The notes under the pieces: model-generated
Told to the model about the DNA's origin: nothing
Databases searched by the model: none
Seen by the model: the letters and a program-made list of their open reading frames with translations, nothing else
Assembly (NCBI RefSeq): GCF_900103425.1
Contig: NZ_FMXA01000003.1
Span: forward strand, 124,001-188,000
DNA length: 64,000 nt
From: Dialister histaminiformans
Lineage (GTDB): Bacteria; Bacillota; Negativicutes; Veillonellales; Dialisteraceae
Reading direction: 5' to 3'
Shown here: positions 1-64,000 of the stretch, piece after piece
Layout: the number at the start of each line of letters is the position of its first letter
Position numbering within the stretch: the first letter of the stretch is position 1
Program-made: the position numbers and the translations under genes

Positions 1-318
1 ATCTGCACCGAAGGGATGAGCCCACGCACAGCCGGCATTGATATAGGTATCGCTGCCCGGACTCTGCAGCTTGGAGCCTGGGAGAAGCAGGTAGGCAGCT
101 GTATCCTTTTAAATGTTGAATTTCCAAAGATTCTTCCTGCCATCGGCAATGTGCCGACAACCTGGCAGCCGGCACTGGCACTTGCGCTGGGGTATCCGGA
201 TCATACCAGTACCATAGTCGACATGCCTGCCGATGGTTCCACTGCCTACACCGTAGATGAACAACGCAATTATTATGTTCCTAAGAGAAAAAAAGAAGAT
301 ATTCTTCTCTGGAAATAA
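1..318 (+). CDS. Nitroreductase family protein, C-terminal part (5' end outside window)
   Basis: The reading frame is open from the first base and ends with TAA at 318, leaving about 105 residues of the C-terminus. It begins within the SPRTAGIDIGIAARTL stretch, followed by a WEKQVGSCIL segment and a GYPDHT turn. This matches the C-terminal part of FMN-dependent nitroreductases, where the Gly-Ile-Ala helix precedes the glycine-rich segment that closes the flavin site. The apparent ATG at 16 is internal, because the frame runs upstream of it without a stop. A strong hairpin terminator follows at 330, so this is the last gene of its transcript. The family reduces nitro compounds, quinones or flavins with NAD(P)H; the substrate cannot be told from this fragment. 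Confidence 0.75.
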   Translation: MCTEGMSPRTAGIDIGIAARTLQLGAWEKQVGSCILLNVEFPKILPAIGNVPTTWQPALALALGYPDHTSTIVDMPADGSTAYTVDEQRNYYVPKRKKEDILLWK

Positions 319-329
319 GAACTTGAAAA

Positions 330-374
330 GGATGCTTTCTGTACCACATATGAGTACAGAAAGCATCCTTTTTC
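330..374 (+). terminator. Rho-independent terminator after the nitroreductase gene
   Basis: A 14-bp perfect stem (GGATGCTTTCTGTA with its complement at 355-368) encloses an 11-base loop and is followed by five T. The nitroreductase and the minus-strand aminotransferase converge here. Confidence 0.85.
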
Positions 375-398
375 ATTTCCAGAAACGGAAGATTATGC

Positions 399-1760
399 TT
401 ACCAGCCATGCCGATAGCTCAGCACTTCGTCTGGAATATTTCCCTCTTCAAGGTCTGTAATCGCCTCATCAAGAATAACAAATCCTTCATGCAGCTTTTC
501 CGGCCGGATATTGAGCGGCGGCTGAATCCTCAGTACATTTAGCCCCAGCGTAATCAGTATGAGCCCTTTTTCATAAGCTCTGAAAATAATTTTAAATACC
601 CCATCCACATCCGGTACCTTACATCCCTCAGAGTCCTTTTTCACAATCAGAATCCCCTGGGACATTCCCAACCCGCGGAAAGAATCCACTGTCTCCGGAT
701 GTTTTCTCTTTAATTCCTTCATTTCGTCTACAATCTGGCAGGAATTATTTTTCAGGATATTTTGGAACTCATCCGTCTCATAATAATCAAAGGCTGCCCT
801 TCCAGCTGCACAGGCCAGAGCATTGCCACTCAGAGTAAAGACATGTGCCGGCGCCGGAAGAGAATTCATAATTTCCTCCCGTGCCATAAAGGCCCCCAGT
901 GTCAGACTTCCACCTATGGATTTTCCCATGATGATACCATCTGGAATAATTCCCTGATAATGTTCAATGCCAAAAAACTTTCCGGTTCTCCAGAATCCCT
1001 GCTGCACTTCTTCTGAAATAAACAGAATTCCATTCTTTTTGCATAAGTCATAAAGCTTTCTCATAAATATGGGATGAGCCGGCAGAATCCCCGCATCCCC
1101 CTGAATTGGTTCGATAATAACCGCTGCCACTTCATCAGCCGGCATATAGAGCTGAAAAGCTTCTTCTATCGCTCTGGTACCTTCTCTCTCTGCGATTTCA
1201 TCGCTTACATCCGTACCGAAAAACGGAAAATGATAAATTTCCGGCATAAATGGCCCCATCTTCGCATGCATACGTGGAGTGCATGTCGTCATTGTGCTGG
1301 CACAGTAGGTATTTCCATGATATCCGTTAATAAAAGTAATAATCTTCGTACGGCCAGTATAGGCACGGGCAAACTTCACCGCCGCGTCATTACAGTCTGA
1401 CCCGCAGTTTCCATAGCAGATTTTAGCCTTTACACCGCCCGGATATCTGGAAACCAGCCGTTCGGCATAGGATATCATCGGTTCATTATACGAATATCCG
1501 CCATTATACTGCGTACATTTCTCCAGCTGTTCCCTAATCGCCTGATTAATATGTACATTAGCACTCCCCAGATTCAGTGAAGAGGCGCTGGAAAGAAAAT
1601 CTATATATTCATTTCCATCTACATCAGTCAGCATTTCTCCCCGTGCCCGGTCAATGACAAAGGGATAGGATGATAAGTGCTGACATGTGGCAATAACTTT
1701 CCTGTCCCGTTCCACCAGCGCTTCACTTTCAGGTATGTGTTTCTTAATCTTATAGACCAT
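399..1760 (-). CDS. Class III PLP-dependent aminotransferase, isoleucine 2-epimerase/GABA-aminotransferase-like
   Basis: A 453-residue fold-type I PLP enzyme. The frame opens at 1805, but the ATG at 1760 is preceded by an AAGGGAAGG ribosome site and gives the family's usual length. Visible class III features are a GNCGSDCNDAAVKFARAYTG cofactor-phosphate segment, the IIEPIQGDAG motif, and GKSIGG with the expected Schiff-base lysine. Overall it resembles 4-aminobutyrate aminotransferases, and by recall it is closest to the Lactobacillus isoleucine 2-epimerase group, for example in the late APAHVFTLSGNALACAA segment. The position that normally carries Asp-Glu-Val-Gln, where Asp contacts the pyridine nitrogen, reads Glu-Glu-Val-Gln. 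It stands alone between terminators. It may racemise or transaminate an aliphatic amino acid; the substrate is not settled by sequence. Confidence 0.8.
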   Translation of the reverse strand: MVYKIKKHIPESEALVERDRKVIATCQHLSSYPFVIDRARGEMLTDVDGNEYIDFLSSASSLNLGSANVHINQAIREQLEKCTQYNGGYSYNEPMISYAERLVSRYPGGVKAKICYGNCGSDCNDAAVKFARAYTGRTKIITFINGYHGNTYCASTMTTCTPRMHAKMGPFMPEIYHFPFFGTDVSDEIAEREGTRAIEEAFQLYMPADEVAAVIIEPIQGDAGILPAHPIFMRKLYDLCKKNGILFISEEVQQGFWRTGKFFGIEHYQGIIPDGIIMGKSIGGSLTLGAFMAREEIMNSLPAPAHVFTLSGNALACAAGRAAFDYYETDEFQNILKNNSCQIVDEMKELKRKHPETVDSFRGLGMSQGILIVKKDSEGCKVPDVDGVFKIIFRAYEKGLILITLGLNVLRIQPPLNIRPEKLHEGFVILDEAITDLEEGNIPDEVLSYRHGW

Positions 1761-1834
1761 AATCCTTCCCTTCTTTCTCTGCATTCCGCAGTCTGTCCTC
1801 TTCATATCATACCGCTCACTGTATATAAAACAAA

Positions 1835-1864
1835 GCAGGGAAAATGTTCTTTCATTTTCCCTGC
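1835..1864 (-). terminator. Terminator of the SIMPL-domain gene
   Basis: A 12-bp stem (GCAGGGAAAATG with its complement) has a short loop. On the minus strand it is followed by a T-rich stretch. It lies just past the stop of the gene ending at 1899. Confidence 0.75.
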
Positions 1865-1898
1865 CCTGTTTTCATTTACTGAACCGGTTTTCCTGATT

Positions 1899-2612
1899 TC
1901 AGTTAATTTGGAAGGTAGCCCCTACAGAAGCTGTAATGTCCTGTTCTGTCGGTTCCAGTGAGGTTTCCTGACGCACAGCCGCATTGTCTGCAGCGGCCAG
2001 CTTCATAGTTCTGTACTGAACTGTCGGCTCTTCGTTGTTGCTCTGATCATAGAGAGAAACGGTGGAAATAACCCGCTTTCCTACGGCCTGTGCCATAACA
2101 GTGGCCTTGCGCAGTGCCGATTTGGTAGCAATGGCCAGTGCACGATCCTGATACATCGCCGGATCTTTCAGCCCAAACGATACCGAATCAACGTAACTTG
2201 CTCCGGCATCTACTGCAGCATCCATCACTTTCCCTGTAATCCGTACATTATCCACCTGTACTTTCAGGACATTATGCGCCCTGTATCCGGTAAGCACCGA
2301 TTTTCCGTTCTTTTCATACCGATATTCCGGACTTACACTGTAACCAGTGGTTTCCAGACGGGACACGTTGGCTCCTGCCGCAATTACTGCTCGTCTGACT
2401 TTAGCCATAGTCATCGCATTAGCCGAAGAGGCTGCACTGGCATTGTCCGCACGGGAATCCACCGTAACCTGGAAAGTAGCCATATCCGCAGGAATAGTGA
2501 TTTTGGCAGTCCCGGTAGTATAAATAGTATGCATGGTATCTTCTGCATGTACTGTTACAGCAGAAGCCATCAATAACCCTGTCGCACACAGTGCAATTAA
2601 TTTCTTATTCAT
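1899..2612 (-). CDS. SIMPL-domain (DUF541) secreted protein
   Basis: A 237-residue protein starting at MNKKLIALC, which is preceded by an AAGGGGAATG ribosome site. The upstream extension of the frame has no ribosome site. Residues 1-23 form a typical signal peptide (basic start, hydrophobic core, VHA-E cleavage region), so the mature protein is exported. The body carries SIMPL/DUF541 features: an early TGTAKITIPADMATFQV strand, the ETTGYSVSPEYRY segment, and the conserved GYRAHNVLKVQV stretch followed by a VDAGASYVDSVSFGL region. E. coli YggE is the best-known relative, linked to oxidative stress, but the biochemical role of the family is unclear. It is a single-gene transcription unit between two terminators. 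Confidence 0.85.
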   Translation of the reverse strand: MNKKLIALCATGLLMASAVTVHAEDTMHTIYTTGTAKITIPADMATFQVTVDSRADNASAASSANAMTMAKVRRAVIAAGANVSRLETTGYSVSPEYRYEKNGKSVLTGYRAHNVLKVQVDNVRITGKVMDAAVDAGASYVDSVSFGLKDPAMYQDRALAIATKSALRKATVMAQAVGKRVISTVSLYDQSNNEEPTVQYRTMKLAAADNAAVRQETSLEPTEQDITASVGATFQIN

Positions 2613-2722
2613 TTTACATTCCCCTTTCAAAATAGAAAGCATGCTATCTATTTTCTGTATTAAGAACATTATATAGATTTTACCCATTACAGTCAATGTC
2701 ATCCATTGAATTCTGCCAATAC

Positions 2723-2750
2723 AAAAAGGAGCCCCTATGGACTCCTTTTT
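2723..2750 (-). terminator. Terminator of the first binding-protein gene
   Basis: A hairpin with AAAAAGGAG and CTCCTTTTT arms around a 10-base loop. It is symmetric enough to work in both directions and lies just downstream of the stop codon at 2766. Confidence 0.8.
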
Positions 2751-2765
2751 CTTTTTTATTGTTAA

Positions 2766-3908
2766 TCAGTTAGCTGCCTGGAAAACTCCATCATTCATCT
2801 TCAGCAATACCAGATCAACTACCGGATCACGCTTTTCATTAAAGCTGAAAGTGCCGCAAACCCCGTTGAAATTTTTCATCTGGGCCATAGCATCGCGAAT
2901 CTTAGCCTTGTCGGTTGTTGTGCCGGCCCTCTTCATAGCGTCTACTACCATGTATACTCCATCATAGGCCCCGGCTGCAAACTGATCCGGTGCATGACCA
3001 TACTTCTTAGTGTAGTTGGCCACAAATGCCTTGGTCTTTTCATCATTGCGATTTGGAGACCACATAGAGGAAACATACACATTGTCAGCTGCCTTTCCGG
3101 CCAGTTTTCCCAGTTCAGGGGAAACGAATCCATTGTCACCCAGTACTGGCTGATTCATACCCATTTCACGCATCTTCTTCAGAATCAATGCCCCTTCCTG
3201 GTACAGAGAGCAAATGACTACTGCATCCGGATTCTTCCCCTGAATATTGGTCAGCTGAGCAGAGAAATCACTATCCTTACTTGCAAAAGTCTCTTTAGCT
3301 ACAATGTTGACTCCTTCTGCCTTCAGCGCCTGTTCGAAGTATTTTTCCGCCGTTACATGTTGTTCATTATCATTAGCATAGAGAATGGCTACATTCTTAT
3401 ATCCCAGCATAGCATGCGTTTTCTTTACCGTCTGTGGTATGTTCATCGATTCCGGTACGGAGTTTCTGAACAGATAATTGCCTCCATCCGTCATACCTTC
3501 CGCAGTAATGGAAATCCCCAGTGTAGGTATACCTGCCTGCTGTGTCATCGGCCATACCGCCTTAGCTTCATTGGAAGTCATTGGTCCAATGATAACCGAA
3601 ACATGATTTCCCATCATTTTCTGTGCTGCATTGATAGCATCCTGCGGAGCGCCTTTGGAATCCTCGGTCTGAATATTTACCTTAAATCCGCTCTTATTGA
3701 TTTCTTCAGCAGCCATATTGATTCCTTCCTGCTGAGAAATCCCATAGGCTGATGCACTGCCACTCAGTGCAGCGATAAATCCTATCTGTGCTGTATCATT
3801 GCTGCCAGAAGCAGCTCCCTCTTTGTTTCCACAGCCTGTCATGCCTGCTGCCACTGCTGCAATAATCATAGCGGCACCGATTGTTTTCACTGTCTTTGAA
3901 AATTTCAT
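2766..3908 (-). CDS. Branched-chain amino acid ABC transporter substrate-binding lipoprotein (LivJ/LivK-like)
   Basis: A 380-residue type I periplasmic-binding-fold lipoprotein. The signal peptide ends in a lipobox (GMTGC, Cys about residue 26) followed by a Ser/Gly-rich linker. The mature part starts with IGFIAALSGSASAYG, typical of the Leu/Ile/Val-binding Peripla_BP_6 family. It continues with the IGPMTSNEAKAV ligand loop and a DKDSDFSAQL-type segment. It is about 65-70% similar by eye to the protein encoded divergently at 4937. No permease or ATPase genes are next to it, so the partner transporter must lie elsewhere. The T-box leader upstream (3931-4310), with a likely Leu specifier, supports a role in leucine or general branched-chain uptake. 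The ATG at 3908 has a GGGAGGAAT ribosome site. Confidence 0.88.
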   Translation of the reverse strand: MKFSKTVKTIGAAMIIAAVAAGMTGCGNKEGAASGSNDTAQIGFIAALSGSASAYGISQQEGINMAAEEINKSGFKVNIQTEDSKGAPQDAINAAQKMMGNHVSVIIGPMTSNEAKAVWPMTQQAGIPTLGISITAEGMTDGGNYLFRNSVPESMNIPQTVKKTHAMLGYKNVAILYANDNEQHVTAEKYFEQALKAEGVNIVAKETFASKDSDFSAQLTNIQGKNPDAVVICSLYQEGALILKKMREMGMNQPVLGDNGFVSPELGKLAGKAADNVYVSSMWSPNRNDEKTKAFVANYTKKYGHAPDQFAAGAYDGVYMVVDAMKRAGTTTDKAKIRDAMAQMKNFNGVCGTFSFNEKRDPVVDLVLLKMNDGVFQAAN

Positions 3909-3930
3909 AATTATTCCTCCCGGTAATATG

Positions 3931-4310
3931 CAAAAAGCAGAAATCCTGCCCTTTATAACATGCCAGGGGCGCTTCTGCGCGGTACCACCCTGATTTATTT
4001 CTCATGGATATTTCAGAATCGCAGATATTTGCCTGGGTACGACCGGCCATATATTCCTGTAAAACGAATACAAAAAAGCCCCTGTCTGCCATCTCTGGCA
4101 GACAGGGGCGACATATCGCGGTACCACCCTGCATTATACTCTGAAAAAATCCTATCCGTAACGGGGATTGCCGCCCTCTCTACTACAGGTTCGATTGGGA
4201 GCTCTCAGGAGAGTTCGTCATATGCTTAATACCGGTTTGCACCATCCACCGGCTCTCTGTAATCTCCACATATCACTTTGCCCTGATCATCGCTTATCTC
4301 GTTTGAGATT
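3931..4310 (-). promoter_or_regulatory. T-box leader, probable leucine specifier (CTC), with duplicated antiterminator/terminator module
   Basis: The leader of the binding-protein gene at 3908. A stem I region (about 4190-4300) carries the characteristic AGAGAGCCGGTGG segment. The probable specifier is CTC (Leu), complementary to 4211-4213, in the context GAA-CTC-TCC. The first T-box sequence (AGGGTGGTACCGCG, complement at 4117-4130) is followed by a strong terminator at 4071-4110. A second, identical T-box sequence at 3978-3991 is followed by its own terminator at 3931-3978. The roughly 85 bases between the modules are too short for a second stem I. Uncharged tRNA-Leu is expected to favour readthrough; using two modules in series is inferred to tighten the switch. 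Confidence 0.87.
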
Positions 4311-4316
4311 GTTTGT

Positions 4317-4345
4317 ATTATACCGTTGCCCTCTTACCCTGTCAA
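4317..4345 (-). promoter_or_regulatory. Consensus sigma-A promoter of the Leu T-box transcript
   Basis: On the minus strand TTGACA (complement at 4340-4345) and TATAAT (complement at 4317-4322) are separated by 17 bases, a perfect match to consensus. Transcription would start near 4310, at the 5' end of the T-box leader. Confidence 0.85.
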
Positions 4346-4499
4346 CGATAAATTTAAATATTTATTTTTGTGAAATATATCTGGGAATATTCCTTTTGTT
4401 TGTTCAACCAAAAGGCTGTAGATTCACAGTATTTTTTTACATCTTCCCAAGTTTCCTATATCATAAAATAACATTTCTATAAATTTCAATGTTTTTATG

Positions 4500-4528
4500 T
4501 TGACAGGACATCAGGCTGCCTGTATACT
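4500..4528 (+). promoter_or_regulatory. Near-consensus sigma-A promoter of the Ile T-box transcript
   Basis: TTGACA at 4500-4505 and TATACT at 4523-4528 with a 17-base spacer. The T-box stem I begins a few bases after the expected start site. Confidence 0.85.
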
Positions 4529-4534
4529 TAGTAC

Positions 4535-4875
4535 AACTTTTACATGAAACAAACGATGAACGAGACGTTATGGGTCCAGAAGCTTCAGAGAGCCGGTGGG
4601 CGGTGAAAACCGGTGCTTTCTCCCATATAAATCACTCGAGAGTTTCCAGGCTGAAATTAATCAGGTCTGGCGGCCTTCCCCGTTATGGAACAGTGCTGGA
4701 TAGCCAAAGTACAATGCAAGGTGGTAACGCGCGAGTCGCCCTTGTCCGATTCAGGACAAGGGCGTTTATATTATTCCACCACATAACGGAGGCCAGTCTT
4801 AGCCAGAGTGAAAAATCAGAGTGGTAACGCGCACAGGCGCCTCTGGAAAGAGAAATCTTTCCAGAGGCTTTTTTC
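4535..4875 (+). promoter_or_regulatory. T-box leader, probable isoleucine specifier (ATC), with duplicated antiterminator/terminator module
   Basis: The leader of the binding-protein gene at 4937. Stem I contains AGAGAGCCGGTGG and a matching GAAAACCGGT arm. Aligned to the Leu leader on the opposite strand, the specifier position reads ATC (4631-4633), an Ile codon. The first T-box sequence, AAGGTGGTAACGCG (4718-4731), precedes a GC-rich hairpin at 4737-4770 with a weak T run. The second, AGAGTGGTAACGCG (4818-4831), precedes a strong terminator at 4839-4875. Both differ from the common form in having TAACGCG for TACCGCG. No second stem I fits between the two modules. Confidence 0.82.
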
Positions 4876-4936
4876 ATGAAAAGTCAATATCCATAAACTA
4901 TTCTGACAATTAAAACGAAAGAAGAGGGGTTCAACA

Positions 4937-6085
4937 ATGAGCATGGGAAAAAAATGGATGAAGCGTGTAGCTGTAAGTATGATGGTGGCCTGCGCCATTG
5001 CTGGGCTCTCCGGCTGTGGTAACAAGGAAGATTCTTCCTCCGCATCTGGCAGCAATGTAGCTAAAGTAGGATTTATCAATGGCACCACCGGTGCAGTAGC
5101 AGGATATGGCCTGTCTGAACAACAGGGGCTCAACCTGGCAGTTGAAGAAATAAATAAAGAAGGAAAGATTCATTTAGAGGTAGAAGAACAGGATACCCAG
5201 GGACAGGTTTCCCAGGCAGTTAATGTGGTTCAAAAAATGATTGGTGACCATAAGTCTGTACTTATCGGACCGCTCATTTCCTCTGAATACAAGGCAGTAA
5301 GCCCTCTGGTTGAACAGGCTAAAATTCCTCTGGTCGGGGTAGCCATCACCGCTGAAGGCGCTACCGATAATTCCAATTATCTGTTCCGCGTCTGTGTTCC
5401 GGAATCTGAAAACATTCCGCAGACAGTAAATAAGACCCACGAAAAGCTGGGATATAAGACCGCAGCTATTCTTTATTCTTCCAATAATGAACATCAGGTT
5501 TCTGCCTACAAGGTATTCAAACGTTCTCTGGAAGCTGCCGGTGTAAAGATTGTAGACACAGAAACCTTTGCTGATAAGGACAGCGATTTCTCCGCACAGC
5601 TCACCAAGATTGAAGCGGCTAAGCCGGATGTAGTCGTAGTTGCCGCTTATTATCAGGAAGGCGCACTCATTCTGAAGAAGATGCGCGAAATGGGAATGAA
5701 TCAGCCGGTACTGGGCGACAATGGATTTATGTCCCCTGAGCTGACCAAGATGGCCGGTGCTGCCGCCAATAACGTTTATGTTTCTTCTATGTGGACTCCG
5801 GAAAGAAATAATCCGGAAACCAAAAACTTCGTTGAAAAGTTCAAGGCTAAGTATGGACAGGAACCTGATAATTTCGCAGCCTGCGCTTATGTAGCCATGA
5901 AGTATGTGGCTAAAGCTATGGAAACTGCAGGTACTACCACCGATACTGCAAAGATTCGTGATGCCATGGCCAATATCAAGAACTTTAATTCGGCTACCGG
6001 TCCGCTTTCTTTCAACAATAAGGGAACCCCGGACGTTGACCTGGTACTCCTGAAGATTGAAAACGGCCAGTATAAGGCTCAGTAA
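4937..6085 (+). CDS. Branched-chain amino acid ABC transporter substrate-binding lipoprotein (LivJ/LivK-like), second copy
   Basis: A 382-residue paralogue of the protein encoded divergently at 2766-3908. It has a signal peptide ending in a GLSGC lipobox (Cys about residue 30), a Ser-rich linker, then VGFINGTTGAVAGYG and the IGPLISSEYKAVSPLV ligand loop. The segment around LILKKMREMGMNQPVLGDNG is identical in both copies, pointing to a fairly recent duplication or gene conversion. The ATG follows an AGAGGGG ribosome site. It is a single-gene unit: T-box leader before, terminator at 6114 after. The Ile specifier in the leader suggests that the two paralogues respond to different amino acid shortages. 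Ligand specificity cannot be read from the sequence. Confidence 0.88.
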   Translation: MSMGKKWMKRVAVSMMVACAIAGLSGCGNKEDSSSASGSNVAKVGFINGTTGAVAGYGLSEQQGLNLAVEEINKEGKIHLEVEEQDTQGQVSQAVNVVQKMIGDHKSVLIGPLISSEYKAVSPLVEQAKIPLVGVAITAEGATDNSNYLFRVCVPESENIPQTVNKTHEKLGYKTAAILYSSNNEHQVSAYKVFKRSLEAAGVKIVDTETFADKDSDFSAQLTKIEAAKPDVVVVAAYYQEGALILKKMREMGMNQPVLGDNGFMSPELTKMAGAAANNVYVSSMWTPERNNPETKNFVEKFKAKYGQEPDNFAACAYVAMKYVAKAMETAGTTTDTAKIRDAMANIKNFNSATGPLSFNNKGTPDVDLVLLKIENGQYKAQ

Positions 6086-6113
6086 GCATACGGGAACTCT
6101 ATCCCGGAATCAC

Positions 6114-6147
6114 AGAAAAGGGCACAGCCAGCGCTGTGCCCTTTTTG
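6114..6147 (+). terminator. Terminator of the second binding-protein gene
   Basis: The stem AAAGGGCACAGC / GCTGTGCCCTTT has a 4-base loop and is followed by T's. Confidence 0.85.
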
Positions 6148-6294
6148 ATTGCGTGAAAACACTCAGCCGATACCCGGTTTTCTGCTGGAAAGGTGTTCTT
6201 AAATTGTTCTTTAAGATTTCTTTAATTCTCCCTGTTACTATAACTATGCGAATATAATCAGTCAGCCGGAAATTTCCGTCCCTCTATTTTTATT

Positions 6295-6323
6295 TAGACC
6301 GGGAAATCAGTAAATGGTATACT
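6295..6323 (+). promoter_or_regulatory. Possible promoter of the glycosyltransferase gene
   Basis: TATACT (6318-6323) lies 17 bases after TAGACC (6295-6300), a weak -35 match. The start codon is 33 bases downstream. Confidence 0.5.
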
Positions 6324-6355
6324 AAAGAGTAACAAACGAAGGAAGGATTAATGCC

Positions 6356-7318
6356 ATGATATCTATCGTCACACCTGTTTATAACGAAGAAGATAATATC
6401 GTCTTTTTTTACAATGCCGTAACCCAGGTCATGAAAAACACATCGTATGACTACGAACTCCTCTTTGTCAATGATGGTTCACGCGACAAGACCGAAATGC
6501 TTATCAACCAGCTGGCCCAGAAGGATTCTCATGTCCGTGCCCTCACATTTGCACGCAATTTTGGACATCAGATTGCCATCACCTGCGGTATGGATATGGC
6601 ATGCGGCGATGCGGTAATCACTATGGACGGAGACATGCAGCATCCACCGGAACTTATCCCGGTCCTTCTGGAAAAATGGCGAGAAGGATTTGATATTGTG
6701 CAAACCGTCCGAACTGCCACAGAAGATGCTGGCTTCATAAAGAGAATGACTTCATCCGGTTATTATGCATTTATCAACTCTATTTCAAAAACCCCCATCG
6801 TTCCCGGTGGTTCTGATTTCCGGCTTATGGATAAAAAAGCCATACAGGTATTCCGCCGTTTCAGAGAACACAGCCGTTTTATCCGGGGAATTGTAGGCGG
6901 CATGGGCTTTAAACAGACAACCATCGAATTTGAAGCACCTAAACGTCATGCGGGAGTCTCTAAATTTTCCATGAAGAAAATGCTGCATTTCGCTATGGAT
7001 GGTGTAATCACCAATTCCACTATTCCCCTTCATCTGGCTTTCTATATAGGCATCCTTGCAGCACTGGCTGGCGGGCTCCTGATCCTTCATGTCATTTACT
7101 GCTATATTACCGGATCCGCCGTTCCAGGCTGGTCCACCATGACTATCCTGATTTCCCTTTTTGGAAGTATCAACCTTATGGGGCTGGGTATTCTGGGGGA
7201 ATACGTAGGGAAAATCCTGGAAGAAACCAGAAACCGCCCTCTTTACTGGCTGTCCAACGATACGGCCATGGATAAATCCACCCCTTATTACAAGGCACAT
7301 AATCATTCCGGTACCTGA
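6356..7318 (+). CDS. Membrane-anchored family 2 glycosyltransferase (GtrB/ArnC-like)
   Basis: A 320-residue protein. The N-terminal GT-A domain (about 1-215) opens with SIVTPVYNEEDNI, contains VNDGSRD, and has the metal-binding Asp-Gly-Asp in ITMDGDMQHP, plus GGSDFRLMD in the acceptor region. Two membrane helices follow at about residues 228-250 and 262-285, with the LGEYVGKI(L/Y)EETRNRP end typical of this group. Relatives (GtrB, ArnC, YkoT) transfer a sugar from a nucleotide donor to undecaprenyl phosphate on the inner face of the membrane. No flippase or partner enzyme is adjacent, so the sugar and the final polymer are unknown. The gene is monocistronic, with a terminator at 7351. Confidence 0.88.
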   Translation: MISIVTPVYNEEDNIVFFYNAVTQVMKNTSYDYELLFVNDGSRDKTEMLINQLAQKDSHVRALTFARNFGHQIAITCGMDMACGDAVITMDGDMQHPPELIPVLLEKWREGFDIVQTVRTATEDAGFIKRMTSSGYYAFINSISKTPIVPGGSDFRLMDKKAIQVFRRFREHSRFIRGIVGGMGFKQTTIEFEAPKRHAGVSKFSMKKMLHFAMDGVITNSTIPLHLAFYIGILAALAGGLLILHVIYCYITGSAVPGWSTMTILISLFGSINLMGLGILGEYVGKILEETRNRPLYWLSNDTAMDKSTPYYKAHNHSGT

Positions 7319-7350
7319 CCTGATTTCCCGGTCATACCCTGTTATCATCC

Positions 7351-7379
7351 AAAGACTGTGAACCCTCACAGTCTTTTTT
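7351..7379 (+). terminator. Terminator directly abutting the ribosome site of the RuBisCO-like gene
   Basis: AAGACTGTGA / TCACAGTCTT stem with a tiny loop and six T's. The T run ends at 7379 and the GAAAGGAG ribosome site of the next gene begins at once, leaving no room for a promoter in between. Confidence 0.85.
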
Positions 7380-7392
7380 GAAAGGAGTCAGA

Positions 7393-8559
7393 ATGGATTC
7401 ACTTGATTTCGCAAAGCTGCATGCCGACTGTGAAACTTCTCATCGCTTTATGGTAATTTATCGTATATACAGCCGTTCCTGGGATGAAGCAAAAGCCACC
7501 GCATGGAATATTGCCATTGAACAGTCCGTGGAATGTCCCTACTGCATGGTGGAAGGTACGACAATCGCGGATACGATTGTCGGTAAAATAGAACAGCTCT
7601 CTCCCGATGGTCCGGAGCATTATCTGGCTGTCATTTCCTACACCCCGGAAGCTGTCGGTGCCGAATTTACGGAATTTATAAACATGCTCTTCGGAAACTC
7701 CAGCCTTCAGAAAGGCGTACGGCTCATAGCCTTCTGCCTCCCCGATGAAATGAACCATACATTCCCGGGCCCGCGTTTCGGACAGGATGGAATCCGACAG
7801 CTTACCGGAATCCACCAGGGACCGATTCTTATGTCTGCCATTAAGCCGCTGGGAACCCCGGTCAGCCGGCTGGCCCGCATGGTATACGATCTGGCCTGCG
7901 GAGGCTGCTCTATCATTAAGGATGACCACAACCTGTTTAATCAGACCTATGCTCCATTTGAAGAAAGGGTGCGGGCCTGTGTAGAAGCGGTAAATGCCGC
8001 CTATGAAGATTCCGGCAACAGGGCCCTGTATGTGGCCAACTGCAATGGGGATGGCGAAGAATCCATACAACGTGCCTGGAAAGCCAGAGAACTTGGCGCC
8101 GATGGCGTGATGATTTCCCCGGGGCTCTGTGGATTCGGTCCGCTTTTCCGACTGTCTTCCAACCCGGATTTTTCCCTTCCTCTGTTTCTCCATCCAAGCT
8201 TTGCCGGCCCGCTTACCGCTTCGGATGAGGCAGGCATCACTCCTTTCTGTTATTTCGGGCAGCTGGCGCGCCTGTCCGGTGCGGATGCTTCTGTATTTAC
8301 CAGTTTTTCCGGACGTTTCTCCTATACCCGGGAAGAATGCCAGTCCATCGCCAGGGCCGCCGGCATGGATATGAACGGAAGAAAATCCATGTTCCCAGTT
8401 CCCGCCGGCGGAATGAAATGGCAGCTATTCCCAGTCATGCATGAGGTCTATGGTGCCAATACCATATTCCTCGTAGGCGGAAATCTGCTGACACACAGTG
8501 ATTCCCTGAAAAACAGCGCCAGATTTTTCAGAGCGGAAATCGATAAGCTGAATTCATAA
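7393..8559 (+). CDS. RuBisCO-like protein (form IV type)
   Basis: A 388-residue RuBisCO large-subunit homologue. The ATG at 7393 follows AAAGGAGTCAG. Visible family features, in order: GPRFGQDGIR; an AIKPLG segment with the lysine equivalent to K175; a GGCSIIKDDHN segment corresponding to GGxxxxKDDE around the carbamylated K201; HPSF at the place of the substrate-binding His/Arg loop; and a C-terminal PVPAGGMKW...GANTIFLVGGNLLTHSD phosphate-binding region. The metal ligand equivalent to E204 is His, and the loop-6 Lys is absent (SGRFSYT), so it cannot be a CO2-fixing enzyme. Known form IV proteins act in methionine salvage (MtnW) or sugar-acid and sulfur pathways; no mtn genes are adjacent. 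The reaction is unknown. Confidence 0.85.
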   Translation: MDSLDFAKLHADCETSHRFMVIYRIYSRSWDEAKATAWNIAIEQSVECPYCMVEGTTIADTIVGKIEQLSPDGPEHYLAVISYTPEAVGAEFTEFINMLFGNSSLQKGVRLIAFCLPDEMNHTFPGPRFGQDGIRQLTGIHQGPILMSAIKPLGTPVSRLARMVYDLACGGCSIIKDDHNLFNQTYAPFEERVRACVEAVNAAYEDSGNRALYVANCNGDGEESIQRAWKARELGADGVMISPGLCGFGPLFRLSSNPDFSLPLFLHPSFAGPLTASDEAGITPFCYFGQLARLSGADASVFTSFSGRFSYTREECQSIARAAGMDMNGRKSMFPVPAGGMKWQLFPVMHEVYGANTIFLVGGNLLTHSDSLKNSARFFRAEIDKLNS

Positions 8560-8563
8560 CGTC

Positions 8564-8609
8564 AAAACGGATGGTACGTACCCCTCTTCGGTACGTACCA
8601 TCCGTTTTT
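8564..8609. terminator. Bidirectional terminator between the RuBisCO-like and MFS genes
   Basis: A very long perfect inverted repeat (AAAACGGATGGTACGTA with its complement, 11-base loop) with A and T runs on either side serves both converging genes. Confidence 0.9.
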
Positions 8610-8621
8610 AATTACTTCCTG

Positions 8622-9890
8622 TTATTCTGCCGGTGTTTGTTCCTGCAGGACATATTTTTTCTTCATCCGCATATTGCTGATTTGAATGACCGCCGACACG
8701 AGGAACGCCAGAGCGAGAAGACAGGCAAACAGCTGCAAAGTGGCCGTATAGCCACCGGTGTTTTCCTTCATCGCCGCTAGAATGACCGGACCAGCCACAC
8801 CGGCAATCCCCCATGCGGTGAGAATGCTGCCGTGAATGGATGCCAGCTGCCGTACCCCGAAAATATCAGACAGGAAGGCAGGCATACAGGAAAATCCACC
8901 GCCATAGCAGCTGATAATCAAAAGCACCAGTGCCTGGAATATCAGGCCTTCTGTAGTGACTGACAGCGCGTAAAAGGCTGCTACTTCCAACGCAAAGAAC
9001 ACCAGATAAGTCACCCCACGGCCAATCCAATCAGAGACAGTGGACCATACGATACGTCCGCCGCCATTGACTACCCCGATAATCCCTACCAGGGACGCGG
9101 CCTGCGCCGGAGTCATACCAATTACTTCCTGAGCCATAGGCGAAGCTACCGCCAGAAGCCCGATACCGCAGGTAATATTGGTAAAGAAAATCCACCACAG
9201 CGCATAAAATTTCCACGTATGAAGCGCTTCACGGCGTGTCATCTGCGGTCCCAGCATGGTCCGCTTATTCCCCCGGGCCGCTTCTTCCTTCAGTACATCT
9301 TCCAGGGACTGCTCGATTTCCCCCTTGCGCGGAGGACGAAGATACGATGCGGACGCGCACATAATCACAAAATATACACATCCCATAATCAGAAAATTAT
9401 TGACCAGTCCATAGGCGGCCGTAAGATGCTGCATAACCGGTCCGGCAATCAGTGCGGCAAATCCAAATCCCATGATGGCCATACCAGTGGCAAATCCTCT
9501 GTGCCTTGGAAACCACTTGACCAGAGTGGATACCGGAGTAATATATCCGGTTCCCAGACCAATCCCTCCGATAAATCCGTAAAACAGATACAGCAGAGGC
9601 GTGCTCTTCACTGATATGGCATAACCGGTTCCCAGCATCCCCAGGGCAAAGAAACATGCCGAAAGCAGGCCAGAGCGGGAAGGCCCCATGCGCTCCACAA
9701 AACCACCAAGGAACCCTGCCGACAGCCCCAGGAAAAGAATGGCAATAGAAAATGCCCATGTTGTCTGTCCCAGAGATAATCCCATAGCTGCCATAACCGG
9801 CTTGGTAAGTACACTCCAGGCATATACGCTGCCAATGCAGATATGTATGCCCACTGCTGATAAAGCGATCAGCCATCTGTTTCGTTTCAT
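8622..9890 (-). CDS. MFS transporter of the oxalate/formate antiporter (OFA) family
   Basis: A 422-residue membrane protein with 12 predicted helices. The ATG at 9890 has an AGGAGGTAG ribosome site; the upstream extension overlaps the leader RNA. OFA traits are SVYAWSVLTKP in helix 1, GFLGGFVERMGPS in the helix 2-3 loop, GFIGGIGLGTGYITPVSTLVKWFPRHRGFATG across helices 4-5, and RPP at the central loop. OxlT is the reference oxalate/formate exchanger, and YhjX-type relatives respond to pyruvate or formate. A probable ZTP riboswitch in the leader ties expression to folate/one-carbon status, which fits transport of formate or a related acid, though the substrate itself is inference. Confidence 0.85.
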   Translation of the reverse strand: MKRNRWLIALSAVGIHICIGSVYAWSVLTKPVMAAMGLSLGQTTWAFSIAILFLGLSAGFLGGFVERMGPSRSGLLSACFFALGMLGTGYAISVKSTPLLYLFYGFIGGIGLGTGYITPVSTLVKWFPRHRGFATGMAIMGFGFAALIAGPVMQHLTAAYGLVNNFLIMGCVYFVIMCASASYLRPPRKGEIEQSLEDVLKEEAARGNKRTMLGPQMTRREALHTWKFYALWWIFFTNITCGIGLLAVASPMAQEVIGMTPAQAASLVGIIGVVNGGGRIVWSTVSDWIGRGVTYLVFFALEVAAFYALSVTTEGLIFQALVLLIISCYGGGFSCMPAFLSDIFGVRQLASIHGSILTAWGIAGVAGPVILAAMKENTGGYTATLQLFACLLALAFLVSAVIQISNMRMKKKYVLQEQTPAE

Positions 9891-9931
9891 TCCGCTACCT
9901 CCTGAAAGTCCTTGAAGAGGCACCGGCCAAT

Positions 9932-10028
9932 AAAAAACGCCTGAGCCTCTTCAGCCCAGACGGTCGGCAATACCAGATTCTGCAGTCCACGTGGTTGATT
10001 CCACTGTATCCGTCAGTCCTGCAGTTCC
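9932..10028 (-). promoter_or_regulatory. Probable ZTP (pfl) riboswitch with intrinsic terminator
   Basis: On the minus strand a CTGCAG-GACTGACGGATACA segment is followed by the hairpin GTGGAATCAACCAC, GTGGA, and a second CTGCAG that pairs with the first. After a short linker comes GCCGACCGTCTGGGC, matching the conserved 3' pseudoknot domain (CCGCCTGGGC) of ZTP/ZMP aptamers. CGTCTGGGC also pairs with GCTCAGGCG just before six T's (to 9932), so terminator formation would break the aptamer. That is the layout of ZTP ON-switches. The ATG of the MFS gene is 42 bases further. The assignment rests on motif recall, not a covariance search. Confidence 0.78.
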
Positions 10029-10126
10029 TTTAAATTATGCCATCATCATATCATTCCCTACCAAATATGTCAATTCGATTTTACAGCATACACAACATAT
10101 GGTAGTTTCATTAATAAAGATAAAAT

Positions 10127-10159
10127 AAAAAAGATCATGAACACATGTCCATGGTCTTT
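10127..10159 (-). terminator. Terminator of the HicB-like gene
   Basis: The hairpin AAAGACCATG / CATGATCTTT is followed on the minus strand by six T's. Confidence 0.75.
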
Positions 10160-10173
10160 CCTTTTTACTCATA

Positions 10174-10545
10174 TCAGCCTTTGAATTCAAAAAGATGCTG
10201 CAGGCGGCTTCCGTGGGATACCGCATGTTTTTTCTGATTCCAACTAGCTGCTTCTTTCATTCTCAGTTCTCGGTCCAGACGAATATGACGGGTATCGGCC
10301 ACCACTACACAGATGGTGCATCCGCGATTCTGCAGTCTGAGCAGCGTGGAGTCTGAGGGCGGCGGAAAAAATTCACTCCGTTCTTCCAATTCCAACAAAG
10401 TGCGGCATAAGGCCACACGTGCGCTTTCCATCGCTTCTTCCATGGTATGCCCATAAGCCCGGCATCCGGCTATATCTGGAAAATCCGCCACAATCATATG
10501 TTTATCCCGTTTACAAGTAAAAATAGCAGGATACATATATCTCAT
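10174..10545 (-). CDS. HicB-like protein (antitoxin-type domain), no HicA partner visible
   Basis: A 123-residue protein. The N-terminal half is a HicB fold: YPAIFTCKRDKHMIVADFPDIAGCRAYGHTMEEAMESAR, with the strand-strand-helix pattern and the PDI/G-C-x-x-G-x-T-x-E-E-A signature. The C-terminal half has an RLQNRGCTICVVVADT strand and a basic tail, without a clear helix-turn-helix. HicB proteins usually neutralise a 60-residue HicA mRNA nuclease encoded next to them. I found no HicA-like frame in the 290 bases upstream or 280 bases downstream. It may be a solitary regulator or a leftover of a toxin-antitoxin pair. Confidence 0.75.
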   Translation of the reverse strand: MRYMYPAIFTCKRDKHMIVADFPDIAGCRAYGHTMEEAMESARVALCRTLLELEERSEFFPPPSDSTLLRLQNRGCTICVVVADTRHIRLDRELRMKEAASWNQKKHAVSHGSRLQHLFEFKG

Positions 10546-10835
10546 ACTATTTTACCCCCTTCGCCCATTTCTTCTATATCACAGATGTTATCTGCCAATC
10601 ACTCATACACTTTTATTTTAAACCATAATTGATAATTCTGACAATAGGCAAATTGATATTTTTCCCTCTGCTGCCTGAAATTAACCATAATATTTTCCGA
10701 TATGACGGCACTTTCAGGAAGTCCCCATCACTGCATACAAATGTTCTATCATGTATAATAGCATATATGACAGATAGAAACATAACGTGATTATAAAACT
10801 GATTAGAATTCTCTATTCCCGTACAGGAGGTTGCT

Positions 10836-13800
10836 ATGGGACTTCGTTTTATTTTTGGACCTGCCGGCAGTGGAAAAACCAACACCTGCTGCAATGAAAT
10901 AAAGGACTATCTGATGCAGTCCCCGGAACATCAGGCCATTTTTCTTGTTCCTGACCAGGGAACATACCGCGCCGAATCCATGCTGGCTGCCCATATGCCC
11001 GCGCATGGATTTACCCGGGCCTCAGTTTCCGGTTTTTCCCGGCTTGGCTACCGTATATTTCAGGAAATGCATTCCAGCGTAAGTGAAACATTGCCTCCGC
11101 TGGGCCAGCAGCTGGTACTGTCCCGTATACTTTCTGAACACCGGTCGGAATTCCACGTCATTGCCCGAGCTTCTGAAAAACGTCATTTTGCTGAATCCAT
11201 GACGGCTTTTTTCCATGAACTGGACACGTACCTTATTACAGAGGACCGGCTGGCTTCTATGGCAGAAGCGGAAGGAAACACGCCGCTTGGCCTTAAACTG
11301 AAAGATACCTGTCATCTGTACTCCCTGTATCATCAGTACCTTGCCAGTCATTTTAATTATCAGGGTTCTCCCTATGACCTGCTGATTCACGAAATTCCCA
11401 GATCATCGCTTATCGCATCCTCTGAAATCTGGATTGACGGATTTAACGGAATGACCCCGCAGGAAGTGCAGATTGTGTACGCACTCATTGAACATGCCCG
11501 TCAGGTTACGCTCACCCTGTCCATGGACAGCCCGGAAACAGCGGCTTCCCTTCCGGTATGGAACAGACCCTATCACTTGTATTCCATGCTGATGGAAAGA
11601 TATCCGGGGTCATATGGTACCACGCTGTCCCAGGCTCCCCGTTTCCATTCGCCGGGCATGCGTCAGTTTACCCGTGACTGTCTGACATCCCCTTATGCCA
11701 CAGCCAGACCGGTTCCTTCTCAGGATATCCATATACTGACCGCTGCCGATACCACCAGAGAAGCGGATGAAATCGCGCGGTGGATTGTATTTGCCGTAAA
11801 ATCTCAGAAACTGCGTTATCGGGACATACTGGTGCTTCTGCGCAATCCGGAAGATTATATGGATGTACTCATCAGAAAATTCCACCAGTATAAGATTCCT
11901 GCCTTCTTTGATTACAGAGAATCCATGAACAACCACCCGCTCATCCTTCTTCTTTCCGCCCTGCTTCAGTTCCTTACGGCTGAATCCACGCATGCCGGAC
12001 GCGGTTGGAGCAGAAACCGTCTGTTCCGGCTTCTGAAAAACGATCTGTTTACCGCGCTCTCTGCCAGTGAAGTGGACATGTTGGAATCCTTTGTACTGAA
12101 AAACGGAATCCGGCCCGGGCAATGGAAAAAGGAATGGCAGTTTCACACTGCCTATTCTGTAGATTCGGATACAGAAACCATAACTGAAAAAGAAAAAGCA
12201 GAGCAGGCCGTTATGAATGAGCTCCGGTCACGTCTTCTGTCTGTCCTGAATCCTCTCGCTGAATCCTGGAAGGCCAGTGTTTCGGTAAAGGATAAGTGCA
12301 CCCTTCTTTACCAATGGCTTATCCATATGAAAATTCCTGAAGCACTCAGCGCCTGGGATGACGAAGAATTTAAAATATCCCGTCAGCGCCCGAGTGTACA
12401 GGTGTGGAAAAAAACAATAGCACTGCTTGATGAAATAGTCCATGTCACAGGAAATGATGCCATCACTCCGGAAGATTTCCTTGCCATGGCAGAAGACGGT
12501 TTGTCCTCTTTAACCTATTCCATGATTCCTCCTACGCTGGATCATGTCACGGTCACTACGATTGAACGTGGATATGCCTCGGAAGGGAAAATGGTATTTG
12601 TCCCAGGTATCAATGAAGGAAAATTCCCATGCCGCATTGATGACACAGGATTTATCACGGAAAGGGAAAAACAGCATATTCAGAATGAAATGGGAATTTC
12701 CCTGGGGCCTGACATGATGCGCCAGATTTACCAGGAACAGTTTTATGTCTATCTGGCCCTGACCCGTGCTTCTGACAGCCTTGTGTTGTCATGCAGCCTC
12801 ACCGGCAGTGATGGCAAGGAGCTTGCGCCTTCCTATCTTCTGAAAAACATACTGCGCCGTGGATACGTGCAGACCATCGAGTCAGCTGCCGCCCCCGACA
12901 GCTATACCGAAGACCACTCCTTTATTTCCAATCCGGACCAGGCCCTTTCTCTTTTCCCTGAAATCCTCCGACAGGGAATTGCCCATCAGCCATATACCGT
13001 ACCGTCAGAAACATCCGTATGGACGGCTCTGCGCAACTGGGTGCACAGCCATCCTTCCCACCAGGGACAACTGCAGGACAGGCTGCGCGCATTTTCCTAT
13101 TCTAACCATGCCTCTGCCCTTGGACAGCCTCTGGCCTCCCGCCTGTTCATGAAAAATGGTCACTTTACCGGATCCATCTCTCAGTTTGAATCCTATCGGA
13201 AATGCCCCTATCGTTATTATCTGGAAAAGGGGCTGCATCTGAAACCGGTCGATCAGTCGGATCTGGACGCCCGGGATTTCGGAAATTATCTTCATGCAGG
13301 ACTTCACAATTTTGGCGACAGACTGAAGCAGAGCGCACAGCAGTGGCGTGATGTATCCGACAAGGATATCCAGTCCCTGTCTACGCAGATAGCCGGAGAA
13401 ATCGCACCTCGCATCAAGCACGGAATCCTCCGGTCGGATGCTGCGCAGGCCTATACAGAACATGCATTAAATGATGCGTTCTCCCGTACACTGAAGCGAC
13501 TGCGTAACTGGAGCCGTCAGAGTTCATTTAATACGCAGATGCTTGAAAAACAATTCTCACTGCATCTGCAGGATGATCTGGGCAGACTTTTCACACTGCG
13601 AGGTACCATCGATCGTATGGACACCTGTGATAATGCTGCCGTAATTGCTGATTATAAAACCGGCAGCACCACAGCCAATTTGTATTCTATGCTGATTGGA
13701 TATCACCTTCAGCTTATCGTATACCTCCTGGCTGTACTCAGAGAATCGAAAAACGCCCTGCTTCCGGCGGCCATTCTTTATATTTATATTTCCGGCGATA

Positions 13801-14270
13801 CCGCGCTGTCTGCCTCTGTTCCTTCTTCCCCTGATGAACTTGATGAAATGCCCGACAAGGCGGCTCATTTTATGAGCGGTTATTTTAATCAGGACGAAGA
13901 AATCATTCAGAATCTGGATCACGCTTTTTTTCCTGATTCTGAGGATGCCCCTTTTATTCCAGTCAAGCGAACTAAGACCGGCAAGATTGCAAAAAGTGGA
14001 AAGCTGCTCACCCGGGAGGAATTTTCCATTCTGGAAGAAAAAGTTACCCAGATAATGGGAAAACTTCATGAACATATTGCCAGCGGAGATATCCCTATCA
14101 GGCCTGCCCGTCTGGACAAGCGTAACCCATGTGATTACTGTCCTTATAAGAGCATATGCCGTTTCGACCGTAAACTGGGTGACAAACCGGAATGGATAAC
14201 CTCAATGAGTGACCGCGACGTAAAGCAACAACTGGATGAGGAAATTGAAAGGAGAAAGAATAATGAGTAA
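10836..14270 (+). CDS. addB: ATP-dependent helicase/nuclease subunit B (AddB/RexB)
   Basis: A 1144-residue subunit of the AddAB (RexAB) double-strand-break processing complex, close to the 1166 of B. subtilis AddB. It begins with a Walker A (GPAGSGKT, residues 7-14). The C-terminal part has the RecB-type nuclease with ADYKTG (about residue 940). An iron-sulfur cluster set of cysteines is visible: one in YRKCPYRYYLEKG (about 788) and three in the terminal CDYCPYKSIC. AddAB resects DNA ends to a recombination hotspot and loads RecA. The ATG has an ACAGGAGG ribosome site. Its last 8 bases overlap addA, so the two are translationally coupled. Confidence 0.93.
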   Translation: MGLRFIFGPAGSGKTNTCCNEIKDYLMQSPEHQAIFLVPDQGTYRAESMLAAHMPAHGFTRASVSGFSRLGYRIFQEMHSSVSETLPPLGQQLVLSRILSEHRSEFHVIARASEKRHFAESMTAFFHELDTYLITEDRLASMAEAEGNTPLGLKLKDTCHLYSLYHQYLASHFNYQGSPYDLLIHEIPRSSLIASSEIWIDGFNGMTPQEVQIVYALIEHARQVTLTLSMDSPETAASLPVWNRPYHLYSMLMERYPGSYGTTLSQAPRFHSPGMRQFTRDCLTSPYATARPVPSQDIHILTAADTTREADEIARWIVFAVKSQKLRYRDILVLLRNPEDYMDVLIRKFHQYKIPAFFDYRESMNNHPLILLLSALLQFLTAESTHAGRGWSRNRLFRLLKNDLFTALSASEVDMLESFVLKNGIRPGQWKKEWQFHTAYSVDSDTETITEKEKAEQAVMNELRSRLLSVLNPLAESWKASVSVKDKCTLLYQWLIHMKIPEALSAWDDEEFKISRQRPSVQVWKKTIALLDEIVHVTGNDAITPEDFLAMAEDGLSSLTYSMIPPTLDHVTVTTIERGYASEGKMVFVPGINEGKFPCRIDDTGFITEREKQHIQNEMGISLGPDMMRQIYQEQFYVYLALTRASDSLVLSCSLTGSDGKELAPSYLLKNILRRGYVQTIESAAAPDSYTEDHSFISNPDQALSLFPEILRQGIAHQPYTVPSETSVWTALRNWVHSHPSHQGQLQDRLRAFSYSNHASALGQPLASRLFMKNGHFTGSISQFESYRKCPYRYYLEKGLHLKPVDQSDLDARDFGNYLHAGLHNFGDRLKQSAQQWRDVSDKDIQSLSTQIAGEIAPRIKHGILRSDAAQAYTEHALNDAFSRTLKRLRNWSRQSSFNTQMLEKQFSLHLQDDLGRLFTLRGTIDRMDTCDNAAVIADYKTGSTTANLYSMLIGYHLQLIVYLLAVLRESKNALLPAAILYIYISGDTALSASVPSSPDELDEMPDKAAHFMSGYFNQDEEIIQNLDHAFFPDSEDAPFIPVKRTKTGKIAKSGKLLTREEFSILEEKVTQIMGKLHEHIASGDIPIRPARLDKRNPCDYCPYKSICRFDRKLGDKPEWITSMSDRDVKQQLDEEIERRKNNE

Positions 14271-17200
14271 TGTCAGATGGACAGAAGAACAGGAATCAGC
14301 CATCACTTCCCGTGACCGGAATCTTCTGCTTTCTGCTGCTGCAGGGAGCGGGAAAACAGCGGTACTGGTCGAACGTATTATCCGCATGGTCTGCGATGTG
14401 GAACACCCGGTAAACATTACCAGTCTGCTTGTCCTTACTTTTACCAAAGCAGCTGCTTCCGAGATGCGCACCCGCATTACTGACGCACTGACCAGAGTAC
14501 TGGAAAATGCAGAAAAAGAGGGAAAGGAGGCTCTTTCTTCCCATGTGAGCCATCAGCTGGCCCTGATGGGCAGTGCCCATATTTCCACTATTGATTCATT
14601 CTGTCAGACTCTGATTAAGCAGTATTTTTACCGCATCCCGCTGGACCCCCGATACAGGATTGAAAGTGATTCCGAAGTACTGTATCTGATGAAGCAGGAT
14701 GTCCTTTCTGATGTTCTGCTCCGGTGGTACGAAAAAAAGGAACCAGATTTTATAAAGCTTTCCGATATGCTTGCCAGCCGGTATCAGGATGGGCAGTTGC
14801 GTCAGATTATCATGAAGCTGGATTCCTTTTCCCAGTCTATGGCTTTTCCGGAAATCTGGCTTTCCCATCTGGCAGATGCCTATGAGCTGGCTCCGGACAC
14901 AACCTTGTCTGACCTGGACTGGACAGATATTCTCCTGCAGGATGCCCGCATTCAGGTCACCTCCTGGTGTGATAATTACCGCCTCCTGTTCGATGCTCTG
15001 CAGCCATATGCCTCCCAGCTCCAGAAATACATTGAGCCACTAACGCAGGAATACACTCAGCTGAATCTGCTGGCCGAATCCTCCACCTGGCATGACTGGC
15101 AGACCAGAATCCAGTCTGTTTCCTTCACTCCCCGTCTGCCGGCCATCCGCCTGGGAAATATGGATAACCCGGATGAAATAAAAAATATAAAGGATGCTGT
15201 AAGTGATGCCCGGACAAAAATAAAAAAGGCTTTTGCCTCACTTCAGTCTTTCTTCTCTATCCCGGAAAAGGCCTGGATTTCGCAGATGCGGGAAACCGCT
15301 CCTCTTATCCGTGTCCTTGCCAGGCTGACACAGGATTTTCACGACGCTTACATGCAGAAGAAGCAGGAGGAAGGTATTCTGGAATTCAGTGACACAGAGC
15401 ACTATGCCCTGACCCTTCTGGTTGATCAGAAAGCCAGTGGCTTTACACCATCCAGAGCTCAGCTATTTCCTTCCATAACTGCCCTGGAACTTCGAAAGAA
15501 TTATACAGAAGTGATGATTGACGAATACCAGGATACAAATAATGTACAGGAAACCATTACCGCCCTGCTGAGCTCCGGTCATAATCGGTTTATGGTCGGC
15601 GATATCAAACAGAGTATCTATCGGTTCCGCTTAGCTGATCCTACGATTTTCTATGATAAATATAAGGACTATGTTGCAGAAACCGGATCCCAGAATCTTC
15701 GGATCGATCTGAACCGCAATTTCAGAAGTGACCCATCCATCCTTTATGGTATTAACTTTATTTTCCGCCAGATCATGTTTGAAGACAGTCTGGAACTGAA
15801 CTATGGTAAGTCAGAAGCTCTGTATCCAGGAAGAAGCACCTGCACCGATAAAACGTACGTGGGTGGCACTATAGACATTGATATCCTGGAAAAGCCGGCC
15901 ACAAAGGATATGGATGAGTCAGAGGCCGATGAGATGCAGGATGTACAGCGCATAGAACTGGAAGGTGTGCACATTGCCCACCGCATAAAGGATATGCTCA
16001 CCAGAGGGCTGACTATACGCAATAAAGCCGGGGAAATACAACCGGTTTCCTATAAGGATATAGTCATTCTTATGCGTTCCATCAGCACCAAAGCCGGTTA
16101 TCTGGTCCGCACACTGCAGAATGCAGGGATTCCTGCCATCTGTGATCAGAGTGATGATTTTCTGGAAACCGTGGAAGTGCGTCATCTCTGGTCACTTCTG
16201 CAGATTCTGAACAACCCGCGCTGGGATATCCCCATGACGGCAATCCTCCGTTCTTCCCTGGTCGGACTGGATGAACAGGATTTAGCCCATCTTGCCCTGA
16301 CCAGAGACAGTATGCAATCCCCGGTTTCCCCCTGCCTTTTTGACGTTCTCATAAAAGCAGAATCCCCACTGCCGTCGGTAAAACAGGAAAAGGTAGCGGC
16401 CTTCCTGAAATTATTTAATAAATGGCGTTCCCTTTCCAGGCGAAACGGAGTGGCTCCGCTACTCCGCACCATTCTGGATGACACAGAATATCTGCCTTAC
16501 ATTGCCGCCCTGCCGGAAGGCAACTTCCGGGCTGCCCACGTTGAAGCATTCTATCAAAAGGCCCTCGCCTGGGATAACAGCAGGAATAATGGCCTGTATG
16601 GATTCTTGGACACGCTTCATCGTCTGTCAAAAGATCGCAAAAAACTATCCGCTTCTTCTGTACAGACAGAGACCGATGCGGTGCAGATTATGACAATCCA
16701 TAAGAGTAAGGGATTGGAATTTCCTGTGGTATTTCTTGCCGACGCCGCCTGTCAGTTCAACACGGATGACCTGCATCAGTCAGCTCTGCTGCACAAGACA
16801 GAGGGAATAGGATTCCAGTATTTTGATGAAGAACATAAACTGCGCTGGCCTACGCTCTACTGGTACCTGTTAAAACACACCATGCAGCGAGAAAATCTAT
16901 CGGAAGAAGCGCGCCTCCTCTACGTAGCCATGACACGGGCCAGAGATAAGCTGATTATCACCGGCACCGTAAAAGACGTGAAGACTACGATGAAAAAATG
17001 GAGCATACCGCTGCATGCGCGCACCACGGTTCCTAATGCCGGCTACCACAGAATGCCTCTGCATACTATAACTTCAGCTACCTGTTATATGGACTGGATT
17101 GTACCGGCTGCAGCAGTAAGCCGCTCCATGGCTACCTTCTGGGACATAATATCCTCCATACCGATATATGAAGACGAATCCGACACGCCTCCGCAGTTTG

Positions 17201-18108
17201 CCATTCATATCATTTCTCCTGAAGATCTCCTCCCGGAGCTGATATCTGACGACAGCCATGAGAAAGATGACGCAAAGGATATAGATGCCATGCTAAAGGA
17301 CTATCTGTCACGCTCTGGTCCGGTTCCACCGTGGACAGAAAACACCTTATCCTGGAAGTATCCTCACCCCGGCTCTATCAGCACACCGGCAAAAATTACG
17401 GCCACTGCAGCCGCCCGTATGTTATTTGATCAAAATGAAGAGGAACCGCAGTCAGTGGTACTTACAGAAGAACTTACCGAAGAAGAGACATACCTCCCTT
17501 CCGGTTTTACGGAGGAACCGGCCTTTCTTGCCAAAGACCGCCTGGGCACCCACGGGGCGGCTTATGGTACCCTCATGCATAAGGTTATGCAATACCTGGA
17601 TTTTAAGACGGACTATCCGTCGTCTGACTCTCTCCGTGAGGAAATTCACACGCTGCATGAACGTAATATCCTCACCGATGACGAAGAAAAAGCCATCCTT
17701 TCCCGTTCCGGATTCCATTCCCCGGTTCAGGATATCCTTGCCTTTCTTCATGGCCCGCTGGGAAAAATGGCCAGAACCTCTCTTGTTCGAAAGGAACTGC
17801 CATTCTCCATTCTTCTTCCTGCGCAACTGTTTTATGAGTCCTGCGAACCAGAGGAAAACATTTTCCTTCAGGGTGTTATTGACTGCCTGTTGGAACAGGA
17901 CGATAAGCTGATTATCATCGATTACAAGACCGATTTTGCCAGAACCGAAGAAGAGCTAATTGCTCATTACGCAGTTCAGCTGAACCTGTATGCTTATGCC
18001 ATACAACGCATTTATGCTATGCCGGTATCTCATATGTATCTCTGGTCTTTCCGACTGAAAAAAGCTATCCCGATTCCCTTTCATCGCCGCAATCTCCGAA
18101 CCATATAA
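14263..18108 (+). CDS. addA: ATP-dependent helicase/nuclease subunit A (AddA/RexA)
   Basis: A 1281-residue UvrD-family helicase plus nuclease. The frame opens earlier, but ATG 14263 (MSNVRW), preceded by AAAGGAGAAAG, is the proper start. Helicase motifs are AAAGSGKTAVL (Walker A, about 25-35), LTFTKAAASEMRTRI (Ia), IDEYQDT (Walker B), VGDIKQSIYRFR, TIHKSKGLEFPVVF and LLYVAMTRARD. The C-terminal nuclease contains HGAAYGTLMHKVMQ and IIDYKTDF with the catalytic Asp and Lys. Partner of AddB in end resection and recombinational repair. A hairpin at 18117 ends the operon. Confidence 0.94.
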   Translation: MSNVRWTEEQESAITSRDRNLLLSAAAGSGKTAVLVERIIRMVCDVEHPVNITSLLVLTFTKAAASEMRTRITDALTRVLENAEKEGKEALSSHVSHQLALMGSAHISTIDSFCQTLIKQYFYRIPLDPRYRIESDSEVLYLMKQDVLSDVLLRWYEKKEPDFIKLSDMLASRYQDGQLRQIIMKLDSFSQSMAFPEIWLSHLADAYELAPDTTLSDLDWTDILLQDARIQVTSWCDNYRLLFDALQPYASQLQKYIEPLTQEYTQLNLLAESSTWHDWQTRIQSVSFTPRLPAIRLGNMDNPDEIKNIKDAVSDARTKIKKAFASLQSFFSIPEKAWISQMRETAPLIRVLARLTQDFHDAYMQKKQEEGILEFSDTEHYALTLLVDQKASGFTPSRAQLFPSITALELRKNYTEVMIDEYQDTNNVQETITALLSSGHNRFMVGDIKQSIYRFRLADPTIFYDKYKDYVAETGSQNLRIDLNRNFRSDPSILYGINFIFRQIMFEDSLELNYGKSEALYPGRSTCTDKTYVGGTIDIDILEKPATKDMDESEADEMQDVQRIELEGVHIAHRIKDMLTRGLTIRNKAGEIQPVSYKDIVILMRSISTKAGYLVRTLQNAGIPAICDQSDDFLETVEVRHLWSLLQILNNPRWDIPMTAILRSSLVGLDEQDLAHLALTRDSMQSPVSPCLFDVLIKAESPLPSVKQEKVAAFLKLFNKWRSLSRRNGVAPLLRTILDDTEYLPYIAALPEGNFRAAHVEAFYQKALAWDNSRNNGLYGFLDTLHRLSKDRKKLSASSVQTETDAVQIMTIHKSKGLEFPVVFLADAACQFNTDDLHQSALLHKTEGIGFQYFDEEHKLRWPTLYWYLLKHTMQRENLSEEARLLYVAMTRARDKLIITGTVKDVKTTMKKWSIPLHARTTVPNAGYHRMPLHTITSATCYMDWIVPAAAVSRSMATFWDIISSIPIYEDESDTPPQFAIHIISPEDLLPELISDDSHEKDDAKDIDAMLKDYLSRSGPVPPWTENTLSWKYPHPGSISTPAKITATAAARMLFDQNEEEPQSVVLTEELTEEETYLPSGFTEEPAFLAKDRLGTHGAAYGTLMHKVMQYLDFKTDYPSSDSLREEIHTLHERNILTDDEEKAILSRSGFHSPVQDILAFLHGPLGKMARTSLVRKELPFSILLPAQLFYESCEPEENIFLQGVIDCLLEQDDKLIIIDYKTDFARTEEELIAHYAVQLNLYAYAIQRIYAMPVSHMYLWSFRLKKAIPIPFHRRNLRTI

Positions 18109-18116
18109 AGGATTTA

Positions 18117-18158
18117 GCCCATGTCTTAATGGATAAAATCATTAAGACATGGGCTTTA
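18117..18158 (+). terminator. Terminator of the addBA operon
   Basis: A 14-bp perfect stem GCCCATGTCTTAAT with its complement and a 10-base loop, then a short T-rich tail. Confidence 0.75.
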
Positions 18159-18277
18159 TATATTCGTTAAAACTATATATATTCATTGAGTATTCGTATT
18201 TTTATATATTCAATAAACTTGTTATACTGAATCCATAAATTTTTGATTCTTGTTTTAATTAGTATGGAGATGTTGAT

Positions 18278-19402
18278 ATGACCAGATTAAAAGAACCACC
18301 GTTTACTCATGATATAGTAGGCTCCTTCCTTCGCCCTGCCCGTTTAAAACAGGCTCGTGCCAATGCAGAATCCGGCACCATTACCAGGGATGAACTTACC
18401 CGCATTGAAAATGAATGCATTACTGAACTGATTCATAAGGAAAAGGAAAATGGATTGTACGCATTTACTGATGGAGAATTCCGTCGTGCCTTCTGGCATC
18501 TGGATTTCATGGCCGCCCTTACCGGATGCACTACTGCAGCAGCAGAACACTGGTCCGTAGCTTTTAAAGGCCGCCAGCCTAAGGCTACCAACCTGAAAAT
18601 CATTGGACGCCTTGATTTTCCTGAAGACCATCCATTCCTCAACCATTTCCGTTTTATTCATCAGTTTGAAGATACATCTCATATTGCAAAACAAACCATC
18701 CCTTCCCCATCCATGGTTCACCTTATGACCTGTGTCCGTGTCAACCCCGATTTACCGGAAGTCTATCAGAATAACGAAGATCTCTTTTTTGAAGACCTTA
18801 TCAGCACATACCGCAAAGCACTCCGTGCCTTCTATGATGCCGGATGCCACTACCTTCAGCTGGATGATACCTCCTGGGGTGAATTCTGTTCCAGCGAAAA
18901 GACAGAAGCCTATCGCAAACGCGGATATGATATTCCATCCATTCAGAAAAAATATGTTCATGTAATCAATGAAATTCTGAAGGATAAGCCAGAAGACCTT
19001 ACAGTAACCATGCATATCTGCCGTGGCAATTTCAGATCCACCTGGTTCTCCTCTGGCGGCTATGAACCGGTAGCTCCCACCTTATTTGCCAACTGCCATG
19101 TTGATGGATTTTTCCTGGAATATGATTCAGACCGAGCCGGCGGATTTGAACCGCTCCGCTATATTGACAACCAGATAGTTGTCCTCGGCCTGGTAACTTC
19201 TAAGACCCCAGAGCTGGAAGATGAAGACGCAATTAAGGAAAGAATCAGAGAAGCTTCCCATTATGTTCCTCTGGAACAGCTCCGTCTGTCCCCTCAGTGT
19301 GGATTTGCTTCCACCGAGGAAGGCAATATTCTGACTGAAGATGATCAGTGGAGAAAAATAAGACTTATCCGGCAGATTGCTGAAGATGTATGGAAGAAAT
19401 AA
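18278..19402 (+). CDS. Short MetE-like methyltransferase (YxjG/YxjH type)
   Basis: A 374-residue single-barrel relative of the C-terminal catalytic domain of cobalamin-independent methionine synthase. Evidence: VGSFLRPARLKQAR at the N-terminus, TDGEFRRAFWHLDF, QLDDTSWGEF, the metal-binding His-x-Cys in MHICRGNFRS, and the second Cys in SPQCGFAS. The B. subtilis YxjG and YxjH relatives are methionine-regulated, and short forms of this family use a methyl donor other than tri-glutamyl methyl-folate in some bacteria. No SAM riboswitch or Met T-box is seen in the 160 bases upstream. The ATG has GGAG eight bases before it. It sits beside cysE-cysK, consistent with sulfur amino acid metabolism. Confidence 0.83.
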   Translation: MTRLKEPPFTHDIVGSFLRPARLKQARANAESGTITRDELTRIENECITELIHKEKENGLYAFTDGEFRRAFWHLDFMAALTGCTTAAAEHWSVAFKGRQPKATNLKIIGRLDFPEDHPFLNHFRFIHQFEDTSHIAKQTIPSPSMVHLMTCVRVNPDLPEVYQNNEDLFFEDLISTYRKALRAFYDAGCHYLQLDDTSWGEFCSSEKTEAYRKRGYDIPSIQKKYVHVINEILKDKPEDLTVTMHICRGNFRSTWFSSGGYEPVAPTLFANCHVDGFFLEYDSDRAGGFEPLRYIDNQIVVLGLVTSKTPELEDEDAIKERIREASHYVPLEQLRLSPQCGFASTEEGNILTEDDQWRKIRLIRQIAEDVWKK

Positions 19403-19417
19403 TCATAAAACAAATAG

Positions 19418-19450
19418 AAGACAGATTTCCACCAAAGGAAATCTGTCTTC
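19418..19450 (+). terminator. Hairpin after the MetE-like gene
   Basis: A 14-bp stem GAAGACAGATTTCC with its complement around a 5-base loop. There is no long T run, so the terminator call is tentative. Confidence 0.5.
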
Positions 19451-19561
19451 TTGATGTAGAGTACAGCATACTCCTCATCATGCAGTTATCGGGCATATCC
19501 ATTCAGTAAAAAAACTGAAAAACTCTCTTTCTCTATACGCCCCTCATATGTTCAGCTGGAT

Positions 19562-19604
19562 AAAAAGGCCCTGCAGCTTGATTTTCAACCTGCAGGGCCT
19601 TTTT
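19562..19604. terminator. Terminator of cysE-cysK
   Basis: AAAAAGGCCCTGCAG pairs with CTGCAGGGCCTTTTT around a 13-base loop; usable in both directions and placed just past the cysK stop. Confidence 0.85.
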
Positions 19605-19619
19605 AATTATCACTATCTG

Positions 19620-20558
19620 TTATTCTGCCTTAATAAAACCAGGTGTAGAAAGATATCTATCGCCATTATCCGGAAGGATGGCTACCACGGTCTTCCCTTT
19701 GTTTTCCGGCCTTGCTGCCACCTGAAGCGCTGCGTGCAGTGCTGCACCTCCGGAAATTCCAACAAGGAATCCTTCTTTTCTTATAAATTCTCTGGCAGTG
19801 GAATAAGCTTCCTCTGTGGTAGCATTGAGAATTTCATCATAAATATTTCTGTCCAAAGTATTAGGCATAAAATTGGTCCCAATCCCCTGAATCTTATGTG
19901 GACCAGGCTTACCTTCTGCAAGAAGTGGAGAGTCTGCCGGTTCTACTGCAATCACCTTAATTTCCGGCTTCTGACTCTTAAGATAACGACCGGTTCCGGA
20001 AAGTGTCCCACCGGTACCTACACCGGCAACCAGGAAATCTACTTCTCCATCTGTATCCCGATAAATTTCTGGTCCAGTTGTCTTTTCATGGATAGCGGGG
20101 TTAGCCGGATTGTCAAACTGTTCAGGAATGAAGCTTCCTGGAATGGATGCTGCCAGTTCTTTAGCCTTTTCTACTGATCCTGCAATTCCCAGTTTAGCCG
20201 GTGTTAATACTACTTCTGCACCATAGGCAGCAATCAGCGTACGGCGTTCTACTGACATAGATTCCGGCATAACCATAATCGCACGATAGCCCTTAACAGC
20301 CGCTACAGCTGCCAGGCCAATGCCTGTGTTACCGCTGGTCGGTTCAATAATAACGCCACCTTTTTTCAGAACACCTCTCGCTTCAGCATCTTCAATCATA
20401 GAAAGGGCAATTCGATCCTTTATGGATCCCGCCGGATTAAAACTTTCCAGCTTAACCAGAAGGCGGGCTGGCAGATTTTTATCTGCTGTAAAATGTACTG
20501 GTTCCATAATCGGTGTATTCCCAATGAGTTCGAGTATGCTTCTGTAAATCTTAGACAT
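19620..20558 (-). CDS. cysK: Cysteine synthase A (O-acetylserine sulfhydrylase)
   Basis: A 312-residue fold-type II PLP enzyme making cysteine from O-acetylserine and sulfide. The PLP lysine lies in KLESFNPAGSIKDRIAL (Lys about 47). Also visible are the substrate loop EPTSGNTGIGLA, the phosphate-binding GVGTGGTLSGTGRYL, and the late GISGGAALHAAL and LPDNGDRYLST. Length and motifs are typical of CysK. It follows cysE with a 194-base gap that contains no clear terminator, so both probably depend on the Cys T-box upstream of cysE. CysE and CysK also associate physically in the cysteine synthase complex in many bacteria. Confidence 0.95.
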   Translation of the reverse strand: MSKIYRSILELIGNTPIMEPVHFTADKNLPARLLVKLESFNPAGSIKDRIALSMIEDAEARGVLKKGGVIIEPTSGNTGIGLAAVAAVKGYRAIMVMPESMSVERRTLIAAYGAEVVLTPAKLGIAGSVEKAKELAASIPGSFIPEQFDNPANPAIHEKTTGPEIYRDTDGEVDFLVAGVGTGGTLSGTGRYLKSQKPEIKVIAVEPADSPLLAEGKPGPHKIQGIGTNFMPNTLDRNIYDEILNATTEEAYSTAREFIRKEGFLVGISGGAALHAALQVAARPENKGKTVVAILPDNGDRYLSTPGFIKAE

Positions 20559-20752
20559 AATAGTTTCTCCTTTTACTTCTTTACATTTTTCTGTGTTATA
20601 TATTTATTACATGCCTTACCACTGTTATCCGTTCAATCTGCAGGATCGACATCGTGTATCCTTAAAAACCATAATATTTTTAATTTTCATTATATCAATC
20701 CTCCTTTTTTATAGCTGGCCGGTTCCCCACAGGATTCCGGCCTGACATGATA

Positions 20753-21433
20753 TCAAACAGGCCCCAAATTTCCTTTCGATTCCGTCTTCAACAAAAGAAT
20801 TTCCTTGCGGAGAGTATCTACCTCATGCTGAAGCTTTCCAATCTGTTCTTCAATAGGATCCGGTAGTTTATTGTGGTTAAGATCCACATCCGATTCATCA
20901 TGATGATGAACCCGTTTTCCACGTTCGGCCACCACATGCCCGGGAATACCAACCACTGTCGCATATGGAGGAACTTCTTTAAGTACTACGGAACCTGCCC
21001 CGATTTTTGCTCCTTCCCCAACAGTAAAGGATCCCAGAACCTTAGCTCCGCAAGCCACCACAACATAGTCTTTCAAAGTCGGGTGTCTTTTTCCCTTCTC
21101 TTTTCCTGTCCCCCCAAGAGTAACCCCCTGATACAGTGTTACATTATCTCCTATGACTGTAGTTTCACCAATGACAATCCCCATTCCATGGTCAATAAAC
21201 AATCCTTTCCCTATTCTTGCCCCCGGATGAATTTCAATTCCGGTAAGCATTCGGGCAATATGAGAAATAAGTCTGGCCAATACAAACCATTCGTGCCTGT
21301 AAAAAAAATGCCCGATGCGATAAGCCCATATGGCATGAAGCCCGGGATAACAAAGAAAGATTTCCATCCAGGATTTAGCAGCTGGATCTCTTTCCCTGAC
21401 AACCCGCATGTCATTACGCAACGTATCAAACAT
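20753..21433 (-). CDS. cysE: Serine O-acetyltransferase
   Basis: A 226-residue left-handed beta-helix acetyltransferase making O-acetylserine from serine and acetyl-CoA. It starts at MFDTLRND (21433), 9 bases after an AAAGGA site; the longer frame upstream runs into the T-box terminator and is not translated. Visible features: [12 protein letters not shown] followed by [24 protein letters not shown], with the catalytic His and Asp region, then hexapeptide repeats with [18 protein letters not shown] and [16 protein letters not shown]. The tail (about 180-226) is acidic and coiled-coil-like. First gene of the cysE-cysK operon. Confidence 0.93.
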
Positions 21434-21456
21434 GGTCATTCTTCCTTTCCTGCAAT

Positions 21457-21700
21457 AAAAAAAGACCGTCTCTACAGAGACGATCTGACGCGGTTCCACT
21501 CTGATTGCAGTCATTATTAAATAACTGCCACTCAATCCGGTAACGGCGGTTCCCGGAAGCATTTACTTATTTTCAATGCCTCAGCTATCCAGATGCATTC
21601 CATCCAGGTCTGTTTCGGTGCCGACTTTCAGCCGATGATCAGCACTCTCTGAACCACATTGCCGGTGTACTTGTTCTGGTCGTTGCTTTTATTTGTTGAT
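21457..21700 (-). promoter_or_regulatory. T-box leader with cysteine specifier (TGC)
   Basis: On the minus strand the leader carries an AGAGAGTGCTG stem I segment, a specifier TGC (complement at 21595-21597) in the context GAA-TGC-ATC, and the T-box sequence AGAGTGGAACCGCG (complement at 21489-21502). The terminator at 21457-21486 ends in seven T's just upstream of cysE. Uncharged tRNA-Cys should allow cysE-cysK transcription. Only one antiterminator/terminator module is present, unlike the Leu and Ile leaders. Confidence 0.9.
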
Positions 21701-21703
21701 GTA

Positions 21704-21732
21704 ATCATAATCGTTCTCAATCGCAATGTCAA
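21704..21732 (-). promoter_or_regulatory. Sigma-A promoter of the cysE-cysK transcript
   Basis: TTGACA (complement at 21727-21732), a 17-base spacer and TATGAT (complement at 21704-21709), directly ahead of the T-box leader. Confidence 0.82.
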
Positions 21733-21898
21733 GTAATAGATTAATATTTTTCAATTTTTCTGCGACTATCAGAATAATAAGGTTTTTCATTGCCACAAAC
21801 AGCACAGCATCAACAATAGAACGGGTTACCATAACGCATCATGACAACATACCTGATCAAACAAGAACCGCTCCGCTAAATTTGATATTTTATTGCAC

Positions 21899-21932
21899 AA
21901 AAAAGAGATGGTGAAAATCACCATCTCTTTTT
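21899..21932. terminator. Terminator downstream of the first ornithine decarboxylase gene
   Basis: AAAAAGAGATGGTGA pairs with TCACCATCTCTTTTT around a 4-base loop; symmetric. Confidence 0.85.
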
Positions 21933-21966
21933 AATCAGACGTCAAGTTCTAATTAACAAAAGTTAA

Positions 21967-24153
21967 TTATTTCTTGAATGCCGGGTCATATTCCTTCTTC
22001 AGAACATAGCCGAATGCATGCTTCTTGCCATCTTCGCCTTCTTCAATGTATACGCCCTGAATTTCTGGTTCGAATCCTGGCATCTTGTTGATACCATCGA
22101 GCAGAATCTGGAAGTACTTGGTTACGGTTGGAGCCCAACGTTCACCTGGCTGGATGCAGAGCAGTCCTGGCGGGTATGGAAGAGCACCTTCGAGAGCTAC
22201 GCGGCCTTCGATTTCTTCGAGGTCAACGAGTTCACCGTGACGGCCAATGAGTTCCATGTTAGCGTCATGTGGATTCATTACGAATTCTGGCATGTACTTC
22301 TTCAGGAACAGCTTCTTCATAATGGTAGAAGTTGCATGTCCCTTGTAGAAGTCGTGCATGTACTGGCACAGCTGACGAATTGTCCAGCCTGCATATACGT
22401 CTTCATGAGCGTAGTAAATGTTCGGCAGTACCTGTTCCAGCGGAGCATCTTCATCAACCAGTTTTTCGAACTTGATGAACTTAGCAACAAGGTCATCATA
22501 CATGGTCATGTCGCAGCCCGGGGTCGGGAGGAACAGAATATCATTCAGGTCGCACTTTTCCGGAATAATTCCGTTATCGCGGAGGAAGTTAGCGAGAATG
22601 TTGCCTGGAATACCGAAATCATCATAGGAACCATCTTCCTTGATGCCGCAGGTTACGAACTGAAGCTTCATCGGATCGATGAAGTACTGGCCTTCTGCAT
22701 AGCCATCGAATCCGTGCCACTTAGCACCTGGTTCGAATGCCCAGTAAGCCATATCGTTGCCCATCTTTTCGGTGTCCCCTTCTTCCCACTTCTTGCCATG
22801 AACTACCGGCGGAACGAGTGGACGGAGGTAATGGCAGGTACGCATTACAGTCTTACGTACTTCGATTACGTCGTGGAGGCACTGCTTCCAGAGGTAACGG
22901 CCAGCTTCACCTTCCTGCATCTTAGCGTTTACGTCGAGGCAGGCAAACAGTGGATAGTATGGGGAAGTGGATGCATGCATCATGAAGGAGTTGTTAACTA
23001 CCTTGTGGTGTACATAACGATCCTGGCCCTTGATGTGGCTATCCTTCTTATGAACCTGGGATACCATGGAGAAACCTGCCTGCTGCTTATGAACAGACTG
23101 GGTAACAAAGATACCCGGGTCTTCCGGTCCGAGATCGAGGAGCAGCGGGCTGCAGTCCTTCATCATCGGAATGAACTGCTCGTAACCAACCCATGCGGAG
23201 TCGAAGAAAATGTAGTCGCAGAGGTGACCAATCTTATCAACTACCTGACGTGCATTGTAAATGCAGCCATCATAGGTGCCGAGCTGAATAACTGCCAGAC
23301 GAATTGGTCTTTCAGCCTTAGCTCTTTCCGGATCACGTTCAGCTACGAGGCCACGAATGTAGTCTTCATCGAAGCAGTGAGCCAGAATACCACCGATGGA
23401 GCCGTAGGAGTTACGGGAAGTTTCGAGGTATACCGGGATACCACCCTGTTCTACGAGAGCGCCATGGGAAATGGACTTATGATTGTTACGGTCGTAAAGA
23501 ACGATGTCGCCTGGTGCAACTACTGCGTTCAGAACTACCTTGTTAGAAGTAGAAGTACCATTCAGTACAAAGTATGTCTTATCAGCGTTGTAAACCTTAG
23601 CAGCATGCTGCTGAGCAGCCAGTGCCGGGCCCTGATGAATCAGAAGGTCGCCCATTGCAACGTCGGCGTTGCAGAGGTCGGCTCTGAACATGTTTTCGCC
23701 GAAGAAATCATAGAATGCATGACCAGCTGGATGCTTGGTGAAGTATGCACCACCATGATGACCTGGGCAGTCAAACTGAGCATAGCCCTGTTCTACGTAC
23801 TTAACGAGTCCCTTGAAGAATGGCGGGAGCATGTTGTCTTCGTACTTAGCTGCTGCAGATTCAATCTGGCGTTCATAGAGTCCGCGGTTAACTTCTCTAA
23901 GATCCATTACACGGAATACCTTCTTGAGAACGTCATCGCTAGCAACGGTATTTTCTACCAGTACCAGGAATACTGGAATACCAAATGCTGCAATCTTTGG
24001 TTCTTCATCAAGAATAGCGGTATCAGCATCAGTAATTACGATGGCTGCAACGTCGGTGAAATCAGTATCGTTAATACCAACGATTTCACGTTCAGTTACC
24101 GGGTTAAGAACGGAATAAGCTTTGTCTGAATAAGCAAGTTTAAAATGCTTCAT
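21967..24153 (-). CDS. Ornithine decarboxylase (SpeC/SpeF type), first copy
   Basis: A 728-residue fold-type I PLP decarboxylase. The ATG at 24153 (MKHFKLAY) has an AGGAGGT ribosome site. The N-terminal wing domain (1-110) is followed by the core, with CPGHHGG, FVLNGTSTSNK and the PLP lysine in QSVHKQQAGFS (about residue 350). The HASTSPYYPLFACLDVNAK stretch and the C-terminal GRVALEGALPYPPG and EIQGVY match E. coli SpeC/SpeF much better than CadA or AdiA. Product would be putrescine and CO2. Codon usage avoids TTA, CTA and TCA, leaving an antisense open frame of about 700 codons (22018-24129), a sign of high expression. It is monocistronic, with PotE-type antiporters 5.5-8.6 kb away. Confidence 0.88.
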   Translation of the reverse strand: MKHFKLAYSDKAYSVLNPVTEREIVGINDTDFTDVAAIVITDADTAILDEEPKIAAFGIPVFLVLVENTVASDDVLKKVFRVMDLREVNRGLYERQIESAAAKYEDNMLPPFFKGLVKYVEQGYAQFDCPGHHGGAYFTKHPAGHAFYDFFGENMFRADLCNADVAMGDLLIHQGPALAAQQHAAKVYNADKTYFVLNGTSTSNKVVLNAVVAPGDIVLYDRNNHKSISHGALVEQGGIPVYLETSRNSYGSIGGILAHCFDEDYIRGLVAERDPERAKAERPIRLAVIQLGTYDGCIYNARQVVDKIGHLCDYIFFDSAWVGYEQFIPMMKDCSPLLLDLGPEDPGIFVTQSVHKQQAGFSMVSQVHKKDSHIKGQDRYVHHKVVNNSFMMHASTSPYYPLFACLDVNAKMQEGEAGRYLWKQCLHDVIEVRKTVMRTCHYLRPLVPPVVHGKKWEEGDTEKMGNDMAYWAFEPGAKWHGFDGYAEGQYFIDPMKLQFVTCGIKEDGSYDDFGIPGNILANFLRDNGIIPEKCDLNDILFLPTPGCDMTMYDDLVAKFIKFEKLVDEDAPLEQVLPNIYYAHEDVYAGWTIRQLCQYMHDFYKGHATSTIMKKLFLKKYMPEFVMNPHDANMELIGRHGELVDLEEIEGRVALEGALPYPPGLLCIQPGERWAPTVTKYFQILLDGINKMPGFEPEIQGVYIEEGEDGKKHAFGYVLKKEYDPAFKK

Positions 24154-24828
24154 CAATAAAGACCTCCTACTAAAATAGTGGACATATCTCACGTTTGTGT
24201 GCACCCAAACGTAAAATATTTTATTTCATGAGGTATCCCTGAAGGGAACCTCACGTTTACAAGACCATTTTAATATAATCCAAGACATTAAACCAATATC
24301 ATTTACGACTTAATCATATTTTTGGTATTCTTTAATACTATATTAGAGATTATATTGACTTATTATTCCTAATTAGATATCTTAATTGTTATTTCACCAA
24401 TTCGAAATGTTGATTTTGTTATTCCATAAGATTTTTTTGTTAATGTTTAATTTATTTATTACTTTATCTTGCTAAAGATATTCGATGTTATCTTACTTTA
24501 TTGTACATTTTTTCTTCTCATCAACTTCATTCAACTTTTTGTTTTTGTGTAAATTTTTCCTTTTTTCTCCCCTGTTATCCTGGTTTTTTATCGCATTTAT
24601 GTTATATGTGTTTTATTGATACTTCTTTTGTTGTTTTTATTTTATTTATTAGTTTATATTCTATTTATTAATTGGCCACTCTTTTCCTCCATCGAAAAAT
24701 CCGGGGAGTTCTTCACTCTTACCGGATTTCCTCATTCTGACCCAATGCATCCTGCCCGATGCACATGTCATCATACTCTATTTATTTATACTATATTATA
24801 GTACCTTTATTTCTGTATTTTTCCTGAT
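24154..24828. other. Intergenic region, AT-rich, with a hairpin leader of the decarboxylase gene
   Basis: The 150 bases next to the decarboxylase gene hold two short hairpins in the expected 5' UTR: TGAGGTTCCC / GGGATACCTCA (about 24228-24255) and ACGTTTG / CAAACGT (about 24191-24213). Neither has a T run and no known riboswitch is recognised. The remaining 500 bases are very AT-rich, with no coding frame or RNA gene that I can support. Confidence 0.5.
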
Positions 24829-25749
24829 TTAATTTCTCATTGCTTCGGCAGCTTTTGCCCTTGCATATCCTACGAAATAATTGATTATATAATCTTTCAG
24901 TAGTATCGCCGGCTTGGACAGAGGTACACTGCCATCCCAGGTAAGCGTTATATATTGATAACAGCGTGGATAGGATACCGGTACCAGAACTATATGTTCA
25001 CTGTTTATATTGCTCCATGTAATCTGAGGAACCATGGCTATCCCCAAACCGGCACATATGAACTCTCTCACTGTCATTAAACTGTCACTTTCCAGATCCA
25101 CGCGAGGGGTAAAACCAGCCATCTCGCAGTAATAATCAGTAATTTTCCGCATATTCTGTCCTTTATGAAGACATATGAACCCATCATCTATAAAATCACT
25201 GAGCCGCACAGACGGATGTTGCGCCCGGGGATCATGTTCCGGAAGTGCCATAAGCAGTTCTTCCCGAAAAAGTGTCACTGAATGTTCATTTGTCACCGGT
25301 TTAATTCCACTGGTTAGTCTCAGATTGCTGTTCGCTCCGGAAATGGCACTTGTTCGCTGTTCTGTTCCACGCAGAAGTAATTCAAAATTAATGTCCGGAT
25401 ACGACTTCCTGAACTCTGCCAGAAACCCCGGCAATATCTGAGATGCCGCATCAACAATCAGTCGCACGGTTAGATTTTCCTTCGCCTTCGCTTCGGCTAT
25501 CTCCTCAAGTGCCTTATTAAACTCATCCAGAACCCTGTTCACATGACGCAATAAATCCTCTCCGGATCTCGTCAGTGTTATATTTCGACCACGACGCCGA
25601 AATAGTGCTATATTGAAATCTTTTTCCATTGCGGAAATTGTCCGGCTCACGGCCGGCTGTGCCAGCTGCAACGCTTCTGCAGCCCTGGTTACGTGCTCAA
25701 GTTCGGCGACTTTCTGAAAACACTGCAGTACATCTATTGTGAGTTTCAT
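24829..25749 (-). CDS. LysR-family transcriptional regulator
   Basis: A 306-residue LysR protein. It starts at MKLTIDVLQCF (25749), with AGGAGG ahead of it. The N-terminal winged helix (residues 1-60) contains VTRAAEALQLAQPAVSRTISAMEKDFNIALFRRRGRNI. The effector domain follows, with LDEF...ALEEIAEAKAKE as linker helix and RLIVDAASQILPGFLAEF opening subdomain I. It is clearly paralogous to the next gene downstream at 25931 (shared LF(R/K)EE, FICLH, VPQITW, SPRCYRYI-type segments). The pair lies between an ornithine decarboxylase and a MATE exporter. Control of the local transport or decarboxylase genes is plausible but unproven. Confidence 0.88.
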   Translation of the reverse strand: MKLTIDVLQCFQKVAELEHVTRAAEALQLAQPAVSRTISAMEKDFNIALFRRRGRNITLTRSGEDLLRHVNRVLDEFNKALEEIAEAKAKENLTVRLIVDAASQILPGFLAEFRKSYPDINFELLLRGTEQRTSAISGANSNLRLTSGIKPVTNEHSVTLFREELLMALPEHDPRAQHPSVRLSDFIDDGFICLHKGQNMRKITDYYCEMAGFTPRVDLESDSLMTVREFICAGLGIAMVPQITWSNINSEHIVLVPVSYPRCYQYITLTWDGSVPLSKPAILLKDYIINYFVGYARAKAAEAMRN

Positions 25750-25828
25750 AATCGCTCCTCCTTTGCACAAACCAGGGATTGCCTGCTATCCAATCCGTTC
25801 CCTGATACCCTGTCTGATAAAAATACGG

Positions 25829-25876
25829 AAAAAGAGGTTGTGAAAAATAACTTCTTGTTTTTGCACAACCCCTTTT
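25829..25876 (-). terminator. Terminator of the upstream LysR gene (25931-26860)
   Basis: On the minus strand GGTTGTG and CACAACC arms around a 21-base loop, followed by TCTTTTT. It separates the two LysR paralogues into independent transcripts. Confidence 0.65.
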
Positions 25877-25930
25877 ATGTAATGATCGGTCAGGAACCAT
25901 AATATCCATTCTGGCAATCCCCTGCCTGAA

Positions 25931-26860
25931 TCAGATTCTTCCAATGGTACTGAATTGCTTTGCTGCATAGCTTTTAGCAAAATCAGCAAAATGATCAATA
26001 ATATATTTTTTGAGCTCCATGGCTGGAGCAGAGAGCTCCTTATCCTTGTCCCAGGTAAGGCTTATATATCGATAGCATCGAGGTGAAGCAATAGGTACCA
26101 GTACCACATGCTCTCCTCCCACTCCGCCCCAGGTTATCTGCGGAACAAAGGATATTCCCAGTCCGGTTCTGATAAATTCCTGTACTGTTTCCGGGCTGTC
26201 GCTTTCCAGGGCCACCTTAGGCATAAAACCAGCCTTACGGCAGTAAAAATCAGTTACCGTGCGCAGACTCTGTCCTGTGTGAAGGCAGATAAAGCTGGCC
26301 TCTGAAAAATCACTCAGATTAACAGACGGCATATTGGCATGCGGATCCGTATCCGGTACAGCCAGCATAATTTCCTCTTTAAAGAGTGTAACTGAATGGC
26401 CATCATCAAGCGGCTTGATATTGGACCGCAGGGCCAGATCAATTCCCTTCTGCATAACCTCCGCATCCTGCTGCAACGACTGAAGAAGAATTTCAAGGCG
26501 TATATCCGGATGCTTCTGACGGAACTCCATAAGGAAAGACGGTACCATTTTAGATGCTGCATAAAGAGACAGCTTAACCGTCTTATGTTCTGCCTCTTCT
26601 GCTTCCCGCAATTCCTTCTTAGCCAGTTCCATCTCCTTCATTATAAGGTTGACATGGGCAAGAAGAATCTCTCCGTACTTAGTCAGTACTATATTGCGTC
26701 CCCGATGATCGAACAAAGGAACATCCAGTTCTTCTTCCAGTGACTTTATAGTACGGCTTAAGGATGGCTGTGCCACGTGGAGAGCTGCTGCTGCCTTTGT
26801 CATATGCTGCAATTCTGCAATTTTCTGAAAATACGATAATGAGGTGAATGTAATCTTCAT
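25931..26860 (-). CDS. LysR-family transcriptional regulator, paralogue of the neighbour
   Basis: A 309-residue LysR protein starting at MKITFTSLSYF (26860) after a GGAGG site; the longer frame has no ribosome site. The winged helix is MTKAAAALHVAQPSLSRTIKSLEEELDVPLFDHRGRNI. The effector-binding domain shows LYAASKMVPSFLMEF and GLGISFVPQITW, similar to the LysR encoded at 24829. It is divergent from the leader peptide/MATE transcript starting near 27170. Divergent placement often means that a LysR protein controls the neighbouring gene, so the MATE exporter is its most likely target. Confidence 0.88.
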   Translation of the reverse strand: MKITFTSLSYFQKIAELQHMTKAAAALHVAQPSLSRTIKSLEEELDVPLFDHRGRNIVLTKYGEILLAHVNLIMKEMELAKKELREAEEAEHKTVKLSLYAASKMVPSFLMEFRQKHPDIRLEILLQSLQQDAEVMQKGIDLALRSNIKPLDDGHSVTLFKEEIMLAVPDTDPHANMPSVNLSDFSEASFICLHTGQSLRTVTDFYCRKAGFMPKVALESDSPETVQEFIRTGLGISFVPQITWGGVGGEHVVLVPIASPRCYRYISLTWDKDKELSAPAMELKKYIIDHFADFAKSYAAKQFSTIGRI

Positions 26861-27259
26861 AATACCTCCACTAAAAACAACCCTCCATATAATAAGAAAA
26901 ATGAATAAAATCAAGCACTTCTCGCTGACAAGCTGAAAGTACAGTCATGATTTTCCATTTTTCTGAATTGTCATTCTAATCTTAAATTATATTCTTGCAT
27001 TAATACATTGTATAACAATTATATCATGAACCCTCATTTTTAAAAAGTCAGTCGACCATATATTCTTATAGAAAAACATTAATTTATTGGATAATTCTCA
27101 AAGATCCCACGTCTTCTGCAAAAGGCACCGCTACATTTTGCAAACTATAGAAAAATATGATATTATATATATAGATAATTTCAATATACTTTTATTGTAT
27201 ATATCTATTACAAAATGACAGAAAAATAAATTAATTCTTGGCAGAAAGGAGCGAGAACT

Positions 27260-27376
27260 ATGTGGAATGCAAAGAGTACGTTTATTTCTCTGGTTGCCAG
27301 CATTTCGTCCAAAGTTCCTGCTCTTCACAGGAGAACCATCCAGCCACCTGATGTACGGAACCTCTTCTACGAATAA
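27260..27376 (+). CDS. Possible 38-residue leader peptide upstream of the MATE exporter gene
   Basis: An ATG with a strong ribosome site (AAAGGAGCGAG) opens a frame of 38 codons ending TAA at 27374-27376. The peptide starts MWNAKSTFISLV and ends in RTIQPPDVRNLFYE. It has no recognised domain, and is basic in the middle with a Pro-Pro pair near the end. The stop codon touches the first base of a terminator hairpin (27375-27408) that lies 37 bases before the MATE start codon. This is the layout of attenuators in which a ribosome held near the end of a leader frame blocks terminator folding. It could also be an independent small protein. A likely promoter (TTGCAA, 17 bases, TATTAT, about 27137-27165) lies upstream. 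Confidence 0.55.
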   Translation: MWNAKSTFISLVASISSKVPALHRRTIQPPDVRNLFYE

Positions 27377-27408
27377 ATGCGGTAACTTCGCATTTATTAT
27401 TTTTTTGC
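27375..27408 (+). terminator. Terminator/attenuator between the small frame and the MATE gene
   Basis: AAATGCG / CGCATTT stem, 7-base loop, then a run including seven T's. The 5' arm starts within the stop codon of the 38-codon frame. Confidence 0.7.
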
Positions 27409-27444
27409 TTTAATTATATATTCCATATACAGGTGAATTTAATC

Positions 27445-28950
27445 ATGTTTAACTCCATCCATCGCCATATGACTCAGCTTATGAAGGTGATGATTCCGAT
27501 TCTGATCGCTCAGACTTCCGTTGTGGGAATGAATTTTATCAACACAGCCATGAGTGGTCACGCCGGTGCTGACGATCTTGCCGGTGTATCCGTAGGAGCC
27601 GGTCTCTGCTACCCGCCATTAGCTGCCAGCGTAGGTCTCCTCATGGCAGGAACACCGATGCTTGCCCAGCTGAAAGGCCGCAAAGACAGAGGCGGAAATA
27701 TCCCTATGGTTGTCCGCACGGGACTGCAGCTTGGTCTTATCGTCGGCCTTACCTTCATCTGCAGCTATTTTCTGTTTATCAATTCTCTTATGGCCTCATT
27801 GAACCTGACGCCATCGGTTGAGCATGTTGCCAGGGGGTATCTCCTGTTCATGATGGGCGCAGTCTTTTTTGAAGCACTGGTCATTCCACTTCGCGCCCTT
27901 ACGGATACTATCGGCAATACAGCAATTTCCATGAAACTGTTTCTGCTGGCACCACCTATCAATGCCTGCTTCAATTACCTCCTTATTTATGGACATTTTG
28001 GACTTCCAAGATTAGGCGGTATCGGCTCAGGTATTGCCAGCATGCTTACCTACCTGGTACTGTTTCTGCTGTTCTTCCGCATTGTGTGGACCGATTCCCG
28101 TTTTCAGGGCAGAAAGATTTTCTCCGGATTTCATACTAAAAAGAAAATCTGGAAAGAATATCTTTCCCTGGGCCTCCCCAATGGACTGGGAATTTTCATG
28201 GAAACATCCCTCTTCGGCTTAATTATTATTTTCATAGCTAAATTCGGGACCACGGTACTGGCTGCTTACCAGGTAGCCAATAATTTTTCTTCCCTGGCCT
28301 ATATGTTCCCACTGTCCTGCTCCATGGCTTTAACGATTTTGGTCGGGACTTCAGTCGGTGCGGAAGAATATGCAAGAGCCCGCAAATTCCGTTTTGCCGG
28401 ATTACTGCTCTCTCTTACGGGTTCCACACTTACATTCCTTATTACTATTTTCCTGCGCAAACAGATTGCCTCCATTTATTCCGGAGACATTGACGTTATC
28501 ACCACGGCAGGACATTTCCTGATTTATGCCGCTATATGGCAGATTTTTGATGCAGTGGCTGCTCCAATCCAGGGAATTCTCCGTGGATATAAGGACGCAC
28601 AGGTCCCATTCCTGCTCATGCTGATTGCATACTGGGGCATTTGCTTCCCTTCCAGCTTATTCCTGGATAAAGTATTCGGAAATGGTGCTTTCTCCTACTG
28701 GCAGGGGATGGATTTCGGCGTATTCTGTTCAGCTGTACTGGTTACTCTTCGACTGATTTATATTGAAAAGAAATTCAGACGTATCGAACAGGAAACACTG
28801 AACGATCCGGATAATGAATCGACATGGCCACGGAATAATCTCCAGGCTGCACCGGTTCAGGATGTTTTAGCATCACATAAGAATGCTCCACTTCATAAAA
28901 TCTCTCGGCACGGAACCAATAAACCACCAGAGTGTCATGAAGTTCCTTAG
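27445..28950 (+). CDS. MATE-family multidrug/toxin exporter
   Basis: A 501-residue, 12-helix MATE protein. The ATG at 27445 has AGGTGA 8 bases upstream; a GTG at 27433 is a weaker choice. Family features: IPILIAQTSVVGMNFINTAMSGHAGADDLAGVSVG in helices 1-2, GTPMLAQLKGRKD, and, in the second half, GLPNGLGIFMETSLFG and APIQGILRGYKDAQVPF. The 45-residue tail is hydrophilic. MATE proteins exchange cationic drugs or metabolites for Na+ or H+. It shares its architecture with the MATE encoded at 47371. The upstream attenuator-like structure and the divergent LysR suggest inducible expression. Confidence 0.88.
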   Translation: MFNSIHRHMTQLMKVMIPILIAQTSVVGMNFINTAMSGHAGADDLAGVSVGAGLCYPPLAASVGLLMAGTPMLAQLKGRKDRGGNIPMVVRTGLQLGLIVGLTFICSYFLFINSLMASLNLTPSVEHVARGYLLFMMGAVFFEALVIPLRALTDTIGNTAISMKLFLLAPPINACFNYLLIYGHFGLPRLGGIGSGIASMLTYLVLFLLFFRIVWTDSRFQGRKIFSGFHTKKKIWKEYLSLGLPNGLGIFMETSLFGLIIIFIAKFGTTVLAAYQVANNFSSLAYMFPLSCSMALTILVGTSVGAEEYARARKFRFAGLLLSLTGSTLTFLITIFLRKQIASIYSGDIDVITTAGHFLIYAAIWQIFDAVAAPIQGILRGYKDAQVPFLLMLIAYWGICFPSSLFLDKVFGNGAFSYWQGMDFGVFCSAVLVTLRLIYIEKKFRRIEQETLNDPDNESTWPRNNLQAAPVQDVLASHKNAPLHKISRHGTNKPPECHEVP

Positions 28951-28966
28951 CAGCATTTCATAAATA

Positions 28967-29007
28967 AAACAGAGGAAATACTCTATAAGTATCTCCTCTG
29001 TTTTTTA
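28967..29007 (+). terminator. Terminator of the MATE gene
   Basis: AAAACAGAGGA / TCCTCTGTTTT arms around a 13-base loop, with six T's. Confidence 0.8.
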
Positions 29008-29149
29008 TTTTGCTTACATAATATTCAATAATTGTTGCCCTAAACATGCTGATGATTCAGTTTAGTCATATAGCTGCAGACCATCAGAAGGTTCAGATAA
29101 TCAGACAATAGATGAGCCGCAGCTCTTTAGCATATTTCCTTCGCTCAAC

Positions 29150-29620
29150 CATAGAGAAATCTACTTTCCATCATCCGCCAGAGCGGATGATTCCCTTCTC
29201 TCTTCAGAGAGGGAAACGTGCTGCATTCTTCCCGTTAATAAGCTTTCGCATTTTTAATGTACGATTTGGAAAAGGTAATACTGCCTTGTAATTTATATTC
29301 CTGTTTATCAGCAAGCTTATGAAAAAGTACAGGCAAGCACATCAAACTGCTTCTTTCTGGAGAGAACGGGAAAATAACGGCAATGGCTTGTTGGCATTGG
29401 CTGTAAATCCATAGCATTATGAAATCATTGATTTCCATAAAATTCTGCTGAATTCTGACTCTTATTAACCCTTAAAAGCTGACCTGGTTGTCTTTTAAGA
29501 AAATTCTCCAAATTTATCAAATGGAAGATCTTCATCCCGCAACAACGATCCTTTATTATTGCGCCAATGAAGTCTTCATTGGCATAAAAAACACACAAAA
29601 TGTCCTATACCCCCCCCAAA
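29150..29620. repeat. Dispersed non-coding repeat, copy A (divergent)
   Basis: This 470-base gene-free stretch resembles 34740-35420. Shared landmarks, in order: a CATCCGC...GCGGATG hairpin; TGTACGAT(T/G)TGGAA; a GCTTATGA/AAGCAGATTCAGG-like zone; a block with GGCTGTAAAT(C/T)CATAGCATTATGAAAT and ATTGATTTCCATAAAATT; then ACCTGGTTG, CCCGCAACAAC, CGCCAATGAAG and AAAATGTCCTAT. Read on the minus strand, the central block could encode MEINDF-type peptides, but the other copies have stops, so I do not call a gene. It ends in a run of eight C's (29610-29617). Confidence 0.7.
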
Positions 29621-29646
29621 AATTTTACCTGCAGACTGCTGCACGT

Positions 29647-29684
29647 AAAAGGGCGGTGGGAATAAACTCCCACCGCCCTTTTTC
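29647..29684. terminator. Terminator of the first potE-like gene
   Basis: AAAAGGGCGGTGGGA and its complement around a short loop, flanked by A and T runs. Confidence 0.85.
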
Positions 29685-29722
29685 ATCATCAGGTCTTTAG
29701 CGGATAAATTAAGTTTTTACAC

Positions 29723-31048
29723 TTAAGCAGCTTTGTGTGCTTCCATGTTACGTTCATAGTCGTAACGTGGAGAGATGTAGCCGTAGAACTGCCAGCCAGC
29801 GAAGGTAACGAGTGCACCGTAGGTGCAGGCATCAAATCCGCATGCATAGCAAGCGTACAAGCTGTAAATTGTGCCAAGGGTTGCTGCGATCATTGGCATT
29901 CCCAGTTCATCCCCCTTGCCTGCACAGACCATAATGATCTTAACTGCAGACATGCAGAGGATGTATGGAACCAGGTTAGTAATAGTTGCAAGGTTTACCA
30001 GTACTTCGAACTGTTCATTCAGGGATGGGCTGATGGTGGAGAATGCCAGCAGTGTCTGAATAACACCGAGAATGAACATTCCCTTGTATGGAGCACCAGC
30101 GCCATTGGTAGCTGCAAAAACCTTCGGAATAAAGTCTTCATCAGCCATTGCCTTGAAAATGTTTGGAACAGTGAACTGCCAGCCGAGCAGAGAGCCGAGG
30201 CAAGCCAGAGTCATGAGACCCATGATGAGCTTACCAACTGCCGGTCCGAACATATGAGCATAAGCCAGTCCGAATGGAGCGGAGCTTTCAACGATTTCCT
30301 GAGCTGGGAGCATACCAAACATTACGTTGGTGGATGCAATGTAAACTACTGCGCAAAGAGCGGTAGCGAACATAACAGCCTTCGGAACAGCCTGTTCCGG
30401 GTTTTCTACTGCATCTGCGTTAGCGCAGGCAGATTCCAAACCGAGGAAGGACCACAGGGTCATGGTAATAGAGTTGGTTGCAGCTTCGCCGAATGGCATG
30501 TTGTGTACGTTCCAGTTAGCAGCGTACATATCGCCGGAGAAGAAGAACCAGCCTACAGTAGAAATTACGAGTACTGGAATAATTACGCCCCAAACGGTAA
30601 TAGAACCGATCTTACCGGTGATGCTTGGACCACCGAAGTTCGGAAGGGTTGTAACCCAGATGACAGCAATGGTAGCCACAGCAGTCATAACCGGGGACAG
30701 TTCCATTCCAAAGAACTGAGAACCATAACCTACAGCAGAAATAGCAATAGCAACATTCGCAATAACAAGAGATACGCCGTAAGTATAGCCGCAAAGGAAG
30801 TTACCGCCCTTGCCAAATGGATATTCAGCATAGCCGCTCATACCGCCCGGATTCTTGCTGTACATACCGCACTTAGCGAATGCATAAGCCAGAAGCATAG
30901 AACCTACTGCAGTAACCAGCCAGGATACAATGGAGAGGCCGCCTACCTGAGCAAGCTTGGACGGGAGCATAATGATACCAGAACCCATCATGTTAACAGC
31001 TGTGATAATAATCAGCTGTGTAACACTCATCTTCTTAGAGTTTTCCAT
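29723..31048 (-). CDS. PotE-type putrescine/ornithine antiporter (APC superfamily), copy 1
   Basis: A 441-residue, 12-helix transporter that aligns along its whole length with E. coli PotE (439 residues). Shared features: LIIITAVNMMGSGIIMLP in helix 1 (the unwound GSG substrate site), YAFAKCGMYSKNPGGMSGYAEYPFGKGGNF, MTLWSFLGLESACANADAVENPE, GSLLGWQFT, and the C-terminal end YGYISPRYDYE. Exchange of ornithine for putrescine would complete a proton-consuming cycle with the ornithine decarboxylases. A near-identical copy lies just upstream (31449-32774). Bias against TTA/CTA/TCA codons leaves a 453-codon antisense open frame, implying high expression. The ATG has GAGGAG 7 bases before it. Confidence 0.88.
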   Translation of the reverse strand: MENSKKMSVTQLIIITAVNMMGSGIIMLPSKLAQVGGLSIVSWLVTAVGSMLLAYAFAKCGMYSKNPGGMSGYAEYPFGKGGNFLCGYTYGVSLVIANVAIAISAVGYGSQFFGMELSPVMTAVATIAVIWVTTLPNFGGPSITGKIGSITVWGVIIPVLVISTVGWFFFSGDMYAANWNVHNMPFGEAATNSITMTLWSFLGLESACANADAVENPEQAVPKAVMFATALCAVVYIASTNVMFGMLPAQEIVESSAPFGLAYAHMFGPAVGKLIMGLMTLACLGSLLGWQFTVPNIFKAMADEDFIPKVFAATNGAGAPYKGMFILGVIQTLLAFSTISPSLNEQFEVLVNLATITNLVPYILCMSAVKIIMVCAGKGDELGMPMIAATLGTIYSLYACYACGFDACTYGALVTFAGWQFYGYISPRYDYERNMEAHKAA

Positions 31049-31094
31049 TTTACACTCCTCAAGATATTCTTTTGTAAGAATATCTGTCTTTCAT

Positions 31095-31118
31095 AAAAAA
31101 TCCTGAAATATCAGGATT
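31095..31118 (-). promoter_or_regulatory. Intrinsic terminator inside the leader of potE copy 1 (possible attenuator)
   Basis: AATCCTGA / TCAGGATT around a 4-base loop, then six T's on the minus strand, about 50 bases before the start codon. Upstream in the leader a larger helix can form (CATTCAG near 31172-31178 with CTGAATG near 31134-31140). A possible -10 (TATAAT, complement at about 31230-31235) would give a leader of about 170 bases. No known riboswitch is recognised. Confidence 0.55.
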
Positions 31119-31364
31119 AGGATTGTTTGTAAACATTCAGGAGTACATTTCCGTGACAAATCACAAAATTCCTTCTGAATGCTCCGCTAGAGACCCTATT
31201 CAGATGAGCACGTTTCTACGTACGACTAGATTATACACTACTATCCTCTTATATACCATAGCGCTATCTATACCAAATTTGCTCCCACCAGTCAGTTTTG
31301 GTTTATTCATTTTTTAAAAGAATAAAATATCCTTATTTGTCATATTATATAAAAAAAGCGCATG

Positions 31365-31394
31365 AAAAGGACACATCCAAACGGATGTGTCCTT
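31365..31394. terminator. Terminator of potE copy 2
   Basis: AAAAGGACACATCC and GGATGTGTCCTT arms with a 4-base loop, then T's on the minus strand. Confidence 0.8.
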
Positions 31395-31448
31395 AAGCAA
31401 TCTGATAGATTGTAAACGGAATTTTAACAAAGAGAAGTTAACTCTCTG

Positions 31449-32774
31449 TTATGCAGCTTTGTGTGCTTCCATGTTGCGATCATAATCGTAACGTGGGGAA
31501 ATGTAGCCATACAGCTGCCAGCCAGCGAAGGTAACGAGTGCACCATAGGTGCAGGCATCAAATCCGCATGCATAGCAAGCGTACAAGCTGTAAATTGTGC
31601 CAAGGGTTGCTGCGATCATTGGCATTCCCAGTTCATCACCCTTGCCTGCGCAGACCATAATGATCTTAACTGCAGACATGCAGAGGATGTATGGAACCAG
31701 GTTGGTAATGGTTGCAAGGTTTACCAGTACTTCGAACTGTTCGTTCAGGGATGGGCTGATTGCGGAAAGTCCGAGCAGAGTCTGAACAACGCCCAGGATC
31801 AGCATACCTTTAACAGGTGCGCCCATGGAGTTGGTATCAGAGAATACCTTCGGAATGAAGCCTTCATCAGCCATTGCCTTGAAGATGTTCGGAACAGTAA
31901 ACTGCCAGCCGAGCAGGGAGCCCAGGCAAGCCAGAGTCATGAGACCCATAACCAGTTTGCCTACTGCCGGTCCGAACATGTGAGCATAAGCCAGTCCGAA
32001 CGGAGCGGAGCTTTCAACGATTTCCTGAGCTGGGAGCATACCAAACATTACGTTGGTGGATGCAATGTATACTACTGCGCAAAGAGCGGTAGCGAACATA
32101 ACAGCCTTCGGAACAGCCTGTTCCGGGTTTTCTACTGCATCTGCGTTAGCGCAGGCAGATTCCAAACCGAGGAAGGACCACAGGGTCATGGTAATTGCAT
32201 TGGTTGCAGCTTCGCCGAATGGCATGTTGTGTACGTTCCAGTTAGCAGCGTACATATCGCCGGAGAAGAAGAACCAGCCTACTGTGGAAATTACGAGAAT
32301 CGGAACAATTACGCCCCAAACGGTTACAGAACCAATCTTACCGGTGATGCTTGGACCACCAAAGTTTGGAAGGGTTGTGAGCCAGAGAACAGCGATGGTA
32401 GCTGCGCAGGACATAATCGGGCTAAGCTGAGCATCAAAGAATACGGAACCATAACCTACAGCAGATGTAGCAATAGCAACATTCGCAATAACAAGAGATA
32501 CGCCGTAAGTATAGCCGCAAAGGAAGTTACCGCCCTTGCCGAAAGGATATTCTGCATAACCACTCATGCCACCCGGGTTCTTGCTGTACATACCGCACTT
32601 AGCGAATGCATAAGCCAGGAGCATGGAACCTACTGCTGTTACCAGCCAGGAAACGATGGAAAGACCACCTACCTGAGCGAGTTTAGCAGGGAGCATAATA
32701 ATGCCGGAACCCATCATGTTAACAGCTGTAATAATAATCAGCTGTGTAACACTCATCTTTTTACTTTCACTCAT
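31449..32774 (-). CDS. PotE-type putrescine/ornithine antiporter (APC superfamily), copy 2
   Basis: 441 residues, collinear with copy 1 at 29723 and nearly identical over long blocks. Differences cluster around residues 110-135 (VFFDAQLSPIMSCAATIAVLW against QFFGMELSPVMTAVATIAVIW) and 305-340. The helix-1 GSG site, the GGMSGYAEYPFGKGG loop and the WSFLGLESACANADAVENPE helix-6 segment are intact. It has its own promoter, terminator and a long leader, so it is transcribed separately from copy 1. The ATG has AAAGGAGTG upstream. Duplicated antiporters may differ in substrate (ornithine, lysine or other diamine pairs) or simply raise capacity; sequence alone does not decide. Confidence 0.88.
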   Translation of the reverse strand: MSESKKMSVTQLIIITAVNMMGSGIIMLPAKLAQVGGLSIVSWLVTAVGSMLLAYAFAKCGMYSKNPGGMSGYAEYPFGKGGNFLCGYTYGVSLVIANVAIATSAVGYGSVFFDAQLSPIMSCAATIAVLWLTTLPNFGGPSITGKIGSVTVWGVIVPILVISTVGWFFFSGDMYAANWNVHNMPFGEAATNAITMTLWSFLGLESACANADAVENPEQAVPKAVMFATALCAVVYIASTNVMFGMLPAQEIVESSAPFGLAYAHMFGPAVGKLVMGLMTLACLGSLLGWQFTVPNIFKAMADEGFIPKVFSDTNSMGAPVKGMLILGVVQTLLGLSAISPSLNEQFEVLVNLATITNLVPYILCMSAVKIIMVCAGKGDELGMPMIAATLGTIYSLYACYACGFDACTYGALVTFAGWQLYGYISPRYDYDRNMEAHKAA

Positions 32775-33101
32775 GTTAACACTCCTTTAACCACACCTGT
32801 TTCCAGTTGTGATCAAATATACACATAAATAGATCTGATTTAGTAAAAATCTTTAACTTTCGCTCAAAAGAGCATTCCGTTTGTTAACCCATCAGATTTA
32901 CTCTGTATATAAATGTTTACCCCTGATTCTGCGGATAAGAGAAATTTACTACAAGCTATCCAACAGTGAATAACTATGTAATCAACTTCTGCATATTATT
33001 CCACTATTTCACGGGGAAACACCAGAGTACTTGAGTCACATGGCTCGAAAAATAATTACGAGCATGCTGTCAAAGTAAGTAACTCTTCAAGTTACGAACA
33101 T
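32775..33101 (-). promoter_or_regulatory. Long 5' leader of potE copy 2, unrecognised
   Basis: From the promoter at 33102-33130 to the ATG the leader spans about 320 bases. It holds several possible helices, including CATGCTCG...CGAGCCATG (about 33035-33066) and a long-range ATCTGAT / ATCAGAT pairing (about 32830-32896) enclosing GAGCATT and AAAGATTTTT. I recognise no known riboswitch, T-box sequence or convincing leader peptide. Confidence 0.45.
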
Positions 33102-33130
33102 AGTATAACATTTTTATAAACTACAGTCAA
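33102..33130 (-). promoter_or_regulatory. Sigma-A promoter of potE copy 2
   Basis: TTGACT (complement at 33125-33130), 17-base spacer, TATACT (complement at 33102-33107). Confidence 0.75.
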
Positions 33131-33755
33131 CATGCAATATAACTAGTTATTTATCACATTAAAGCCTACAAATACTCATTTTTTAGATTTTTAATGTGAC
33201 TTTTTCTTCTCATCATCTCCTGGTTTAATACTTTTTTATAACAAACAGCTTTATTTTTTTTACCATCAATTTATTTCCATGTAAGTAAATTTCGCTGCGT
33301 TTGTCCTTAATTTCCTATCTCCTTTTATCCACTCCTTCGATTCAATTATGCATATTTTATGCATAATTGAATCCATATTTTTTCTTATTTTATAAGATTG
33401 TAAACCCATTATTTATCATAATACAGTAATTGTTATAGCCAATTATCTACTTTCTCTGTTTTCATTCAGTTTCCTCTCCTTTCCTTTACGATGCTCTGTT
33501 GTTAATCCTTTCATGGATAATATCCTGCCTTCTGCCCCAGACAAAGTAATCCTCTTTTTTAACAGGCAGCCGATTTCTTTTCCTCCCCACCAGACTACCT
33601 GTTCATGCTATATCACAGATACCAGCGCTATACCCATACTATCTTCTTACCGCCCTTTGATATGCCCCTTACCGGTCGACTGGCCAAAGAGAATTCTGCA
33701 CGATGGTCTGTCGACGGTGCAGAAGAGCGTAGGTCCGAGGTTTACAGGTACTGCT
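33131..33755. other. AT-rich intergenic stretch
   Basis: About 600 bases between the potE copy 2 promoter and the IS remnant. Short open frames occur here, but none has a ribosome site or family resemblance. A perfect 12-base repeat of AATTATGCATA type is inverted near 33342-33372. I see no RNA gene. Confidence 0.5.
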
Positions 33756-33759
33756 GCCC

Positions 33760-34445
33760 AAAAAGGAAACAGAGTCTGTACTACGGAAGAACGGTTCGAA
33801 TTAATTAACCACATTTGATCCGAGGACCCCTTTACCTCTATCGCCACTTCCGCAGGAATATCCCCTGGAAGATTATGTACCTGGGTTCACAAATACAAAG
33901 AAACGGGATATATTGGCCTTATAGATTGCAGGAAAAAGTGAAAGCCAAAGGAGTCCCATATGAATAAACACAAGCATAATCAGCCAGGAAAGCACAAGGA
34001 ATCAGAGCATGAGGAACTTATCCGTCTGAGAACGGAGAATAAATTATTCAAAGCAGAGAATGCGGCAAAAAAGAAATAGCCTGAGAGAAGAAAAAGAAAC
34101 TGTGCGTCTCAACGCGAAAAAGCATCCATCGTCCAGGAACTCAGATCCGGAGGATATCGACTGACATATCTCCTCAAAGCCACAGAACTGTCCCGTTCCA
34201 CGTATTATTTTGAAACAGGATAAAATCTTGTTGCACTCCGAAATGAAGGCCTGTTAAAGGCGATCGTATCTATCTTTAATCAGAGTAAGGGACAATATGG
34301 GGTACGGAGAGTGTATAATGAACTCATTCATCTGGGATATAAGGGGGAATCATGAACAGGTATATCATCTGATGCGTATGGCAAACCTTATGGGCAAGCG
34401 TCCAGGGAAAAAGGGAAAGCCCAAGTCCTACAGGGGATGCGTGGA
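33760..34445 (+). mobile_element. Degenerate IS3-family (IS150-like) insertion sequence remnant
   Basis: Translated pieces resemble the two overlapping transposase frames of IS3-family elements, but each is interrupted. The OrfA-like part begins TTEERFELINHI, hits an in-frame TGA (33819), and continues through AGISPGRLCTWVHKYKETGY to a second stop. Further on, ESEHEELIRLRTENKLFKAE matches the usual OrfA coiled-coil end. OrfB-like pieces follow: QELRSGGYRLTYLLKATELS, then LLKAIVSIFNQSKGQYGVRR-VYNELIHLGY, then MANLMGKRPGKKGKPKSYRG. The DDE catalytic half is missing. No terminal inverted repeats or target duplication were identified. It cannot encode a working transposase. Confidence 0.75.
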
Positions 34446-34449
34446 AAAA

Positions 34450-34640
34450 GTGGAATAACGACAAGGAATTATCGTCATTCCACTTTTCCTTTATACTGGG
34501 AATTCGTAAGAATTTTCTATAAAAAGCAGAACGGCGCCACAACAGCAGCTTGTCGTCATTTGCTGTAGCTCCATAGGGCCAGAAATCTTTGATTTCTATA
34601 AAAGAGACAGCCTGGTCTGCTTTAAAGCCAGACAAAGTAA
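34450..34640. repeat. Partial copy of the dispersed repeat next to the IS remnant
   Basis: It opens with a hairpin (GTGGAATAACGA...TCGTCATTCCAC, about 34450-34485) like those at 35203-35235 and 39866-39895. It then has a block (GCTGTAGCTCCATAGG...GAAATCTTTGATTTCTATAAAA) matching the central part of copies A and B. On the minus strand it reads as FIEIKDFWPYGATANDDK, a peptide also hinted at in the other copies. Confidence 0.6.
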
Positions 34641-34739
34641 TAACCGTTTGATACTAATCTTAGCGAACCTGAAAGCATCTTCGATAAAACTGTATAAAAA
34701 TCAAACGTACAACAGCATGTTTTCCTATGCTCTAATATA

Positions 34740-35420
34740 TAGCAATCAACTATCTCCCATCCGTTCAGCGGATGGGCCACCCTTTCTCTCCAGAAAGGAA
34801 TTTCATATAGTATTCTTTCCTATATAAAATTCCCCCGCTTACTGTACGATGTGGAAGCAGGAACATCGTCTTGTAATCCCCCCTGCAGTGCATTAGCAAA
34901 CTTATAAGCAGATTCAGGTAAGCTCATCAAACTGCGCCTTTCGGGATAGAAAAAGGGAATGAGAACAATAGCTTATTGTAATTGGCTGTAAATCTATAGC
35001 ATTATGAAATTATTGATTTCCATAAAATTGTCAGCCCGGTCTACATTGTACGTCGGTGGATAGTTGATTCCTGGTTGTAAAATCAGGGGAGGAAAGCCTG
35101 CTCATAAGCGTTATTCATACAAAACGCGATTTCCAGCTTTAGAGCAAACCGACCCACCACTTATAGAAAATTCTGATGAATTTACGAATTTTCGGAATTG
35201 TGGGCAATGATGAGAATGTCTTTTCATCATTCCACTCTCAAAAATTATCTCAATCTTTAAAGCAGACCTGGTTGCCTTTAATAAGGAAATTCTTCAAATT
35301 TCTGAAATAAAAGATTTGCAACCCGCAACAACAATCCCTTGTTGTCGCGCCAATGAAGCTCGATAAACACTAGCTCCATTGGCATTAAAAAACACAAAAA
35401 ATGTCCTATCCCCCAAATAA
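34740..35420. repeat. Dispersed non-coding repeat, copy B
   Basis: A gene-free stretch resembling 29150-29620 throughout. Its last part (35250-35390, 141 bases) appears identical to 39915-40055. Landmarks are a CATCCG...CGGATG hairpin, TGTACGATGTGGAAGCAGG, the GGCTGTAAATCTATAGCATTATGAAAT block, an AATGATGAGAA...TTTTCATCATT hairpin, then GCAGACCTGGTTGCC, CCCGCAACAAC and CGCCAATGAAGC. The minus-strand frame is broken by stops. Confidence 0.75.
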
Positions 35421-35455
35421 TCTATACGCCCCAGCGCAACCAATGCTTAACACAC

Positions 35456-35494
35456 AAAAAAAGTGTTGTGAGAAAATTCTCACAACACTTTTTA
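35456..35494. terminator. Terminator of the second ornithine decarboxylase gene
   Basis: AAAAAAAGTGTTGTGAG with its complement, 7-base loop, T-rich on either strand. Confidence 0.85.
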
Positions 35495-35519
35495 TTTACA
35501 GGTAATCAGAATTCACTGA

Positions 35520-37760
35520 TTATCTTGCATCCTTTTCAAGCAGTGCCTTACGTTCAGCAGCTGTCTTCTTGTAGTTTTCTTCAGCTTCCTTGGTCAGGCA
35601 GTATGCGAATGCACGAACGGAGCCATCTTCAACCTTGTTGAAGTATACACCCTGAATTTCCGGTGCAAATCCTGGCAGTACGTTGATGCCTTCTTCCAGT
35701 GCGCTGAAGTACTTAATGTTGCTTTCGCTCCAACGTTCACCTGGCTGCATGGTCAGAATTCCTGGCGGGTATGGAAGAGCGCCTTCCAGTGCTACACGGC
35801 CTTCAGCTTCGGACAGTCTTACCAGTTCGCAGTGACCACGAACGAGTTCGAAGTTAGCTTCCTGTGGAGTCATGAAATATTCTGGCAGGTATTCACGGAG
35901 GAACAGACGCTGCTGATATACATTAACCTTGCGGGAAGAATAGAAGTCCTGCATCTTCTGGCACAGCTGTTTCAGAGTCATGCCCTTGTAGGTATCTTCA
36001 TTTGCCTGGTAAATTTCCGGCAGAACATCAGCCATGAGAGCATCTTCGTCAACGAGTCTTTCGAATTCAACGAGTTTAGCTACCAGGTCAGATGCCTTAG
36101 CCATATCGGTACCTGGGGTGAGCAGGAACAGAATAGCGTTCAGGTCGTTCTTTTCCGGAACCAGATTGTTTCTCTGGAGGAACTTGGAAATGATGGAGCC
36201 ATGGATACCGAACTTGGTGTATTCACCGGTCTTCATATCGATACCTGGGGTCATCAGCTGGAGGTGAACCGGGTCCATCAGGAACTGGTTTTCGCCATAG
36301 CCTTCGAATCCGTGCCACTTAGCACCTGGAGTCATTGTCCAGTAAGCGGTATCGTCAATCATCTTTTCAGTGTCCCCTTCAATCCACGGTTTGCCATGAA
36401 CGGTTTCCGGAACCATTGGATGGAAGTAGTGGCAGTTACGGAGAATTGCCTTACGCAGTTCAATGCCTGTACGCATTACTTTTCTCCACATGTACTTACC
36501 AGCTTTGCCTTCCAGCATACGAGCGTTAACGTCGAGGGATGCGAAAATCTGATACAGTGGGGAAGTAGATTCATGGAGCATGAATGCGTTGTTCAGTCTT
36601 TCATGGTTTACATAGCGTTCCTGGCCAGCAATGTGGCTATCCTTCTTGAGGATCTGGGATGCCTGAGAGAAACCAGACTGGAGCTTATGTACAGAGTGAG
36701 TTACGAAAATGCCCGGGTCTTCCGGTCCGAGGTTATCGATAAGCAGCGGGCTGCAGTCTCTCATCATCGGAATGAACTGTTCATAACCAACCCATGCAGA
36801 GTCGAACAGGATGTAGTCGCACAGATGGCCAATCTTTCTGATTACTTCACGTGCATTGTAAATGCAGCCATCATAGGTGCCGAGCTGAATAACTGCCAGA
36901 CGAACTGGTCTCTTAGCCTTAGCCTTAACCGGGTCACGTTCAGCAATCAGCTTACGGATATATTCTTCATTGAAGCAGTGATCCTTAATGCCGCCGATGG
37001 AGCCGAATGCGTTACGAGCATCTTCCAGATATACCGGAACAGCGCCAGCCTGAACCAGAGCGCCCTGAGAAATGGACTTGTGGTTGTTGCGGTCATAAAG
37101 AACGATATCGCCTGGTGCGAGTACTGCGTTCAGAACAATCTTGTTGGATGTGGAGGTACCATTCAGTACGAAGTATGCTCTATCGCAATTGAATACTCTT
37201 GCTGCATGAGCTTCTGCTTCGCCCGGAGCGCCATCATGGAGCAGGAGGTCGCCCATAGCTGCATCAGAGCAGGAGCAGTCTGCACGGAATACGTTCGGTC
37301 CGAAGAAATCATAGAATATACGTCCAGCCGGATGCTGCTGATAGGATTCACCAATGTGGTGACCTGGTGTTGTCCAGGAGTTACGGCAGCTGTCTGCGTA
37401 TCCTTCCAGAGCCTTGAAGAATGGCGGGAGCAGCTTGTCTTCATATTCATTAGCAGCTTTCTTAATCTGGAAAACATAAGCGTCATGCTTTACCTTATCA
37501 AGGCTCAGAGCGCCTCTTACTTTGCCTTCCAGAGCATCCGGAATCATAGCGCCCTTGGTGAGGACTGCAAATACCGGAATGCCGAATGCTTCAACAGCTT
37601 CAGCTTTTGCCAGAGCCTGAATGTCTTCGTCCAGATCAGTAATGATTACAGCAGATACATCGGTGAAATCGGTGTCGCAAATGCAAACCTGGTCACGGTC
37701 AGCTACTACGCCGAATAATTCCATTGCTTTTGGAGAATATGCATACTTAAGATGTTTCAA
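35520..37760 (-). CDS. Ornithine decarboxylase (SpeC/SpeF type), second copy
   Basis: A 746-residue paralogue of the decarboxylase at 21967. Translation appears to start at a TTG (37760), 8 bases after AAGGGGG, giving MKHLKYAYSPKA, which aligns with MKHFKLAYSDKA of the first copy. The wing domain (1-110) is followed by TTPGHHIGES, FVLNGTSTSNK, the PLP lysine in HSVHKLQSGFSQAS (about residue 355), NAFMLHESTSPLYQIFA and the C-terminal GRVALEGALPYPPG. The HKLQ(S/A)GFSQ segment is closer to SpeF, whereas copy 1 with HKQQAGFS is closer to SpeC. An extra Lys/Glu-rich tail follows residue 725. Strong codon bias leaves a 628-codon antisense open frame. It is monocistronic. Confidence 0.87.
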   Translation of the reverse strand: MKHLKYAYSPKAMELFGVVADRDQVCICDTDFTDVSAVIITDLDEDIQALAKAEAVEAFGIPVFAVLTKGAMIPDALEGKVRGALSLDKVKHDAYVFQIKKAANEYEDKLLPPFFKALEGYADSCRNSWTTPGHHIGESYQQHPAGRIFYDFFGPNVFRADCSCSDAAMGDLLLHDGAPGEAEAHAARVFNCDRAYFVLNGTSTSNKIVLNAVLAPGDIVLYDRNNHKSISQGALVQAGAVPVYLEDARNAFGSIGGIKDHCFNEEYIRKLIAERDPVKAKAKRPVRLAVIQLGTYDGCIYNAREVIRKIGHLCDYILFDSAWVGYEQFIPMMRDCSPLLIDNLGPEDPGIFVTHSVHKLQSGFSQASQILKKDSHIAGQERYVNHERLNNAFMLHESTSPLYQIFASLDVNARMLEGKAGKYMWRKVMRTGIELRKAILRNCHYFHPMVPETVHGKPWIEGDTEKMIDDTAYWTMTPGAKWHGFEGYGENQFLMDPVHLQLMTPGIDMKTGEYTKFGIHGSIISKFLQRNNLVPEKNDLNAILFLLTPGTDMAKASDLVAKLVEFERLVDEDALMADVLPEIYQANEDTYKGMTLKQLCQKMQDFYSSRKVNVYQQRLFLREYLPEYFMTPQEANFELVRGHCELVRLSEAEGRVALEGALPYPPGILTMQPGERWSESNIKYFSALEEGINVLPGFAPEIQGVYFNKVEDGSVRAFAYCLTKEAEENYKKTAAERKALLEKDAR

Positions 37761-38429
37761 AAGAATAACCCCCTTAAAACAAATAGTAAATGAATAGTAT
37801 ATATCACGTGCGCACTTTGGAAACCTTCATCTCAGGCTTCACTATAAACAGTTTAGCATGAAGTTCTATCGTGTACCAATACTTCATAACGTAAAAATAA
37901 ATTTTTGTAAACAATTTATATAATAAATCATCATAAAATAATTATCTATTGATTAACATAACTAAAATGATTATAGTTTTTGTTTTCTTTGATTTTTATA
38001 TAGCTTTTGTATTATCAATAGTCTTTTGAAAGAATATTACACTTTTATTATAATTATTAGTTATTCTAATAATCCAGTATTTTTCCCTTTGGGTATGCCT
38101 TTTCACTGGAAAGCCATTCAAAGAAACAACTTTTACTACAGTCAGGCCACCTGCTTTTCTCCTGGTATATTTATTTATCTATAATGGCAGCCTTTACCCG
38201 TATATGTTTTCCTGATTGTTTACCTGTCTTTCCAGCCGTATAAAGATATATTTTTTAATATTTTCATTTCGTTTTTTATCGCAGTGCTATATAATATATT
38301 ATATATACTCTTTATATACTTTTTATTTTTGAAAATCAGATGGCTTCTTTTCTATCTGTCGTTTGTCAACATAGCCATCTTTATATGCACCAGGATATAC
38401 ACCTGACAAGCAGTATGAGGTACATAGGT
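37761..38429. other. Intergenic region upstream of both the second decarboxylase and the aminotransferase
   Basis: Very AT-rich and divergent. The leftmost 150 bases are the decarboxylase leader and promoter. The rest has no frame I would call. The region just before 38430 carries a GAGG site for the aminotransferase. Confidence 0.5.
37883..37911 (-). promoter_or_regulatory. Possible promoter of the second decarboxylase gene
   Basis: TTTACA (complement at 37906-37911), 17 bases, TATGAA (complement at 37883-37888), about 120 bases ahead of the TTG start. Confidence 0.55.
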
Positions 38430-39602
38430 ATGGATATCGAAACATTTAAGCTGGAAGAATGGCTGAAAAAGAGAGAATCTAAAACCCGTTTCAATCTTGC
38501 AGAAAATTGCGTATATGCGGTAACACTGGATGATTTTTTCCATATTGCCCGCATTGATAAAAAATCATTCCTTAACGATTTCTGCAGTATCAAGATGGAT
38601 TATGGCAATATAGACGGAGGCACACCGGAGCTGAAAAGTGCTATAGCCGAACAGTATAAGAATGTAAAACCTGAAGACATTCTGGCCGTTCACGGAGCAA
38701 CCTTTGCCAATACCCATCTGGTATGGTCGCTGGTAAAACCACAGGATAACATTATCGCGATTTATCCGGACTACCAGCAGTTTATTTCTATTCCTAAATC
38801 TTTTGGAGCCGAAGTACGCATGCTTCATCGCTCCCCTGAAGATGGATATGCTATCCATAAGGACGAACTTGACAGAATCTGTGATGAAAACACCAAACTT
38901 ATCACCCTTTCCAACCCCAATAATCCAACCGGTGCACTCCTGTCTATGGATGAATTAAATGAACTCATTTCCATTGCCAGGAAATATAATGCTTATATTA
39001 TCTGTGATGAAGTATACAGCCATATTCTGCAGGATGATCAGGTCTGCCCATCTATAGCGGATCTCTATGAAAAAGGCATCTCTGTTGGTTCCCTTTCAAA
39101 AACCTGTTCCATGGCCGGGCTCCGCCTTGGCTGGATTGCCACCCGGGATAAGGAAGCACTTCATATCCTGAAGCAGCACTCAGCATATAATATGAGCAGC
39201 ATTGGCGGCCTGAAGGAATATATTGCCATATCTGCCCTTAAACATCAGAAGGCTCTCATCGACAGAAACATGAGTCTGCTCCGTGTAAACCTGATTACGC
39301 TGGATGGGTGGCTTCGCCAGAACAAAAAGCATCTGTCCTATGTATATCCTAAAGCTGGTTCCACGGTCCTGGTATTTTATCATCAGAAGAATGTATCTTC
39401 TATTAAATTCTGCAACTATCTGTTTGATACCACCGGTACATTGATTACTCCAGGCGATGTTTTCAGTGTCCCAAACAGTTTCCGTATCAGTTATGCCTGT
39501 GACCACCGCCAGCTGGTAGCAGGGCTTATGTGCTTAAGTGAAGCATGCAAAAAACTAAATGAAAATCCGCACTTCCTCGATGATGAATCCGATGAAGTCT
39601 GA
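38430..39602 (+). CDS. Class I/II PLP-dependent aminotransferase
   Basis: A 390-residue fold-type I enzyme, taking the start MDIETFKLEEW (38430), which has GAGG 9 bases before it; the frame extends 30 codons further without a ribosome site. Visible features: MDYGNIDGGTPELKSAIAEQY near the N-terminus, SNPNNPTGALLS with the Asn contacting PLP, ICDEVYSHIL, and the Schiff-base lysine in GSLSKTCSMAGLRLGW. The late RISYACD carries the Arg that binds the substrate carboxylate. The N-terminal region around ENCVYAVTLDDF is less typical. The substrate is unknown. It stands alone between the second decarboxylase and lysS, followed by a strong terminator. Confidence 0.82.
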   Translation: MDIETFKLEEWLKKRESKTRFNLAENCVYAVTLDDFFHIARIDKKSFLNDFCSIKMDYGNIDGGTPELKSAIAEQYKNVKPEDILAVHGATFANTHLVWSLVKPQDNIIAIYPDYQQFISIPKSFGAEVRMLHRSPEDGYAIHKDELDRICDENTKLITLSNPNNPTGALLSMDELNELISIARKYNAYIICDEVYSHILQDDQVCPSIADLYEKGISVGSLSKTCSMAGLRLGWIATRDKEALHILKQHSAYNMSSIGGLKEYIAISALKHQKALIDRNMSLLRVNLITLDGWLRQNKKHLSYVYPKAGSTVLVFYHQKNVSSIKFCNYLFDTTGTLITPGDVFSVPNSFRISYACDHRQLVAGLMCLSEACKKLNENPHFLDDESDEV

Positions 39603-39626
39603 AGAATGATGGAATATGAAATTACA

Positions 39627-39667
39627 AAACACAGCAGGGTGAATGTTCAACCTGCTGTGTTTTTATG
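39627..39667 (+). terminator. Terminator of the aminotransferase gene
   Basis: AAAACACAGCAGG and CCTGCTGTGTTTT arms around a 13-base loop, then T's. Confidence 0.8.
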
Positions 39668-39865
39668 TTCCCTTCCAGTAAGAAGAGAATTGCAGGGATA
39701 CAGGCCCAAAAGTGTTATTCCATAATTCTATACCAATATTCAATCAAAGTTCCCAAACCATCGACTCGAGGCAGCAAATCCCTACGGGATTCGAGCGGGC
39801 ACCTCAGCATCAAAAGGCGGGCCAGCAAAAACTTCTAATGGGTGTTGTTGTGTGATAGATGTTGC

Positions 39866-40090
39866 ACATAGAATGACGAGAATCCCTTCTCGTCATCCTT
39901 CCCCAAAAATCATATCAATCTTTAAAGCAGACCTGGTTGCCTTTAATAAGGAAATTCTTCAAATTTCTGAAATAAAAGATTTGCAACCCGCAACAACAAT
40001 CCCTTGTTGTCGCGCCAATGAAGCTCGATAAACACTAGCTCCATTGGCATTAAAACACACACAAAATGCCCTATAACCCCAAAATGTCCT
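39866..40090. repeat. Dispersed non-coding repeat, copy C
   Basis: It starts with a TGACGAGAA / TTCTCGTCA hairpin (about 39871-39893). It continues with a 141-base block (39915-40055) that appears identical to 35250-35390, and ends in a tandem-like AAAATG(C/T)CCTATAACCC motif. Confidence 0.8.
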
Positions 40091-40115
40091 ATAACCCTAA
40101 CCCGAATTGCAGAAC

Positions 40116-40148
40116 AAAAAAGAGGTGAAATTAATTCACCTCTTTTTT
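40116..40148. terminator. Terminator of greA-lysS
   Basis: AAAAAGAGGTGAA and TTCACCTCTTTTT arms with a short AT loop. Confidence 0.85.
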
Positions 40149-40193
40149 ATATGACTTTATATGACTTTATATGACTTTCAGACTAAACCAGAA

Positions 40194-41690
40194 TTAGTCA
40201 TCTTCGCCTTCCGGAGCCGGCTTCATCATCGGGAAGAGAATTACATCACGGATGGAGCGGGAACCTGTCATGAGCATGAACAGACGGTCAAGACCGATGC
40301 CCAGGCCTGCTGTTGGCGGCATGCCGTATTCCAAAGCCTTCATGAAGTCTTCATCTACTGGATGAGCTTCATCATCACCATGTTCTCTTTCTTCCTGCTG
40401 AAGTTCAAATCTCTTGCGTTGATCCAGCGGATCGTTCAATTCGGAGAACCCGTTAGCCAGTTCGCGTGTGAAGATGTAAGATTCGAAACGGTCAGTGAGA
40501 CGTGGATTTTCTGCGTTAAGCTTGGACAGCGGGGATACTTCGATTGGATGCATGGTAATGTGGCATGGCTGAACGAGCTTATCTTCAACATAGTCATCAA
40601 ATACGTTAGCAAGAATCTTGCCTGCACCATCGAATTCGCCGTATTCTACGTTGAGCTTGTCAGCAATAGCACGTGCATGTTCCAGGTCGGAGAGATCACC
40701 GAAGTCTTCACCGGTGAACTTCTTTACTGCTTCAACCATGGTCATACGCGGCCACGGCGGGGTAACGTCGAGTTCAACGCCTTCATATACGAAGCGGGTA
40801 TTGCCATATGCTGCCTGAGCGCACAGAGCAACAACTTCTTCTGTCTGTCTGATAGCGTCTTCGATATCACCATAAGCCTGGTAGGTTTCAATTGCGGTAA
40901 ATTCCGGGTTATGCTTTGTATCCATACCTTCGTTTCTGAAGTTACGGGTAATTTCAAAGTTACGGTCAATGCCGCCAACCAGCAGTCTCTTCAGATACAG
41001 TTCCGGAGCGATACGCAGGTACATAGTCATGTCCAGAGCGTTCAGATGAGTAATGAATGGACGGGCATTTGCGCCGCCATACAGTGGCTGAAGAACCGGG
41101 GTTTCTACTTCGAGGAATCCATGTTCAGTGTAATACTTTCTGATAGCTGCGAGCATTCTTGTACGGGTTTCGAATGTTCTTCTTACTTCCGGATTCATAA
41201 TCAGGTCAACGTATCTCATACGATAACGCTGTTCCTTATCAGTAAGGCCATGCCACTTATCCGGGAGTGGGCGCAGAGCCTTGGTAAGAATAGTGTAGCT
41301 TTCTACGCGAACGGTGATTTCGCCGGTGTGGGTACGGAATACAATGCCGTCAACACCAATGATATCGCCTCTGTCCAGAAGGTGGAACAGCTGCCATTCT
41401 CTGTCTGTCAGGGTATCCTGACGGAAGTAAAGCTGAATGTCGCCTCTTGCATCACGAAGAGTTGCAAATGCTGTCTTACCATGATCACGGATGATCATCA
41501 GACGGCCAGCAATTCTTACGTGTTCACCGGACTGTTCCAGTGCATCCGCATTTTCAATAATCTGAGTGCTGGAGTGATCCCAATTAAATGCCTGGCCAAA
41601 TGGTTCATATCCGAGTGCACGAATCTGATCAAGCTTGCCAATTCTGATTTCTCTCTGTTCGTTAGTGTGCGGTCTGGTCTGTTCTGTCAT
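40194..41690 (-). CDS. lysS: Lysyl-tRNA synthetase, class II
   Basis: 498 residues, the typical length. The N-terminal OB-fold anticodon-binding domain (about 55-160, VRIAGRLMIIRDHGKTAFATL) precedes the class II core. That core has motif 1 around RTRMLAAIRKYYTEHGFLEVETP, motif 2 as FRNEGMDTKHNPEFTAIE, and motif 3 as GLGIGLDRLFMLMTGSRSIRD. It charges tRNA-Lys. It follows greA with a 144-base gap that holds no clear terminator, an arrangement known in several Bacillota. Rare use of TTA/CTA/TCA codons leaves a 517-codon antisense open frame, in line with high expression. Confidence 0.96.
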   Translation of the reverse strand: MTEQTRPHTNEQREIRIGKLDQIRALGYEPFGQAFNWDHSSTQIIENADALEQSGEHVRIAGRLMIIRDHGKTAFATLRDARGDIQLYFRQDTLTDREWQLFHLLDRGDIIGVDGIVFRTHTGEITVRVESYTILTKALRPLPDKWHGLTDKEQRYRMRYVDLIMNPEVRRTFETRTRMLAAIRKYYTEHGFLEVETPVLQPLYGGANARPFITHLNALDMTMYLRIAPELYLKRLLVGGIDRNFEITRNFRNEGMDTKHNPEFTAIETYQAYGDIEDAIRQTEEVVALCAQAAYGNTRFVYEGVELDVTPPWPRMTMVEAVKKFTGEDFGDLSDLEHARAIADKLNVEYGEFDGAGKILANVFDDYVEDKLVQPCHITMHPIEVSPLSKLNAENPRLTDRFESYIFTRELANGFSELNDPLDQRKRFELQQEEREHGDDEAHPVDEDFMKALEYGMPPTAGLGIGLDRLFMLMTGSRSIRDVILFPMMKPAPEGEDD

Positions 41691-41834
41691 AATAGTTATC
41701 TCGCTTTCGATTAATAAAAGTGTATAAAAGTAATAAATACGCTTCCCACAGGAAGTAAAATTTCCAACAAAATAAATCAGGATTATTTCTTATTATATTG
41801 CCGAGGTATTACTTTAGTATGAGCCTGTGGGGGC

Positions 41835-42320
41835 TCATTTATTTGTACTGCCGCTGATTTCAAGCACCTTGTACTTGATTACGCCAGCAGGGGTATCCAC
41901 TTCTACTTCATCGCCAGCCTTGGTTCCGAGCAATGCTCTGCCAACCGGGGAATCATTAGAAATCTTTCCTTCGAAAGGATCAGCTTCCGTGCTGCCCACG
42001 ATAGTTACAGTTTCTTCTTCATTCGTCTTCTCATCGCGAATGCGAACGGTGGAAGCCATAGCTACATGATTACTCTTTGTAGTCTGAATGACTACCGCAG
42101 TACGAATCTGCGCTTCCAGCTCGAGGATTCTGCCTTCAACGAAGGACTGCTCATTCTTAGCATCATCATATTCGGAGTTTTCCGAAAGATCGCCCATGGC
42201 AATCGCTTCCTTCAGACGCTGTGCAACTTCAGCACGCTTCCTGGTCTTCAGCTGTGTAAGCTCTTCCTTCATCTTCTCAAGGAATTCCTGGGTGACGTAC
42301 GTGCGCTGTGGTTCTGCCAT
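41835..42320 (-). CDS. greA: Transcription elongation factor GreA
   Basis: 161 residues. The ATG at 42320 (MAEPQRTYVTQ) has GAAAGGAGC upstream. The N-terminal coiled coil (to about 80) carries the acidic tip GDLSENSEYDDAKNEQ, which reaches into the RNA polymerase secondary channel to stimulate cleavage of backtracked RNA. The C-terminal FKBP-like domain shows VRIRDEKTNEEETVTIVGSTEADP and NDSPVGRALLGTKAGDEVEV. First gene of a probable greA-lysS unit. Confidence 0.96.
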   Translation of the reverse strand: MAEPQRTYVTQEFLEKMKEELTQLKTRKRAEVAQRLKEAIAMGDLSENSEYDDAKNEQSFVEGRILELEAQIRTAVVIQTTKSNHVAMASTVRIRDEKTNEEETVTIVGSTEADPFEGKISNDSPVGRALLGTKAGDEVEVDTPAGVIKYKVLEISGSTNK

Positions 42321-42481
42321 ATGTCTGCTCCTTTCCTCATAAGATACTATTTTAAAGTTGTCTTTTGAAATAGTTCGTGACCTTAGTATAATCGTATTCA
42401 TAAAATATGTCAAACGAAATTTTCTAATTAAATTATTACTTTTTTAGTATCTTTTTTCTTAATAATTATCTCTTATCAGTA

Positions 42482-42796
42482 TTATGCATATATTTTGCAC
42501 TTATTCACGATTTTGCGGATATGGACTATGCATCCCACAACTGCGCCGTATGCACTCCATAATGCGAATACATCCGCTTTATCGCTTATCCACCAACCTG
42601 GTCCGCCACGGTCTGCGAATGCATGAATTATACAATGGTCAATGGAAATAAACATTTCTCTTAAATTTTCGCAAATTAAACCATATTTCCCCAAAATCTG
42701 TCTGTTTGGGGCTTCAGGATCGATACGAAGATTTTTACTATTTCTTTTAATTCTCCATTTTTCTCTCCCCTGTCCTCTGCCACCCGGCCTTCCCAT
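42482..42796 (-). CDS. Hypothetical protein of 104 residues, weakly supported
   Basis: The ATG at 42796 is preceded by AGGGGG at a good distance. The frame encodes a basic N-terminus (MGRPGGRGQGREKWRIKRN) and a cysteine-containing C-terminal half with a possible hydrophobic segment (VFALWSAYGAVVGCIVHI). I recognise no family. It lies upstream of greA in the same direction with a 160-base gap. It may be a real small gene or a chance frame. Confidence 0.35.
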   Translation of the reverse strand: MGRPGGRGQGREKWRIKRNSKNLRIDPEAPNRQILGKYGLICENLREMFISIDHCIIHAFADRGGPGWWISDKADVFALWSAYGAVVGCIVHIRKIVNKCKIYA

Positions 42797-43210
42797 GAAA
42801 AAACCCCCTGTTTTCCGGCATTTATCATCGGTTGCTCTCATTAATGAACATTATAAAAACATCACATTTTATAATGTTTTATCGAAGTAAAGTATGGCAA
42901 TTCATTAAAAACATGCAGTTATCTTTCGATTTCTCCATTTTTCATTTTTTGCCTTTAAAATGCATTAAAATTCATTGGCTTAAGGTCTTGTACTTGCTGC
43001 CTTTTCATTATGTTATATTGTGTACGTTTTTAAGAGCAAATCCTTACAGATTCACAGGCCTTATCTATTTTCTTTTTCTCTGTGTGTCTGTTCACACAGG
43101 ACATGGCCCTCTCTGTGCGGTATGTTTTCCGACGGTATCGCCGGCAGGTATGGCTGAATCCAGTCCAGCCTTTAACCGCACCTGCTTTCCATAGAAAGAA
43201 GGGATCTGTT
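42797..43210. other. Intergenic region before the frameshifted potE
   Basis: AT-rich on the left, ending in a ribosome site (AGAAAGAAGGGA) for the gene at 43211. No gene or known RNA element is supported. Confidence 0.5.
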
Positions 43211-44523
43211 ATGCAGAAAAGTAAAAAGATGGGAGTTATTCAGCTCACCCCACTGACCGCCATCAACATGATGGGCTCCGGTATCATTCTTTTTCCGGCC
43301 AATCTGGCTTCCATTGGAACCATTTCCATTTTCGGATGGATACTGGCCGCTCTGGGGGCTACGCTTCTGGCCTATGCCTTTTCCATCTGCGGCATGTTCA
43401 GCCGCAAGGGCGGCGGTATGGGCGGATATGCGGAATATCGCTTCGGTATCCGTGGGAATTTCGTAGCTAATTTTACCTATGCCATTTCACTGGTTATTGC
43501 CAACATTGCCATCGCCACCGGTGTAGTAAGTTACATGACCTACGTCTTCAACTGGACACTGTCTCCTGCAGGTACCTGTCTGGTCACCCTCCTTGTGCTC
43601 ATGTCCGCTGCCTCCATCAGCTTCTTCGGATCTAAGGCAGCCGGCAAGTTTTCCCCCCTGGAATCAGCTGCATACTCACCTCTATCGGTGGACTAATCCT
43701 GTTTGGATGGTATTTCTTCAGCCCATCCAACTATATGGCTGCATGGAATCCATCCCATCTGCCGTTTACCGCGGCGCTCCGGGACTCTATCGCTGTCATT
43801 CTCTGGGCATTCCTCGGGCTGGAAACCGCCTGTGCTAATTCCAGCGCCGTAGAGAACCCAGAAAAGAATGTTCCGATCGCCGTTCTAGGTGGTACTCTTC
43901 TGGCGGGAATCACCTACGCAATCTCCGCCGCAATCATCGGCGGACTGGTTCCCTATCAGGAACTCATGGTAAGCCATGCACCGTTTGGAATCGCCTACAG
44001 CAAGATGTTTGGACCTGTAGCCGGCACAGTGGTCTCCCTCCTTCTGGTTTGTTCCTGCTACGTATCTCTCACCGCATGGCAGTTTACCATTTCAGAAGTA
44101 GTCCGTTCCTCCGCCGTTATCGGTCATTTTCTTTCGTTCCTGAAAAAGGTAAACCGTTTCCGTGCACCTTATGTGGCCATCCTGCTGCTTCTTCTGATCC
44201 AGTCCGTTCTGGCCCTTTCCACCATGAGCCCTACCCTGCTCAAACAGTTCAATGTACTGATTAACCTGGCCGTGGTCATCAATCTGGTTCCCTATGTACT
44301 GTCCATGACCAGTATCCGTTCCCTCCTCCGTGAAGAAGGCATTACCGGAAACCGGGCCCAGACCGCGTACATTGCCGCTTTTGCAGGAACTATCTATTCC
44401 CTCTATGCCATTTACGGATGCGGCTGGACCATTATCAGTTATGGAGTGCTCTGCACCATCCTGGGATATGTTATCTCCGTAGTTAAGTACAGACATCCCA
44501 AAGTACAGCTGGCTCACAAGTAA
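43211..44523 (+). pseudogene. Third potE-like antiporter gene, interrupted by a frameshift in a C6 run
   Basis: It starts MQKSKKMGVIQLTPLTAINMMGSGI, an unmistakable PotE N-terminus, and keeps frame to about residue 148. There the run CCCCCC (43653-43658) shifts reading to an early stop at 43694. One extra C restores the frame: GISCILTSIGGLILFGWYFFSP joins it to the second half starting before 43735, which carries WAFLGLETACANSSAVENPEK and LTAWQFTISEV and ends ...HPKVQLAHK at 44523. Restored length is about 437 residues. By eye it is more like E. coli PotE in places (AVENPE(K/R)NVPIAVLGGTL) than copies 1 and 2. It may be a pseudogene, a slipping tract or an assembly error. Confidence 0.8.
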
Positions 44524-44575
44524 TACACGTCCATGCTGACACATCATTGTGCCGTCATCCCGGACGAAAAGTCAG

Positions 44576-44620
44576 AAAAGCAGAAAGAATCTTTGTTCCA
44601 TTGATTCTTTCTGCTTTTTT
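44576..44620 (+). terminator. Terminator of the third potE-like gene
   Basis: AAAAGCAGAAAGAATC and GATTCTTTCTGCTTTT arms around an 11-base loop, with T's. Confidence 0.85.
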
Positions 44621-44696
44621 ATGTCCACACAGGCATCCGGGCTCCCCTTTGTGTATAATGAAGGTAACTTAATAAACTACCGGAAAGGAGTGCATC

Positions 44697-45425
44697 ATGA
44701 TAAAAAGAGAACTGATTGAATCGGTTATTGCCGGTGAGCCGGTAACCCGAATTCCCTGCATGTTCTGGCAGGCCCCATCCATGTATACCAGCCCGGAAGA
44801 ACAGGCGGAAAAGACCTCCGAGTTTTATGAACGCCATGACTCTGACATCATAAAGATAAATAATATCCCTCCCATACCTGTTTCCTCCACCGGCCGCCAT
44901 GTGCCGGATGGAAAAACGAATCTGTCAATGGGCTCGGTAAATCACGGCCCGCTCCATCAACAGCTCCAGGTTCTGAAATCCTTCATCCCTATGAAAAAAG
45001 ATTCAGCCCCTGTCCTGTTCACCGTACTCAGCCCTCTTTCCAGCGCTGCGGCCATGTATCCCCACCTGCTGACTGATGCATCCGTATCCCCGTCGCAGAA
45101 AGAAGAGCTACTCACCGATATTTCAGAACGGACATGCTCTCTGGTCAGAACCGCGGTAGAAGCGGGAGCGGATGGTATATTCTTTATTACCCTCCTGGCC
45201 TCGTATGACGCCCTCTCCCCATCCCTGTACAGAAAATATGGTTTTCCCTATGATATCGCCGTGTTATCCTCTTCTCCGGGATGGTGCAATATTCTCCATG
45301 CCGAAGGAAAAGAAACCATGTTTCCTCTGCTCCGCAAATATCCGGTTCAGTTCATAACGAGAAATGCCCCGGACTCCCTGCAGGGGCTTAAGGAAATGGC
45401 TGCCGTGCGCAGATGGTTCGGCGTA
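44697..45425 (+). pseudogene. URO-D-like (uroporphyrinogen decarboxylase family) gene truncated at its 3' end
   Basis: The ATG follows GGAAAGGAG. The first 240 residues look like a URO-D superfamily TIM barrel (MIKRELIESVIAGEPVTRIPCMFW, then TVLSPLSSAAAMY and VEAGADGIFFI). The family usually runs to about 330-350 residues; here similarity ends near residue 240, and the frame stops at 45467 after unrelated sequence. The last stretch overlaps, on the other strand, the broken end of an M17 aminopeptidase gene, so a deletion or recombination has fused the two 3' remnants. Non-heme members act as corrinoid- or thiol-methyltransferases, but this copy is most likely inactive. Confidence 0.7.
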
Positions 45426-45680
45426 CATTCTTTTCCTGCTCCGATGCCCGCCAAGACGACATGCTGAAAGGTTTTTCCGTTTTTAACCAGCAGCGACGTA
45501 ATCTTTCCTGTTTCCGTAAAGGCATACTTCTGTTTCTGCACTTCAAAGGCAATCACATCAAACAGTTCCTCCGGCAACGAAAGATGACGGATGTGATCCA
45601 CGCACTCTTTACACAAAAATAAAACGATTGCTTCCGCGTTTTTATACAGCGCGTTTTTTTCTTTGCTGCTCTTTAAACAA
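45400..45680 (-). pseudogene. N-terminal remnant of an M17 leucyl aminopeptidase (PepA-like)
   Basis: The frame running leftwards from a TTG near 45680 (GAGGG ribosome site 9 bases upstream) reads KNALYKNAEAIVLFLCKEC, then FDVIAFEVQKQKYAF, and HVVLAGIGAGKECTPNHLRTAA. This matches the regulatory N-terminal domain of cytosol aminopeptidases, where VVLVGLG(x)GKE(x)T(x)(x)xLR is characteristic. The metal-binding catalytic domain is missing; after NHLRTAA the frame runs into antisense URO-D sequence and ends at 45347. It sits 28 bases after the C40 peptidase gene in the same direction, so the original operon probably paired a peptidoglycan or peptide hydrolase with an aminopeptidase. Confidence 0.65.
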
Positions 45681-45708
45681 ATATTCTTTTCCCTCGCGTA
45701 AGTTTTTA

Positions 45709-47025
45709 TTATCTGTAAGCAACCGCGTTGATCGCGCTGTCCAGAAAACTCTGTCCCGATTTGCGACCCAGCTGCAGGTCGCTGACCAGTACCCGGCGCA
45801 CGTAAATCTTCCGGTCATTTACATAGTAGCTGCTGCTGGAATGGATCACGTACGGCTCTCCGTTTTCCATCCCCAGATAGATCATGATGTGTCCTTTCAG
45901 CGACACGGCAGAACCGGGCGCCAGCGATTTAAAGGCCGCCATCCGTTCGTCATGGTTCAGGTTTGTAAAATCAGTCACCTGTCCCGGCACTTTCACCAGT
46001 TTGGAGGTGTTACGGGGAAGGTCCAGTCCCATGGTGCGATACACAGAACCGACCAAAGAGGAGCAGTCCACGCTCTGCATGACGCCGCCCCAGCCGTAAA
46101 CAGAGCCGTAGAACTTAAACGCCTGCCGGATCGCCTGATTGGCTGTGTAAGGCAGATACCCGCGGTGCAGGTCTTCCCCTTTGTTCAGCCAGACATGTTT
46201 TTCTTTTAACTGTCCGGTCTTATCATCTTTATAAGGCAGCGCCACCTGCCAGCGTTTTTTGTTTTCCTGCAGCAGCAACAGTTTCGCCCCCATTAAATGA
46301 AAGACGTCTTCCCCTGCTGTCCGCGTGGTGAAGTCGCGACCCGTCACCACCAGAAAATCGTCCGGGTCCGCATAGCGTTCCCACTGCTCCCGGGAGCAAA
46401 GGGCCACATCATTGCGTGCGATCCATCCAAACAGATTGTACAGACGTACATAATAGTACTTTTCATCTTTGGACAGGTGCAGTATTGCCACCGGTTCCCC
46501 CGCTTCCAGCACAGAGTCCTGCACGTTGTCGTAATACACATCGTCCGGTTCGTCAAAAAGGCCGTCGGCTAACGGCAGGTTGCGAATCATAGCGTGACGT
46601 ACGGTTACACCGTATAACACCGGCACGCTTTCCTCTTCTCCAGGCAGCGCATCCAGATTCATATTATCCCTGATTGTTTCCTTCTCTGCTTCCGTCACTT
46701 CTTTTCCGTTACGGTACACCGCGCCTTTCATCGCCCACGTGTCGGATATCCATGGCAGGAACTCCCGCACCGGCATAGAGGACGGCAGCGATTTCATCTC
46801 CGTCACATCCAGATCCGCCTGATACAGTTTCCGGTTGAACGCCGCAATCTGTTCCGGATTCAAAATGACCTGGTCGCCTTCACTGTTTTTTCGTATCCAA
46901 TACGACGCTTCTGTCAGCTCGCCGGATTCTACAATACCGGCCAGCGCAGAAGACGAAACGCAAAAGACAAGCATGCACGCAAATAAAAACGATTTGATTG
47001 AAATGCGCTGGTAAAAGTTATCCAT
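45709..47025 (-). CDS. Secreted NlpC/P60 (C40) peptidase with SH3-like domains
   Basis: 438 residues. The start at 47025 (MDNFYQRISIK) has GGAGTGG upstream; the frame opens 21 codons earlier without a site. The signal peptide (about 1-30) ends SSSALA. The middle holds SH3-type segments (RHAMIRNLPLADGLFDEPDD, YYYVRLYNLFGWIARNDVAL). The C-terminal C40 domain has Cys in SVDCSSLVGSVYRTMG, His in LKGHIMIYLGM, and the third polar residue in YVIHSSSSYY. The domain order resembles YkfC-type gamma-D-glutamyl peptidases that cut peptidoglycan stem peptides. CG-rich codons look more frequent here than in neighbouring genes. A truncated aminopeptidase gene follows. Confidence 0.87.
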   Translation of the reverse strand: MDNFYQRISIKSFLFACMLVFCVSSSALAGIVESGELTEASYWIRKNSEGDQVILNPEQIAAFNRKLYQADLDVTEMKSLPSSMPVREFLPWISDTWAMKGAVYRNGKEVTEAEKETIRDNMNLDALPGEEESVPVLYGVTVRHAMIRNLPLADGLFDEPDDVYYDNVQDSVLEAGEPVAILHLSKDEKYYYVRLYNLFGWIARNDVALCSREQWERYADPDDFLVVTGRDFTTRTAGEDVFHLMGAKLLLLQENKKRWQVALPYKDDKTGQLKEKHVWLNKGEDLHRGYLPYTANQAIRQAFKFYGSVYGWGGVMQSVDCSSLVGSVYRTMGLDLPRNTSKLVKVPGQVTDFTNLNHDERMAAFKSLAPGSAVSLKGHIMIYLGMENGEPYVIHSSSSYYVNDRKIYVRRVLVSDLQLGRKSGQSFLDSAINAVAYR

Positions 47026-47317
47026 ATTCCACTCCGCTAGTTTTAATCTTGTCCGGTTCCTTATTTGCTTTGTTTCTTCTTTTTCCAATTTTAATCATTT
47101 CAACTTTTCTAAACTATGTATCTTTCTTACATTATTATAACCGATAAAAAAAACGTATTCAATGACCTTGCGGTTAAAGAATACGCTTAATTTAATCTGA
47201 TCCCGGCACCTGCCTTCCTGACAGCATAACTCAGGAAACCACCACATGGCTGAAACATATGCTTGCCGAATTTGAGCACAAGCTTCTCCGGTAAATAAAA
47301 CGCCCCTGGCATTGAAC

Positions 47318-47364
47318 AAAAAGACGGAGGTAAGAACCTGTAATGATTCTTACCTCCGTCTTTT
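47318..47364. terminator. Terminator of the second MATE gene
   Basis: AAAAAGACGGAGGTAAGA and its complement around a 12-base loop, T-rich on both strands. Confidence 0.85.
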
Positions 47365-47370
47365 ATATAC

Positions 47371-48708
47371 TTATTCTTTCCATTTTCTCTCTTCTATGAG
47401 AAGGCGGCAGACCATAAGGCATGCCGACGTCCCCACACCGGAATCAAGCCCCCTCCAGTAGGCAATAACGCCCTGTCCCATCACATGGTCAAGGAAAAGT
47501 CCCACAGGAAGAGCCACACACCAGTAAGCAATAAGCATCAACAGAAAAGGCACTCGGGTATCCTTATATCCACGCAGAATACCCTGAATCGGAGCCGCTA
47601 TGGCATCAAATAACTGCCACGCGGCACCATAGAGAAGGAATCGACCGGCCATACGGATAACCTGCGGATCTTCAGAATACAGAGCCGCTATGGCATTCCT
47701 TCCAAGGACGGTCCCCGCTGCCGTCAGGAATGCACAGCAAAGTGTCAGCTTCAACCCCATGCGGCTCAGTTTTCTTGCTCGGGCGTAATTTTCTGCCCCC
47801 ACTTCATAGCCAATCAAAATTGTCATCGCCATGGAACAGCTCATAGGCAGCACATAAATCAGATTACAGAAGCTGAGTGCCGATTGATGCGCACCAATAG
47901 CCACCGTGCCAAACGGAGCTATAAATATGATGATAAAACCAAACAGCCCCGCTTCCATAAGGATGGACAGCCCATTAGGAATCCCTACGGTAAAATATTC
48001 TTTCCAGTCACTCCATGGAGTAGTCAGGTCACTGAAAATTTCACGGGCCATATATTTACTGTTGTGGAAGATTACCCAGAGGAACATGCCGAACAAAATC
48101 GCCGCCGTACATACGGTAGCCACTCCGGCACCGATACCACCCAGACGAGGAGCTCCCAGCCGACCAAAGATAAACATATAGTTAAGCAACCCATTGACAG
48201 GAAGGGCTGACAGCATAAGTTTCATTGAAGTGGCTGTTGATCCCGATGTATCAATCAATGCGCGCAGCGGGAACATAATCGTCTGGAAGAACAGGTTTCC
48301 AATCATAAGCATAAGATATACGGTAGCAATGTGAGCCACCCCGCTGTCCAGTGAAAGAAAGGACATAACCCGGTCTATAGCAAGGAAATAGATCAGGGCA
48401 AACAGCGCCGTCAGGAGCATTCCCAGAGCCATACCGGTTCTCACTACATGTGGAATATCCTGTTTCCTCCTGCGTCCCAGGAGCTGTGCGATCATCGGTG
48501 TAGATGCTGCAAGAATACCTGTAAAGGATGCAGTAACCGGCATGAACAGACTGGCCCCCATGGAGACCCCTGCAAGATCCACTGGCCCGGCGTGGCCGCT
48601 CATGGTGGCATCCATGACATTCATTCCCATAAGTGAAAGCTGTGCCAGCACCAGGGGAAGCATGGTATGGAGTAAACGTTTGAAATCATTTTTATTTTCA
48701 GAATTCAT
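47371..48708 (-). CDS. MATE-family exporter, second copy
   Basis: A 445-residue, 12-helix protein. It shares with the MATE at 27445 the LPLVLAQLSLMGMNVMDATMSGHAGPVDLAGVSMG start, STPMIAQLLGRRRKQD, VGIPNGLSILMEAGLFG, and AAPIQGILRGYKDTRVPF. It lacks the hydrophilic tail of the first copy. It likely exports cationic compounds using an ion gradient; the substrate is unknown. The start has GAGGAAACC ahead of it. The same-direction gene upstream is the transaldolase at 48842, not the exporter's operon partner, because a terminator lies between them. Confidence 0.88.
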   Translation of the reverse strand: MNSENKNDFKRLLHTMLPLVLAQLSLMGMNVMDATMSGHAGPVDLAGVSMGASLFMPVTASFTGILAASTPMIAQLLGRRRKQDIPHVVRTGMALGMLLTALFALIYFLAIDRVMSFLSLDSGVAHIATVYLMLMIGNLFFQTIMFPLRALIDTSGSTATSMKLMLSALPVNGLLNYMFIFGRLGAPRLGGIGAGVATVCTAAILFGMFLWVIFHNSKYMAREIFSDLTTPWSDWKEYFTVGIPNGLSILMEAGLFGFIIIFIAPFGTVAIGAHQSALSFCNLIYVLPMSCSMAMTILIGYEVGAENYARARKLSRMGLKLTLCCAFLTAAGTVLGRNAIAALYSEDPQVIRMAGRFLLYGAAWQLFDAIAAPIQGILRGYKDTRVPFLLMLIAYWCVALPVGLFLDHVMGQGVIAYWRGLDSGVGTSACLMVCRLLIEERKWKE

Positions 48709-48783
48709 TTGGTTTCCTCAACTTATAAAAACAGATGCCTGCCAGACTGTAAATCCGCATTTCCTTCCGGGGCCTTCTGTACG

Positions 48784-48823
48784 AAAAAAGGATGTGAAAA
48801 GCATCCTGCATCTTTCCACATCC
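48784..48823 (-). terminator. Terminator of the transaldolase-like gene
   Basis: GGATGTG and CACATCC arms around a 20-base loop, then six T's on the minus strand. Confidence 0.7.
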
Positions 48824-48841
48824 CTGAAGGGTCATTATTCC

Positions 48842-49492
48842 TTATTCTTTAAGTCCGGACTTTTCCCAGTCTGCCTTGAAGCGGGCAATTCCTGCATCGG
48901 TCAGCGGATGATGAAGTGCTGCTTCCAGTACCTTGAATGGGCAGGTTGCAATATCTGCACCAGCCAGCGCACACTGCATGATGTGTTGTGGCTTTCTGAT
49001 AGATGCAGCTATAATCTTAGTTTCAATTCCATGAATGCGGAACATATCAGAAATAGTTTCAATTAAAGCAATGCCATCCCAGCCAATATCCTCAACACGG
49101 CCTACGAACGGGCTTACAAAAGATGCACCGGCTCTTGCTGCCAGGAGAGCCTGATTGGCAGAGAATACCAGGGTGACATTGGTTCTGATTCCCAGCTTGT
49201 GAAGTGCGGCAACAGCCTTCATCCCTTCTCCGGTCATAGGAATCTTAACTACAACATGCGGATCCAGCGCAGCCAGAACCTTACCCTGTTCAACCATGCC
49301 TTCAGCGTCATCAGCCAGAACTTCCGCGCTGATTGGGCCGTCCACAATGGATGCGATTTCCTTAATGGTTGCGTGGAAGTCTTTTCCTTCTTTGGCAATC
49401 AGGGATGGATTGGTGGTAACACCGGAAATAAATCCCATGGCATTGGCTTTCTTAATTGCTTCAATATCTGCGGTATCGATAAATAACTGCAT
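48842..49492 (-). CDS. Small transaldolase / fructose-6-phosphate aldolase-like protein (TalC/Fsa family)
   Basis: A 216-residue TIM barrel of the short transaldolase family. It begins [20 protein letters not shown], then [13 protein letters not shown], the Schiff-base lysine in [11 protein letters not shown] (about residue 84), [19 protein letters not shown], and [14 protein letters not shown]. Most members of this length outside E. coli FsaA/B are true transaldolases of the pentose phosphate pathway. A Phe rather than Gln next to the catalytic site helps tell the two apart, and here LVFSANQA supports transaldolase. The ATG has GGAGG upstream. Single-gene unit. Confidence 0.9.
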
Positions 49493-49598
49493 AATTCCTC
49501 CTTGGTTATTCCATCATGGACACATGACAGATTTTCTGTTCAGATAACATACAGTTAATTATGGTACACTTTTTCCAAAAAGTCAATTTCCCTGATGC

Positions 49599-50489
49599 TC
49601 AATCGGTAAGCAGTTCATCGTTATCCATAAGTTCCTTTACGCATTCCAGGAAATGAAGGGTAGCCGGTGACGCTTCCTGCAGGGAAGGAACGGCCAATCC
49701 CAGAACAATATACTGCGGTGGATCAAAAGGAACCTCCACCACATCCCCGTTCCACTCTCTGGAAATAAGGCGCTGATTGAAGCTTACCCCCAGGCCGGCA
49801 GATACCATGTTATATGTGGAAAAAGCATCTCGTGTGGTAAACCGCACATCCGGCTGGAGGTGATTGCTGCGAATCAGGCGGTCCAGGTCGGTATCCTTGT
49901 TCGGCGAGGTCTGGATAAACGGTTCCTTTTCCAGATCGGCCAGTGGGAAGGATTTCCATTCTGCCTTCTTATGTGTTTCCGGCAGCCATACCACCAGCTC
50001 ATCTGTGGATATAGGAATCCAGTCACATACAGTCGATCGGTCCGGCTTGGCACAGAAACAGCAGTCAACGGATTTTTCATTAATCCATTTGGCCATATCC
50101 TGATTGCCACCTTCCTGAATCCGTATACTTACCTTTGGATATTTCTTTTCAAATGCAGAAAGAATCTTGGGCAGCCAGAGTGCGGAAATACTGAAATAAC
50201 TCCCAATGGTAATGACACCGGTGGCCACATGCTGCACTTCTGCCGCCAGCTGATTGACCAATTCTGCTGCATTCACCATTTTTCGTATAGCCGGAATCAT
50301 CAGCCTTCCGTTTTCCGTCAGTTTAACTCCTGCCTTGCCTCGGCTGAGCAGCGGAAACCCGATTTCCTCTTCCAGAGAAGAAATCATACGGGTAATACCT
50401 GACTGGGTATATCCCAGCGCTTCCGCCGCCGCGGTCATACTGCCCAGGTCTGCCGCCATGAGCAGTGCTTTTCCTTTTATTGTTTCCAT
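49599..50489 (-). CDS. LysR-family transcriptional regulator
   Basis: 296 residues. The winged helix is in residues 1-60 (GSMTAAAEALGYTQSGITRMISSLEEEIGFPLLSRGKAGV), and the effector domain starts at GVITIGSYFSISALWLPKIL. It belongs to a different subgroup from the two LysR proteins at 25-27 kb. It sits upstream of the transaldolase in the same direction with a 107-base gap; no target is obvious. Start ATG after AGGTGAT. Confidence 0.87.
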   Translation of the reverse strand: METIKGKALLMAADLGSMTAAAEALGYTQSGITRMISSLEEEIGFPLLSRGKAGVKLTENGRLMIPAIRKMVNAAELVNQLAAEVQHVATGVITIGSYFSISALWLPKILSAFEKKYPKVSIRIQEGGNQDMAKWINEKSVDCCFCAKPDRSTVCDWIPISTDELVVWLPETHKKAEWKSFPLADLEKEPFIQTSPNKDTDLDRLIRSNHLQPDVRFTTRDAFSTYNMVSAGLGVSFNQRLISREWNGDVVEVPFDPPQYIVLGLAVPSLQEASPATLHFLECVKELMDNDELLTD

Positions 50490-50580
50490 CGTATCACCTG
50501 TTGTATAAAATTAATCGTCTGTTTTATTATATCATTTCGCTGCCCACCTCTCAGCAGCCGGAAGTCCTTCCTGCTGACAA

Positions 50581-50618
50581 AATAAATGGAACCCATATGT
50601 AATACATACAGGTTCCAT
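50581..50618 (-). terminator. Terminator of the methyltransferase gene
   Basis: ATGGAACC and GGTTCCAT arms, an extended inner ATGT stem, and a T-rich tail on the minus strand. Confidence 0.65.
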
Positions 50619-50661
50619 GGTCTCCGGTCTGTTTTGTCCGTTCCGGCAGACTTTTTGTTTC

Positions 50662-51348
50662 TTATTTCCGTTTCCACCAGGTAAACAGAATGGCACCTAC
50701 GCCGATAATCACCCCCACAGCAGCGGCCAGCAGGCGGATATTCTCCGTGATAAATCCGGAAATATAGAGCAGCTTTGCACTGTATCCACTCCGAATCGGC
50801 TTTCTGCCGGTGACACAGAGCCATTCCCGGTGACAGCGTACGGTAACATCAGTAAATCCGGCATCTTCCAGAATTCCCGATGCCGGTACCACCGGTTCCG
50901 TTTCCTCATCCGGTGCAACCTTTTCCATGGCCAGGATAGTACCATCTTCATCCAGTACGCGATAGGCTTCTTTTACAATCTGCGGATTCCGGATATCCGC
51001 CTTTTCAGAGGCCAGGGTCACCAGATCAAAGGAATCGCTGGCAAACGGAAGTTTTTCCAGACTTCCCATGATAATGCGGCATCGTCCATCCACGACCGCC
51101 TTTTTGTTATTTTCAATGGCCTTGAGTACGCAGCTCGGGTTGTCATCGATTCCGGTGACAACCCCGCGGCGCATGCGGCTCAGCAGGTGTCCCACATGGG
51201 TTCCCTCTCCGCAGCCCACATCCAGTATGCGGTCCATGCGGCTGTTCCACACTTTACGTACGTTCTGTGTAAATGGGCTGAACCATCTGTCCATTATTTC
51301 TTCGCCGCCTGATTTAATTCCAGACATCCATTTATTTTGCAAAGACAT
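50662..51348 (-). CDS. SAM-dependent methyltransferase with a C-terminal membrane anchor
   Basis: 228 residues. The Rossmann core has motif I RILDVGCGEGTHVGHLL, motif II GVVTGIDDNP, and the LEKLPFASDSFDLVTLASE segment of the class I Methyltransf_11 group. Residues about 198-225 form a single hydrophobic helix ending WWKRK, so the enzyme is held at the membrane. Ribosome site AGGGAGG. The acceptor molecule is unknown; nearby genes give no clue. Confidence 0.82.
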   Translation of the reverse strand: MSLQNKWMSGIKSGGEEIMDRWFSPFTQNVRKVWNSRMDRILDVGCGEGTHVGHLLSRMRRGVVTGIDDNPSCVLKAIENNKKAVVDGRCRIIMGSLEKLPFASDSFDLVTLASEKADIRNPQIVKEAYRVLDEDGTILAMEKVAPDEETEPVVPASGILEDAGFTDVTVRCHREWLCVTGRKPIRSGYSAKLLYISGFITENIRLLAAAVGVIIGVGAILFTWWKRK

Positions 51349-51453
51349 AGGTTTCCTCCCTTTCTTCCTTACAACCTGTATTTATGACCATATGATGATT
51401 ATATTTACGGACCGCCGCGGCGCCGCTTCAGGAGTGCGTTGGGTCATCCTGTG

Positions 51454-51490
51454 AAAAAATCCTTCCTCATACATTGAAGAAGGATTTTTA
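51454..51490 (-). terminator. Terminator of the yggS-speE operon
   Basis: AAAAATCCTTCTTC-like arms around an 11-base loop at 51454-51490, T-rich on the minus strand, 30 bases past the speE stop. Confidence 0.75.
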
Positions 51491-51520
51491 TTTCATAACG
51501 GTCTGACCGTCATGAAATCA

Positions 51521-52375
51521 TTAAAAGGAATAATTACCCCTTAAACATTCTTTAACAAATTCAGGCAGAACAAAGGCGCTCTTCTGAATGTCCCGGTTGT
51601 AATATTTCATCGGCTGCGGGCAATCTGTCCGCGCTTCATCTTTCAGTGGATCATACTTTTTCGATGCCATCATGAAAGAATGCATACATGCCGGATAAAT
51701 CGGAACATGAGAATAATACATGCGTACCAGCGGGAACACATCCCCCATGGCCTCATACACGGCATGAACCAGAGGCTGCTGAACGATGGGTGATTCACTC
51801 TGCTGCACCAGAATACCATCTTTCTTCAGCGCGCGGAATGCGCTGCGATAGAAATCTCTGGTAAACAGTCCCTCGCCGGGTCCCACCGGATCAGAACAGT
51901 CAATGATGATAACATCATAATAATCCTCAAACTGCTTCGCAAAGGCAATCCCGTCACCGGTATGCACGTGCAGTTTTTCCGGAGGATTCAGCAGGGCGCT
52001 GGCAATGGAGGGGAAATATTCCTTCGACAGGTCATACACCCGCTGATCGATATCACACAGGTCAATGGAGGTAACGCATGCATGCCGGCAGACTTCCCGG
52101 GCACAGCCACCATCGCCCCCGCCGATAATCAGTACGCGCTGCGGGTTCGGGTGAAGCATGAGCGGAACATGGGCAATCATTTCATGATACATCCATTCAT
52201 CCTTTACTGAAGTCTGGAATACCCCATCAAGAATCATCATCCGTCCATACTGCAGCGTATCCACTATCTGAATATGCTGATAAGGCGTCTGTTCTTCATG
52301 TAATACACCGGTAATCTTTAGCGTCAGACCGGTGGCCGGGTTCCCCCATTCCGTTACGGTTTTTTCTTCAGTCAT
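51521..52375 (-). CDS. speE: Spermidine synthase (putrescine aminopropyltransferase)
   Basis: 284 residues. The N-terminal beta domain contains the TPYQHIQIVDTLQYGRMMILDG substrate segment. The Rossmann core has VLIIGGGDGGCAREV, the DLCDIDQ acidic pair for decarboxylated SAM, HTGDGIAF, and the catalytic IIDCSDPVGPGEGLF (Asp pair). It transfers an aminopropyl group to putrescine. Its ATG overlaps the end of divIVA by 8 bases, so it is translated with the division operon. No SAM decarboxylase (speD) is seen in the window. The putrescine made by the two ornithine decarboxylases would be its substrate. Confidence 0.93.
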   Translation of the reverse strand: MTEEKTVTEWGNPATGLTLKITGVLHEEQTPYQHIQIVDTLQYGRMMILDGVFQTSVKDEWMYHEMIAHVPLMLHPNPQRVLIIGGGDGGCAREVCRHACVTSIDLCDIDQRVYDLSKEYFPSIASALLNPPEKLHVHTGDGIAFAKQFEDYYDVIIIDCSDPVGPGEGLFTRDFYRSAFRALKKDGILVQQSESPIVQQPLVHAVYEAMGDVFPLVRMYYSHVPIYPACMHSFMMASKKYDPLKDEARTDCPQPMKYYNRDIQKSAFVLPEFVKECLRGNYSF

Positions 52376-53015
52376 TCTTTTCTTCTTCTGCTTCCTTTTC
52401 TTCCGGTTCGTCCTGGGCTGCTTCTGCCCCTTCAGCTGCCTGGGCAGTTTCTTCCGCTTCAGTTGCTTCTGCTGCCGGTTCTTCAGCTATGGTATCTTCC
52501 TGTGCTTCCACAGCGGCTTCAGTCGGTGCTACAGAAGCTTCTGCCGCATCATGGATGGTCTGTGGAGCTCTGGCAGCCTTAGCGGCCTTGACGATATTCA
52601 GCGCGGAGGTGAAATTAGCCAGAAGCTTTTCAATGTACAGGTTCAGATCCCCTTCGATCTTAACCACATCCGCATTCATCTTGCGGCGTGCCGCTTCAGC
52701 ACCAGCCACAATCTGTGCTGCCTTGTTCTGGGCTTCCCTTACAATGACATCCGCTTCTTTTTTAGCGGTTGTCTTTACATTTTCAGCAGTTTCCTGAGCC
52801 ATTACCAGGGTGGAAGACATGGTTGCTTCCATCTTTTCATAATGAGCGAGTCTGGATTTAAGAGAATCCATCTGTTCTTCCATTTCACGATGTTCACGAT
52901 AAATCCGTTCATAATCGCTTGCTACTTCTTCGAGAAAGCTGTTTACTTCGTCATCAGCATATCCACGAAGTTTTTTAGAAAACGTTTTGTTATGAATATC
53001 CATCGGTGTAATCAT
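52368..53015 (-). CDS. divIVA: DivIVA-domain cell division/polarity protein
   Basis: 215 residues. The membrane-binding N-terminus is ITPMDIHNKTFSKKLRGYADDEVNSFLEEVASDYE, the DivIVA/GpsB signature, followed by coiled coil to about residue 150. An acidic Ala/Glu-rich tail runs from about 150 to the end. DivIVA oligomers mark negatively curved membrane and recruit division or growth factors. Start after AAGGAGG. It sits in the ylm cluster downstream of ylmH and overlaps speE. Confidence 0.93.
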   Translation of the reverse strand: MITPMDIHNKTFSKKLRGYADDEVNSFLEEVASDYERIYREHREMEEQMDSLKSRLAHYEKMEATMSSTLVMAQETAENVKTTAKKEADVIVREAQNKAAQIVAGAEAARRKMNADVVKIEGDLNLYIEKLLANFTSALNIVKAAKAARAPQTIHDAAEASVAPTEAAVEAQEDTIAEEPAAEATEAEETAQAAEGAEAAQDEPEEKEAEEEKND

Positions 53016-53090
53016 TGTGTGTCCTCCTTAATATGTCCTGACATCTGACAGCCTGAGCTGCCATGCATGGCCTGGACTGCTCTGTTCAAA

Positions 53091-53882
53091 TTATTTATAT
53101 CGGTTAATCCGTACGCCGGTGCGTCCCTTGCGGCTTTTTCCCGTAAGTTCCACAATCTCGATACGTCCACGGCCCCGGAAGCTTATGATGTCCCCCGGTT
53201 TCACCGTCTGGGACGTGCCTTTGGCCGGAGCCCAGTTAACCTGCACTTTATCGCCAGAAATGGCAGATACCATTTTCGAGCGAGAAACGCCAAATCCAGC
53301 GGCCCCTACCGCATCCAGACGAAGGGATGCCACGGTGGCACGGATTCCCTTTGCTTTCTTTTCAGGAAGGACCAGTTCATCGAACGGAATCTCTTCCACT
53401 TTCATCGGAACCATGGCTACTTTCACAAAATTCTGCTGTATCCAGTCCGCCATGCGGCTGTCTACTATCAGCTGTGCCCCGGAGCCCTGCATGAGGATAT
53501 CTCCCAGTACATCGCGTTCAATCCCCAGTCCCATCAGGGCGCCCAGTACATCGCGATGTCCGATCAGGCGATAGCGGTCATCCCAGGTAGCCCGGAGAAG
53601 TTTCATTCCAAAATCCACGGTACCGCCAAAATCCTCATTCACAAAGGCAATCTTCACGCGTTCAGCTTCGTGATAACCACCCCAGGCCCTGGCAGATACT
53701 GTCTTCATATGTGCAGCAATTGTGGAGGCCACCTGCACAGCATAAGGAGACATGAACGGCCCTACGGCAAAAGGTCTTCCCTTTTCTGTGGATTCCGCTA
53801 AATCTGTCAGACGGATGGCTATTTCTTCGGCTTCCTGTCCGGACGCCTTAAAGAAATCTATAATTTTCTGTCTGTCTTTCAT
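53091..53882 (-). CDS. YlmH-like S4-domain RNA-binding protein
   Basis: 263 residues. The N-terminal half corresponds to the YlmH fold (FLSPYE-like PFMSPYAVQVAS, then GGYHEAERVKIAF, GALMGLGIERDVLGDIL). The S4 RNA-binding domain occupies about 183-245 (LRLDAVGAAGFGVSRSKMVSAISGDKVQVNW, then GDIISFRGRGRIEI). YlmH has been tied to division and, more recently, to rescue of stalled large ribosomal subunits. Its start overlaps the proC stop by 4 bases. Confidence 0.9.
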   Translation of the reverse strand: MKDRQKIIDFFKASGQEAEEIAIRLTDLAESTEKGRPFAVGPFMSPYAVQVASTIAAHMKTVSARAWGGYHEAERVKIAFVNEDFGGTVDFGMKLLRATWDDRYRLIGHRDVLGALMGLGIERDVLGDILMQGSGAQLIVDSRMADWIQQNFVKVAMVPMKVEEIPFDELVLPEKKAKGIRATVASLRLDAVGAAGFGVSRSKMVSAISGDKVQVNWAPAKGTSQTVKPGDIISFRGRGRIEIVELTGKSRKGRTGVRINRYK

Positions 53883-54676
53883 TTCTTTCGACTCATTTCA
53901 TCTGATTTATCAAGACATGCCTTTACTCCATCGATAAGCGCTGCCCGAAGTCCCCGCTTTTCCATGGCATAAATTCCGGCAATGGTCGTTCCCCCGGGAC
54001 TTGTCACCTCATCACGGAGCTGGGCCGGATGACGTCCGGTTTCCAGAACCATCCGGGCTGCCCCATACAGTGTCTGTGCAGCAGCCTCAATGGCCATCTT
54101 CCGTGGCAGACCGATGAGTACTCCGGCATCTGCCAGGGCATCAATAATGACAAAAGCATATCCCGGGCCGGCACCGGAGAGTGCCCCCAGTTCATCCAGT
54201 TGTCTTTCATTAACTACCACTTCTTTACCCAGAGCATCGAATATAATCTGCGCATCATGGATAAATTCAGAAGATGCCCTTGTCCCCGGAGCAATGGCTG
54301 TCATTCCTTCTCCTACGGAAGCCGGAGTATTGGGCATAACCCGAATGACTTCTGTTCCTTCAGGTAATGCCTCTTCCAGCGAGGAGATCGCAACGGCTGC
54401 TGCAATGGATAGTACACGCCGGGGATGATACGGTGCTATTTCTTTCAACACCTGAGGTACAACCCCTGGTTTCACTGCCACAATGACCATATCCACCTCA
54501 CCGGCTTCATGACCATCTTCCGACCAGGAAACGCCATACGCCGCCGCATCTCCGCGGGATGATTCTGCCGTACGTCCCTTAATCAGTACGTCTTCTTTTT
54601 TCCATACCTGGTGGTCAAGGCAGCCACGCAATATGGCCCCACCCATCGCACCGGCTCCAATCAGAAGTACTTTCAT
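53879..54676 (-). CDS. proC: Pyrroline-5-carboxylate reductase
   Basis: 265 residues, typical of ProC. The NAD(P)-binding N-terminus reads VLLIGAGAMGGAIL, followed by VIVAVKPGVVPQVL, VIRVMPNTPASVGEGMTAI, and the C-terminal dimer domain GAGPGYAFVIIDALADAGVLIGLPR with SPGGTTIAGI. It makes proline from pyrroline-5-carboxylate. Overlaps of 4 bases with sepF upstream and ylmH downstream bind it into the division operon, where many bacteria instead carry yggT alongside proC. Confidence 0.95.
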   Translation of the reverse strand: MKVLLIGAGAMGGAILRGCLDHQVWKKEDVLIKGRTAESSRGDAAAYGVSWSEDGHEAGEVDMVIVAVKPGVVPQVLKEIAPYHPRRVLSIAAAVAISSLEEALPEGTEVIRVMPNTPASVGEGMTAIAPGTRASSEFIHDAQIIFDALGKEVVVNERQLDELGALSGAGPGYAFVIIDALADAGVLIGLPRKMAIEAAAQTLYGAARMVLETGRHPAQLRDEVTSPGGTTIAGIYAMEKRGLRAALIDGVKACLDKSDEMSRKK

Positions 54677-55104
54677 AATTTAGCCCTCCACTGTGGAAAT
54701 GCATCCGATGGTGCCAGTGGATCTGTAGTAATGCTTACTGACTCAGGAGTCAGTAGAAGCGTATCCTCATTCATCAACTGGATAGAAGCATGGAGAAGAT
54801 ACACCGCACCGCCTACAAAATCTACAATGCGGGCCGCTATGGTACTGTCCAGATTGCCGAGGCATACAAAGACTACCAGTCCCTGCTGCAGGGCATTCAC
54901 AATGGCCTTGGCATCATGATAGGAACCAGGAGTAATGATAACCAGTTCCTGAGGGCGAACGGACCGGGCTGGCAGCGCGCCTGCCTGCTTTGTCGGCTCT
55001 TCCTCCTCATACAGGTCATCATAGGATTCGTCTATCAGATCATCCTCATCCGGAGCCGTAAACTGATCACGAATCCATTGCATAGATCCTTTAAACAAGG
55101 ACAT
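54673..55104 (-). CDS. SepF-family cell division protein, second copy in tandem
   Basis: 143 residues. It has an amphipathic N-terminus (MSLFKGSMQWIRDQF), an acidic linker with DLYEEEEP, then the SepF core: VIITPGSYHDAKAIVNALQQGLVVFVCLGNLDSTIAARIVDFVGGAVYLLHASI. Compared with the copy just upstream, the core reads NLDSTIAARIVDF where typical SepF has (x)xD(x)xAQRIVDF. It follows the first sepF by 3 bases and overlaps proC by 4. SepF anchors FtsZ to the membrane; this one may be a specialised partner. Confidence 0.88.
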   Translation of the reverse strand: MSLFKGSMQWIRDQFTAPDEDDLIDESYDDLYEEEEPTKQAGALPARSVRPQELVIITPGSYHDAKAIVNALQQGLVVFVCLGNLDSTIAARIVDFVGGAVYLLHASIQLMNEDTLLLTPESVSITTDPLAPSDAFPQWRAKL

Positions 55105-55107
55105 GCA

Positions 55108-55611
55108 TTAAGCCTGCGGAGCCTGCCAACGTGGTTCTTCTGCCTGCGGAGCTTCCTGATTTGTCTTTACATCCGCATAGTTTTCACGTGACACGCTCAT
55201 ATTATTTGGCGCGCAGAGATAAATGCTCTCACTGATCCGGTCAATCTTTCCATCCAGTGCATACATAACCCCCTGAACATAGTCAACGATACGCTGTGCA
55301 ATGCTATCATCGGTCTGTTCCATGTTCATCACTACCGGGCGGGAAGACTTCAGATGATCTGCAATCTTTTCACAGTCATTGAACACCTTCGGGTTAACTA
55401 CCACCATAGTATACGGTTTAGCCTGGCGGCCTGGAACCGTAGCTCTTCCTACATTCCTTGCGGCTACAGATCTGGGAACCGCAGGAGCTGCACTGCGAAC
55501 CGGACGCTGTGGTTCTTCCTCTTCTTCCATCATTTCTTCATCTTCATAGCCTTCATCTTCGTATTCATCATGATCGATGAACTGATCTTTCAGCTTACTG
55601 AACATTCCCAT
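55108..55611 (-). CDS. sepF: SepF cell division protein, first copy
   Basis: 167 residues with the standard layout. The N-terminal membrane-targeting helix is [15 protein letters not shown], followed by an acidic linker rich in Glu and a Pro/Arg/Ala stretch. The SepF core is [54 protein letters not shown] and ends [11 protein letters not shown]. It tethers FtsZ and aligns its filaments. It follows yggS after 21 bases. Confidence 0.93.
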
Positions 55612-55632
55612 ACCTTTATCCTCCTCGGTTTA

Positions 55633-56325
55633 TCAGCGGTACACTCTTGCTCCAAAAATAGCGGTACCAATGCGCACCATATTGGCGCCTTCCTCAATTG
55701 CAATTTCAAAATCATGGCTCATTCCCATGGACAGGATATGAATCTGTCCTTCTGGGAATTTTTTCTGTAATTTCTTATAAAGCTCATGGCCTTCTCTGAA
55801 GACCGGTCTTGTCTTTTCCAGATCTCCGAAATCAGGAGCCATGCACATCAGTCCACATACGCGGATGTTCGGAAGTGCCTTAGCGGCTTCCACCGCTTCT
55901 TCAAAGGCATCCGGCTCGATACCTGTCTTGGTCTCCTCACCGGAAATATTGAATTCCAGCAGCACATCCTGCACCTTCCCAATCTGGCCGGCCCTCTTAT
56001 CGATTTCCTGAAGAATGGAAATGGAATCACCGGACTGAATGAGGTCCGCCATAGCCACTGCCTTCTTCACCTTGTTCTTCTGCAGATGACCCTGCAGATT
56101 CCAGGTAATCGGTTCCTGCGACAGGAATTCATACTTTTCTTCCATTTCCTGAACACGGTTTTCCCCCACCTGGGTAACGCCCTGGGCAATCACTTCTTTC
56201 ATTTCCGAAACCGGATGAAATTTAGTTACTGCCACCAGTGTCACATCCTGCTGATAAGGGGAGCGCATGCGGGCTGCTTCAATTCTATTCTGTACTTCCT
56301 TCAACCTTGTAGTTACTTCTGACAT
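55633..56325 (-). CDS. YggS/YlmE-family PLP-binding protein
   Basis: A 230-residue single-barrel PLP protein. The PLP lysine is in [15 protein letters not shown] (about residue 37), then [37 protein letters not shown], and [28 protein letters not shown]. It keeps free PLP balanced and influences amino acid pools rather than catalysing a known reaction. First gene of the yggS-sepF-sepF-proC-ylmH-divIVA-speE operon. Confidence 0.93.
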
Positions 56326-56543
56326 AAGTAAAGCCTCTTTATTTTCAAGTCATAAAAAACACATTTAATCTATCATATTGCCCTTTAGTTCTAAGAAAAA
56401 GGTAAAAGACCATACTTATACTTTATTATAACACAATTGCTTCTTTCAACAATCAGAAGTCAGCGGAAAAACTGAGAAAAATTCTTAAAATTTTCCGATT
56501 TTTTACTTCGTTTTCCCTGTCATCTTTCTCCAGCGCCTCAGAC

Positions 56544-56583
56544 AGAAAAAATTCAGCCATTATAGATGACTGAATTTTCTTTC
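56544..56583 (-). terminator. Terminator of the M18/cupin operon
   Basis: AAAATTCAG and CTGAATTTT arms around a 13-base loop, followed on the minus strand by TTTTCT. Confidence 0.7.
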
Positions 56584-56592
56584 CCTGTCCTG

Positions 56593-57033
56593 TTATTCTT
56601 TTAAAAAGGCCGCTATATCCGGATGGGACCTGAGCTCTGCCAGCTCTTCCTCCGAAGGATATACAGGGATATCCCTCTTTGTATTTACCATACAGAAAAA
56701 GCCAAGCGGCTCACCGCAATCCGCGCGGAACTGGTGAAACTGCCATGGCGGAATGGTGATAAAATCCCCTTCTTCCACTTCCACCACATCATGCCCCAGC
56801 AGGGCGTGCCCGCGTCCACGGAAAATAATGACCATATGCATATGTTCATGATGCTCCAGTGAAGAGAAGCCATCCTTTTCCACCTGGAAATACCGAAACT
56901 GCACCGGGAGATCCTCTTCATTATCAAAAAGAACCTGTTTGGTCACATCGCGAAAAACTCCGGGATTTTTCTTGTAAATATGCGGTTCAATCCCATCCCA
57001 GCGAAAATTTTCCTTATGAAACTTTCGTATCAT
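56593..57033 (-). CDS. Cupin-domain protein
   Basis: 146 residues. A single cupin barrel with metal-ligand motif 1 in LEHHEHMHMVIIFRGRGHALLG and motif 2 around PPWQFHQFRA. The N-terminal part resembles sugar or carboxylic acid-binding cupins, but no reaction can be assigned. Five bases after the M18 aminopeptidase gene and presumably co-transcribed with it. Confidence 0.82.
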   Translation of the reverse strand: MIRKFHKENFRWDGIEPHIYKKNPGVFRDVTKQVLFDNEEDLPVQFRYFQVEKDGFSSLEHHEHMHMVIIFRGRGHALLGHDVVEVEEGDFITIPPWQFHQFRADCGEPLGFFCMVNTKRDIPVYPSEEELAELRSHPDIAAFLKE

Positions 57034-57038
57034 AACGT

Positions 57039-58412
57039 TTATCTGCTTTCAAAGAATGCCTTATAGGCCAGATAGGTTTCATAGGCATCCGCCTTGGACA
57101 GCAGATCATAAGGAGAATGCATGGACAGCATAGCGGTGCCGCAGTCCACAACTTCGCATCCCCAGTCAGCCATCATGAACGCAATGGTTCCGCCGCCGCC
57201 CTGATCGACCTTGCCAAGTTCACCAATCTGCCATGCTACGCCGGCTTCATTGAAAATGGTTCTGACCTTGTGCATAAATTCCGCATTGGCGTCATTGCTT
57301 CCTGCCTTGCCGCGCGCACCGGTGTACTTGGTGAGGGCAATACCATATCCCAGGAGAGAAGAGTTATCCTTTTCGGTAACTTCCGGGAACATAGGATCCA
57401 TGCAGCTGTTAACATCGGCAGAGAGCATTTCACTGTTTTCCATGGTTTCATAGAATTCCAGCAAAGAGCCGTTGCCCTGCAGAGCCAGCATCTTCATAAC
57501 CACCTTGACGAAATAGGAGGATTCCATCCCTGTATTACCGTAGGAACCGATTTCTTCCTTGTCAGTCAGCAGAGCCGCCTGGGTATATTCACCAGGTTCT
57601 GCATGAAGGATGGCTTCCAGGTTGGCGTAAGAGCATACTCTGTCATCCTGACCATAGGAGGCGATGAGAGAACGGTCAAATCCCACATCGCGGCTCTTAG
57701 TGGCCGGAACCAGTTCCAGTTCTGCGGTGGCAAAATCTTCTTCTTCAATGCCATAAGTATCCTTGAAGAATTTCATCAGCGCATCCTTAGCAGCCAGATT
57801 TTCTTCGCTGTGAGTTGCGCAGATGGCCTGAAGCTGTTCTCCGGTAATACCCTGAGCCAATGTCTTCTTCATCTGGTCCTGTGCCATGTGGATAAGCAGG
57901 TCAGAAATATAGAATACCGGGTCATCATCCTTCATCCCTACATTGATTTCCACCTTTTTCCCGCTGCGGGTATATACTACCCCGATGAGTGCCATAGGAA
58001 TGCAGGTCCACTGATACTTCTTGATTCCACCATAATAATGGGTCCGGAAATAAACCACTCCATCGCTTTCATGTACCGGATTCCCCTTAAGATCCAGACG
58101 CGGTGTGTCCAGATGAGATCCTACAATCTTGAGCCCATCATGAACCGGCTTTTTGCCGATTACCGCCAGCACCACAGATTTCCCCTTCTGATTCCAGAAC
58201 ACCTTATCTCCCGGCTTAAGTTCCTTCATGTCATAGAGCGGCTTAAATCCTGCTTCTTCCGCCTGGCGGAGAATTTCTGTCACAGCCAGTCTTTCTGTGC
58301 GGGCGGTATCCAGAAACTTCTTATATCTTTCCCCATATTCCATAGTGGCCTTGCGTTCTTCTTCATTCATTCGAGCCCATACGGGTTTTGTTCTGCTATA
58401 GGTTTCTTTCAT
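57039..58412 (-). CDS. M18-family metalloaminopeptidase
   Basis: 457 residues, typical of the aminopeptidase I/aspartyl aminopeptidase family. Zinc ligands and catalytic residues are seen in KIVGSHLDTPRLDLKG (His, Asp), LLTDKEEIGSYGNTGM (Glu pair), and AMLSMHSPYDLLSKADAYE (C-terminal His). It removes N-terminal residues from peptides in the cytoplasm, fitting amino acid fermentation. First gene of a two-gene unit with the cupin protein. Confidence 0.92.
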   Translation of the reverse strand: MKETYSRTKPVWARMNEEERKATMEYGERYKKFLDTARTERLAVTEILRQAEEAGFKPLYDMKELKPGDKVFWNQKGKSVVLAVIGKKPVHDGLKIVGSHLDTPRLDLKGNPVHESDGVVYFRTHYYGGIKKYQWTCIPMALIGVVYTRSGKKVEINVGMKDDDPVFYISDLLIHMAQDQMKKTLAQGITGEQLQAICATHSEENLAAKDALMKFFKDTYGIEEEDFATAELELVPATKSRDVGFDRSLIASYGQDDRVCSYANLEAILHAEPGEYTQAALLTDKEEIGSYGNTGMESSYFVKVVMKMLALQGNGSLLEFYETMENSEMLSADVNSCMDPMFPEVTEKDNSSLLGYGIALTKYTGARGKAGSNDANAEFMHKVRTIFNEAGVAWQIGELGKVDQGGGGTIAFMMADWGCEVVDCGTAMLSMHSPYDLLSKADAYETYLAYKAFFESR

Positions 58413-58514
58413 ATATGCCTCCTGTTTAAATGAGTATCATTTGCAATAGCTACAGAAATATTATATATGAAGGGGCTAAAAAAATCACCCTTCCCGCTTT
58501 CCATGGACATAGAT

Positions 58515-59222
58515 TCAGTCAGCAGATTTACGCCCCTTCCACAATCCGGTCATTTCCCGGGCCGCTGCCAGAGGATCAGTTGCCCCGGCCACAGCACTGA
58601 TGACAAAGAAGCCATCTACTCCGGTGGCTTTCAGCGCCTTCAGGTCCCTGGCTTTCACACCGCCGCCTACCACTACAGGTACCGGGCTGATTTCATGCAA
58701 CGTTTTCAGTTCTTCCAGACTTCGGGTTACCACCGTTCCATCAGGAAGCCTCCCACAATCTTTCTTTGAAGGCGTCTCATGAAGCGGACCTGCTCCAAAA
58801 TAATCGATATACCGGGTATCATAATGAGCTACATAATCCAGCAACTCCTCTGTTCTGGCAGAAAGACCGACAACCGAATCCTTCCCCAGATATTTACGGC
58901 ACACTTCCACTGGAATGTCGCTCTGTCCCACATGGATTCCATCCACCTTTATTCCTGCTTCTCTGGCTGCCAGTACCACATCGAGGCGGTCATCTACCAG
59001 AAGCACTACCGAATCTGACTTCCCGCTTTCCGCAATCACCTGGGCCGTCTCTTTACAGAGGGAAATCATTCCCCGGGCGGATGCCACCTTCGACCGGAGC
59101 TGAACACAGGTAAATCCGCCATCCAGTGCTGCCTTTACTATATCTCTGACCGACCGGCCCTTTGTATTTTCCGGGCCCACCACCAGATAGGCTGAAATGT
59201 CCAGTACGCTGCGCATATTCAT
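58515..59222 (-). CDS. thiE: Thiamine-phosphate synthase
   Basis: 235 residues. The TIM barrel carries the family set: FTCVQLRSKVASARGM (LR(D/E/S)K), LLVDDRLDVVLAAREAGIKVDGIHVGQSDIP, SARTEELLDYV, YFGAGPLHETPSKKD, and VVVGGGVKARDLKALKATGVDGFFVISAV. It couples hydroxymethylpyrimidine diphosphate with thiazole phosphate. Its start overlaps the stop of the preceding small gene by 4 bases. Last gene of the thiM operon. Confidence 0.94.
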   Translation of the reverse strand: MNMRSVLDISAYLVVGPENTKGRSVRDIVKAALDGGFTCVQLRSKVASARGMISLCKETAQVIAESGKSDSVVLLVDDRLDVVLAAREAGIKVDGIHVGQSDIPVEVCRKYLGKDSVVGLSARTEELLDYVAHYDTRYIDYFGAGPLHETPSKKDCGRLPDGTVVTRSLEELKTLHEISPVPVVVGGGVKARDLKALKATGVDGFFVISAVAGATDPLAAAREMTGLWKGRKSAD

Positions 59223-59536
59223 AAGACCTTTCCTTCTTTCTTCTGAATCTGTTCTTCCATCCGTTTTATCTTTCCATGCATCATATCCGTATATCCAGGA
59301 CGGATATCTGCTTTAAGTACCACTTCCGTACGTATTCCTCTTTCCGCCAGGACCATAGTGGCCCGCTTCACTATGGCCATGACCTCATCCCATTCCCCTT
59401 CTATCTCTGTAAACATGGAATAAGTCTGACATGGCAGACCGGAATCCCGTATCACCTTCACCACTTCCCCCACATAGGAAGACATCTCATCTCCGGTCCC
59501 ACAGGGAGCAATGGCTACCGCAATCAGTGCATTCAT
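59219..59536 (-). CDS. Thiamine-binding protein of the MTH1187/YkoF-like (DUF77) family
   Basis: 105 residues starting at MNALIAVAIAPCGTGDEMSSYV (59536; AGGAGAAG site). The frame extends upstream into thiM without a site. The alternating strand-helix pattern with SYVGEVVKVIRDSGLPCQTYSMFTEIEGEWDEVMAIV is that of the thiamine-binding ferredoxin-like family. Placement between thiM and thiE supports a role in binding or buffering a thiamine precursor. Confidence 0.85.
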   Translation of the reverse strand: MNALIAVAIAPCGTGDEMSSYVGEVVKVIRDSGLPCQTYSMFTEIEGEWDEVMAIVKRATMVLAERGIRTEVVLKADIRPGYTDMMHGKIKRMEEQIQKKEGKVL

Positions 59537-59546
59537 CGTCTTCTCC

Positions 59547-60380
59547 TTATGCTTTACATGCATCCATGGCATTGGATGCCACATCATCAGCTGACAGATT
59601 GTACATAGTGTCCAGGAATATCTTTTCAAATGAACCCGGCCCCCGGGCCTCCTTTTCAGCCCGCTTTCCTGCTGCATTGTACATGTTTACTGCCGTAATC
59701 GCCGCAGCAAACGGATCCGTTACTGCCGCATAGACCGCACATACCCCGCCAAGTGAGCATCCGGATCCGGTCACCTTCGTAAAAAGAGGACTTCCTCCAT
59801 AGCTCCTGACAACCACATCCCCATCCGTGACTACATCCACCGCTCCGGACACAGCGACTGCGCCATGAATGAACCTGGCCAGTGCCCTGGCTGCCATTAC
59901 CGCAGAATCCACTGAATCGGTAGCATCTACACCGCGCACACCATCTTTAGCTACGCCTGTATCGAGTCCCCAGAGATTGGCCAGAGCGATAATTTCCGAA
60001 GCATTTCCCCGGACAATGGCCGGAGGCATAGCCTTCATCTGACGCAGAAGTTCTGTACGCAGGCTTCCCAGACCAATTCCTACCGGATCCAATACCCATG
60101 GCTTACCCGCGTCAGCCAATGCCCTTATAGTCCGAGGCAGGGTTTCTGCATACACAGGAAACAGCGTCCCCATGTTGATATAAAAAGCCTGGCATATGCT
60201 GCTGATTGCCTCCCCCTCATCAGGAAGATATACCATGGCAGCCGAACCTCCACAGGCCAGCTGCGCATTGGCTACCAGATTGATGGTTACTGTATTGGTA
60301 ATGGACGGAACCAGCGGACACTCCTTCCTTGCCGCTTCCACGGCCTGCCTTATCTTTTTTCTCAGTTCCCTTTCTGTCAT
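59547..60380 (-). CDS. thiM: Hydroxyethylthiazole kinase
   Basis: 277 residues of the ribokinase-like ThiM family. Visible: PLVPSITNTVTINLVANAQLACGGSAAMVYLPDE, DPVGIGLGSLRTELLRQM, IVRGNASEIIAL, and the catalytic GSGCSLGGVCAVY anion hole near the C-terminus. It phosphorylates salvaged thiazole. First gene of the thiM-ykoF-like-thiE operon behind a TPP riboswitch; ribosome site AAAGGAGC. Confidence 0.94.
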   Translation of the reverse strand: MTERELRKKIRQAVEAARKECPLVPSITNTVTINLVANAQLACGGSAAMVYLPDEGEAISSICQAFYINMGTLFPVYAETLPRTIRALADAGKPWVLDPVGIGLGSLRTELLRQMKAMPPAIVRGNASEIIALANLWGLDTGVAKDGVRGVDATDSVDSAVMAARALARFIHGAVAVSGAVDVVTDGDVVVRSYGGSPLFTKVTGSGCSLGGVCAVYAAVTDPFAAAITAVNMYNAAGKRAEKEARGPGSFEKIFLDTMYNLSADDVASNAMDACKA

Positions 60381-60404
60381 TATGTGCTCCTTTCTATGCA
60401 GCGG

Positions 60405-60432
60405 ACATTAAAAAAGCCCGCTGCCGCGAGCC
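60405..60432 (-). terminator. Terminator of the TPP riboswitch expression platform
   Basis: GCTCGC / GCGGGC stem with a GGCA loop, then six T's on the minus strand, between the TPP aptamer and the thiM start. Confidence 0.75.
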
Positions 60433-60469
60433 TGGTTCTGCATGGTATTGTCCCATGAGCTTTTTATTG

Positions 60470-60546
60470 CTCCCTGCGTAAGTCTTAACTCAATCAGGTG
60501 CCAAGGGTTTAGACCAGGTCATTCTCAACATATAGTTCCCCTGCAA
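60470..60546 (-). promoter_or_regulatory. TPP riboswitch (THI element) of the thiM operon
   Basis: On the minus strand: GCAGGGGAAC at the 5' end, TTGAGAATGACC in place of the usual CTGAGA, AAACCCTTGGCACCTGAT, and GACTTACGCAGGGAG closing helix P1. These are the conserved aptamer blocks in the right order. With bound TPP, terminator 60405-60432 should form and stop the salvage genes. Confidence 0.92.
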
Positions 60547-60603
60547 TAAGCTGATTTAATTTTATCACAGTTATGAGCCAAAGGCTCCTCTGTTTTTTCA
60601 CAC

Positions 60604-60642
60604 AAAAAACCCACCGTCCTGTTTCTGAACGGTGGTTTTTTC
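60604..60642 (-). terminator. Terminator of the tRNA-Gly gene
   Basis: AAAAAACC(C)ACCG and CGGTGGTTTTTT arms around a 13-base loop, starting 7 bases past the tRNA. Confidence 0.8.
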
Positions 60643-60648
60643 TATCTG

Positions 60649-60722
60649 TGGAGCGGATGAAGGGAGTCGAACCCTCCTGTCCAGCTTGGGAAGCTGGCGT
60701 TCTACCGATGAACTACACCCGC
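60649..60722 (-). tRNA. tRNA-Gly (anticodon CCC)
   Basis: The minus strand folds as a full cloverleaf. The 7-bp acceptor stem starts GCGGGTG, the D-arm contains GTTCATCGGTAGAAC, the anticodon stem CCAGC/GCTGG encloses the loop TTCCCAA (anticodon CCC, reading GGG), the T-arm is AGGGTTCGACTCCCT-like, and CCA is encoded. Closely similar to E. coli tRNA-Gly(CCC). Confidence 0.95.
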
Positions 60723-60832
60723 ATGAATACAGGTATAGTATATCACACATAAAAGAATTACGGAATGTCAAAATCGATTTTTATTTTCTTCATGCACAAT
60801 ACATCCATCCAATATCCATATAGCGTTGTATT

Positions 60833-62206
60833 TCATCGATATCTGGGATGATTCTGATAATATTCCCGTTTATCCTGATACATTCTCTGATCCGCCCGAA
60901 TTGCAGCCTGCTGAATCCCCCGATGATCACTGACGGCATAACCAATGGCAAAAGAAAAAGATTCCTTCTGCATCGCGTCCTTTATCTCTCTGGTTTTACC
61001 TCTCATTTTCTCTTCCGTAGTACCAGGGGTAACGATGACAAACTCATCACCGCCAGACCGATATATATTGTCCCTGGGAAAATAATTGCACAGGAACTCT
61101 GCCAGATTTTGCAGCAGCCTATCCCCTTCTGCATGCCCCTGGGTATCATTAACATACTTCAATCCATTCACATCGATAAACAGCACGCCCAGCTGAGACT
61201 CTCCGGCATGCTGGTTAAAATAAATATCCATGGCATTCCGGTTTTTAACGCCAGTCAGGCTGTCCTTTCCAGATGCAAATTCCAGCTGTTCAAGAAGACG
61301 CCGATTGGCCACATACATAGCCATGAAGGCTCCCACCGTTTCCAGCAGGTACCGGGTATTCATCATTTCATTTTCTTCGTAATTGTCCGCCACCAGAAAC
61401 CCTATGAGCTTCCCCTGGTAATACAGAGGCGTACTCATCAAGTTTCTGATATTCTGCCTTTTTAAAATATTGTATCCGTCAATATCCCCCTGCTTCCGCA
61501 GCTCTTCAATATCCGGAATTACCACACTGGTATCTGTTTCCAGACACTTTTCCCAGCTTAGCATGTACTCATCATAGGAAAGATTCTGCAATGACTCTAT
61601 TTCTGATTTCACTCCGGGAGCGCACCACTCATAGGTATTGCTTATAGTTTTCCGGTCTGTTTCCAACACATACAGCCGATCCGGGTGAATCGCTTCTGAT
61701 AAATCCGACAGAATCCCCTGCATGGCCCGGGAAAAACATGGTTCAGACACAAGACGGCGTATAACCCGGATAACCGTTTCATTGGTTGTATTGGCTCTGC
61801 GCAGCCGTCTTCGTCTGGCCTCTTCCTCCGAGATATCCACGCAGGACACTATACATTCATGAGCCATATGCACAGGGGAAACGGAAAAACGAATCCATTT
61901 TCCAAGGATATCGGCATACAACTTGCCTTTCATTACCCTTTCCCCCTCTATCACTGCTTCCATAGCAGATATCCAGCCCGACTCTTTTTCTGTAATTCCC
62001 GCCTGAATGAAAGATTTTCCTATAAGGAAGTCTCTGTGCTTTCCCGTAAGCTGGCAAAATGCAGAATTGACATAGCGGATTCTATATATTCTCCCGGACC
62101 GGCTGTCTGCCATTTCCACAATGCAGGAGGGTACCTGCAGCAGGTCCATAGCCTCATCTATCCATCCCCCGGTGATTCTCTTATCTATCTTCTTATCTGT
62201 ACTCAT
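60833..62206 (-). CDS. PAS-GAF-GGDEF diguanylate cyclase
   Basis: 457 residues. A PAS-like sensor (about 15-125: IRYVNSAFCQLTGKHRDFLIGKSF) is followed by a GAF-like domain (about 150-300: ILSDLSEAIHPDRLYVLE and LMSTPLYYQGKLIGFLVADNY). The C-terminal GGDEF domain (about 315-455) has KDSLTGVKNR, VLFIDVNGLKYVNDTQGH and an intact SGGDEF. The inhibitory RxxD site is replaced (FPRD), so product feedback is unlikely. It should make c-di-GMP from GTP. Its ATG overlaps the stop of the upstream signalling gene by 4 bases. No membrane helix is seen, so the sensor is cytoplasmic. Confidence 0.9.
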   Translation of the reverse strand: MSTDKKIDKRITGGWIDEAMDLLQVPSCIVEMADSRSGRIYRIRYVNSAFCQLTGKHRDFLIGKSFIQAGITEKESGWISAMEAVIEGERVMKGKLYADILGKWIRFSVSPVHMAHECIVSCVDISEEEARRRRLRRANTTNETVIRVIRRLVSEPCFSRAMQGILSDLSEAIHPDRLYVLETDRKTISNTYEWCAPGVKSEIESLQNLSYDEYMLSWEKCLETDTSVVIPDIEELRKQGDIDGYNILKRQNIRNLMSTPLYYQGKLIGFLVADNYEENEMMNTRYLLETVGAFMAMYVANRRLLEQLEFASGKDSLTGVKNRNAMDIYFNQHAGESQLGVLFIDVNGLKYVNDTQGHAEGDRLLQNLAEFLCNYFPRDNIYRSGGDEFVIVTPGTTEEKMRGKTREIKDAMQKESFSFAIGYAVSDHRGIQQAAIRADQRMYQDKREYYQNHPRYR

Positions 62207-64000
62207 TCCGCGTACCTCGTTTCCAGCAAAGTTTCCAGACCTATCCCCAGATTTTTAATGAGTCCCTTCATTCCGTCGTCACTGAATAAGAGGCATTGTA
62301 CTTTCATCTGCACCGTAACTGGATACCCATCGATTTCCTGGATGGCATACACTCCCTGCTGAATCGTCCGTCCAACCTCTTCTGCTTCGGCCCTGCTCTG
62401 TACCTGCATGAGCGCAAGGAAGCGTTTCCTTTCCACGCGCCCCAGCACCCCATGAATCCCCAATATTCTGCGAATCCGGTCGCTGATAGCTCGCACCAGT
62501 TTCCGTTCGATTTCCACACCATAGGACTGCAGCGTGTTTTCAAGAGAAAGAATCTCGATGTCCATCATAGTAAAATTCTGCTTGTTCCGTGCATACGTTT
62601 CATAGTATCGGCTGAGCCTGTCCATGATTCCTATCAGGTTAAGCGCCCCGCTATCAATATCCGAATACAACAACCGGGGAAACAGCTGCTGTCGTTCTGC
62701 CTCCTCCTGAAGGTCGGTAAAATAGCCTATCAGTCCCTGAATCTCCCCCTGCCGGTACAGCGGCACCTTCGTGGCCATGATGGCATGTTCTATACCATTC
62801 ACTATACAGTGCCCCGGCATGTTGATAACCAGTCTGCCCCGATGAATACAATTTTCTTCGGCTTCCTGGAATCCGTGATCATTCACATGCCATCCCATAT
62901 CTTCATCGGTCTTGCCGATCAGATCCCTGCGCTGGATGCCATAATAGTCCAGGAAGGCGCGGCTGGCTCCCAGGAATCTCCGTTCGCTGTCTTTCCAAAA
63001 CAATTTAATCGGGGAAAAACTAAGTACACTTTCCCATATATCCCGGGCCAGCGCATTCTTCTCACTTCCATCCGTCGCCAGATGCAGACTTTCTATAATC
63101 GCTTCGGTAATTTTCCGGTTATCCATACGGGTTTCTGCCGTCGCATATATCAGATGATTCTTTTCTGCCAGCGCAAAGAGAAAATGAATACTCCAGGAAT
63201 AACTGCCATCTGCATTCTTTGTCCTGAACAAATCTTGCAAATATCCACTCTGCTGCAATCGCTCTGACAGACTCTTCCTGTCAATCCATACCGCATAACG
63301 ATCCCAATCCTCCGGATGCACATACTTCCGGTATCTTCCTGCCGTCCAGGCCGAAGGTTTTCCAACACTCCCTAAAGGAACAGAAGTACGGTTTATCAGC
63401 ATATGATTGTAATCCTTCTCCAGATTCCAGAACATGGCTACCCGGTAAAAGGAATTAAGAATCACCGACATGGAATGTTCAGATGCATCCCATTCCCCGA
63501 TTTCCCGATTCAACATCTGAATCCTGCAGGAGTATACCCGCCGCCATCCAGTCTTCCCCAGAAGTTGAACCCTCATACGCAGATAGATATGCCCATAATT
63601 ATATTCCTGTTCATTACTATCCCCTTCTTCATTCACCGAGAACAACAGGTCACGCATTCGTTCCCATTTTATTCCTTCCAGCGAATGCAAAATACGATGC
63701 GCGACTTCTTCCTCAGTGCCCCCCCCAGCATTTTCAAAATGCTCAGATATTCCGGATTAATGTACAGATACCGTACCGATTCTCCATCCGTTTCCACTAC
63801 ACAGAATGGTCCTGGTGTCAGGAAATCTGCCCGCCCTGCCTTTTCATAAAGCCCCTTATCCTTCCGCATCTCTACAGGCAGTTTTCTTTTCTGCATTGCT
63901 TCCAGAATCCGGTCATAAGAATCCGGCCGTGCCAGCACATATCCCTGCACCTTTTCACAGCCTATGCTCTTCAGAAATCTATACTCTTCTTCCGTCTCAA
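62203..64000 (-). pseudogene. EAL-PAS-PAS-degenerate GGDEF signalling protein, frame broken at a C8/G8 run; 5' end outside window
   Basis: From the window edge the minus-strand frame reads KSIGCEKVQGYVLARP, the end of an EAL domain, then a PAS-like stretch to KML. There a run of eight G (C's at 63719-63726) sends it to a stop at 63669. One more G (or two fewer) joins it to the long second frame through GGGTEEEVAHRILHSLEGIKW. The second part (about 495 residues) holds a PAS-like region, a second PAS (SPIKLFWKDSERRFLGASRAFLDYYG) and a GGDEF-derived domain in which the motif reads VERKRF, so it cannot cyclise GTP. No ribosome site supports independent translation of the second part. Confidence 0.75.

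Follow-up and report, generated by a model that had tools for sequence, protein, structure and literature searches.

What is gained by a leader that reads a single tRNA and then meets two switches in a row, and why should such leaders stand back to back in front of two related genes? The question is raised by positions 3931-4875 of the window, as we call the 64,000-nucleotide stretch of Dialister histaminiformans DNA analyzed here, which belongs to a 1.7 Mb draft assembly; this region of about 1 kb lies between two binding-protein genes and contains two divergent T-box leaders. We consider it likely that each leader is a partly duplicated transcriptional T-box in which one tRNA would work two serial switches, and that the binding proteins would feed a shared LivHMGF permease.

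Two divergent leaders between paralogous genes

The genes at 2766..3908 (minus strand) and 4937..6085 (plus strand) both encode branched-chain amino acid ABC transporter substrate-binding proteins of the Peripla_BP_6 family (Pfam PF13458, E-values of 2.5e-66 and 3.4e-65, respectively), and LIV-type relatives were returned for both by sequence search. An earlier sequence-only reading of the region had taken them for paralogs, and they are indeed 60% identical. From their leaders and from the protein tree, the first is the predicted Leu-responsive paralog and the second the predicted Ile-responsive one.

To describe the leaders, 25 tRNA-reading domains of the family (stem I, stem II and the IIA/B element) were aligned and a covariance model, R1, was built from the alignment. 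Both window leaders are in the R1 training set, so their independent support is that of the Rfam T-box model RF00230, which matched on both strands: minus 4299-4101 with 103.8 bits, above the gathering score of 93, and plus 4547-4746 with 90.9 bits (E-value 2.9e-20), just below it; of the two, only the minus leader passes this score outright.

On the minus strand, a promoter-like site read directly from the sequence (4317..4345; TTGACA at 4345-4340, a 17-base spacer and TATAAT at 4322-4317) precedes a reading domain at 4156..4307 composed of stem I, stem II and a IIA/B element with CGTTA (R1 score of 116.7 bits, within the training set). Its specifier is CUC (Leu; 4211..4213), and the base after it is U instead of the usual purine. 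T-box core 1 (4117..4130) and core 2 (3978..3991) both read AGGGUGGUACCGCG and carry AGGGTGGTACCGCG; they are 139 nt apart, with a linker of 76 nt between the modules. Terminator 1 (4072..4109) is a 13-bp stem followed by UUUUUU, with a folding energy of -33.9 kcal/mol including the core, and its 5' arm is the 3' strand of the antiterminator. In module 2 the core has CGCCCCU as antiterminator partner (-8.7 kcal/mol) and folding gives a weak terminator 2 at 3932..3977, made of CAGAA..UUCUG and GCCC..GGGC stems with an internal loop, then UUUUU; the unconstrained fold of this module keeps the antiterminator at -17.5, versus -15.0 kcal/mol for the terminator-like fold. Since this terminator is weak, the minus leader may have a single working off-switch; the counterparts of this module in the family genomes G005 and G007 have strong terminators. 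A tRNA-Leu(GAG) with discriminator A, ending in ACCA, is encoded in the same genome, and matches both the CUC specifier and the UGGU bulge.

On the plus strand, direct reading gives a promoter-like site at 4500..4528 (TTGACA at 4500-4505, a 17-base spacer and TATACT at 4523-4528) and the reading domain, again with stem I, stem II and IIA/B with CGTTA, occupies 4539..4688 (R1 score of 113.1 bits, within the training set). The specifier, placed by the family alignment and the covarying fold, is AUC (Ile; 4631..4633) and the next base is A. T-box core 1 (4718..4731) is AAGGUGGUAACGCG (AAGGTGGTAACGCG) and core 2 (4818..4831) is AGAGUGGUAACGCG (AGAGTGGTAACGCG), with a core-to-core distance of 100 nt and a linker of 54 nt. 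Helix A1 of the antiterminator reads AAGG/CCUU in the first module and AGAG/CUCU in the second, a compensatory change that leaves the pairing intact in each. As judged by folding, terminator 1 (4737..4772) pairs CGCCCTTGTCC with GGACAAGGGCG and ends in an interrupted U tract (UUUAUAUU), and terminator 2 (4839..4874) is a 13-bp stem followed by UUUUUU (-27.3 kcal/mol including the core). No tRNA-Ile(GAU) was found in the draft assembly, where Rfam gave 49 tRNA hits with neither Ile(GAU) nor Ala among the typed ones; it was probably lost from the draft along with the rRNA operons.

All four T-box sequences noticed previously, two per strand, are thus present, and each of them contains UGGU. Two antiterminator/terminator units had been proposed for each leader, and this stands for three modules, in which mutual exclusion of the two structures is clear; in minus module 2 the antiterminator is intact but the terminator is poor and the exclusion weak. 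Stem I with its AGAGA and GGUGNRA loops and the specifier bulge was found in both leaders, as were stem II and the IIA/B pseudoknot element with CGUUA (a covarying helix in alignment columns 124-157, then columns 158-170). In the stem III region the purine and AA flanks are kept, and the helix is broken or has at most 2-3 bp.

Several other elements of the window were recorded. A single T-box at 21473-21692 (minus), with a likely UGC (Cys) specifier and a UGGA bulge, precedes cysE- and cysK-like genes (20753-21562 and 19620-20558) and has a full stem III, unlike the divergent pair. A ZTP riboswitch (9947-10030, minus) immediately precedes a major-facilitator gene (8622-9923) whose product passes the NCBIfam L-lactate transporter cut-off and would not be expected as a ZTP target, and a TPP riboswitch (60454-60552, minus) adjoins a tRNA-Gly(CCC) gene (60649-60722). 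Downstream of a glycosyltransferase gene, 7378-8559 (plus) encodes a RuBisCO-like protein related to the methionine-salvage enolase MtnW, under the MtnW cut-off.

Doubled switches across the family and beyond

The extent of the doubling was studied in 30 paralog leaders selected for similarity of the encoded protein, irrespective of T-box pattern. Two exact cores were present in 25 of them, a one-base-altered first core in two, three cores in one, a degenerate first core in one and a single core in one; one reader thus stands before two or three antiterminator/terminator modules in 29/30, three of these with an altered first core. The triple case is a binding-protein leader (L033:1029-1480, G011:C13) in which a single CUC reader precedes three T-box modules spaced by 93 and 90 nt. 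Both modules keep UGGU, with one exception among the family cores, as well as the purine motif and the AA before the core, and each has a consensus of its own. Helix A1 varies in sequence while its pairing is kept in both modules, which is not expected under drift without selection; at the level of sequence, maintenance of module 1 and module 2 alike is evident from these compensatory changes. Nearly all the family terminator hairpins examined, which are strong and have a U tract, use the 3' strand of the antiterminator.

These data bear on the possibility that module 2 is no more than a redundant copy or a remnant in decay, module 1 alone being regulatory. The weak terminator of minus module 2 agrees with such a decay, and so does a paralog in the window's own genome (L026) with a single module; nevertheless, we find it unlikely, given that at least two modules are kept in 29 of the 30 leaders from four genera (one with a degenerate first core), that the A1 helices covary in both modules and that the core alterations fall in module 1, not in module 2.

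Across 61 genomes from the order there were 47 occurrences of two cores 82-142 nt apart, mostly in Dialisteraceae, and a backwards control gave none, so the pattern is not due to chance. The pattern was present in 15/61 genomes of the order and in 55/398 of the phylum (36/267 genera), where the control gave two hits; a layout unique to this window is refuted by these counts. At three further places (L001:1493-1800 of G000:C36, L095 and L108), two T-box cores are merely 64 to 84 nt apart, and the T-box itself is paired in the hairpin that follows the first core (the GGTGGTACC region with GGTATCACC in L095 and L108).

T-boxes with duplicated terminator-antiterminator elements (partially tandem) were reportedly described by Vitreschak et al. 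in 2008, and the leaders of the window are confirmed as members of this known, mechanistically unexplained class. In common with that class, they place a single stem I ahead of two T-box/antiterminator/terminator modules separated by some 85-140 nt; what differs in Dialisteraceae is that the layout covers nearly a whole paralog family, in which there are Ile, Leu and Val specifiers, a triple case and a divergent pair. The modes of action of partially tandem T-boxes are unknown according to a review (PMC7583486). Full tandem T-boxes, such as those of trp and ilv operons, have a complete sensor per unit (PMC12452182); they likewise place serial transcriptional checks on one transcript, whereas the leaders of the window repeat the switch only and keep a single sensor.

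One reader and a proposed hand-over of the tRNA

Model R1 detected exactly one reader in each of the two leaders, in agreement with the earlier proposal of one stem I and two modules per leader. A second stem I, hidden between the modules, was looked for in the 76- and 54-nt linkers, and neither the AGAGA motif nor an R1 match was found there; a full tandem T-box, with a complete stem I per unit, was accordingly rejected for both leaders.

From the anatomy, specifiers, conservation, covariation and gene content, which are read in the sequences themselves, we infer the following course of events. The reading domain would capture one cognate tRNA through its anticodon, tRNA-Leu(GAG) in the minus leader and tRNA-Ile(GAU) in the plus leader, and RNA polymerase would then meet the two antiterminator/terminator switches serially. 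The uncharged tRNA would have to keep the antiterminators open one after the other with its free 3' end, the same tethered tRNA serving both: when the polymerase has left switch 1 behind, the terminator hairpin there, as the more stable structure, may re-form and free the CCA end, and this end would shift to switch 2, about 100 nt downstream. Expression would then take place only if the tRNA is uncharged at both successive checks, with less leaky read-through as the expected outcome. In the part of the literature covered, no demonstration of a tRNA hand-over between modules was found. The stem III region has been called indispensable (PMC7583486); with the helix missing or at most 2-3 bp long in both leaders, this counts against the serial opening by one tRNA that we favor.

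The same observation weighs on a second alternative, in which each module has its own tRNA, one bound through stem I and the other through its CCA end only, so that module 2 would sense the total of uncharged tRNAs with discriminator A. The UGGU cores, with their one exception, can pair with any tRNA ending in ACCA, and there is a single reader per leader, as this arrangement would have it; however, with stem III nearly absent and, according to published work, no appreciable tRNA binding by an antiterminator lacking it (PMC7583486), the binding of an untethered tRNA should be weak, and we hold this alternative to be quite improbable. An idle second module and a second, untethered tRNA are both less likely than serial opening by one tethered tRNA.

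Specifiers and history of the paralog pair

The consensus fold of the 25 aligned reading domains has 25 pairs, with compensatory changes in 19 of them, and its covarying lower stem sets the place of the specifier: alignment columns 110-112, just 5' of the base adjoining that stem. In the 25 readers, columns 111-112 are an invariant UC and no base other than A, C or G stands in column 110, giving the forms AUC (Ile), CUC (Leu) and GUC (Val). Leu and Ile codons had been assigned to the two leaders from their sequences, an assignment that a covariance alignment could have displaced; CUC (minus) and AUC (plus) were retained. It is very improbable that the specifiers lie in another frame (e.g. ACU or UCU in the minus leader, AAU or UCA in the plus leader) and the genes do not answer Leu and Ile, for although U and not a purine follows the minus specifier and the bulge is long enough to allow frame shifts, the column pattern just described, the coding of branched-chain amino acid binding proteins, a place that fits the TBDB rule (PMC7778990) and the presence of tRNA-Leu(GAG) in the genome all speak against it.

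The history of the pair was read from a maximum-likelihood tree of the 30 paralog proteins. The minus (CUC) protein clusters with CUC-leader proteins, those of G005 and G007 (support of 100/98), and the plus (AUC) protein is found among AUC proteins, adjoining one GUC protein. The association between specifier and clade needs 7 changes on the tree, a number as low as which was reached in 0/200 shuffles. As the tree places the two proteins of the window in different ancient clades, the paralogs, their specifiers and the doubled modules predate the window genome, and a recent local duplication of the pair is ruled out. Duplication followed by regulatory divergence, as previously suggested for the pair, therefore fails as a local event; judged from the tree, the Leu/Ile split is old, and regulatory divergence after duplication holds family-wide, with about seven specifier changes in 30 paralogs. 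No T-box cores on opposite strands were found close together at the other family loci examined, and the head-to-head arrangement looks like the sole local feature of the pair.

The operon of a probable shared permease

One adjacent livH-livM pair is present in the window genome, in a livHMGF operon without a binding protein. Its leader (L165:393-720; G000:C6:13692-14020) contains two readers, AUC then CUC (R1 scores of 70.6 and 44.9 bits), followed by one switch; R1 was built without the upstream readers of livHMGF leaders, and Rfam detects the second half alone (64.1 bits). The order is CUC then AUC in G002, with one switch, and also in G005, G006, G007, G008, G009 and G010, with two switches. 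In all, two-reader livHMGF leaders were found with R1 in 8/12 family genomes, outside the window (L163, L088, L100, L101, L103, L113 and L091, besides L165). The layouts within one regulon, given as readers by switches, are 1x1, 1x2, 1x3, 2x1 and 2x2.

A search of the phylum for two readers with the pattern AGAGA...CGTTA...AGAGA gave hits no commoner than those of the control. The T-box-like phylum hits included L177, L178, L187, G061 and G270; the first three of these were rescored with R1 and had one reader each, and none of the other order and phylum hits rescored in this way had two. Within our sample, the two-reader layout is thus confirmed only at the livHMGF operon of Dialisteraceae. 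To our knowledge, and within the part of the literature covered, no T-box has been described in which a single switch is preceded by two complete reading domains.

We lean towards the idea that reader and switch are independently multiplied modules, and that the livHMGF leader is a two-input T-box through which uncharged tRNA-Leu or tRNA-Ile would turn on a common permease. An OR gate appears more plausible than an AND gate, as there is one switch for two readers in two genomes and a shortage of either amino acid calls for the permease. The two-reader leader also supports binding proteins that answer one amino acid each and a permease that answers two: interchangeable binding proteins, each induced by shortage of its own branched-chain amino acid, would feed one LivHMGF permease, whose own leader would read both Leu and Ile. 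In E. coli, the binding proteins LivJ and LivK have the LivHMGF permease in common, which is similar in that multiple binding proteins serve one permease; in Dialisteraceae, unlike E. coli, the regulation would be through tRNA-reading leaders, with one amino acid per binding protein. A T-box able to answer two tRNAs, which is our proposal for the livHMGF leader, also has a precedent in the two-codon T-box, of which there is a Clostridium acetobutylicum case; there one stem I has two possible specifier frames, whereas livHMGF leaders contain one stem I/II domain for CUC and a separate one for AUC. The multi-tRNA specificity of T-boxes is treated elsewhere (PMC7778990).

Significance

Dialisteraceae provide natural sets of leaders with one, two or three switches, one or two readers, and Ile, Leu or Val specifiers in front of homologous genes. 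With these sets, three questions may be put to direct test: can two antiterminators be served successively by the same tRNA, does doubling sharpen the response or reduce leakage, and is the logic of two readers ahead of one switch OR or AND? Moreover, the specifiers make a testable prediction of the amino acid that each orphan binding protein would import.
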